Shown here: positions 1 to 41,785 of the stretch, piece after piece
Layout: every line of letters starts with the position of its first letter
How positions within the stretch are numbered: the first letter of the stretch is position 1
Source: Candidatus Fimimonas merdipullorum
GTDB taxonomy: Bacteria > Bacillota > Clostridia > Christensenellales > CAG-314
Length of the DNA stretch: 41,785 nucleotides
Assembly (NCBI GenBank): GCA_018713905.1
Contig: DVOC01000025.1
Location: 1 to 41,785 of the forward strand
Reading direction: 5' to 3'
Program-made: the position numbers and the translations under genes
Notes under the pieces: model-generated
What the model saw: only the letters and a program-made list of their open reading frames with translations
Database searches by the model: none
What the model was told of the DNA's origin: nothing

Positions 1-94
1 TTCGCTTATTATGTAAACACTCATATTGTAATTGTGCCATTTGCAACATTTATTGCACAAACCACCAACACAACAGTCGCCGGCTGCGCAAGCC

Positions 95-121
95 CCCGAC
101 TGGCTAGGGTAGCAGGATTTG
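95..121. repeat. 27-bp direct repeat (copy 1), containing the last ~20 nt of tRNA-Gln (antisense); att-like remnant
   Basis: cccgactggctagggtagcaggatttg is identical to 286-312, which overlaps the 3' end of the tRNA-Gln gene. Confidence 0.85.
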
Positions 122-168
122 TCGCTGCGAAGCAGCGTAAGCGGAGCGACGACGTCGCGGAGCGCTAC
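122..168. repeat. REP-like palindromic intergenic sequence
   Basis: gtcgctgcgaagcagcgtaagcggagcgac contains nested inverted repeats (CGCTGC-GAA-GCAGCG; outer GTCGCT...AGCGAC), followed by gacgtcgcggagcg. Confidence 0.4.
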
Positions 169-228
169 GTTATTTCAAACTGTCCTGACTACACGCAAAA
201 CAAGGGCAGTCACGCCAAACAGGAGAAA

Positions 229-264
229 AGAAAAAGTGTGCAACCACATGCACACTTTTCTTTG
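229..264 (-). terminator. Rho-independent terminator downstream of tRNA-Gln
   Basis: Inverted repeat aaagtgtgca-accaca-tgcacactttt, with a T-rich tract on the minus strand; lies just past the tRNA 3' end. Confidence 0.65.
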
Positions 265-291
265 CGACCATAAGGGCGTCGACTGCCCGAC

Positions 292-367
292 TGGCTAGGG
301 TAGCAGGATTTGAACCTGCGAAATGACGGAGTCAGAATCCGTTGCCTTACCGCTTGGCTATACCCCA
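292..367 (-). tRNA. tRNA-Gln (anticodon CUG), CCA encoded
   Basis: Reverse complement TGGGGTATAGCCAAGCGGTAAGGCAACGGATTCTGACTCCGTCATTTCGCAGGTTCAAATCCTGCTACCCTAGCCA folds as a cloverleaf; anticodon loop TTCTGAC. Confidence 0.95.
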
Positions 368-507
368 ATATCGTAGGTTTACAGTATAAAACTTTTTGTT
401 CTTTTTGTCAATCGATTTGCCGCAATTAGCCTCAAAATATATGCCGCCCTGCAAGCCCTTTCGACAAAACACGCGGCGGAGGGGTGCGAGGCGAAGGTAT
501 ATAGCGG

Positions 508-536
508 TTGACAAAGACCATAATATGTAATATAAT
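508..536 (+). promoter_or_regulatory. Consensus sigma-70/A promoter for rho
   Basis: TTGACA - 17 bp - TATAAT, exact consensus. Confidence 0.85.
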
Positions 537-664
537 AAAGTCAAGTTTCAAACTACTTTATTTTTTTACCGCAGCGTGCGGGTGTTACCGCAGCCTGCAG
601 AGGTTTCCTTGCTTAAAGGGTTATTTTTTGCAAACGTCGTTTTGCTTGTATTTTCGGAGGATTT

Positions 665-2059
665 ATGACTAAACTTTATAACAGCCTTGAGGATTTGGTG
701 GCAGACTTGGAAAAACTCACCGTACCTGCGCTACGCGAAAAAGCTCGGGAATTTTATATCGTGCCCAAAAACCGCAAGCGCGACGAATTGGTGTCGCTGA
801 TAATTGCCGCGTACAAGGGAGAGATGACTCCGGAAAAGCGCATAAAATCGGGACGTCCCACAAAGCGTTGGGGCAAGGTGGAGGTGACGGATCCTTCCAC
901 TTCGGCGCAGAACGACAACGTGGACGAATCCTATCCGCGTCAGGGCATATTGGAAGTAATGTCCGACGGCTACGGCTTTGTGCGCACCAACAACTATTCC
1001 GCCACAACGGGCAGGGACTACTACATTTCCTCCGGCGTGATAACGCGCATGAACCTTCGCGCGGGGGACAAGCTGAAGGTGGTGCTGCACAAGTATCCCG
1101 ACAGAATATCCCCAAACGCCATTTTCGTGCAGGAGATAAACGATCAGCCCTGCGCCACGATAGAGCGCAAGGCTTTCGACACGCTGGAAGCGTGCTATCC
1201 CGACCAGCGCATAGTCATGGAAACGGACAAGCGGGAATATTCGCTGCGCGCGCTGGATCTGGTCGCGCCCATAGGCAAAGGTCAGCGCGGCCTGATAGTG
1301 GCTCCGCCCAAGACGGGCAAAACCATTCTGCTCAAAAAGATAGCCACGGCGGTGCGCAAAAACAATCCGGAAATACACCTCACCGTACTGCTGATAGACG
1401 AACGTCCCGAGGAAGTTACGGACTTCAAGGAGAGCGTAGACTGCGACGTGGTGTATTCCACCTTCGATCAACCCCCTCAAAACCACACGCGCATTGCGGA
1501 ATTGGTGTTTGCCAACGCCAGACGGCGCGTAGAGCAGGGGCAGGACGTAATGATATTGCTGGACAGCATAACGCGGCTGGGGCGCGCCTACAACCAGACT
1601 GCGGAGCAGTCGGGCAGGACGCTTACCGGCGGTTTGGACATAAGCGCCTTGCAGGAACCTAAAAAGATGTTCGGTGCGGGGCGCAACGTAAAGGGCGGAG
1701 GCAGCCTTACCGTGCTTGCCACGGCGCTTATCGACACGGGCAGCAAAATGGACGACATAATTTACGAGGAATTCAAGGGCACGGGCAACATGGAAATACA
1801 GCTTGACCGCAAAATGTCGGAAATGCGTATTTTCCCCGCCATAGACCTCAACAGAAGCAGCACCCGCAACGAGGAAAAGCTGTTCACTCAGGAGCAGTTC
1901 GAGGGGGCGTATATCATAAGAAAAATGCTGTCGAGGGAAGATTCGGCGCGCGCCACCGAGGAATTGCTGGAGCTCATCATGGCTACAAGCAACAACGCCG
2001 AAACGATAGATATGCTCAAAAGGCTTATGCGTTCGTCGCAGCTGCGGCGCAGGAGCTGA
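665..2059 (+). CDS. rho: Transcription termination factor Rho
   Basis: N-terminal Rho_N region, cold-shock-like RNA-binding domain, Walker [25 protein letters not shown] motif. Confidence 0.97.
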
Positions 2060-2060
2060 C

Positions 2061-3128
2061 ATGAAACGGGTAGTAGTGGGCATGAGCGGCGGCGTGGACA
2101 GCGCCGTTTCCGCATGGCTGCTCAAACAGCAGGGATACGACGTCACGGCGTTGTTTATGCACAACTGGGAGGAGCAGCAGGACGGCTGCTGCACGGCGGA
2201 GCAGGACTACGAGGACGTCAGGCGCGTATCGGAAAAGCTGGGCATTGCCTACTATTCGGTAAACTTTGCCAAGCAGTATATGGACAGGGTGTTTAGCTAC
2301 TTTTTGGAAGAATACAAAAAGGGACGTACCCCCAACCCGGACGTGCTGTGCAACAGGGAGATAAAGTTCGGCCCCTTTTTGCAATATGCAAAGGCGTTGG
2401 GCGCCGACTATATCGCCACTGGGCACTATTGCGGAATACGCCACGAAAACGGCGTTCACTATCTGCTTAAAGCCAAGGACAAAGAAAAGGATCAGACCTA
2501 CTTTCTCAATCAGCTTTCCCAAAGCCAGCTTGCCGACGTGATTTTTCCCCTTGCCGACGTGACCAAAAGCCGCGTGAGGGAAATAGCGGAGCAGTTGCAG
2601 CTGTCCAACGCCAAAAAGAAGGACAGCACGGGCATATGCTTCATAGGCGAGCGCAACTTCCGCAATTTTCTGCAAAACTATCTGCCCTCTACGCCGGGGG
2701 ACATAGTGGACGTCAACGGCAAAAAGGTGGGCAGGCACATGGGACTTATGTATTATACCCTCGGTCAGCGGCGCGGACTTGGACTTGGCGGCACAGCGGA
2801 GGGGTGCGGACGGTGGTTCGTGGCGGAAAAGGACGTCAAAAACAACCTGCTGGTGGTTTCCCACGGCGACGAGAGCGTGCTTATGTCCAAGGGACTTTAC
2901 GCCGAAAACCTCAACTGGATACCTTCGCCGCCGGCGCAAAGCTTTTGCTGCAACGCCAAGTTCCGTTACAGACAGCCGGAGCAGCAGGTAACGGTCACGC
3001 TTAAAGGCAACGGCGCGGAGGTGGCTTTTGCCTGTCCGCAGCGGGCGGTGACTCCCGGTCAGTACGTGGTGTTCTACGACGAGGAAAAGTGCCTCGGCGG
3101 CGGAGTGATAGAAGAAGTTTACAAATAA
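2061..3128 (+). CDS. mnmA: tRNA 2-thiouridine(34) synthase MnmA
   Basis: PP-loop GMSGGVDSAVSAWLLKQQGYDV; HNWEE; GHYCGI; STGICFIGERNFRNFL. Confidence 0.96.
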   Translation: MKRVVVGMSGGVDSAVSAWLLKQQGYDVTALFMHNWEEQQDGCCTAEQDYEDVRRVSEKLGIAYYSVNFAKQYMDRVFSYFLEEYKKGRTPNPDVLCNREIKFGPFLQYAKALGADYIATGHYCGIRHENGVHYLLKAKDKEKDQTYFLNQLSQSQLADVIFPLADVTKSRVREIAEQLQLSNAKKKDSTGICFIGERNFRNFLQNYLPSTPGDIVDVNGKKVGRHMGLMYYTLGQRRGLGLGGTAEGCGRWFVAEKDVKNNLLVVSHGDESVLMSKGLYAENLNWIPSPPAQSFCCNAKFRYRQPEQQVTVTLKGNGAEVAFACPQRAVTPGQYVVFYDEEKCLGGGVIEEVYK

Positions 3129-3138
3129 CGGTGTACGT

Positions 3139-4002
3139 ATGAATGATATGGCGAAAAACACGCCGACGGTATCGGAGATAGTGGACGAATTGGCAAAGGA
3201 ACAGCCTCCCAAGCGCATTTGGGAGGTGGATTTCGTACGCGGACTTATGATACTGTTCGTGGTGTGGGATCACTTCATGTACGACGTGTCGGCGTTCGAG
3301 CCTTACCAAAGCGGCTTGTTCAATTGGTTGTACGCGCTTTCCGCCCGTTATTACAGCGGAGTGCTGCGGCAGGTGGCTCAGCCTGTTTTCGTCACCATGT
3401 TCGTGTTTACAAGCGGCGTGTCCTGCAGTTTCTCCCGCAGCAACGGCAAGCGCGCACTGCGCATGATGGCGTTTGCGCTGCTGTTTACGGCGGCGACGAG
3501 GGCTGCCGAGGAGATAGTTCGCGCCGACGTCACTATATATTTCAACGTCATTCACGTCATTGCGCTGTCCGTCGCGCTGTACACGGCGGTGGAATGGGTG
3601 TGGAAAAAGTGCGTCAAGGGGTGGCAGAAAAACCTTTTCGGCATTGTGATGACGGCGGTGACGCTTGCCGTCATAATAGTGGGCGCATGCGCCAATGCCA
3701 AACCGTGGACTAACGACAACCCCTTGTGGTTTTTCCTTGCAATGCACAACAGTCAGAAGGTACCCGCCTTTACCCACTTCTACGGCGGCGACTATCTGCC
3801 CTTTTTCCCCGCATTCGGCTGGTTTCTGGTGGGTGCGTTTCTGGGCAAGTTTCTGTACCGGCAAAGACAATCTCTCTTTCCCACCGTCAACGAAAAGTGG
3901 GTTTGCCCCGTCACCTTCTGCGGCAGACACGCCATATGGATATACTTCGGCAGTCAGCTGTTTATGTACGGACTGTTTTATCTGTTCTGCGTGCTGATAT
4001 GA
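3139..4002 (+). CDS. DUF1624/HGSNAT-like (heparan-alpha-glucosaminide N-acetyltransferase catalytic domain-like) membrane protein
   Basis: RIWEVDFVRGLMILFVVWDHFMYDV motif plus multiple TM segments. Confidence 0.75.
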   Translation: MNDMAKNTPTVSEIVDELAKEQPPKRIWEVDFVRGLMILFVVWDHFMYDVSAFEPYQSGLFNWLYALSARYYSGVLRQVAQPVFVTMFVFTSGVSCSFSRSNGKRALRMMAFALLFTAATRAAEEIVRADVTIYFNVIHVIALSVALYTAVEWVWKKCVKGWQKNLFGIVMTAVTLAVIIVGACANAKPWTNDNPLWFFLAMHNSQKVPAFTHFYGGDYLPFFPAFGWFLVGAFLGKFLYRQRQSLFPTVNEKWVCPVTFCGRHAIWIYFGSQLFMYGLFYLFCVLI

Positions 4003-4078
4003 CCTATTTTTGCCCTCTCCAAAAGAAGTGTAACTCAAAAGTCGGATAGATATTTGATAGTTAAATTATTGCTTTCCA

Positions 4079-4114
4079 CCGAGTTCGGTATCCTGTCGGA
4101 CTCGGTTTTTTTTG
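4079..4114 (+). terminator. Rho-independent terminator
   Basis: CCGAGT...ACTCGG stem followed by TTTTTTTT. Confidence 0.8.
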
Positions 4115-4409
4115 TTTTACGGCTATCGTTCATTGTCGCCTGCGTACCGCGTGACCGTATAAGCCCTGCCCGCCTACCTTCCCGAAAAACGTATTTACAG
4201 CCTGTCGTGCAGACGGGCAAACGCACTCGGCGGTTGCGGCAGTACGTCGTTGGCGCAAATTATGGAAAGACGAGGCGCGTGGTGAAAGCGGGGCGAGGCA
4301 GGACAAAGGTCTTGCGGCGTTGCAATGCGGTGTTTTTTGTAAGCCTGCAAGGGCGTAATACGTCGGCAAAATTTCGGTGCAAAAAAACGCGCGGCGCAGG
4401 CGTATTTTA

Positions 4410-4438
4410 TTGACAACAAAGGCAAACGGCGGTATACT
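4410..4438 (+). promoter_or_regulatory. Sigma-A type promoter upstream of TPP riboswitch
   Basis: TTGACA - 17 bp - TATACT. Confidence 0.8.
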
Positions 4439-4442
4439 TAAT

Positions 4443-4522
4443 GGGCTGGGGGTGCCCCGTGTGTCGGGGCTGAGAAATACCCTTTGAACTTGTCAAGTCA
4501 GTACTTGCGTAAGGAAGCGAAA
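4443..4522 (+). promoter_or_regulatory. TPP (THI-box) riboswitch
   Basis: gggctgggggtgcccc...ggggctgagaaataccctttgaacttgtcaagtcagtacttgcgtaaggaagc matches the THI-box core (CUGAGA...ACCCUUUGAAC...). Confidence 0.93.
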
Positions 4523-4593
4523 ACAAAATCATACGTTGTTTCCTGCAAGTTTTCGGCTTATAAGTTGAAAACTATTTTGTTTGGGAGGAAAAA

Positions 4594-5709
4594 ATGGATC
4601 AATATCTCAATTCCGATATGGCGGAAAACTATCTGGATTTTCTGGGCGAGGTTACCGACCTTATCTCTGCCGTTGCGCTGTACATAACCATAGCGCTGGC
4701 GGTGGGACTCATCATCTACGCCATTGTGATACGCAACCGCGACGAGCAGTACCTTGCCGGTGCGCGCAAGCTTATGGCGGGCATGATCAGTGGTTACGCC
4801 GTGGGCGTGATATCCGTGCTGGGTTCGTACAATTTGGCTCGCGACGTGTGGAAGGGCGACCTCAACACAAATTGGTGGCTTATGGCGGGCATGTTTGCCC
4901 TTGCCGCAGTAGGGCTTGTGGTAGTGCTGGTGCTGTGGAAGAAAAAGCCTGCCGCAGCCAAGTGGACGGGGCTGGGCTTCGGCATTGCCCTCGTGGCGTA
5001 TTCCGTCGTGCTGCTGTTCGTGGTCAAGCCGGAGCAGGGGTACGAGCCTATCACTTCCAAGACGCTTATGTACGTGTTTTCGGCAATAGTAATTGCCGTA
5101 ATAGCCGTTCTGGCGTTTTTGGGCGGAAGCGAAAACAAGCAGTATAACACCAAGGCGCTCACCTACGGCGCCATATGCATTGCGCTGTCCTTTGCGCTTT
5201 CCTACATAAAATTCTTTCAGCTGCCGCAACACGGCTCGGTGACCTTCGCCAGCCTGCTGCCGCTGGCGCTGTACTCCTATATGTTCGGCACCAAAAAGGG
5301 CGTTATTGCCGGTATCATTTACGGATTTCTGCAATTTATACAATCTCCCTCCTTCTACGAGCCTATGCAGGCGCTGCTGGACTACCCCATAGCCTTTGCC
5401 GCCATAGGCGTAGCCGGCATAGCGCGCAAGTTTGCCTTTCTGAAGGGGGACGTGCGGCTGGAATTTGCCGTAGGCACCACCATAGCCGTGTTGCTGAGGT
5501 ACGTTTCCCACGTCATCAGCGGATACTTCGTGTTCTATTCGTGGCGGCAGGAGGGCTACTCTCCGCTGACGTGGGCGTTGGTGTACAACCTGTTTACCAT
5601 TGCCGACCTCGGCATAGTGCTGGTGGTGGGCGTCATTGCCCTCTCCTCCAAGACGGTGCGCAGGCTGGTGCTTGCCGCCGACAGTCAGGCAGAACCCATA
5701 TTGGCGTAA
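4594..5709 (+). CDS. thiT: ThiT-like energy-coupled thiamine transporter with a ~190-aa N-terminal membrane extension
   Basis: C-terminal half (LTYGAICIALSFALSYIKFFQLPQHGSVTFASLLPLALYSYMFGTKKGVIAGIIYGFLQFI) is ThiT-like; preceded by a TPP riboswitch. Confidence 0.9.
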   Translation: MDQYLNSDMAENYLDFLGEVTDLISAVALYITIALAVGLIIYAIVIRNRDEQYLAGARKLMAGMISGYAVGVISVLGSYNLARDVWKGDLNTNWWLMAGMFALAAVGLVVVLVLWKKKPAAAKWTGLGFGIALVAYSVVLLFVVKPEQGYEPITSKTLMYVFSAIVIAVIAVLAFLGGSENKQYNTKALTYGAICIALSFALSYIKFFQLPQHGSVTFASLLPLALYSYMFGTKKGVIAGIIYGFLQFIQSPSFYEPMQALLDYPIAFAAIGVAGIARKFAFLKGDVRLEFAVGTTIAVLLRYVSHVISGYFVFYSWRQEGYSPLTWALVYNLFTIADLGIVLVVGVIALSSKTVRRLVLAADSQAEPILA

Positions 5710-5724
5710 TACCTTCGCAATATG

Positions 5725-5757
5725 CGTGCGCTTCCTTTGGGAGCGCACGTTTTTTTT
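5725..5757 (+). terminator. Rho-independent terminator
   Basis: cgtgcgctt-cctttggg-agcgcacg followed by TTTTTTTT. Confidence 0.85.
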
Positions 5758-6646
5758 GTGAAGCTTCTCCGATACGCCGCCTTTTTGTCTTTTGGCGGGG
5801 CGGCGCAAGGGAACTGCCCTCAAGTGACTTTGGCTTTTGCGTGAACGTGCCCTTTTCGCCCTGCGGTATTTTGTTTTTTGCGGTGGGGCGTGAATGCCCT
5901 TGCATTGTTGCGCCCTCCGCGCCCTGACTTACTCATCGCAGAGCACGTTTTGGCGACGGTTCGCCCTGCAAGAGTTGTTTCACCCGTGTCGGACGAGTAC
6001 GGACGCACTGTGGGCGAAATTAAATGCGTGCCGTTATGGAATGCGCGGAATTTTGCGCTGCTGTGGGTGTGCCTTGCCGTAGGCGCAGTGGCGGGGCAAA
6101 CCTTGCGCACAATGCCCTTGTACGTTTCGTGTGCTTGCAAGACGGAAAAATAATAATTTCCTCAAGCGAATGCGTTCGGGGCAACGCCGCAAGTGCATTG
6201 TCGGGAAAAACGCTCACAACGCCCCTCATTTATCGCTACTGCGAAGCGACAAACTAAAACCGACGGTTTTGAAAAAAATGATAAGGAGCATTTTATTCGG
6301 TGTTGACGAAGGGGCTACACCCGCCGTTATCGTACGTCGGAACCTCGACAAAAACGCCTTGCCCTTTCGCTATAAGCACAGCAATAATGAATTTTAGCAA
6401 GCATAGTTCTTTTATATTTATCGCTAAAATACGTAAAGGCGCGCAAACACTAACACGATACTGTTATTTTCCTCTTAAAATTGCATATAGTGAGCAAAAT
6501 CGAAAAAAAATTATAATTTTAGCAACTTTTTTTGAAAACCATCTATACAAAGCCGTTTTCCTGTGGTATAATGTATGCGGAATTATGCGGCGTCCGTAAG
6601 GGCGGACGTCGGCATGCATACGCCGTGCGGCAAAGGATGAAAGGTT

Positions 6647-8158
6647 ATGGAAAAAGTAGCATTGATCGATTTAGGTTCCAATACTGCCAGACTGGTGATT
6701 TACGACGTGCTGGACGGGGGATACTTTGTGGTGTCGGAAGATTACCACGAGGCTGTTCGTCTTGGCGAAACGGAGGCGGACGGCAACCTCAAGCAGACGC
6801 GCATAATGCAGGCGATAAACACCTTAAAGCTGTTCAAGGAAATTTGCATGATAAAGGGTGTGGACAAGGTGGTGGCAGTGGCTACCGCCGCCGTGCGCCG
6901 CGCAAACAACCAAAAGACCTTTCTTTCCGACGTGTATAACCAAACGGGCATACGCATTACGGTAGTTTCCGAGGATGAGGAAGCCAACTACGTGTATCAG
7001 GGCGTGATAAACTCTATGGATATTCCCCGCGGGCTGATAATGGAAATAGGCGGAGGCTCCACCAAGGTAGTTTACTACAACCGCCGCACCATATTGCACA
7101 CCAAGATATTCGAGTTCGGCGCCGTCACCCTTACCAACAAGTTCTTCATTCCCGGCAAAGCGCCCGAGCAATGCTCCGACGACATAGTAAACTACGTCAA
7201 GTCGCAGCTGGAACAGGTAGAGTGGTTCAAGGAGATAGATCCCGACACGCAGCTGATAGGCGTTGGGGGCAGCTGCCGCAATCTGGCGCGGATAGTGTGC
7301 AAAGTCAAAAAGTACCCGCTGGACATGGTGCACAACCTCAACATGCAGGTGGAGGACTTCAACTATATCTACAATATGATCCGCACGCTGGATCTGGACA
7401 AAAAACGCCGCATAAAGGGTTTAAGCTCTGCGCGCGCAGACGTATTCCCCGCCGCGCTGGCGTTTATCAAGGCGTTTGTAGATCACCTCGGGTTTACCAA
7501 AATCATTTCCTCCGGCAGCGGTCTGCGCGAGGGCGTAATGTTCAACTATGCCGTGCCGCAAACGTTGGAAAAGCCCATCAGCGACGTGCTCGGGCACAGC
7601 CTGCTGACGCTGGCGGCGCATATGGGGGTAAACATTCCCCACGCCGAACAGACCTTCAATTTGTGCGTGCAGCTGTTCAAGCAGCTGCGAGTGCTGCACA
7701 AGTTCCCCCGCGCATACGTAAAGGTGCTGCGCGTGGCGGCAATACTGCACGAGGCGGGCAGCAAGTTCAAATACTACAACAACGCCAAGCATACGGCGTA
7801 CATGATACTCAACAGCAATCTTTACGGTATTTCCCACAAGGATATCGTGCTTGCCGCCTACGTCACCGACGTCAACAACCGCGAGGAAGTCAACGTCACC
7901 GACTGGGCAAAGTACAACGGTATTTTGCAGCCGGAGGACGTAGAGGCGGTCAAAAAGCTCTCCGTCATTCTGCGCCTTGCCACCGCGCTGGATTACAGCA
8001 TGCGCGGCGTGGTGAAGGAGATAAACTGCGACGTGTTGGGGGACAGCGTAATTATGAAAATGGAGCTGGAGGGGGACGCCACTTTGGAAAAGAAGGCGGC
8101 AAGCCTTGTCACTCTGGACTTCAAAAAGGTGTTCCGCAAAAATCTGGAAATGTTCTGA
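6647..8158 (+). CDS. ppx: Ppx/GppA-type exopolyphosphatase/guanosine pentaphosphatase
   Basis: ALIDLGSNTARLVIYDV; VATAAVRRANN; GLIMEIGGGSTKVV; C-terminal HD-like region. Confidence 0.92.
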   Translation: MEKVALIDLGSNTARLVIYDVLDGGYFVVSEDYHEAVRLGETEADGNLKQTRIMQAINTLKLFKEICMIKGVDKVVAVATAAVRRANNQKTFLSDVYNQTGIRITVVSEDEEANYVYQGVINSMDIPRGLIMEIGGGSTKVVYYNRRTILHTKIFEFGAVTLTNKFFIPGKAPEQCSDDIVNYVKSQLEQVEWFKEIDPDTQLIGVGGSCRNLARIVCKVKKYPLDMVHNLNMQVEDFNYIYNMIRTLDLDKKRRIKGLSSARADVFPAALAFIKAFVDHLGFTKIISSGSGLREGVMFNYAVPQTLEKPISDVLGHSLLTLAAHMGVNIPHAEQTFNLCVQLFKQLRVLHKFPRAYVKVLRVAAILHEAGSKFKYYNNAKHTAYMILNSNLYGISHKDIVLAAYVTDVNNREEVNVTDWAKYNGILQPEDVEAVKKLSVILRLATALDYSMRGVVKEINCDVLGDSVIMKMELEGDATLEKKAASLVTLDFKKVFRKNLEMF

Positions 8159-8170
8159 TACAAAATTTTT

Positions 8171-8203
8171 GCCCGAGGCATTGCCTCGGGCTTTTTGTTT
8201 GCG
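8171..8203 (+). terminator. Rho-independent terminator
   Basis: gcccgaggcattgcctcgggctttttg. Confidence 0.85.
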
Positions 8204-8509
8204 TATTTTGCCTGCGGCGGCGTGTTGACGGCAGTTTTGCTTTAAGTCGCGCGCCGTAGCCGTTCCCTTGCCGCAAGCGGTGCGGAGCGTGCTTTTGCAG
8301 TTCACAACACTTTGGGTAACTTTGCTCTATGCGGCGGCTGTTTGCTCCTCTCGTCAGGGCAGGTTTCTGCCGCGAGTGTAAATTTGGCGCAAAAAATTTC
8401 GGAGTGTCTTTTACGCTCCTTCGACATTGCAAGAAAGGGTTTGCTTGTGCAAAAGCGGGGCGGCGTGCGAACAACCGGTATCGCATCTTGCAAAACAGGC
8501 GCATTCACA

Positions 8510-8543
8510 AAAAAACTGCGGCTGACGTGCCGCAGTTTTTTTT
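8510..8543 (-). terminator. Terminator (bidirectional) downstream of the large lipoprotein gene
   Basis: aaaaaaactgcggctgacgtgccgcagtttttttt, symmetric A/T flanks. Confidence 0.8.
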
Positions 8544-8659
8544 GAGTGTAGTGAGGGAGTTTTTGCACACGAATGCAGTTGTATCTTTGCGGTTCAGCGG
8601 TGTAAATTTGCCCTGCCTGTACCGCAAAACCTCATACGTATGCGTTTTTGCGTGACATT

Positions 8660-11600
8660 TTACCAAAACGTTTCGTTGGCTACCATTTGCGTTGCTTCGC
8701 CGTAAGGTGCGTCTTGCGCAAGTTGAAGGTTGACCGTCGCTGTCATCATGTCGGAAAGCAGCTTCATGTCGCCCTCCAAAGAAGTTATGAGGTATTTGTC
8801 CTGCTGTTGGCTGTGGCTCACGGTGACGTTGAGCATTCCGAGGTTGGCGTCAATGGGCGCAAGGTTCAGTTCCAGCATAAACTTGCCCTCTTGGTAACGG
8901 TAGTCCTTCAACACCTCCTCTATAGCGGCGGAAGAGGATTCCCCCTCCTTTGTGATCAGGTCGTTTATCCAGCCGCTGAAATTCACCATCTGCAAAACGT
9001 ACTGCTCCGGCTGTTGTGCAAACTGCTGCGCCGTCACCTTTTCGTAATAGTCCTTTTGCTTCATCTCTATGCCGAACAGTCCCTTTTTGACGTAGGAATT
9101 GCGTACTATGGTTATTTCCTGCGTCTGACCGTTGAAAAACAGATAGCTGTCGCCGCCGTAGTCGTTAAACGCCACGTTGACAAGGCTCAGCAGGCTTTGC
9201 TTGGGACGGGAAAGCTTTACGGTAAACGTCGTCACGTCCTCTTGCCCTTGCCGCCGCAAAATGTCCACCCGCGCCGAAAGCGTCATGTTAACCTTTTCCT
9301 TTATTATGCCTATGAGGGACAGATCCGCCTGCACGCTGCCGTCTATGGAAAATACGTCCTGCTGCGCCGTGTCCGCCACCGTTTTTAATAGCTGTTCGGC
9401 GCTGTCAAAGTTGATGTGGGCGTCCGCCTCGCCGTTTTTATCAAAGTAGGCTTGGATATTTTCAAACACGGGATACTCGCCTTCCTGAGCCTGCTCCGCC
9501 CGAACGGTCACGTCGTTCAGCCGCACGTTTATCGTGGCGGTGTGGGGGTTGTTTTCGCCGTAGGAGGCTTCCAGACAGTTGAGTATCAGCGTTTTGTCCG
9601 TGCCGCTTGCCGTCAACCGAATACTGCCAAGCTGGCTCAGCAGTACGCCGCCGTTTATCGTCAGGCTGAATTTGCCGTCGGCGTAACTTACCCTTTGCAG
9701 CACGGTGGAGTAGTCGGGCGAGCTTTCTCCCGCCGAGGTTATTGCCGAAAGCAGCTGTCCTATCTGCGGGATTATCTGCAAAAGTCTGTCCGTCTGCTGT
9801 GCGCAGTTGACTATGCTTTGCCACAGCACGGTGGCTCTTAGCGCGTCGTTGTAGGTGACGTACAGTCTGCCGTCGGCAAACACCGCCTCTAACGACGTTT
9901 CTTGCAGCGTCACGCCGTCCTTTATTTTGCGTAAAGCCAGTTGGGCATGCAGCGCAAAATCCTGCTTGTTTGCGGCGTTGTAGTAAAACTTCACGCAGGA
10001 GCCTTGCAAAATGGAGTACGTCACCGTGCCCGTGCCGTCCGTGGGCGTAACGTCCACAAAGCTTTCGCCAACGTCGAACGTCCACGAGTTGGTGTGTATC
10101 AGCGCGTCGATAGGCTGCAAAAAGTCGGCAATCACTTGGTCTATGGCAACGTAGTCGCCGTCAAAGCTGTCGAAGGTGGCGTTCTGACAGGGACGGGCGG
10201 TAAAGCGCATTTCGGCAAAACACACCGTTATGCTCACCTCTTCACCCAACAAAACCTCTATCTGCGCCTCCTTGACGGCAGCGGTAATTTTCAACGCGCC
10301 GTTCTGTTCCGAAAGGGAAAAATCTATCGGGTTTGTTTGCGCCGTCAGCGCCTTTGCCGTTACGCCGGCAAATTCCTTGACTATTTCATCAATTTTTTCC
10401 ACAAGCCGTTTTATCGCCGCCACGTCGGCGCTGACGGCTATGTCGTCACCCTTTTTGACGTACAGGGTGCTGTCGGTGTAGCAGGCGTTAAGCTGCCCCA
10501 GACGGAACAGGTATTTGTCGTTCAGCATATCGACGTCGGCATACAGCGTGTTGTTTTGGTCTATACATATTTCCAACTGCGTGTTCCATTGTCTTTGAGG
10601 CAGCAGCGGTGCGCTTGTTTCCGTCAGTTTCGCCTGCAACGAAAAGTCCTCGTTGCGGCAAAGCACCGTCGCGTCTGCCCCCAGCATCACCTCAAAGGGC
10701 AAAACGCCCGACGGAATAGTAATGCTGTCCTCCGTTATGCGCGCGCTCATCAGTATTTCCGCTATGCGCTGCGGCGACAGGTCTGCCTGCGCAAGCGTTT
10801 GCGAAAGTAGCGAAGACAGGTCGGGCAGGTTCAGCCCCGTTTGCGACAGGTCAACGGCCAGCGGCATACCGCTTATTTCCGCATACAGCCTGTTGTCTTC
10901 CAGCCAAAGGGAGGCGGGAGCCGTCGTCTGCCCTATGCCTATGCGGGCGTCGGCAAACAGCGGTGCGTTTGGCGCAAACACCGCGTTGCCAAAGGCGCGG
11001 TAAACGCCGTAGGTCAGGTCGAACTGCGCATTCACCGCCCCTTGCGCCAGCTGCGCAAGCTTGGGCAAAAGCTTTTTCGTAAGTGCGGCAACGTCGGCGT
11101 ATTCTCCTTCTGCAAGCTGCCGTGCAGCAAACTGCTCGGAGGGAGTCAGCGTTATCTGTTCTCCGCCCAAAAGGGCGCGGATACTCGGAATATATTTTCC
11201 GTCCCGCTCCGTCAGCACAAGGGATATTTCCCCCTGCGGCAAAGTTACCGTAAGGCTGTTTGGGGTAGTCGTGACGTTGTTTTGCAGCAAAAGCAGCAAG
11301 CTTTCGACGTCAAATTCAAAGCTTATGGACTTGCCCAGCAGTTGCAACGCCTCGCTTACCATATCGGGCAGGTCTTGTGTGTCTATTTTCAGATTGCTCT
11401 GCGGCAAATTCAGATATATCGTGCCTTCTTTCAGCACGGCAAGCATATCTTCCGTCTGCATGACGGCGCTCTGCGCTTTCAAATCTGCCGCCACGTCCGC
11501 AGTCATGCCCAATGCCTGCAACTTGGCATAAATTTTGCCGTCGACAACGTCTATGCCGTCAATTTCGGGATAGTTCTCCGTTTCCGGCACCTGCCACGGC

Positions 11601-12916
11601 TGCGAGGGGGTTATCGTCAGGCGGAAGTTTTCCGCCGTAATTTCCCCGCCGCAAAATTCGTAAGTCTGCTTTTTTATGCACGTTATTGTTATCTCCGCGT
11701 TCAACTCGGGTGTGCTGATCGGAATGGCGACGGTGCAGGTGTCGCCGTCGAAATGCGCCTGCAAGTCTATCTCTTTGCCGTCAAGCGCTCCAAGTAAATC
11801 CGCCGCTATGCTGCCGAGGCTTGCCTTAAACTGTCGGTATGCTACGTAAACTCCGCCGTCGACGTAACTTAATATGGCGTCACCCGCCTTGACGTGCGCC
11901 TCCGCAGTCATATTGGCAACGTCCATCTTTATTGCCGCCTGCGCCGAAACGCTTTTGCCGTCAATTGTGGCGGCTACGTCGGCGTAAAGCATACTTTGGG
12001 CGTACTTGCCGAAGCTTTGCATAAGCACTTCCGTAGCCGTGGGCTGTCTGTCCTGCTCCGTTTCTTCCGCCTGCATAAATTGCATAAAAAACTGCTGCTC
12101 GGGCAGTTCGCCGTCGTAGCCTATGTCGTAAAAGGTTTCCGTCAGGTTTTCCTTGCAGTTTATGCCGCCCAGCATGGGCACCTTGTATTCGCAGTCGGTG
12201 GAGAGCGTCTGAACGATAAAGTTCTTGTCCATTTCCACCGTAAGCTCCGCCTTCAAAAAGGTGGCAAAGCCGTCCATGCCGGAGTTGTTCCTCATTTCAT
12301 ACAGCACGTTGCAGGTGGCTGTTTGGCAGTCCAACACGTAGCGGAAGGTGTAGTATTCCCCCTGTTGGGAAACAAGCTCCGCTTCCGTTATCGTTTGGTC
12401 GTTCAAAACGTAGCCGCTCAGTCCGTCGTTGCGGTAGCCTATTTTCTCCGCCCACGCCTGCGCAGAGTGTTTTACGGCGGTGTTTTGCCACGTGACCTCG
12501 CTTGTGGACGTCACCTTCTGCGCACTGCGCGAAAGGTAGTTTTCTCCCCACACAAAAAGCTGTTCGCCGAATTTCACCAGCGCGCTGTGGCTGGTGGACT
12601 GTTTGAACACGTTGCCCTTGGACACGGTGCGCAACGCGCTTACGCTTTGCGTTATGCCCAGCGAAGTGGCGCTGCCCTCGGTAGAGCTTCTGAACCCGCC
12701 CGCGCGGGAAAGTTCGCCCGCCGCCACGTACAGACTTTCCCTGGCGGAAATGTCTGCAGGCGTGGCGTTGTCGGGCTTTGCCAAAAGCGTGCTTTGGCCG
12801 CCGTCTGCCGGAGGGGTAGAAGGAGGGGTATTTGATTTCCCGCAGCCGAACAGCAAAAATGCGCCTGTGGTAACAAGTATAACGGCAACAATGCCGCAGA
12901 GTATTTTTACTTTCAT
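8660..12916 (-). CDS. Giant predicted lipoprotein (1418 aa), unknown function, apparent tandem beta-rich domain repeats
   Basis: Signal peptide MKVKILCGIVAVILVTTGAFLLFGCGKSN with lipobox LFGC; long uninterrupted ORF; recurrent pattern 'xxLY(A/V)xxx...L..Ll..L..' followed by beta-strand-like segments. Confidence 0.9.
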   Translation of the reverse strand: MKVKILCGIVAVILVTTGAFLLFGCGKSNTPPSTPPADGGQSTLLAKPDNATPADISARESLYVAAGELSRAGGFRSSTEGSATSLGITQSVSALRTVSKGNVFKQSTSHSALVKFGEQLFVWGENYLSRSAQKVTSTSEVTWQNTAVKHSAQAWAEKIGYRNDGLSGYVLNDQTITEAELVSQQGEYYTFRYVLDCQTATCNVLYEMRNNSGMDGFATFLKAELTVEMDKNFIVQTLSTDCEYKVPMLGGINCKENLTETFYDIGYDGELPEQQFFMQFMQAEETEQDRQPTATEVLMQSFGKYAQSMLYADVAATIDGKSVSAQAAIKMDVANMTAEAHVKAGDAILSYVDGGVYVAYRQFKASLGSIAADLLGALDGKEIDLQAHFDGDTCTVAIPISTPELNAEITITCIKKQTYEFCGGEITAENFRLTITPSQPWQVPETENYPEIDGIDVVDGKIYAKLQALGMTADVAADLKAQSAVMQTEDMLAVLKEGTIYLNLPQSNLKIDTQDLPDMVSEALQLLGKSISFEFDVESLLLLLQNNVTTTPNSLTVTLPQGEISLVLTERDGKYIPSIRALLGGEQITLTPSEQFAARQLAEGEYADVAALTKKLLPKLAQLAQGAVNAQFDLTYGVYRAFGNAVFAPNAPLFADARIGIGQTTAPASLWLEDNRLYAEISGMPLAVDLSQTGLNLPDLSSLLSQTLAQADLSPQRIAEILMSARITEDSITIPSGVLPFEVMLGADATVLCRNEDFSLQAKLTETSAPLLPQRQWNTQLEICIDQNNTLYADVDMLNDKYLFRLGQLNACYTDSTLYVKKGDDIAVSADVAAIKRLVEKIDEIVKEFAGVTAKALTAQTNPIDFSLSEQNGALKITAAVKEAQIEVLLGEEVSITVCFAEMRFTARPCQNATFDSFDGDYVAIDQVIADFLQPIDALIHTNSWTFDVGESFVDVTPTDGTGTVTYSILQGSCVKFYYNAANKQDFALHAQLALRKIKDGVTLQETSLEAVFADGRLYVTYNDALRATVLWQSIVNCAQQTDRLLQIIPQIGQLLSAITSAGESSPDYSTVLQRVSYADGKFSLTINGGVLLSQLGSIRLTASGTDKTLILNCLEASYGENNPHTATINVRLNDVTVRAEQAQEGEYPVFENIQAYFDKNGEADAHINFDSAEQLLKTVADTAQQDVFSIDGSVQADLSLIGIIKEKVNMTLSARVDILRRQGQEDVTTFTVKLSRPKQSLLSLVNVAFNDYGGDSYLFFNGQTQEITIVRNSYVKKGLFGIEMKQKDYYEKVTAQQFAQQPEQYVLQMVNFSGWINDLITKEGESSSAAIEEVLKDYRYQEGKFMLELNLAPIDANLGMLNVTVSHSQQQDKYLITSLEGDMKLLSDMMTATVNLQLAQDAPYGEATQMVANETFW

Positions 12917-13128
12917 AATTCCTCTCTGTGACTTTCGTCGTCTGCAATTATATGTGATAAAGGTAAATTAAAAGTAAACTTACAATACTAAATTAAAGCC
13001 GGTATCCGCAAACTCACGTATTTTCGCCCCGATAAATCAAAGTGAACCTAAAAAAACATAAAAGAACTTTTATCCAGGCCGCAATTATTGTCCGACAAAT
13101 CTCGCCTGCGGCTCCGACACGCCCTTTG

Positions 13129-13290
13129 TGCCGTAAACTTACAAATATAATACGGTGTAAAGCAACCGGACAAAATACGGTGTAAAATAACCGGACAAAG
13201 TGCAGAGTAAACTTACAAACTGCGGTGTAAAACGACCGGACAAAATACGGTGTAAAACAGCTAAACAAAGTGCGGTCATATTTGTCCGTC
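13129..13290. repeat. Iteron-like imperfect tandem repeat array (25-bp units T(A/G)CGGTGTAAAA..ACCGGACAAA interleaved with ~20-bp GTAAACTTACAAA units)
   Basis: cggtgtaaa at 13153, 13178, 13223, 13248; ccggacaaa at 13166, 13191, 13236 (degenerate fourth near 13261); gtaaacttacaa at 12974, ~13133, ~13207; inverted tttgtccg near 13281. Confidence 0.85.
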
Positions 13291-13496
13291 AAGCGCTTCA
13301 GACGTAGTTCCGCCGACGTGACGTAAATACAAACTGCGACCGTCGGCAAAAGGGCAGTCGTCGATATTGTCTGTCGCGCATATTTCATCAACCGTCATTT
13401 TACTCTTTTTTACGCCCCTAAACGCCACCGCAACATTTGTCGAAGGGGTTTGCGGGGCGTGTTTGCGGTGATAAAATTGTGCGCAAGGAGGGCGTG

Positions 13497-14252
13497 ATGT
13501 CAAGGCGTATAGTGGTGACGGGCGGAAAGGGCGGCAGTGGCAAAACTACCGTATGCGCCAACTTGGGGCGCGCGCTGGCTCGCAGAGGGCTGCGGGTGCT
13601 GTTGGTGGACTTGGACATAGGTCTTAACAATCTCGACGTGGTCATGCAGGTGGAAAACAAGGTGGTGTACGACTTCGTGGACGTGTGCGAGGGCAGGTGC
13701 CGCGCTTCGCAGGCGCTGATAAGGGATGAGGACGAGCCTACGCTGTTTATTATGCCCAGCTGTCACACGGCAAAGCGGCAGATAACGGTGGACGTGGCAA
13801 ACAGGGTGGTGGACAAGCTTGCCGACAACTTCGACTTTGTGCTGATAGACTGTCCCGCAGGCATAGACAGCAGTTTTCGCCGCGCCGTAAGCTGCGCTGA
13901 CGAGGCTGTAGTGGTGGTAACTCCCCACCTGTCCGGCATACGCGACGCAGACAAAACCATTTCGCAGCTAAAAGACATGGCTGTGTACGTGGTGGTAAAC
14001 AGGGTGCGTGGCGACTTGGTGGCTTCGGGGGAAATGCTCAGCGTGTTCGAGGTGTTCAGCATACTCTCCGCCCGCCCCTTGGGGGACGTGCCGGAAAACG
14101 ACGACATCAACTGCGGCGGCAGAGGGTGCAAAAAGCCCTTCGACATACTTGCCGACAACCTGATAGGCGGCGGCGCAACGATATACGATTGCGTTTCCCG
14201 CTACAAGGGCTTTTGGGGAAAAATAAAAAGCAGACTTAAACGCAACGTCTGA
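13497..14252 (+). CDS. minD: Septum site-determining ATPase MinD
   Basis: Deviant Walker A VTGGKGGSGKTT; DLDIGLNNLDVVM; DCPAGIDSSFRRAV; C-terminal amphipathic tail YKGFWGKIKSRLKRNV. Start chosen at ATG 13497 behind aaggaggg rather than the ORF start 13437. Confidence 0.93.
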   Translation: MSRRIVVTGGKGGSGKTTVCANLGRALARRGLRVLLVDLDIGLNNLDVVMQVENKVVYDFVDVCEGRCRASQALIRDEDEPTLFIMPSCHTAKRQITVDVANRVVDKLADNFDFVLIDCPAGIDSSFRRAVSCADEAVVVVTPHLSGIRDADKTISQLKDMAVYVVVNRVRGDLVASGEMLSVFEVFSILSARPLGDVPENDDINCGGRGCKKPFDILADNLIGGGATIYDCVSRYKGFWGKIKSRLKRNV

Positions 14253-14263
14253 AAGGAGAATCA

Positions 14264-14500
14264 ATGAAAAACTGTTTATGCGACGGTCACAGCCAAAACT
14301 TTTGCAGGGCTAAAAACATGGTGCTTGGCGACAGCACGTCGTTAGACTGCGACGCCTTTTGCCGCGACGTAAAAGCCTTTTTGTCCCGCTACTTCGTGTT
14401 TTCGGGAGCGTCGGTAGAGGTGGTCAGGGGCAGCAGGTGCAAGCTGGTGATATGCGTCAACGTCACGGACGTAAGCAAAAGCCGCCGTCTGCCGTCATAA
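14264..14500 (+). CDS. Small Cys-rich protein, putative highly divergent MinE
   Basis: Directly downstream of minD; RAKNMVLGDSTSLDCDAFCRDVKAFLSRYFVFSGASVEVVRGSRCKLVICVNV follows the MinE layout (AKxRLxxVLxxDR...hxxIxxhhxxYhxh...VxVxxxxxxxxLxhxV). Confidence 0.55.
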   Translation: MKNCLCDGHSQNFCRAKNMVLGDSTSLDCDAFCRDVKAFLSRYFVFSGASVEVVRGSRCKLVICVNVTDVSKSRRLPS

Positions 14501-14544
14501 CGGCAGCGCGGCAAGCATATTTTATTCCGAACAGGAGGTGTAAG

Positions 14545-15135
14545 ATGAACTACGAAGGTATTCAGACGGCGGTGTGCGACGCGCAGGAAAGCGATTGGCT
14601 GGACGTTTCCTACTCCAAGCGTAAGTACGTCAAGCCGCAGCGGGCGGCAAAGGCGCTGCGGCTAAAAGGCAAGGTGTGGTACGTCGTGGCGGCGGTGGTG
14701 TGCGTTGCCGTCATGGCGTCGCTGCTGTTTTTGGACGGCGACTTCAAAAAGGAGGTGTTCGACGCGGTAAAAAGTGCGTCGGCAACGGTGTTCGGTGGTC
14801 AGCGCGAGCAAAACTATTTCGACGTGCCGGCAAACGTCACGCTGGAAAACGTTCAGGACGGCGTCATGACTTTCGGCGGCGGCAGGGCTGCGCTGTGCTT
14901 TTCCGCAGGGGAAGTAAGCGACGTTTCCGAAACGTCCGTCACGGTAAAAATGCAGAACGGCATTGCCGTCGTGTACCAAAATCTTACGGACGTATTGGTA
15001 AATTTGGGCGACGAGGTGCAGGTAAACTCTCTTTTGGGCAAGTATAAGGACAGCTTTTCCGCCTGCATATTGCAGGACGGCGAAGTGGTCACCGACGTGG
15101 TGGGCAGTCAGGGCAGGCTGGACTGGACAGTGTGA
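14545..15135 (+). CDS. spoIVFA: SpoIVFA-like membrane protein with degenerate LytM/M23 domain
   Basis: One TM (VWYVVAAVVCVAVMASLLF) then a LytM-like fold (VVYQNLTDVLVNLGDEVQVNSLLGKYKDSFSACILQDGEVVTDVV) lacking catalytic HxH; immediately precedes an M50 protease; SD aggaggtg before ATG 14545. Confidence 0.7.
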   Translation: MNYEGIQTAVCDAQESDWLDVSYSKRKYVKPQRAAKALRLKGKVWYVVAAVVCVAVMASLLFLDGDFKKEVFDAVKSASATVFGGQREQNYFDVPANVTLENVQDGVMTFGGGRAALCFSAGEVSDVSETSVTVKMQNGIAVVYQNLTDVLVNLGDEVQVNSLLGKYKDSFSACILQDGEVVTDVVGSQGRLDWTV

Positions 15136-16103
15136 AAATTCGAATAACCGCCGATTTCTGGTTGTTTATAGCGGCGGCGCTGGTGCTTAAAAAAGGCTAC
15201 CTCGCCGCCCTTTATACTGTGGCGGTGGTGCTGCACGAGTGCGCCCACTATTTCGTTGCCCGCAGGCTGTTTTATGCCTGCAAGGAGATACGTCTGGGCA
15301 TTTTCGGCGCCGTGCTCTACGGCGATTTTCGCGACGTATGCGGCACAGACAGAATAAAAATAGCCCTTGCGGGGCCTGCGTGCAACCTTTGTCTGTGCGC
15401 GTTGTGTCTGGCTGTGTGGTGGCTTTTGCCCGACAGCTACTACTTCACAAGGGATTTTTACTACTCCAATCTTACCATGGCGTGCGTCAACCTGCTGCCC
15501 TGCTATCCGCTGGACGGCGGCAGGGTGCTGTGCGGCGTAATAGAAAACAAACTTGGTTGCAAAGCCGTAAGGGTGACAAAGTTTCTCACCTTTGCGGTGT
15601 CGTCGGCAGCCTTTCTGATTTTCGTCATCTCCCTTTTCACCCCTCACAAGCTGTTCAACGTGGCGCTGTTTGCACTGGGAATCATGTTCGGAGCCGTGGC
15701 GGAAGGGGGCGACTGCTACGTAAAGACGGCGTTGCTGCACAGCGGTGCGGTATACAGGCGGGGTATGGAAAAAAAGACGTTGGTGTTTGACGGCGAAAGC
15801 CGCGTATGCGACGTGGCGCGGCGCATAAGGGGAAATTTTTTGTATTGTCTGGAGGTGGTGGACGCAGATATGCGCGTGCGCCGCCGTTACGACGTGGCAC
15901 AGCTGGAAAGCCTCGTGATAGACTGTCCCCGCGATATGACGCTTAACGACGCCGAACTATATCTTCGACAGCGGCAAAACCTCCTTGTCGCCGTTGAACC
16001 GCCTGTTGAACAGGCTGTAAAGGGCAAGGACAAACAACGCCGTCGCCCACACCAGCAGATACAGCGGAAAAAAGGAAAAGAACGCCATGACGGCGGTGAA
16101 TAA
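15132..16103 (+). CDS. spoIVFB: SpoIVFB-like M50 intramembrane (site-2) metalloprotease
   Basis: HExxH in VVLHECAHYFVARR; NLLPCYPLDGGRVL second motif; CBS-like C-terminus. The C-terminal ~49 codons overlap an opposing ORF. Confidence 0.88.
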   Translation: MKIRITADFWLFIAAALVLKKGYLAALYTVAVVLHECAHYFVARRLFYACKEIRLGIFGAVLYGDFRDVCGTDRIKIALAGPACNLCLCALCLAVWWLLPDSYYFTRDFYYSNLTMACVNLLPCYPLDGGRVLCGVIENKLGCKAVRVTKFLTFAVSSAAFLIFVISLFTPHKLFNVALFALGIMFGAVAEGGDCYVKTALLHSGAVYRRGMEKKTLVFDGESRVCDVARRIRGNFLYCLEVVDADMRVRRRYDVAQLESLVIDCPRDMTLNDAELYLRQRQNLLVAVEPPVEQAVKGKDKQRRRPHQQIQRKKGKERHDGGE

Positions 16104-16739
16104 CGCCGAGGATAAATACCAGCGGAAGCGCTTTCGGCAAAAGGCGTAGTTGGCGGCGACGGAAGCCTTTTTGCGTTTGACGGGGCGCATAAGGGGCAGC
16201 TTATCCGCTTGCGAAAACAGACTGTAAGTCTGCCGCGCGTCAAAAAAGCACACGTCAACGTGCTGTCTTATCTGCTCAAGCAGGGCGTTTTCGCAGTCAA
16301 GACCGAACACCCACATTTTGCCGCACTCTTCTGCGGCGGTTTTCACCGCCTCTTTGCGCAGGCTGTCGAAACAAATTTTTCTTTCAAACAGCAAGGATAC
16401 GAAAATTTTTTCCTCTCTCCGCACGACAAGGTTGTCCGCTTCCGCGCGCACGATATCACAGCGGAAAAATTTCAGCATTTCCGCAAATAATTCTGCGTTG
16501 TGCGCATTGAATTGCAAAAAGTCGGCAAAGGCGGCGATCTTTTCCTTCTCTGCCCTTTTCAGACGTTTTTTTCTTTCCGCGCGGGAAAACACCGCAAATA
16601 TCAGGTATCCGCCGCACAGCGTTATTACGGAGGCGGCGGCAAGCGCCGCAAGTGCGTTTTCCAGACAGTACGCCGCCCATGCGTAGGAAAGCAGAAACAG
16701 CATTACGGTGCAAAGAATATCGTTTATTATAACAGCCAT
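15957..16739 (-). CDS. Predicted integral membrane protein, unknown function
   Basis: MAVIINDILCTVMLFLLSYAWAAYCLENALAALAAASVITLCGGYLIFAVF..., cytosolic middle, C-terminal TM hairpin LFTAVMAFFSFFPLYLLVWATALFVLALYSLF. Start 16739 preferred over ORF start 17027, which overlaps nadD. Confidence 0.65.
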   Translation of the reverse strand: MAVIINDILCTVMLFLLSYAWAAYCLENALAALAAASVITLCGGYLIFAVFSRAERKKRLKRAEKEKIAAFADFLQFNAHNAELFAEMLKFFRCDIVRAEADNLVVRREEKIFVSLLFERKICFDSLRKEAVKTAAEECGKMWVFGLDCENALLEQIRQHVDVCFFDARQTYSLFSQADKLPLMRPVKRKKASVAANYAFCRKRFRWYLSSALFTAVMAFFSFFPLYLLVWATALFVLALYSLFNRRFNGDKEVLPLSKI

Positions 16740-16771
16740 AGCAATATTCTTGCCGTAAAAGGCGTTTTTAA

Positions 16772-16800
16772 TTGAATTTTTTTTGCAAATAATGTAAAAT
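16772..16800 (+). promoter_or_regulatory. Putative promoter for nadD-yqeK
   Basis: TTGAAT - 17 bp - TAAAAT. Confidence 0.55.
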
Positions 16801-16806
16801 AAAAGT

Positions 16807-17919
16807 ATGAAAGTGGCGATTTTCGGGGGCACCTTCAATCCTCCGCACAACACCCATGTCAAAATTGCCCGCGCCGCCGCGGAAATATGCGACAAACTTA
16901 TAGTTATGCCCTGCGGCATACCGCCCCACAAAAGCTGCGACGTGGACGCAGAGGTGCGCCTGCGTCTTGCCCGTCTGGCTTTTCCCTTCGCCTGCGTTTC
17001 CAACAGCGAAATAAAAAAGCAGGGCAAAAGCTACACGGTGGAAACGCTGCGGGAAATAAAGGAGCAATACCCCTCGGCGCAGCTGCTTTTGGTGATAGGC
17101 GGCGACAGTCTGCGCGACTTTGACGGTTGGTACCGTCCCGACGAAATATGCCGTCTTGCCACCCTTGTCGTGGCGCACCGCAGTCACAAAACCTTTGAAA
17201 AGACGGTGGAGCACGTAAAACGCAAGTACGGCGCGCAGGTGGTGTTTCTGGACGTACAGCCGGACGACGTCAGTTCTACGGAAATTCGGCTGCGCTGTCA
17301 GTTCGGGCTGGACAACCCCTCTTTGCCTGCGGAGGTGGCTCGGTATATAGAGCAAAACCACCTTTACCAAAAATTCCTGCCCATGACGCAGAAGGTGAAA
17401 GAGTACCTTACCGACGAAAGATTCCGCCACACCTTTTACGTGGTGAAACGCGGCATGGAGCTGGCGGAAAAGCAAAAGCTTTCGCCCGAAGACCAAGACA
17501 AGGTTTTCGTCGCCTGCCTGCTTCACGACTGCGCAAAGTACGTTCCGCCCGAAAGATACGGCGACTACGGCTTTGAAAAACCCGCCGACATGCCGCCGCC
17601 GGTGGTGCATTCCTTTTTGGGCGCTTTGGTGGCAAAGCGGGATTTCGGCATAACCGACGAGGAAATCCTTTCGGCGATCGCCTTTCACACGACGGGCTGT
17701 CCGGATATGTCCGTGTTACAAAAAATCGTATACGTAGCCGATAAAACGGAACAAACGCGCCCCTATCCGCTGTCCCACCTGATAAGCGGAAGTCTGGATT
17801 GTCAGCTTAAAAAGTGTCTTTGGGAGGCAAACGGCTACACGCAAAAAACGCAGAAAAAAAATATTTACCCGCTTTCGCTCAAAACGTTGGAATTTTACTT
17901 TCCAAATTCCGTCAAGTAG
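16807..17919 (+). CDS. nadD: Nicotinate-nucleotide adenylyltransferase fused to YqeK-type HD hydrolase
   Basis: MKVAIFGGTFNPPHNTHVKIA...; SSTEIR; then HD domain RHTFYVVKRGMELAE...ACLLHDCAKY...HSFLGALVAKRDFGITDEEILSAIAFHTTG. Confidence 0.93.
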   Translation: MKVAIFGGTFNPPHNTHVKIARAAAEICDKLIVMPCGIPPHKSCDVDAEVRLRLARLAFPFACVSNSEIKKQGKSYTVETLREIKEQYPSAQLLLVIGGDSLRDFDGWYRPDEICRLATLVVAHRSHKTFEKTVEHVKRKYGAQVVFLDVQPDDVSSTEIRLRCQFGLDNPSLPAEVARYIEQNHLYQKFLPMTQKVKEYLTDERFRHTFYVVKRGMELAEKQKLSPEDQDKVFVACLLHDCAKYVPPERYGDYGFEKPADMPPPVVHSFLGALVAKRDFGITDEEILSAIAFHTTGCPDMSVLQKIVYVADKTEQTRPYPLSHLISGSLDCQLKKCLWEANGYTQKTQKKNIYPLSLKTLEFYFPNSVK

Positions 17920-17955
17920 GGTAAAATAGGTTTAACTGATTTTTGGGAGAAAAAT

Positions 17956-18294
17956 ATGAACGATACTGTAAAGACAATTTGCAAAACGCTTGCGGAAAAA
18001 TCCGCAGAGGATATCAGAGTGATAGAGGTGCGCGGCGTAAGCGACATCACCGACTACTTCGTGGTGTGCTCGGGGCGCAGCGCCCCGCAGGTCAAGGCGC
18101 TTTGCGAGCACCTTGAAGAAACAATGGAAAAGCAAAACCGCTTTGCTTTGCACAAGGACGGCTTGCGCGAAGGCAAGTGGGTGGCTGTGGACTACGGCGA
18201 CGTGATAGTGCACGTTTTCCACAAGGACGTGCGCAGTGTCTACGCTTTGGACGTGCTGTGGGATCACGGCGGAAACGTCACGAGGTACGAATAA
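17956..18294 (+). CDS. rsfS: Ribosomal silencing factor RsfS
   Basis: DITDYFVVCSGRSAPQVKAL...KWVAVDYGDVIVHVFHKDVRSVYALDVLW. Confidence 0.95.
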   Translation: MNDTVKTICKTLAEKSAEDIRVIEVRGVSDITDYFVVCSGRSAPQVKALCEHLEETMEKQNRFALHKDGLREGKWVAVDYGDVIVHVFHKDVRSVYALDVLWDHGGNVTRYE

Positions 18295-18539
18295 TGGTGT
18301 ACCTCACAAAGGGAGTATGCTCCCGTCAGATAAGCTTCGAGGTGACGGAGGGCAAGGTGCACAACGTCAGGTACGTCGGCGGTTGCAACGGCAACACGCA
18401 GGGCGTCGCCGCGCTCGTAGAGGGCATGGCGGTGGAGGAAGCCATAAGGCGGCTGAAAGGCATTCGCTGCGGCAGCAAGCCCACTTCCTGTCCCGACCAG
18501 CTTGCCACGGCGCTGGAAAACTACCTCAAAACAGTTTAG
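18294..18539 (+). CDS. TSCPD domain-containing protein
   Basis: KGVCSRQISFEV...GGCNGNTQGVAALVEGM...RCGSKPTSCPDQLA; ATG overlaps the rsfS stop (taATG). Confidence 0.9.
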   Translation: MVYLTKGVCSRQISFEVTEGKVHNVRYVGGCNGNTQGVAALVEGMAVEEAIRRLKGIRCGSKPTSCPDQLATALENYLKTV

Positions 18540-18567
18540 GCACGCATTTTTTGCGCACCTTTTTTTG
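18538..18567 (+). terminator. Putative terminator overlapping the TSCPD gene stop
   Basis: AGG-CA-CGCA-ttttt-TGCG-CA-CCT followed by TTTTTT. Confidence 0.5.
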
Positions 18568-18568
18568 T

Positions 18569-18594
18569 GCGGGGAAGCTTTTTAAGTTCCCCGC
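18569..18594. other. Strong intergenic hairpin
   Basis: GCGGGGAA-G-CTT-TTT-AAG-TTCCCCGC near-perfect palindrome. Confidence 0.6.
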
Positions 18595-18771
18595 GTCGGG
18601 GTGTAAAAATTTTTCGCGGCACAAACGGTTTGCCACGCGGTACGTTTCAACCTGCCCCGCATTGTGCGGCTTTTTGCGTGTAAAATATTTGCGCCGAAGG
18701 GCAGAACCTGCAACGGCAAGGCCGCAAAATTTCATATAGCGTGCAAAGGGGCAAAAATCCCGTGAACGCTA

Positions 18772-18800
18772 TTTACAAATATCTTAAAATGTGGTAAACT
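18772..18800 (+). promoter_or_regulatory. Putative promoter for sua5
   Basis: TTTACA - 17 bp - TAAACT. Confidence 0.55.
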
Positions 18801-18855
18801 GCTTTGTGTGCGTGTTTTGCGGCGTTTTTCGCGCCGCGCGCATAAAGGAGTATCA

Positions 18856-19848
18856 TTGGAAACACGTTATCTGCAATTCAACGACGCCCATCTGCGCTGT
18901 GCGGCAGACCTGATCAGAAGGGGCGAATTGGTGGCTTTTCCTACGGAAACGGTGTACGGCTTGGGGTGCGACGCCACCGACGAGCAGGCGGTAAAACGCA
19001 CCTACCTTGCCAAGGGCAGACCGTCGGACAACCCGCTGATAGTGCACGTGTGGAGCAAAGGGCAGATACCCGAGATTGCAAGGGACGTTTCCCCCGACGC
19101 GCAAAAGATAATCGACTGCATAATGCCGGCAAGCATCACGGTGGTGCTGCCCAAAAGAAAAATAATTCCCGACTGCGTCACGGCGGGGCTGAATACGGTG
19201 GCGGTGCGAATGCCCCGCTCGCAGCAGGCGCGCGACTTTTTGCGCTATTGCGACGTTCCCGTTGCCGCCCCCAGCGCCAACACCAGCTCCCGTCCCAGCC
19301 CCACCACGTGGCAGGCTGTAAAGGAAGATATGGACGGCAGGATAGCGGCGGTGCTGTGCGGCAGTCCCTGCGACGTGGGCATCGAGTCCACCGTGGTGGA
19401 TATGTGCGGCGAACAGCCTCTTATTCTGCGCCCCGGTATCGTCACGGCGGATATGCTGGAGGAGCTTTTAGGAAAAAAAGTGCGGGTAGTCACCGATCCC
19501 AAGGAGAAGGTAAATTCTCCCGGGGTGCGCTACAAGCACTATGCGCCCAAGGTCCCCATGGCGTTGGAATTGGAGGGGGACGAACAGAAACTCAAAAATT
19601 TGTACCTCAAATTGCAAGCGGAGGGCAAAAACCCCGTGCTGTTGGTGGAAAATCCGCAAAACTTTCCGGGGTTCAACGTCTACTGCATAGGACAAACGGA
19701 CAGGGAAGTTTCCCGCAATCTGTTTTCCAACCTGCGCGCGCTGGAAAAAAACTACGGCTACATAATAGCAAGTTTTTCCTCCAAGACGGCGTTTGCCCAA
19801 AGCATACTCAACAGACTGGTGCGTTCAGCTTCGCACAACGTGGTGTAA
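18856..19848 (+). CDS. ywlC: L-threonylcarbamoyladenylate synthase (Sua5/YwlC/TsaC type)
   Basis: LVAFPTETVYGLGCDATDEQAVKRTYLAKGRPSDNPLIVHV; APSANTSSRPSPTT; SPGVRYKHYAPK. TTG start at 18856 preceded by ggag; ORF extends to ATG 18808. Confidence 0.94.
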   Translation: METRYLQFNDAHLRCAADLIRRGELVAFPTETVYGLGCDATDEQAVKRTYLAKGRPSDNPLIVHVWSKGQIPEIARDVSPDAQKIIDCIMPASITVVLPKRKIIPDCVTAGLNTVAVRMPRSQQARDFLRYCDVPVAAPSANTSSRPSPTTWQAVKEDMDGRIAAVLCGSPCDVGIESTVVDMCGEQPLILRPGIVTADMLEELLGKKVRVVTDPKEKVNSPGVRYKHYAPKVPMALELEGDEQKLKNLYLKLQAEGKNPVLLVENPQNFPGFNVYCIGQTDREVSRNLFSNLRALEKNYGYIIASFSSKTAFAQSILNRLVRSASHNVV

Positions 19849-19849
19849 T

Positions 19850-20281
19850 ATGAAAATAGCGTTAGCCTGCGACCACGGCGGTTTGCAGCTCAAACAACAC
19901 ATAGCGGAATATCTTCAAGGCAAAGGGGAAAAGGTCGCCGACTTCGGCACCTACACCTCCGACAGCTGCGACTACCCCGATTTTGCCCGTCCCTGCGCCC
20001 AAGCGGTGGCAGCGGGGCAGTGCGACTTGGGCATAGTGGTGTGTACCACCGGCATAGGCGTGTCCATAGTGGCAAACAAGGTAAAGGGTGTGCGGTGTGC
20101 GCTGTGCCTCAACGAGGACATGGCGGAAATGTGCCGCCGTCACAACGACGCCAACGTGCTGGCTTTGGGTCAGAAATACGTAGACTCGGCAAGCGCCGAA
20201 AAAATAGTGGACAGGTTTTTGCATACGTCCTTTGACGGCGGACGTCACAGGACGAGAGTGGACAAAATAGAGAACGTGTGA
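19850..20281 (+). CDS. rpiB: Ribose-5-phosphate isomerase B
   Basis: MKIALACDHGGLQLKQHI...CDYPDFA...GIVVCTTGIGVSIVANKVKGVRCALC. Confidence 0.95.
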   Translation: MKIALACDHGGLQLKQHIAEYLQGKGEKVADFGTYTSDSCDYPDFARPCAQAVAAGQCDLGIVVCTTGIGVSIVANKVKGVRCALCLNEDMAEMCRRHNDANVLALGQKYVDSASAEKIVDRFLHTSFDGGRHRTRVDKIENV

Positions 20282-20288
20282 GGTAACT

Positions 20289-20594
20289 ATGATAGAAGAA
20301 GTGGTAAAGTCCATTTTAGAGGCGGAGGACAAGGCGGAAAAAATGGTAGAGCAGGCGCGTGTTCAGGCGGGACAGACTGCCGCCGACGCCGAAGCGGAGT
20401 GCGACCGTATAAGAAAGGAAGGCTCCGCCAAGGTCAAGGCGCGCGTGGCGGAGGAATACCGTCTTGCGGCGCAGGCTGCGGAAAAAGCGGCTCGGCAAGA
20501 GGAAGAAAAGCTTGCCGCCGAAGTTGACAGGCAGTGCGGCGAGTACGCCAAAAACGTCGACGCCGCCGTGAAAATTGTGTTGGAGTCTTTGTAA
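20289..20594 (+). CDS. ntpF: V-type ATPase peripheral stalk coiled-coil subunit (NtpF/G/H-like)
   Basis: Short Ala/Glu-rich coiled coil, first gene of a V-ATPase operon. Confidence 0.8.
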   Translation: MIEEVVKSILEAEDKAEKMVEQARVQAGQTAADAEAECDRIRKEGSAKVKARVAEEYRLAAQAAEKAARQEEEKLAAEVDRQCGEYAKNVDAAVKIVLESL

Positions 20595-22621
20595 TGTCTA
20601 TCGTAAAGATGAAAAAATTCACCTTGCTGGCGGTAAAGTCGGACAAGGAGAATATGTACAACGCGCTTATACGCACCGGCTGCGTGCAGCTTAAACGCAG
20701 CGCGGATATTTGCGACTGCAAGCGGGAAGTGCCGCAAAAGCAGTTGGAAGAATACCGCGTAAAAGCCGCGCGCATAGAGGAAGCGATGGCGTTTCTTCGG
20801 CAGCAGACGGAGTTGTACAATATAAAGAAAGCCAAGGCGGACAGGGCGGAGATACCCAAAAATTCCTTTGCCCGCCCCAAAAAAGAGGTGGACTACGACT
20901 TCTTTTTGGGCTTTGGCAAAAACTCCGCCGAGGTGGAAAGGCAGGCGGACGGGCTGGACGAGGAGGCGCGGCAGCTGTCGGAAACGGATTCGCAGTTGTT
21001 GCAGCTGGATTCGCAGATAGAAAAATATCTGCCCTACGAGGCGTTGCCTCACCCCACCACGTGGTACCGCGACACGGCGACCACGCTGGTGCGGCTGTGT
21101 CAGGTGCACGAATCGGAGTGGGAAAAGGTGTTGCAGCTTGCCGACACGTTCGAGCTGGTGTCCCTGTCGGAAATATGCCGCTACAACAACACTGTGGTGG
21201 CGTGCGCGGCGGTGCACAGGTCGGAAGGGCAGTTTTTGGAGCAGGCCGCGGCGCTGGGCATGGTGAAGGTAACCGTCGCCTGCGACGTACTGCCCAAGGT
21301 AAAGATAAAGGAGCTTGCCGCCCAAAGGGAGCAGCTTGTCGTCCGACGTGAGGAAATAACCAAGCGTATCGTAGACTACGACAGGTTTGTTCCTCAATGG
21401 AAAATGTACGTAGACTACGTGGAACTGTGCGCCAAAAAGGCAGAGGCGGACGGCGACTTGCAGGTGACGGAATGCACCTACGTTATGGAGGGCTATTTCC
21501 CCGCCGAAAAGCAGCAGACGGTGGAAGACGCCATATGCGGCGTTACCGACTGCAACGTCACGGTGTTCGAGGACATAGGCGAGGAGGAGTTTGCTCCCAC
21601 GCTGGTGAAAAACAACCCCGTCACAAGGCAGTTCGAGTTTGTCACCAATATGTACACTCCGCCGGAATACCACGAAATAGATCCCAATCCGGTGATGTCG
21701 GTGTTTTACTTCATCATTTTCGGGCTGATGGTGGCGGACGTGGGGTACGGTCTGGTGCTGCTGGCGGCTGGACTTTTCGCCCACTTTGCCATAAAACAGC
21801 AGACGGGACTGCGCACCATGCTGCAACTGTTCGGCATATGCGGCGTTTCGGCGATAATAGTGGGATTGCTGTTCGGCAGCTGTTTCTCCTACACGATATT
21901 CGATCAGCCTCTCATTCCCGATCCGTCCAAGTACCCCATGGTGATGATGATAATAAGTCTGTTCACCGGGGTGATACACCTTGCCGCCGGAATAGGCTGC
22001 AACATGGCGGTAAAAATAAAGCACAAGCAGGCGCTTTCGGCGTGGCTGACGGATTTCCCGTGGATAATAGTGCTGGTGTCGCTGATACTTGCAATATTCA
22101 ACGGGGCGCTGGACATGGCGGCATATCCCCCTTACGAAAGTCTGCGTCTGCCCGACAAGGTTTCGGAAATAAGTCTTTACGTGTGTCTGGGCTCCCTCGC
22201 GGTGGGCGTAATCTTCGCGGGGCTGGGCACCAAGGGCTTTTTCGGCAAGATATCCAAAAGCTTCGGCAGCGTGTACGGGCTGATAAACTACTTTTCCGAC
22301 ATAATGAGCTACATCCGCGTGTTCGGACTTATGCTCAGCTCCGCCCTTATGGGCGTGGTCATCAACCAGCTGGGGGCGATGGTGTCGGCAGGAGGCGGCA
22401 TAGGCTACCTGTTTGCGGCAATGATATTGGTGTTTGCGCACGTGTTCAACCTTGCAATGGGCATTCTGGGCGTGTATATACACAACGGCAGATTGCAATA
22501 CGTGGAGTTTTTCGGCAAATTCTACACCGGCGACGGACAACTGTTTTTGCCCTTCGGCAGCGACACCAAGTACGTGCTGATGAAAAATAGCGGCAACAAT
22601 GGCGAAAGCCAAAAAATATAA
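20594..22621 (+). CDS. ntpI: V-type ATP synthase subunit I
   Basis: MSIVKMKKFTLLAV...; membrane region MVADVGYGLVLLAAG...FSDIMSYIRVFGLMLSSALMG; ATG 20594. Confidence 0.93.
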   Translation: MSIVKMKKFTLLAVKSDKENMYNALIRTGCVQLKRSADICDCKREVPQKQLEEYRVKAARIEEAMAFLRQQTELYNIKKAKADRAEIPKNSFARPKKEVDYDFFLGFGKNSAEVERQADGLDEEARQLSETDSQLLQLDSQIEKYLPYEALPHPTTWYRDTATTLVRLCQVHESEWEKVLQLADTFELVSLSEICRYNNTVVACAAVHRSEGQFLEQAAALGMVKVTVACDVLPKVKIKELAAQREQLVVRREEITKRIVDYDRFVPQWKMYVDYVELCAKKAEADGDLQVTECTYVMEGYFPAEKQQTVEDAICGVTDCNVTVFEDIGEEEFAPTLVKNNPVTRQFEFVTNMYTPPEYHEIDPNPVMSVFYFIIFGLMVADVGYGLVLLAAGLFAHFAIKQQTGLRTMLQLFGICGVSAIIVGLLFGSCFSYTIFDQPLIPDPSKYPMVMMIISLFTGVIHLAAGIGCNMAVKIKHKQALSAWLTDFPWIIVLVSLILAIFNGALDMAAYPPYESLRLPDKVSEISLYVCLGSLAVGVIFAGLGTKGFFGKISKSFGSVYGLINYFSDIMSYIRVFGLMLSSALMGVVINQLGAMVSAGGGIGYLFAAMILVFAHVFNLAMGILGVYIHNGRLQYVEFFGKFYTGDGQLFLPFGSDTKYVLMKNSGNNGESQKI

Positions 22622-22650
22622 AACAAAAAAGTTTTTTCGGAGGAAAGAAA

Positions 22651-23202
22651 ATGACAGGTTTGACAATAGGCATTATGGGACTTGCGCTGTGCGCGCTTAT
22701 CTGCGGCGTCGGTTCCGGTCTGGGACTTCGCGCAACGGGCAACGCTTCCGCCGGCGTAATGGCGGAGGATCCCAACAAGTTCAGCAAGATAATCGTGCTG
22801 GCTTTGCTTCCCGCTACGCAGGGTATCTACGGTTTCGTTATAGCCATTCTGGGCGCAAGCTATCTTCCCACCGTCGCCAATCTCGAAGCGGCGGGCGTTA
22901 CGGCAACTGCGGCGCAGATAACCTCGCAGGGCTGGAACGTGTTCTGGGCGTGCGTACCCATGATGTTGGGCGGCGGCATTTCCGCATATTTGCAGGGACT
23001 TACCTCTGCTTCGTCCATAATAGCGGTAGGCAAAAAGGGCGAGATATCTTCCAAGACGCTGATATTCCCCGCCATGATAGAGTTCTACGCTCTGCTTGGT
23101 CTGGTGGTATCCATAATGATGTTCAACAACGTTCCCGTTTCCGCAGTGGGCGACATAGTGATCGACGCGGCGCAGACGGTAACGGCGGCAGTGGGCTTCT
23201 GA
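22651..23202 (+). CDS. ntpK: V-type ATP synthase subunit K (proteolipid)
   Basis: Two related hairpins; LLPATQGIYGF and IFPAMIEFYALLG motifs. Confidence 0.95.
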   Translation: MTGLTIGIMGLALCALICGVGSGLGLRATGNASAGVMAEDPNKFSKIIVLALLPATQGIYGFVIAILGASYLPTVANLEAAGVTATAAQITSQGWNVFWACVPMMLGGGISAYLQGLTSASSIIAVGKKGEISSKTLIFPAMIEFYALLGLVVSIMMFNNVPVSAVGDIVIDAAQTVTAAVGF

Positions 23203-23220
23203 TTTTTCAAGAGGTTCGGC

Positions 23221-23793
23221 ATGAACGGTAATCAAAACATAATCAACAAAATACTGTCCGACGCCGAAGCCAGATGCGCCGAAATAAAAGCTTCGGCACA
23301 GGCTGCCGCGGACGCGGCGGTAAAAAGGGCTATTGCCCAAACGGAGCAGGAAAGCAAAAACGCCGACGCGCGCATTGAAAAAATGCGGGAGGAAAGTCTG
23401 CGCAACGCTATGTCGGCGGCGCAGCTCAACGCAAGGAAGTATGCCTTGCAGCAAAAGCAGAAGATAATTGCCTCCTGCTACGAAAAGGCGTTGCAGCGCA
23501 TGGCGGAAAGTCCCGCCGACAAACGCCGCGAATTTATTGCCAAAATAATAGGGCAGTATGCCGAAAAGGGCGAAAGAGTGTATATTTGCGCGGCGGACAA
23601 GGACGTAGTAACGCAAAAGTTTTTGGACGGCTTTGCGCTTGACCTCACCCTCGGCAAAAAATACCTGAGCGCCAAGGGCGGCGTAGTGCTGGAAGGGGAA
23701 GGGTACGACAAAGACCTTACTCTGGAAAAGCTTGTAGATTACGTTCGCGGCGGCACGGAAGCGCAGGTGGCGCGCGTGCTATTCGGAGAGTAA
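23221..23793 (+). CDS. ntpE: V-type ATP synthase subunit E
   Basis: Position in operon; coiled-coil N-terminus, C-terminal GGVVLEGEG..DLTLEKLVD typical of subunit E. Confidence 0.9.
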   Translation: MNGNQNIINKILSDAEARCAEIKASAQAAADAAVKRAIAQTEQESKNADARIEKMREESLRNAMSAAQLNARKYALQQKQKIIASCYEKALQRMAESPADKRREFIAKIIGQYAEKGERVYICAADKDVVTQKFLDGFALDLTLGKKYLSAKGGVVLEGEGYDKDLTLEKLVDYVRGGTEAQVARVLFGE

Positions 23794-23794
23794 A

Positions 23795-24748
23795 ATGAAA
23801 GACATTCAATTTTACGCCAACGGCAGACTGGCGGTGCTTTCCACCAAGCTTTTGGGCGCAGACAAGTTTTTGCGCCTGTCGGAATGTAACACCCTTTCGG
23901 AGGCTGTCAAAGTGCTTACGGAAGGGGGCTACGGCGGCGGAGTGACGGTGGAAAACCCCAACGACTACGAAAAGATACTCATGGCGGAAACGGATTCGGC
24001 AATAAGGCTGTTTGCCGAGCTGTGCTACGATAAATACGCAGTGAAGTACTTTTTGTGCAGGTACGTCTGTCACAACGTAAAGGTGCTTATGAAGCGCAAA
24101 TATATGCGCGTAGAGGGCGTCGACGACTGCTTCGGCTGCGTCGGGCAGGATCTGCCCGCCTTGCAGCAACAGCTGGTAAAGGACGACTATTCCGCCCTGT
24201 CCAAAAACTTGGCGGCGGCGTGCCACGAGGTGGACGTTTTGTTTGCCGACGGCAACAGAAGTCCGCAGGCGGTGGACGTCGTCATCGACAAGGCGATGTT
24301 TGCCGACATGGCGGCGTATGCAAAAAAAAGTCGCTTAAAGCTGGTGCGCGAGCTTAACGAAAGCCTTGCGGACACCACAAACCTTATGCTGCTTTGTCGT
24401 CTTAAAAAGGCGGGGGCAAAACCGCAGGGCTTTGCGCAAGGGGGCAGCATATCGGCAGAAACGCTGCAAAAGCTGTTTGACAACGACGGCGTCGCGGCGG
24501 ATCTCAAACAGCCGTACAAAGATTTTTACGCGCTGTGCACGTCGGAACAAGGTCTTGCGGCTGCGGAGAGGGAACAAAAGAGGCTGCGTAACGCTTTGGT
24601 GCGGAAATACGCCGACTTTTCCACCATTCAGCCGGCGGTGGAGTACTTCTTCAAAAAGACGGAGGAAACGGACAAGGTGCGCATGGTGCTGATAAGCGTC
24701 AAAAACGGCGTGGAAAAGGACAAGATAAAGAGCCTCATTGCGGGATAG
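23795..24748 (+). CDS. ntpC: V-type ATP synthase subunit C (V0D/AC39-like)
   Basis: YANGRLAVLSTKLLGADKFLRLSECNTLSEAVKVLTEGGYGGG; operon position. Confidence 0.9.
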   Translation: MKDIQFYANGRLAVLSTKLLGADKFLRLSECNTLSEAVKVLTEGGYGGGVTVENPNDYEKILMAETDSAIRLFAELCYDKYAVKYFLCRYVCHNVKVLMKRKYMRVEGVDDCFGCVGQDLPALQQQLVKDDYSALSKNLAAACHEVDVLFADGNRSPQAVDVVIDKAMFADMAAYAKKSRLKLVRELNESLADTTNLMLLCRLKKAGAKPQGFAQGGSISAETLQKLFDNDGVAADLKQPYKDFYALCTSEQGLAAAEREQKRLRNALVRKYADFSTIQPAVEYFFKKTEETDKVRMVLISVKNGVEKDKIKSLIAG

Positions 24749-24757
24749 GAGAAAAAC

Positions 24758-25087
24758 ATGGTAAACAAAATTGCCGTAATAGGCGACAAGGACAGCGTGC
24801 TGGCGTTCAAATCGGTGGGGGTGGAGGTGTTCGACGCAACCACCGCCGCGCAAGCCAAAAATCTTATAAGGCAGCTTTCGGAAGAGCAGTACGCCGTGTT
24901 GTTTCTGGCGGAAAACCTTGCCGAGCAGATACCCGACGTGCTGGCAAAAGCCAAAACGCGGGCGTATCCCGCCATCATTCCCATTCCCACAACGGCAGTT
25001 TCGTCGGGGTTCGGCATGCAGGGCATAAAGAACGACGTGGAAAAAGCCATAGGCGTGGACATCATTTTTAACAAAGAGGACAAGTAA
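24758..25087 (+). CDS. ntpG: V-type ATP synthase subunit F (NtpG)
   Basis: [28 protein letters not shown]...; ~109 aa. Confidence 0.9.
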
Positions 25088-26844
25088 TGACTGGAAAAAT
25101 TGTGAAAGTAAGCGGACCGCTTATCGTTGCGGAAAACCTTGCCGACGTGGAAATGTACGACGTGGTAAAGGTGTCGGAGCAAAAGCTTATCGGCGAAGTG
25201 ATAGAACTGCGCAACGACAGGGCAAGTATTCAGGTCTACGAGGAGACCAGCGGTCTCAAAGTGGGCGATCCCGTCGAGTCCACCGGCGCACCCCTTTCGG
25301 TGGAATTGGGGCCGGGGCTTATAGAAAGTATTTTCGACGGCATACAGCGTCCGTTAAACGTGCTGGCGGAAAAATCCGGCAACCGTATCGAACGGGGCGT
25401 GGAGGTCAACTCTCTTGACAGGGAAAAAGCGTGGCATTTCGTGCCCGCCGTCAAGAAGGGCGAAAGCGTCGGCGCGGGGGACGTGCTGGGCACCGTGCAG
25501 GAAACGAGCGTGGTGCTGCACAAAATAATGGTTCCCGTGGGCGTCGATGGCAAAATTTCCTTTATCGCCGCCGAGGGGGACTACACAGTCACGGAAAAAA
25601 TCGCCGAGGTGGGCGGAAAGGACGTCTGCATGATGCAGAAGTGGCCTGTGCGCCGCGGACGCCCGTACAAATCCAAAATGGCGCCCGACCTGCCCATGGT
25701 CACGGGGCAGAGGGTAATAGACACGCTGTTCCCCATAGCCAAAGGGGGCGTGGCGGCAGTGCCCGGACCTTTCGGCAGCGGCAAGACGGTGGTTCAGCAC
25801 CAGCTGGCAAAGTGGGCGGACGCAGACATAATCGTTTACGTCGGCTGCGGCGAGCGCGGCAACGAAATGACGGACGTTTTGCAGGAGTTCCCTCACCTCA
25901 ACGATCCCAAAACGGGGCAGCCGCTTATGAAGCGCACGGTGCTTATAGCCAACACCTCCGACATGCCGGTGGCGGCGCGTGAAGCAAGCATATACACGGG
26001 CATAACCATAGCGGAGTATTTCCGCGATATGGGCTATACCGTAGCAATAATGGCGGACAGTACCTCCCGTTGGGCGGAGGCGCTGCGCGAGATGAGCGGC
26101 AGATTGGAGGAAATGCCGGGCGAGGAGGGATATCCCGCCTACCTTTCCAGCCGTCTTGCCGAGTTCTACGAAAGGGCGGGCATTGTAAAGGTGCTGGGCA
26201 GCGGCGACGTCACGGGAGCCATCTCCGCCATAGGAGCGGTTTCTCCTCCGGGTGGCGACCTGTCCGAACCGGTTTCGCAGGCAACGCTCAGGATAGTAAA
26301 GGTGTTCTGGGGATTGTCGGCGTCGTTGGCTTACAGGCGTCACTTCCCCGCCATAGACTGGCTTACCAGCTACTCGCTGTACGACGACAAGCTGGACAAC
26401 TGGTATTCGGAAAACGTAGCGGAGGATTTCAATGCGCTTAAAGGTGAGCTGCGCATAGTGTTGCAGGAGGAAAGCCAACTCAACGAGATAGTGCGCCTTG
26501 TAGGCATGGACGCTCTGGGCGCAAAGGACAGGCTGACTATGGAAACGGCAAAGTCCGTCCGCGAGGACTACCTTCACCAGAACGCCTTCCACGAGGTGGA
26601 CACCTACACTTCGCTCAACAAACAGTACCTCATGATGAAGCTGATTCTGGGATTTTATCACGAGGCGACGGAGGCGCTGGACAACGGCGCGGAGCTTGCC
26701 GATCTGCTGGCATTGCCCGTAAGGGAGCAGATAGGCCGCGCCAAGTATATAGAGGAATCTCATCTGGACAGATTCGACGAGATTCAACGCAACATCAAAA
26801 GGCAGATAAGCCAACTTGTAAGCAAGGGTGAAGCAAATGTTTAA
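25087..26844 (+). CDS. ntpA: V-type ATP synthase subunit A (catalytic)
   Basis: P-loop [45 protein letters not shown]. Confidence 0.97.
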
Positions 26845-28216
26845 GGAATACAAAACAATCCGCGAGGTAGTGGGGCCGCTTATGCTGGTGGACCACGTGA
26901 GCGGCGTAAGTTACAACGAGCTGGTGGAGATCCGCCAAGAAAACGGCGAAGTGCGCAAGGGCAAGGTGCTGGAAGTAAACGGCGACAGAGCGCTGGTGCA
27001 GCTGTTCGAGGGCACGCAGGGACTGCGTATTTCCACCGCCAAAGCGCGTTTTCTGGGCAGAAGTCTGGAGCTTGCCGTGTCGGAAGACATGATGGGCAGG
27101 GTGTTCAACGGCATGGGCGAACCTATCGACGGCGGCGCCCCCATCATTGCCGACAAGCGGCTGGATATCAACGGTCAGCCCATCAACCCCTACGCAAGGG
27201 ACTATCCCAACGAGTTTATTCAGACGGGCATTTCCGCAATAGACGGGCTCAACACTTTGGTAAGAGGGCAAAAACTGCCGGTGTTTTCCGCCAGCGGTCT
27301 GCCTCACGCACAGCTTGCGGCGCAGATAGCCCGTCAGGCAAAGGTGCTGGGCGACGACGAAAAGTTCGCCGTGGTGTTCGGCGCAATGGGCATAACGTTT
27401 GAGGAAGCGGACTTCTTCATCAAGGACTTCAACAAGACGGGCGCGATAGAGCGCACGGTAATGTTCATCAACCTTGCCAACGACCCCGCCATCGAGCGTA
27501 TTTCCACTCCCCGTATGGCGCTTACCGCAGCGGAATATCTGGCGTTTGAAAAGGGCATGCAGGTGCTGGTCATCCTTACCGACATCACCAACTACGCCGA
27601 GGCGCTGCGCGAAACGTCGGCGGCAAGAAAGGAAGTGCCGGGACGGCGCGGCTACCCCGGATATATGTACACCGACTTGGCGCAGATGTACGAGCGCGCC
27701 GGACGTATTCACGGCTGCAACGGCAGCATAACGCAGATACCCATTCTGTCCATGCCGGAAGAGGACAAAACGCACCCCATTCCCGACCTTACGGGCTACA
27801 TCACCGAAGGACAGATAATTTTGTCCCGCGACCTGTATCAAAGGGGGTGCAATCCTCCAATAGACGTGCTGCCCAGCCTTTCCCGTCTTAAAGACAAGGG
27901 TATAGGCGAAGGCAAAACGCGCAAGGATCACGCCGCCACCATGAACCAGCTGTTCTCCGCATACGCGCAGGGCAAAGAGGCAAAGGAGCTGTCGGCTATT
28001 TTGGGCGAATCGGCGCTGTCCGATACGGACAAACTGTACGCCAAGTTTGCACAGGAATTTGAAAAGCAGTATATAGCTCAAGGCTTCAACACCAACCGTT
28101 CCGTAGAGGAAACGCTGGATCTCGGCTGGAAGCTTTTGGGAATCTTGCCCAGAAGCGAGCTTAAACGTATTTCCGAGGAAATGCTGGACGAACACTACAA
28201 ACCTTACGAGGGCTGA
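26837..28216 (+). CDS. ntpB: V-type ATP synthase subunit B
   Basis: [57 protein letters not shown] 26837 preferred. Confidence 0.97.
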
Positions 28217-28218
28217 AA

Positions 28219-28842
28219 ATGGCAGTTATGAACGTCAATCCCACGCGTATGGAGATGAAGCGTCTGCAAGGACGCCTCAAAACAGCCACGCGGGGACACA
28301 AATTGCTTAAAGACAAAACGGACGAGATGATTCGCCGCTTCATAACGCTGGCAGAGGAAAACAGACGGCTGCGCAAAGAAACGGAAAGCGAACTGGCAAA
28401 GGCGCTTGCCGACTTTACCGTGGCAAAAAGTCAGACGGACGCCAGAATAGTGGAGGAAGCCATTCTCATGCCGGGGCGCAAGGTGACGCTTGCCTGCTCT
28501 AAACGCAAGGTGATGGGTATAGACGTGCCTTCCATTCAGATAGAGGACAACAAGGGGGATATGTATCCCTACAGCTTTCTGTCCGTCACGGCGCAGTTGG
28601 ACGACTCTCTCAGGGGGCTGAACGCCGTCTTGTACAAGCTTATTCAGCTTGCCGAAACGGAAAAGGCGTGCAATATGCTTGCCGACGAGATAGAAAAAAA
28701 CAAGCGTCGCGTAAACGCCTTGGAAAACATCATGATCCCGCAGCTTACCGAAACGATAAAGTACATCAAAATGAAGCTGGACGAAAGCGAGCGTTCGGCA
28801 ACGGTGCGCCTGATGAAGGTAAAGGATATGATAAACGGCTGA
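28219..28842 (+). CDS. ntpD: V-type ATP synthase subunit D
   Basis: NVNPTRMEMKRLQGRLKTATRGHKLLKDKTDEMIRRF. Confidence 0.96.
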   Translation: MAVMNVNPTRMEMKRLQGRLKTATRGHKLLKDKTDEMIRRFITLAEENRRLRKETESELAKALADFTVAKSQTDARIVEEAILMPGRKVTLACSKRKVMGIDVPSIQIEDNKGDMYPYSFLSVTAQLDDSLRGLNAVLYKLIQLAETEKACNMLADEIEKNKRRVNALENIMIPQLTETIKYIKMKLDESERSATVRLMKVKDMING

Positions 28843-28907
28843 GGTTTTCCAAGTCGGTACGACCGCAAACAATACCCTAAACACAAAGGCGGCGTGCCGC
28901 CGCAAAC

Positions 28908-28936
28908 AAAAAGGCTTCTTCGGGAGCCTTTTTTGT
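28908..28936 (+). terminator. Rho-independent terminator after V-ATPase operon
   Basis: aaaaggct-tcttcgg-gagccttttttg. Confidence 0.8.
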
Positions 28937-29332
28937 ATGCCCGAAGGGCGCTTGCGCTCAAACTTTCGGTGCGGGGCTTGTCTTGCGGCAAGTGCCTGCC
29001 ACCCGAAGGGCGCGCGCCTGTCCTTGCAGTCGCGCGTTAATGGTGCGCAGCGGGGATCTCATTACGTTCGTGCGGCAAGCCGCTTTGCCTACGCAAGAAG
29101 GTTCTTTGTCTGCCAAAATTCTACGCTGCAAAAATCTGCCGTCGCATTATTCGTCTGCGCAATTGCCTTGGCAGTTCCGCCGTAGGGCGTCGGTCGGGGA
29201 AAAATATTGCTTTTTTCACCCTTTTGCACGCATATTTTGAGTATATAAGGAAATAAAATAAAATTCATGTATTTTTTTAGGGGAAAAAACAAGTTTATCG
29301 TAAAATTATTATTGTAGGATTTTTCAAGGCGT

Positions 29333-31087
29333 ATGACTGACTTCAAGGACTTTATTCAGCAGGTAAAACGCGCCAACGACATTGCCGACGTCGTAGGCTC
29401 ATATCTGGAGCTTCGTCCCAAGGGGACGACGCTTTTTGCGCGCTGTCCTTTTCACGGCGAAAAGACGGCAAGCTTCAGCGTCAACAGGAACATGCAGATA
29501 TACCATTGTTTCGGCTGCGGCGAAAGCGGCGACGTGATAAAGTTCGTGCAGCAATACGAATCCTGCACCCTTATGGAGGCGTTGGAGATACTTGCCAAAC
29601 GCGCCGGCATAAAAATGCCGGAAACGCGCGAGCAGGCGCAGGACAAGCAGTATCAGGAGAAAAAGCGCAAGCGGGACGAATACTTTGCTATCTGCCGCGA
29701 CGCCGCCGTGTTCTATTTCAAAAATTTCTACGCTCCGCATGGACAGGTCGCAAGGGAATACATGAGCGGCAGAGGCTTCGACGACGCCACGCTGAAAAAG
29801 TTCGGCATAGGCTACTCTCCCGACAGGTTTTCGCTGGTAAAGTTTTTGCAGGGCAAAAAGCATTCCGACGAGGATTGCGTTGCCTGCGGAGTGTTGCAGC
29901 GGGGCAGGGACGGCACCGTTGCCGACGCCCTTGCCGGCAGGCTGATAGTGCCCATCATCAACGTTTCCGGCAAGGTGATAGCCTTCGGCGGCAGGGGATT
30001 GGACGAAAGGACCATTTCCTTCGGCAAATACAAAAACACCGGCGAAAGCCCGCAGTTTATAAAGCGCAACAATCTGTTTGCGTTGAACGTGCTGAAAGAA
30101 CAAAAACAGCAGTCTGCGTTGAAAGAGGTGGTGATGGTGGAAGGGTATATGGACGTTATCGCCATGTATCAGGCGGGGTACAAATGCGCCGTGGCAAGCA
30201 TGGGCACCTCTCTTACGGAAAATCAGGCAAAGCTGCTGTCCCGCATAACGGATACCGTCTATATCTGTTACGACGGCGACGCGGCGGGGCAAAAAGCCAC
30301 CGTGCGCGGGCTGGACATATTGGATTCGGCAGGCATAGAGGTGCGCGTCATGTCCGTACCGGAAAATCTCGATCCCGACGAATACATAAAAAAGTACGGC
30401 GCCGAAGCCTTCGGCGGGCTGATAAAGCAGGCGTTGCCGTTGCCCGACTACAAGCTGCGGCTGTTGGAAAACGCCTATCCCATTTCCTCCGACAACCTCA
30501 CGGTGCGCAACAACGCCATGCCCAAGTACGTGCGGGGCGCGATAAAAATGCTCAGGCAATTAGACGACGTGCGGCAGACGCAATACCTTTCGGCGGTGTC
30601 CATCAAGACGGGCTACTCGCAGGAATATCTGCGCCGCAAGCTGCACGAGGAACAGCCGTCGAGTGCGACGGAGGAGCAGACTGACAGCCTTTCCCCCGCC
30701 GAAAAAGCCAAATTCTTCGTGGCGGCGTGTCTGCTGTCAAATCAGGAATTTGCAACTCTTGCGGAAAAGCCCTATTGCGAAAGCCAGTTTCTTTCCGATT
30801 TGTACGACTACATTTTCCGCTGTTACGACAGGGGCGAAAAACCCCGAACGGACATGCTTTACACCGTCTGTCCCAACGGCACCAAGCAGCAATACGAGGA
30901 CATAATAAACGTAGATTTTTCGCCGCAGCAGCGGCAGAAAAACGAGCTGTACTTCCGTCAGTGCAAAAGCGCTATCGCTACGGAAAACGTGCGGCAAAAA
31001 AGGGAACAACTGCTTGCAAGGCTCAAACAGAACCCCGACGACAGGCAGATTCTGGAAGAAATAGCGCGGTTAAACGAAAAAATTTAG
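29333..31087 (+). CDS. dnaG: DNA primase
   Basis: [35 protein letters not shown] zinc finger; [22 protein letters not shown]. Confidence 0.97.
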
Positions 31088-31107
31088 GCAAAGGAGAAAA
31101 CTTTCTG

Positions 31108-32154
31108 ATGGAACTCACACAACAATTTTTGCAGGAACTGTACGAGGGTATCAAAAACGAATCGCAGACGGTAAACTACGACGACGTGGAACAACGTCTG
31201 GAAAAATTGGATATATCTCCCGAACAGAACGCGGAAATATACCGCTATCTGGAAAAATGCGGACTTAAAATAATTGAAAATCTCGGCAAGGACAGCATTT
31301 CTCTGAGCAAGAGTATTAGCGATATCCCATTGGACGATCCCGTAAAGGCGTACCTCAAAGACATTGGCAAGGTGCCTCTGCTTTCCGGCGACGAGGAAGT
31401 GGAGCTTGCGCAAAAAATGCTGGAAGGGGACGAAGAAGCCAAAAGAAAGCTTACCGAAGCCAATTTGCGTCTGGTGGTGTCCATTGCCAAAAGGTACGTA
31501 GGCAGAGGAATGACCTTCCTCGACCTGATACAGGAAGGCAATCTGGGGCTCATAAAGGCGGTAGACAAGTTCGATTGCAGCAAGGGCTTCAAATTTTCCA
31601 CCTACGCCACGTGGTGGATACGTCAGGCGATAACCCGCGCCATAGCCGATCAGGCGCGTACCATAAGAATACCCGTGCATATGGTAGAAACCATCAACCG
31701 TCAGGGACGCACCCAGCGCATACTGTCGCAGGAGCTGGGCAGAGAACCCAGCTCGGAGGAAATAGGGGAAAGAATGGGCATAACGGCGGAAAAGGTGGAG
31801 GAGATCCAAAAGATAGCGCAGGAGCCCGTCAGCTTCGACACCCCCATAGGCGAAGAGGAAGACAGCCATCTTGCCGACTTCATCGAGGACAACAAAACCC
31901 TTTCTCCCAGCGACGTTGCCACCCGCGCAATGCTGCGCAAGGACATAGAGGAACAGCTTGCCAAGCTTACTCCCCGCGAAGCCAAGGTCATACGTCTGCG
32001 CTACGGCTTTGACGACGGCAAACAACGCACTTTGGAAGAAGTGGGCAAGGAGTTCAACGTCACCCGTGAAAGAATACGTCAGATAGAGGCAAAAGCGCTG
32101 CGCAAGCTGCGCAATCCCAGCCGCTCCAAGAGGCTGCGCGACTATCTTGACTAA
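31108..32154 (+). CDS. rpoD: RNA polymerase primary sigma factor RpoD/SigA
   Basis: [37 protein letters not shown]...[30 protein letters not shown]-terminal region 4. ATG 31108. Confidence 0.97.
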
Positions 32155-32155
32155 G

Positions 32156-32800
32156 ATGCTTTCTCTGCGGCTCAACAGAATAATCGCCGCGCTGCCTCGG
32201 TGCGAAACGCTTGCCGACGTGGGGTGCGATCACGGGCTGGTGGGCATTGCGGCGCTTCAAAAGGGCGTGGCGCAACAGGTGATTTTTACAGATATCTCTT
32301 TGCCCAGCCTGCAAAAGGCAAAGCAAAACTGTCCGCAGCAGTTGCAAAGCAGGGCAAGCTTCGTGTGCGGCAACGGACTGGGAAACGTGCAGTGCGACTG
32401 CGCCGTGATAGCCGGCATGGGCGGGCTGGAAATAGTACATATTCTCGACGGGTGCGCCTTGCCGGACAAATTGGTGTTGCAGCCCATGCGCAACAGCGTG
32501 CAAGTCAGGCAAAGGCTGATACGCGACTACGAAATTACGCTGGACGAAAAGTTTTTCGACGGCAAGTTCTACGACCTTATAACGGCGCAGGCAAAACGCG
32601 GCGGCAGCGTGCTCACACCCGACGAGCTGACGTTCGGACGTACCAATTTGTTGCGACCGTCTGAGGATTTTGTGACCTTTTTGCGTAAAGAACTTTCCCT
32701 TTGCGACAAAATTTTACAAGACTGCAACGACCAAGCCGTTCTGCAAAGGCGGCGTGAAACCGCCCGCGTGCTTAACATGATACAGGAGGAGAAACTATGA
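32156..32800 (+). CDS. trmK: tRNA (adenine(22)-N(1))-methyltransferase TrmK
   Basis: LADVGCDHGLVGIAAL; GMGGLEIVHIL; LVLQPMRNSVQVRQRL; downstream of rpoD. Confidence 0.93.
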   Translation: MLSLRLNRIIAALPRCETLADVGCDHGLVGIAALQKGVAQQVIFTDISLPSLQKAKQNCPQQLQSRASFVCGNGLGNVQCDCAVIAGMGGLEIVHILDGCALPDKLVLQPMRNSVQVRQRLIRDYEITLDEKFFDGKFYDLITAQAKRGGSVLTPDELTFGRTNLLRPSEDFVTFLRKELSLCDKILQDCNDQAVLQRRRETARVLNMIQEEKL

Positions 32801-33498
32801 TTCAAAAGGAAATGCTGGAATATCAAGATCTCGATTTGGAATTGGAAAAAATAAAAAACACCGTCGGCAAAAGCCCCGACAACGTCATTCGCGTGCGCGC
32901 CGGCAAGCAGCTTGCCGCCTGCAAGGCGAAAATAAACGAGATAATGCCCAAATACAAAAATCTGCGCGCGCAGTTGGACAACGCCCGCAAGAAGCTGGAA
33001 GCCATCTGCGATCAGGTGGACAAAGTGGGGCAGGAATTGGAAAACGTGGAGATGGACGAACAGGCGGTTTATATGCTCAAAAAGCTTACGGCACAGAAAA
33101 ACGAGCTTGCCGCCGTGGAAAAGGACATAAAGGACATGGGACAGCAGTATGCCGAGGCGGAAGTCAGCCTGCGCAGACTTAGCAAGGATAAGGCTGTTTA
33201 CGAGCAGGAGGAAAAAGTCCATTACGAAAAAGCCAAGGAGTTTTCCGCACAGTTCAGACCGCGTATAGCGGAAATAAAGAGCTTGCAGGAGAAGCTTAAA
33301 GCAAAGATAGATCCCGAGCTTATGACCGCCTACGAAAGGCGGGTGGGACAGGTGAAAACCATTTTCGTCCCGCTTACGGACGGGAACCGCTGCGGCGGCT
33401 GCCGCATGGAAATGCCTCCGGCGCAGGTGAGCAAATTTCAGACCAAAAACTTTATTCTGTGCGAGCATTGCAACAGAATAATCTACAAAAAAGACTGA
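32797..33498 (+). CDS. Coiled-coil protein with C4-type zinc ribbon
   Basis: Long coiled coil, then CGGCRMEMPPAQVSKFQTKNFILCEHCNRIIY. Confidence 0.88.
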   Translation: MIQKEMLEYQDLDLELEKIKNTVGKSPDNVIRVRAGKQLAACKAKINEIMPKYKNLRAQLDNARKKLEAICDQVDKVGQELENVEMDEQAVYMLKKLTAQKNELAAVEKDIKDMGQQYAEAEVSLRRLSKDKAVYEQEEKVHYEKAKEFSAQFRPRIAEIKSLQEKLKAKIDPELMTAYERRVGQVKTIFVPLTDGNRCGGCRMEMPPAQVSKFQTKNFILCEHCNRIIYKKD

Positions 33499-33505
33499 TC
33501 TTTTC

Positions 33506-33537
33506 AACAAAAAGAGGGGTGCATGCCCCTCTTTTTT
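33506..33537 (+). terminator. Rho-independent terminator
   Basis: aaaagaggggtgcatgcccctctttttt. Confidence 0.85.
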
Positions 33538-34392
33538 GCTTCCGCGCCGCCTCTTCAACAGAGCGTTCGTCACGGTTTTTCAGCAACGTATTGCATTTTT
33601 TTGTGCCATTTGTTGCTTACAGGCGCGGTAAATACGCTGCAACAACGGTGTTGACGGGCGTTACCCGCCTTTGCCGCTCTTTCCCGTCTTTTTGCTCGTT
33701 CGGTTTCTCTCGGTGCCGCAACGTGCGGAAAGGCGTTTCCGCGTTTTTATCCGGCAAACGGCGCAGGAGGGGGTGCCTTTCGGCATTTGCTTCTTGCTCT
33801 CTACGCAGGCGCTCGTCTGTGTCGCACCCGCTTCGGGGCGACGGCGTTCTTCATTTTTGACGGTAAGCCTTGTCGTGCGCAGCCTTGTCGTTTTGGCAGC
33901 ATTGTTTTTCCGCGGTGTATTTTATCCGCCGTGCGTCTTCGTATGCGGCATAAAAAAAGTTCATATAAATCTTTCAAAACGATACGCAGCCTCTGTGTTA
34001 TTTTAACCGTTTCAATCGAGATATATGAACTGCTTATATTATGCGCCGCAAAAGGCGTTATATTCACGTTTCGGAAATTTTTTTGCGTTATTTTATTTTG
34101 CACGTTTTGTCTGTTTTTTGCCTTACGCTTTTTTCCTGTTTTTTATTGTGTTTTTGTCGGTATGCTCATTGTGCTTTTTGCAAAACGCCGTGTTAAATTG
34201 CCCGCAGTCTGTCGTTTCGCGTTGAGCTTTGCAATGCCTGCGGCGGCTGTGTTTTGTCGTGCTCTGTTGCCGCAACGACTTTTTTGCCCGACGTTTTCGC
34301 CGTTCAAAGGCACATTCGCACGGACGGCGTTTTTCGGCGTAACAAATATTTATTACGTTATACGTATTTACTCTCCCGTGCAAGGCTGTCGC

Positions 34393-34421
34393 TTGACAAT
34401 CGGGGAGTATTGTGGTAGCAT
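34393..34421 (+). promoter_or_regulatory. Putative promoter for the GNAT–mrnC–rlmB–sigH run
   Basis: TTGACA - 17 bp - TAGCAT. Confidence 0.6.
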
Positions 34422-34489
34422 ACAATCACAATGGATAACTATGCTTGCGCGGCGAAAATTCTTTACGCGCGGCGCAAAAGGAGAAGAAA

Positions 34490-35047
34490 GTGATTACCAT
34501 CAGACCTTACGATAAAAAGGACTACCGTTACGTGCAGCAACTGGGAGGGGGCGACGAATCTTACGTTCGTCAGATCTGCCGTTGCGCTTTGTACTGCAAC
34601 TACTACCTAGACTGCGAACCGCAGTTCTGCTTTGTGGCTGTGGACGAAAACGACCTTCCCGTAGGCTACGTGCTGGCGGCGGCTGATTTAGACAATTTCT
34701 ACGAAAAAATGCAGCAGGACTATCTGCCCGTCGTGCGCAAGCTTGCCGGTTCCGACTACTATCGTTATTCCGCCGAGATGAAGGTGACGCAGCGTTACAC
34801 GAGCAAGGGTTACACGGCGCACTTCGTCATTTTCGTGGACGAACAGCACCGCAACAAGGGCGTGGGCAGCCGTCTGCTTGCCGAGCTTTTGCAAAAACTC
34901 CGTCAAAGCTACGTGGAGGGGGTGCATTTCGTGTGCGGCAGCAAGCAGGAGGATGTCAAAAATCTGCTTGTCAAAAACGGCTTTGAGGATATCGACTACC
35001 TTTCGGGGTGCATTGTGTACGGTCAGAAACTGTACAGCGAAGAATGA
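34490..35047 (+). CDS. GNAT family N-acetyltransferase
   Basis: HFVIFVDEQHRNKGVGSRLLAELLQKLR matches GNAT motif A; GTG start behind aaaaggagaag. Confidence 0.85.
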   Translation: MITIRPYDKKDYRYVQQLGGGDESYVRQICRCALYCNYYLDCEPQFCFVAVDENDLPVGYVLAAADLDNFYEKMQQDYLPVVRKLAGSDYYRYSAEMKVTQRYTSKGYTAHFVIFVDEQHRNKGVGSRLLAELLQKLRQSYVEGVHFVCGSKQEDVKNLLVKNGFEDIDYLSGCIVYGQKLYSEE

Positions 35048-35424
35048 CGACGAGGATAATGACGGAGCAGCAGGCGCAAAACGTCAACGCCTTGGTGCTG
35101 GCATACGTGGGGGACGCAGTTCAAAGTCTGTACGTGCGCAGCAAGCTTGCTTTTGAACACGACTGCAAGGCGCACGATATGCACAAAATGGCTTCGGACG
35201 AGGTAAACGCCCACGCGCAGGCATTGCAGGCAAAGGAAATTTTTCCGCTGCTCACTCAAGAGGAAAAGGACGTATACATGAGGGCGCGCAACGCCAAGAC
35301 GCGCCACAGGGCAAAAAACAGGACGCTGTCCGACTACAAAAAGGCGACGGCGGTAGAGGCGGTGCTGGGGTATCTGTACCTTACCGGCAAGACGGACAGG
35401 CTAAAAACGCTTTTGGAAGTGTGA
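35044..35424 (+). CDS. mrnC: Mini-ribonuclease III
   Basis: LVLAYVGDAVQSLYVRSKL; RARNAKTRHRAKN; EAVLGYLYLTGKTDRL. Confidence 0.93.
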   Translation: MTTRIMTEQQAQNVNALVLAYVGDAVQSLYVRSKLAFEHDCKAHDMHKMASDEVNAHAQALQAKEIFPLLTQEEKDVYMRARNAKTRHRAKNRTLSDYKKATAVEAVLGYLYLTGKTDRLKTLLEV

Positions 35425-35425
35425 T

Positions 35426-36130
35426 ATGAAAATAGAAGGCAGAAACTGCGTGGCGGAGGCGCTGCGCTCCGACAGCATGACGGTCAATTCTCTGCTGTGC
35501 CAGAAGGAATTCAAAAACAGCGACGTGGCGGCGCTCGCCCGCGCCAAGGGTGTAAAAGTGCAGTTTGCCGACAAACAGGCGCTGGACAGGGAAAGCGCCG
35601 ACGGCAGGCATCAGGGGTTCATCGCAGACGTTACGGAATTTCGCTATTGCGAGGTGGAGGACGTTCTCGCCGCCTCGGAAAAGCCCTTTATAGTGGTGCT
35701 GGACGGCATAAACGATCCGCACAATTTCGGCAGTATCATTCGTGTGTGCGAATGCGCCGGCGTGGACGGCATAATAATAGGCAAAAACAGACAGGTGGCT
35801 GTCACCGATACGGTGGCAAGATGCTCTGCGGGAGCCGTCGCCCACGTGCGTATAGCGCGCGTCACCAACGTCAACAACGCCATAAAATTTTTGCAGCGTA
35901 ACGGCGTGTGGGTGTATGCCTGCGATATGGACGGGCAGGACGTTACTTCTGCAGACCTTACGGGCAGCGTTGCGCTGGTAATAGGCGGCGAGGGCAGCGG
36001 CGTAAGCAAACTCACAAGGGAAGTGTGCGACGGCATAGTTTCCCTCAAACTCAAAGGAAAAGTAAATTCGTTAAACGCTTCGGTGGCGTGCGGCATAGCG
36101 GTGTACGAGGCGCTGAGGCAAAGAGGCTGA
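35426..36130 (+). CDS. rlmB: 23S rRNA (guanosine-2'-O-)-methyltransferase RlmB (TrmH/SpoU family)
   Basis: LDGINDPHNFGSIIRVCECAGVDGIII; VIGGEGSGVSKL; KLKGKVNSLNASVACGIAVYE. Confidence 0.95.
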   Translation: MKIEGRNCVAEALRSDSMTVNSLLCQKEFKNSDVAALARAKGVKVQFADKQALDRESADGRHQGFIADVTEFRYCEVEDVLAASEKPFIVVLDGINDPHNFGSIIRVCECAGVDGIIIGKNRQVAVTDTVARCSAGAVAHVRIARVTNVNNAIKFLQRNGVWVYACDMDGQDVTSADLTGSVALVIGGEGSGVSKLTREVCDGIVSLKLKGKVNSLNASVACGIAVYEALRQRG

Positions 36131-36676
36131 ATGGAAGACATCATTTTAAGAGCAAAGCAGGGGGACGAGCGCGCAATAGAGCAGATTGCCTGCGACTACA
36201 AGGGACTGATACGTTCGGTGACAAACAAATTTTTTCTTGTCGGCGGCGAAAAGGAAGACCTTTGGCAGGAAGGCATGCTGGGGCTTTACTTTGCCATTAT
36301 CAATTTCGACGAAAACAAGGGCAGCTTTCCCGCCTTCGTCAAGCTGTGCGTAACGCGGCAGATAATGCGTGCCGTCACCGCTTCGCAATCGGCAAAAAAC
36401 AAACCCCTTTCCGACAGCGTGGATATTTCCTTGGCAGAAAACGTCGCAGACGAGCGCAGTCCGCTGGAAGAAGCGCTGGAAAGGGAGTTTATAACCCGTC
36501 TGACAAAGGCTGTGGAGGAGCAGCTTTCCCCCATAGAAAGGCAGACGGCAATGCTGTATGCCGAAGGATACAGCTACGAAGACATATCTAAAATTCTCAA
36601 CAAAAGCTACAAGGCGGTGGACGGTGCGCTGCAACGCGCCCGCAAAAAGCTTACCGCCTTCAAGGAGCAGGAATGA
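36131..36676 (+). CDS. sigH: RNA polymerase sigma-H-like factor
   Basis: NKFFLVGGEKEDLWQEGMLGLYFAIINFDENKGSFPAFVKLCVTRQI; region 4 LSPIERQTAMLYAEGYSYEDISKILNKSYKAVDGALQRARKKL; downstream of mrnC–rlmB. Confidence 0.88.
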   Translation: MEDIILRAKQGDERAIEQIACDYKGLIRSVTNKFFLVGGEKEDLWQEGMLGLYFAIINFDENKGSFPAFVKLCVTRQIMRAVTASQSAKNKPLSDSVDISLAENVADERSPLEEALEREFITRLTKAVEEQLSPIERQTAMLYAEGYSYEDISKILNKSYKAVDGALQRARKKLTAFKEQE

Positions 36677-38163
36677 ACTACGTTGCTTTGTACAGAAAAT
36701 ACCGTCCCCGCACCTTTGACGACGTCATAGGGCAGGATCACATCATAAACACCCTGCGCAACCAGATAGTCAAAGGCAAAATTTCCCACGCATATCTGTT
36801 TACGGGTACGCGCGGCACGGGCAAGACCTCTACGGCAAAGATATTCGCCCGCGCCGTCAACTGTCCCGAAGCCGCCGCCCACAACGGCAATCCCTGCGGA
36901 ACGTGCGAGGTGTGCAAGGCGTTGGAAAATGCCAACGTGGACGTAATAGAGATGGACGCCGCCAGCAACAACGGCGTGGACTACGCCCGCGACATACGTG
37001 AAAAGGTGCAGTTCCCGCCCGTGTGCGGCAGATACAAGGTGTACATCATCGACGAAGTGCACATGCTTTCCACCGGCGCCTTCAATGCGCTGCTCAAAAC
37101 GCTGGAAGAGCCTCCCGCGCACGCCATATTCATTTTGTGTACCACCGAAGTGCACAAAATACCCGCAACCATTCTTTCCAGATGTATGCGCTTCGACTTC
37201 CGACTTGTGCCTACGTCGCAGCTTACCAAGCTTATTGCCGACATCTACGACAAGGAGGGCAAAAGCTACGAGCGCGCGGCTGTGGCAGCCATTGCGCAAG
37301 CGGGCGAGGGAAGCGTACGCGACTGCGTTTCCATTGCCGACAGGTGCATGGCGGTTTCCGACAAGCTTACCTACAAGCAGGTGACGGACGTGCTGGGAGT
37401 TTCCTCCCGCGACAGCATTGCCGCCCTTGCGCAGGCAGTGACGGAAAACGACGCCGCCGGCATATTGCAGGAGATACACCTTTTGGTAAGTCAGGGCAAG
37501 GACGTGGCTCGGCTGGCAAAGGATCTGTCGCTGTACGTCAGGGACGTGCTGACGGCAAAGCTGTGCCCCGATGCGGAGGAAATGCTGTGTCTGCCGGAAA
37601 GCGTGTGGGAAAAGGTAAAAAGTCTTGCGGAAAAAACCACGCAGCAAAAGCTTATCTACGCCATCGAAACGCTTGCCGAGCTGGAGCTCAACTTGCGTTA
37701 CGCCCTTTCGCCCCGAATGCTTTTCGAGGCGGCGGCGCTGCGCATAGGTTCAAGCAGCGGCGAGGTGGACGCCGAAGGGCTGGACAGACGGCTGACAAGG
37801 CTGGAAAGGCAGCCGCATAACGGCGGCACGTCCACGCGGTACGTGGTGGACAAAACCAATGCGCAGTCGGTGTGGCTGGGAGTAAAATATTCCCTCGAAG
37901 AAAAGGACAAGCCGCTGCTTTTGGGAGTGTGGCGCGACGTCAAAGTGGATATGGACGAACAGAACTTCGTCGTCACGTGCAGCAAGGGGGCGTATCTGCT
38001 GGTGCAGGCGCAGTTCAAAGAGGAGCTGACCAAGGAAATAAAGCCCTTCTGCAACAAGCAGGTCAAATTCGTGGCGGAAAACCAACAGACGGAATCGGAA
38101 GTGGACAAGCAGCTTCGCTCTTTGGGGGACAACGTCCGCTTTGAAAGCAACGTAAAAAAATAA
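36673..38163 (+). CDS. dnaX: DNA polymerase III subunit gamma/tau
   Basis: [49 protein letters not shown]4 zinc motif; IDEVHMLS. Confidence 0.97.
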
Positions 38164-38174
38164 AGGAGATAACT

Positions 38175-38534
38175 ATGGCTAACAAATACGGTTACAACGG
38201 CGCGGGCGGCGGCAAATCGGGCGGCTTCGGCGGCGGAAATATGCAGAATCTTATGAAGCAGGCGCAGCAAATGCAGCAGAAGCTGCAAGAGGCGCAGCAG
38301 CAGCTGGAGGAAATTACCGTCACGGGCAGCGCCGGCGGCGGTTTGGTAGAGGCGGACGTCAACGGCAAAAAGACGGTGCTTGCCGTCAGGATAAAGGCGG
38401 AGGCGTGCGATCCCGACGACGCGGAAATGCTGGAAGACCTTGTGCTCGCCGCCATAAACGACGGCTACACCAAGGCGCAGGCAAAGGAAGACGAGCTTAT
38501 GGCTCCCTTCGCCGCCATGAGAGGTTTACTGTAA
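38175..38534 (+). CDS. YbaB/EbfC family nucleoid-associated protein
   Basis: [42 protein letters not shown]; between dnaX and recR. Confidence 0.95.
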
Positions 38535-38535
38535 C

Positions 38536-39126
38536 ATGCCCGACTATATCGAACCGATAGAAAAACTTATACGGCAGTTTACCAAGCTGCCGGGGGTAGG
38601 CTCCAAAACGGCGCAGAGGTATGCTCTGACGGTGCTTGCCATGTCCGACGGCGAAGCGCAGGCGTTTGCCGACGCCGTCACGCACGCCAAGCGCAGCGTC
38701 AAGGTGTGCTCGGTGTGCGGCAACTATACCGACTGCGATCCCTGCCACATATGTGCCACGAGGGACAACTCCGTCATCTGCGTAGTGCAGGAGGCAAAGG
38801 ACGTGCTTGCCGTGGAGCGCCTTGGGGAATACAAGGGCGTCTACCACGTGCTGGGGGGAGTGCTCAACCCGCTTAAAGGCGTGGGCAGAGACGACATCCG
38901 TCTGGCGCAGCTGTTCAAGCGTCTGGCGGGGGACGTCAAAGAGGTCATTCTTGCCACAGATACCTCCGCCGAGGGGGAGGCAACGGCAACTTATATAGCG
39001 CGATACGTAAAGCAATGCGGCATAAAAGCCACGCGCCTTGCGCAGGGCATAAGCGTAGGCAGCGAACTGCAATATGCCGACGAAGTGACGCTTTCCCGCG
39101 CTTTTTCTAACAGAAAGGAAATGTAA
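38536..39126 (+). CDS. recR: Recombination protein RecR
   Basis: LPGVGSKTAQRYAL; CSVCGNYTDCDPCHIC; TOPRIM VILATDTSAEGEATATYIAR. Confidence 0.97.
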   Translation: MPDYIEPIEKLIRQFTKLPGVGSKTAQRYALTVLAMSDGEAQAFADAVTHAKRSVKVCSVCGNYTDCDPCHICATRDNSVICVVQEAKDVLAVERLGEYKGVYHVLGGVLNPLKGVGRDDIRLAQLFKRLAGDVKEVILATDTSAEGEATATYIARYVKQCGIKATRLAQGISVGSELQYADEVTLSRAFSNRKEM

Positions 39127-39128
39127 CG

Positions 39129-39377
39129 ATGCGACTTGACAAATTTTTGAAGGTTTCGCGCATACTCAAACGGCGCACCGTGGCGCAGGAAGCGTGCGAC
39201 GGCGGAAAGGTGGACGTAAACGGCAAGGCGGCAAAGCCGGGCTGTCAGCTTAAAGTGGGTGACGTGGTGTGCGTTCATTTTGCCGGCGGCAGCCTTTCTT
39301 TCAGAGTAAAAATGCTGAAAGAAAGCGTCAAAAAAGAGGAAGCGTCGGAAATGTACGAGATAATCCTGCCGCAATGA
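39129..39377 (+). CDS. rqcP: S4-domain RNA-binding protein (RqcP/YabO-like)
   Basis: MRLDKFLKVSRILKRRTVAQEACDGGKVDVNGKAAKPGCQLKVGD. Confidence 0.88.
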   Translation: MRLDKFLKVSRILKRRTVAQEACDGGKVDVNGKAAKPGCQLKVGDVVCVHFAGGSLSFRVKMLKESVKKEEASEMYEIILPQ

Positions 39378-40426
39378 GAGGGGCTGTGATAGTCGCCGGC
39401 GGCAGTTCGGCGCGTTTCGGCGAGGACAAACTGGAATTTGACGTTGCAGGCGAAAGCGTGCTGCAACGAGCGGTGGACTGCTTTATTCCCTTCGTCAGCC
39501 ATATCGTGGTGGTGGGGCGCAGGGTAGAAGGCGCATTGTACGCCGAAGGGGGCGACACCCGCTGCCAATCGGTGCGCAACGGCATAGCGGCGCTGCCCGA
39601 CCAAGTCACGGTAGTGGCGGTGCACGACGCGGCGCGTCCCTTTGCGTCTCCGCAGCTTATAGAAAAAGTGTTTTGCGAGGCGGAAAGGCTGGGCAGCGCC
39701 GTGCCCTTTGTGCCCGTCACCGACACCTTGTGGCAAAAGCCCTGCACTCCCTGCCAAAGGGAGGATTTTTTCTGCGTGCAGACTCCGCAGGCATTTGACG
39801 TAAAGCTGCTCAAAGAGGCGCTTGCGGCGCAGACGGGCGATTTTCCCGACGAAAGCACCCTGTTTGCCAAGGTGCACGGCAAGGTAAATTTCGTGGAAGG
39901 GGAACGGGGCAACGTAAAGATAACCTATCCGCAGGACGCATTGCGCTTCAAGGTGGGCAACGGCTTCGACGTTCACCCCTTTGCGGAGGGTGAGGGCTTT
40001 GTGCTGGGGGGAATAAAGGTGCCCTACACTAAAACGCTCAAAGGGCATTCCGACGCCGACGTGCTTACACACGCCGTGTGCGACGCTTTGCTTACCGCTT
40101 CGGGCAACAGGGACATAGGTTGTATCTTCCCCGACAGCGACGAAAAATACCGCGGCATAAGCAGTCTGCTGCTGCTGTCGGAAAGCGCGCGGCTGGCGCA
40201 AAAAAACGGGTACTTCGTCAAAAACGTGTCGGCGGTGGTGATATGTCAGCATCCCAAGCTTGCCGAGTATCTGCCCCTTATGTCACAAAAACTTGCAGAC
40301 GTACTCAAAATTCCCGCACATTGCGTCAATCTCAGCGCAACCACTACCGAAAAACTGGGCGCGCTTGGCAACGGCGACGGCATTGCCTGTCAGGCATATG
40401 CGCTGGTGTGCGGCAGGCAGGCGTAA
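39374..40426 (+). CDS. ispDF: Bifunctional IspD/IspF (MEP pathway)
   Basis: IspD: MRGAVIVAGGSSARFGEDKLEF...VHDAARPF; IspF: VGNGFDVHPFAEGEGFVLGGIKVPYTKTLKGHSDADVLTHAVCDALL. ATG 39374. Confidence 0.95.
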   Translation: MRGAVIVAGGSSARFGEDKLEFDVAGESVLQRAVDCFIPFVSHIVVVGRRVEGALYAEGGDTRCQSVRNGIAALPDQVTVVAVHDAARPFASPQLIEKVFCEAERLGSAVPFVPVTDTLWQKPCTPCQREDFFCVQTPQAFDVKLLKEALAAQTGDFPDESTLFAKVHGKVNFVEGERGNVKITYPQDALRFKVGNGFDVHPFAEGEGFVLGGIKVPYTKTLKGHSDADVLTHAVCDALLTASGNRDIGCIFPDSDEKYRGISSLLLLSESARLAQKNGYFVKNVSAVVICQHPKLAEYLPLMSQKLADVLKIPAHCVNLSATTTEKLGALGNGDGIACQAYALVCGRQA

Positions 40427-40436
40427 AATTTGCCTA

Positions 40437-40465
40437 TTGACAAAGCGGTGGTTATCGTGTATTAT
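40437..40465 (+). promoter_or_regulatory. Promoter for ppa
   Basis: TTGACA - 17 bp - TATTAT, followed by aaggagg SD. Confidence 0.8.
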
Positions 40466-40484
40466 CTAACAAGGAGGTATTCGT

Positions 40485-41021
40485 ATGAATATTTGGCATA
40501 ACATAGCAAGAGATCGTATAAATGCCGACGACTTCTATGCCGTGGTGGAGATAACCAAAGGCAGCAAAATGAAGTACGAATTGGACAAGGAAACGGGGCT
40601 TTTGGTGCTGGACAGAATTTTGTACACCTCTACGCACTATCCCGCCAACTACGGCTTTATCCCCCGCACTCTGGCAGGCGACGGCGATCCTATGGACGTG
40701 CTGGTGCTGTCCTCCGAGCCGCTTTTGCCGCTGTCGCTGGTGCGCTGTTACCCCATCGGCGTAATTATCATGAACGACAACGGTTCTACCGACGAAAAGG
40801 TTATAGCCATTCCCTTCTCCGATCCCATGTACAACGGCTACAAGTCCATTCGCGATCTTCCCTCCCACATTTTCGAGGAAATGCAGCACTTTTTCCGCGT
40901 GTACAAGGAATTGGAAAACAAAAATACCTCCGTTTCGGAAACGCACGACGTGGACGTGGCGAAGGACGTGGTGCAGAAGTCCATTCACGAATACATAGAA
41001 AAAATTCTTTCCAACAGATAA
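40485..41021 (+). CDS. ppa: Soluble inorganic pyrophosphatase (family I)
   Basis: [56 protein letters not shown]. Confidence 0.96.
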
Positions 41022-41179
41022 TCCGCGCCCAAATGCTTTGCGGCAGATAAATGCGCCTTGTGCGGTTTCAACAAAATAATTCCCCAATGCAGTCCGCCTG
41101 TGGGCAAGCCGCGTAAATGCGGTTTGTGGCAAAATATTTCCTGAAAAGGCGGCGTCGGACAATTCAAAACTATTGTAAC

Positions 41180-41220
41180 AAAAAAGAACTTTATCTACAT
41201 CGATAGAGTTCTTTTTGTTT
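41180..41220. terminator. Bidirectional terminator between ppa and the methyltransferase remnant
   Basis: aaaaaagaact-ttatctacatcgatag-agttctttttgttttt. Confidence 0.8.
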
Positions 41221-41221
41221 T

Positions 41222-41785
41222 TTACGGCTCCAAATCGAACAACCGTGTTGCCATATATTCAATAACCCTGACGTTTACGGCGTTACCCAATTGCTTGTAT
41301 GCCCGATTGTTGTGCTCACACATAAGCGTAGCGCGATTTGAATAATTGCTTTGCATATATTATGTAACCTTTACATTCCGCCAGACAATTGCGTGATATG
41401 CGGCAGGTTTCAGGCAAAACAATAGGTAAAGGCAAAATTCCTGCCTACGGGCAAGTGACGCAATAAGGCGGCTTGTATGCCCGATGATCGTTTTTGTTGC
41501 ATATAACGGAATCCGGCTTTGTAGTCTTGCGGCTTCTCGTGGAGTCAACCTTCTTCCGACTTTCCCGATAACGGGTATTTGCACCGGTGCAACCAATGCC
41601 GGAAAAACATTCGGTCTTTTAACTGTTATGCCGGACGGTCTGAACTGAATAATACCGTCCCACACAGATTTGCAATCGGCGCCGCATTGCCATTCAAGTT
41701 TTTGTTCAGTAGTGGTGAAATTCCGCAAATAATTCCAGTTTTTCAACCATGAATCAATAAACGTTTTGTTGTTTTCATAAAGCCG
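41222..41785 (-). pseudogene. C5-cytosine DNA methyltransferase, C-terminal part, frameshifted with duplicated motif; continues past the window edge
   Basis: WDGIIQFRPSGITVKRPNVFPALVAPVQIPVIGKVGRRLTPREAARLQS then frameshift to KPDSVICNKNDHRAYK; separate downstream SNRATLMCEHNNRAYKQLGNAVNVRVIEYMATRLFDLEP* after an in-frame TAA. Confidence 0.8.

Follow-up and report, generated by a model that had tools for sequence, protein, structure and literature searches.

LolA-type domains are familiar as stand-alone carriers, which ferry lipids or lipoproteins to an outer membrane. LolA/LolB and LppX/LprG/LprF consist of one such domain and RseB of two, and these proteins and MucB work in diderms or mycobacteria, outside the cytoplasm and tethered to a membrane. 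In monoderms, the LolA/RseB-fold proteins GerS of C. difficile and SsdC of B. subtilis both act in sporulation; GerS binds CwlD, and its lipid binding is unproven (PMC8496864, PMC7769602). Long lipid bridges are also already known (PMC10943745, PMC6791001).

Here we describe a giant protein that compares with each of these groups in part. It resembles LolA/LolB, LppX/LprG/LprF and RseB/MucB in predicted fold, in the order of strands and helices, in the hydrophobic face and in its predicted tethering outside the cytoplasm, but it has about seven to many domains per chain, comes from a probably monoderm cell and shows no detectable sequence similarity to them. GerS and SsdC share with it a LolA/RseB-type fold in a monoderm spore former, but they are much smaller, are not described as tandem arrays in the literature consulted and gave no sequence match to the giant. 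VPS13, ATG2 and bacterial AsmA/TamB/YhdP resemble the giant in their great length, their beta-rich make-up, the anchorage of one end and the strongly two-faced strands; Foldseek points to a different fold, and the giant probably has no outer membrane as a target.

The window analyzed is the whole 41,785-nucleotide stretch of contig DVOC01000025.1 from Candidatus Fimimonas merdipullorum. On its minus strand we identified an ATG-to-stop open reading frame of 1418 aa, which is the largest in the window, as the first-pass annotation had stated. That annotation also placed the gene alone on its strand, and indeed all neighbors with Pfam assignments lie on the plus strand. However, the terminator it gave to the gene was not recovered; positions 8400-8800 contain 0 terminator-like sites, and a rho-independent terminator was rejected. 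An Rfam search of positions 6000-16200 gave no match, and a phage origin was also rejected (tblastn without match). Upstream of the gene, we observed about five degenerate 25-bp tandem repeats (TTTTACACCGTATTTTGTCCGG...) at positions 13142-13276, with two exact 22-bp copies against 0 expected, which are possibly regulator sites. A 25-bp array that looks similar lies at positions 34091-34147.

Searched alone, the 1418-aa protein gave zero matches in Pfam, NCBIfam and PDB sequences, and family alignments of the N-terminal part and of the repeat gave zero matches in Pfam and PDB. Thus no curated Pfam or NCBIfam profile and no PDB sequence placed it in the LolA-fold superfamily, and the earlier statement that it belongs to no recognized family held.

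The predicted structure gave a different result. AlphaFold2 was run on aa 1-730 (alignment of 20 sequences, mean pLDDT 72, pTM 0.47) and on aa 715-1418 (alignment of 12 sequences, mean pLDDT 71, pTM 0.51), and the models contained about seven successive repeated units in the order helix, 6 strands, helix, 5 strands (H-6E-H-5E), with the leading helix absent from some. When both halves were compared with the PDB by Foldseek, all listed matches with a probability of at least 0.96 were LolA-superfamily folds: RseB/MucB, LolA, LolB, LprG and LprF for the first half, and LolA3, LolA, VioE and DUF1329 for the second. VioE and DUF1329 also adopt this fold. The TMt values for LprG and LolA reached 0.53-0.57. 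Among the matches of lower probability were other beta-rich proteins (DPP4, DDB1, TbpB, sliding clamps), and OspA scored 0.89.

We found that the predicted strands are strongly two-faced, with a mean face difference of 3.13 versus 1.81 +/- 0.16 in shuffled controls (about 8.5 SD) and an AVILMFC share of 71% on one face versus 22% on the other; two-faced strands alone would also suit a solid core. As modeled, the units show the N-terminal helix and the antiparallel half-barrel of about 11 strands with an intervening helix that define the LolA superfamily at the level of fold. The models argue strongly for this fold in domain 1 and moderately in domains 2-7, whose structure and packing are uncertain because the alignments are small and the pLDDT and pTM values limited. 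The earlier idea of tandem LolA/LppX-like domains is therefore borne out by AlphaFold2 and Foldseek at these two strengths. The features are listed in Table 1. In relatives of the protein (for example L067:13583-15856 and L068:11259-13571), the C-terminal domain carries a zinc-ribbon-like CxxC...C..C insertion, although the protein is apparently extracytoplasmic.

Table 1. Features of the giant gene and its predicted domains (window positions; domain boundaries in aa)
Feature	Position	Strand	Basis
Tandem LolA-fold protein gene (predicted fold), 1418 aa	8660..12916	-	ORF and translation; homologs in most congeners
Membrane anchor at the N-terminus, aa 1-26, with a lipobox-like LFGC in window protein only	12839..12916	-	sequence and congener alignment
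Domain 1, aa ~53-265, LolA-like, best predicted, mostly pLDDT >90	12122..12760	-	AF2, Foldseek; most conserved part of the family
Domain 2, aa ~290-440, LolA-like, approximate boundaries	11597..12049	-	AF2 secondary structure
Domain 3, aa ~445-595, begins a repeat unit	11132..11584	-	repeat profile (aa 473-706) and AF2
Domain 4, aa ~600-770, approximate boundaries	10607..11119	-	repeat profile and AF2
Domain 5, aa ~775-910, first half of second repeat unit	10187..10594	-	repeat profile (aa 793-1121) and AF2
Domain 6, aa ~920-1145, approximate boundaries	9482..10159	-	repeat profile and AF2
Domain 7, aa ~1150-1405, C-terminal, without the CxxC..C..C insertion of relatives	8702..9469	-	AF2, alignment, weak repeat match

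The recurring turn motif reported in the first-pass annotation was reproduced: the protein contains 8 copies of '[DEGN][GNSTD]x[LIVA][YF][AVLIC]', whereas 2000 shuffles gave 0.85 on average and 5 at most. Its tandem repeats were found to be weak within the 1418-aa protein alone, where aa 1039-1134 and 1300-1400 (E ~1e-7) form the sole detectable self-similar pair, but unmistakable in relatives, where the period of about 375 aa corresponds to two units of about 185 aa. This double-domain unit of about 360 aa is carried in tandem by congeners in 2 to at least 7 copies. By its profile, the window protein, the congener G009 and the sister genus have about 2 copies each, other congeners have 3-4 and several have 6; G019, whose contig stops within the gene, has at least 7. 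In the window protein, the profile matched aa 473-706 (10802-11497, E=1.4e-19) and aa 793-1121 (9515-10540, E=5.2e-56), and weakly 8771-9187 (E=3.6e-5). The two ends of much longer relatives match residues 1-~705 and ~760-1418 of the window protein, and what differs among these proteins is the number of units in between.

A tree of 85 units revealed that the nearest relative lies in another protein for 81 of them, mostly at the matching position; the 4 exceptions represent a single block duplication in G019. This indicates that the units are old, were added blockwise and have been kept distinct, unlike homogenized spacer or adhesin repeats.

A single-protein search of genome contigs gave no match, and a profile search matched congeneric genomes. 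The N-terminal profile matched 21 of 25 genomes within the genus, 2/2 of one sister genus and none of the other sampled family members. The remaining 4 congeners had no match, so members of the genus can do without the gene. The window protein is a short form, and the versions of congeners measure 1,800-3,400 aa. Within the order, the repeat profile matched 49 of 297 genomes, spread over seven families, with open frames of up to 6,238 aa; outside the order, a class-wide sample (n=391) gave one genome with a weak match (E=2e-6). The order sample has its longest version in L132 (G232:C3), where the repeat matched at least 16 times in an open frame of about 6,200 aa. In two genomes of about 1 Mb (L137:4993-11745, L150:5164-11403), the giant is apparently split in two genes, and a separate gene of about 400 aa, adjoining the repeat gene, matches the start of the giants. 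The named congeners are uncultured Clostridia MAGs, many labeled 'Lapin'. Two Clostridia MAGs (L068, L069) stand in public records under the myxobacterial genus name as 'Corallococcus sp.', apparently after 'Corallococcus sp. CAG:1435'; this is likely a naming error.

The window protein and its relatives begin with a positively charged segment followed by a hydrophobic stretch. The lipobox proposed earlier would be an LFGC, with F at -2, but the Cys is missing in all 19 aligned congeneric proteins, which keep the transmembrane anchor. Thus the norm of the family is a transmembrane signal anchor, and the lipoprotein label fails for the family and is doubtful for the window protein. Omp85 was absent from 41/41 family genomes (7 controls matched), and no POTRA domain was found in the source genome. 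These absences argue against an outer membrane, with which LolA proper, the lipoprotein chaperone, operates alongside LolCDE. Because Omp85 is lacking, the source clostridium is probably a monoderm, as the first-pass annotation had presumed of the cell. Its genome contains Spo0A and SpoIVA.

In most congeners, the genes directly upstream of the giant encode a response regulator, a histidine kinase, a secreted endonuclease I of variable length with Big_2 repeats, and a lipoprotein of about 200 aa. This genus-conserved set, often with the giant next to it, was observed at L037:13678-18061 and equivalents. In the window and in G009, the giant lies between Ppx/GppA and MinD, and the nuclease and lipoprotein are found elsewhere without it. 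Conservation of the neighborhood with minD, suggested earlier, was therefore rejected beyond this one congener. Relatives beyond the genus share no neighborhood with these loci. The small upstream lipoprotein was considered as a stand-alone LolA-type partner, and profile comparison gave no support.

Taken together, we lean, by a modest degree of confidence, towards the giant being a membrane-tethered extracytoplasmic array of about seven LolA-superfamily domains that handles lipid-like ligands. Each domain would be a half-barrel, hydrophobic on one face and fitted with lid helices, and the window protein would be the short form in a family that lengthens by insertion of double-domain units of about 360 aa. 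Each domain may hold a hydrophobic ligand, such as a lipid, a lipid-linked precursor, a lipopeptide or a fatty or bile acid. The string would act beyond the cytoplasmic membrane, within the wall or between the membranes of the forespore, as a multi-site lipid-handling scaffold; ligand handover from domain to domain would be the least certain step.

The computed part of this explanation comprises the predicted fold of domain 1, the way the repeats are arranged and conserved by position, the anchor at the N-terminus and the confinement of the family to one order. The explanation is consistent with the repeated AlphaFold2 units, the Foldseek matches to the LolA superfamily, the two-faced strands and the 81/85 positional units, and also with the conserved positive and transmembrane anchor, the lack of Omp85 and POTRA and the presence of Spo0A and SpoIVA. 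Against it, the conserved upstream genes of congeners encode a nuclease, a lipoprotein and a two-component system, and no lipid gene is linked to the giant. By analogy with GerS, LolA folds can also serve as non-lipid scaffolds.

If the LolA domains docked into one continuous hydrophobic channel, the protein would be a bridge-like conduit that works like VPS13/AsmA, through which lipids would pass between the membrane and the cell surface, or between the membranes of mother cell and forespore. The length of the string, its amphipathic strands, the anchorage at one end, the retention of position-specific units and the lengthening by whole double domains would suit such a conduit, but we consider it unlikely. 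The first-pass annotation had also named bridge-type domains; no RBG/AsmA/VPS13-type structure occurs among the listed Foldseek matches, and thus a continuous bridge groove is not evident. Furthermore, a spread of 1.4-3.4 kaa within one genus would be surprising if the protein spanned a gap of fixed width, and a second-membrane or ABC partner was not found. A conduit for lipids or lipid-linked polymers made of tandem LolA domains, in monoderm spore-forming Clostridia without an outer membrane, is a tentative idea.

It is similarly doubtful that the string is a sporulation scaffold in the envelope of the engulfed forespore, binding cortex or coat enzymes in the manner of GerS or SsdC, which are its precedents (PMC8496864, PMC7769602). 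The repeat-bearing genomes of the order sample contain Spo0A in 49/49 and SpoIVA in 47/49 cases. However, Spo0A occurs in 266/297 and SpoIVA in 246/297 genomes of the whole order, yet most genomes have no giant; this co-occurrence is weak support because most of the order has both genes anyway. In addition, the gene of congeners adjoins a secreted nuclease and a two-component system. These readings overlap, and both the bridge and the sporulation scaffold could be special cases of the lipid-handling array.

We also give a low probability to a structural stalk or adhesin, in which the fold would be a rigid spacer that lifts an end domain past the wall and the number of repeats would tune its length. 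The variable number of tandem repeats, the surface location and the fast divergence (about 30% identity within the genus) would fit. But 81/85 units keep their positional identity and are not homogenized, the N-terminal anchor is conserved with no wall-sorting signal noticed at the C-terminus, and conservation is highest in domain 1, next to the membrane, rather than at the tip. A plain stalk is disfavored because of this positional conservation and the conserved membrane-proximal domain. A secreted-nuclease or nutrient-capture island that unites the two-component system, endonuclease I with Big_2 domains, lipoprotein and giant is very improbable: the gene order is conserved in most congeners, but the nuclease and lipoprotein persist in the window genome and G009 with the giant elsewhere, and the linkage is absent from distant relatives.

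We searched the literature for tandem LolA arrays and found no description; this search was limited and is not proof of absence. The giants look like an undescribed, order-wide family that Pfam and NCBIfam do not name, although its fold superfamily is known. Probably single-membrane gut Clostridia thus appear to string many LolA-type domains into one giant anchored protein. This raises the question of which hydrophobic cargo moves through the monoderm wall or the forespore space, and whether the string of grooves acts as a conduit. If the conduit reading were true, it would represent an independent solution to long-range lipid movement without an outer membrane. The definition of the family would also allow many giant 'hypothetical proteins' in gut metagenomes to be labeled.
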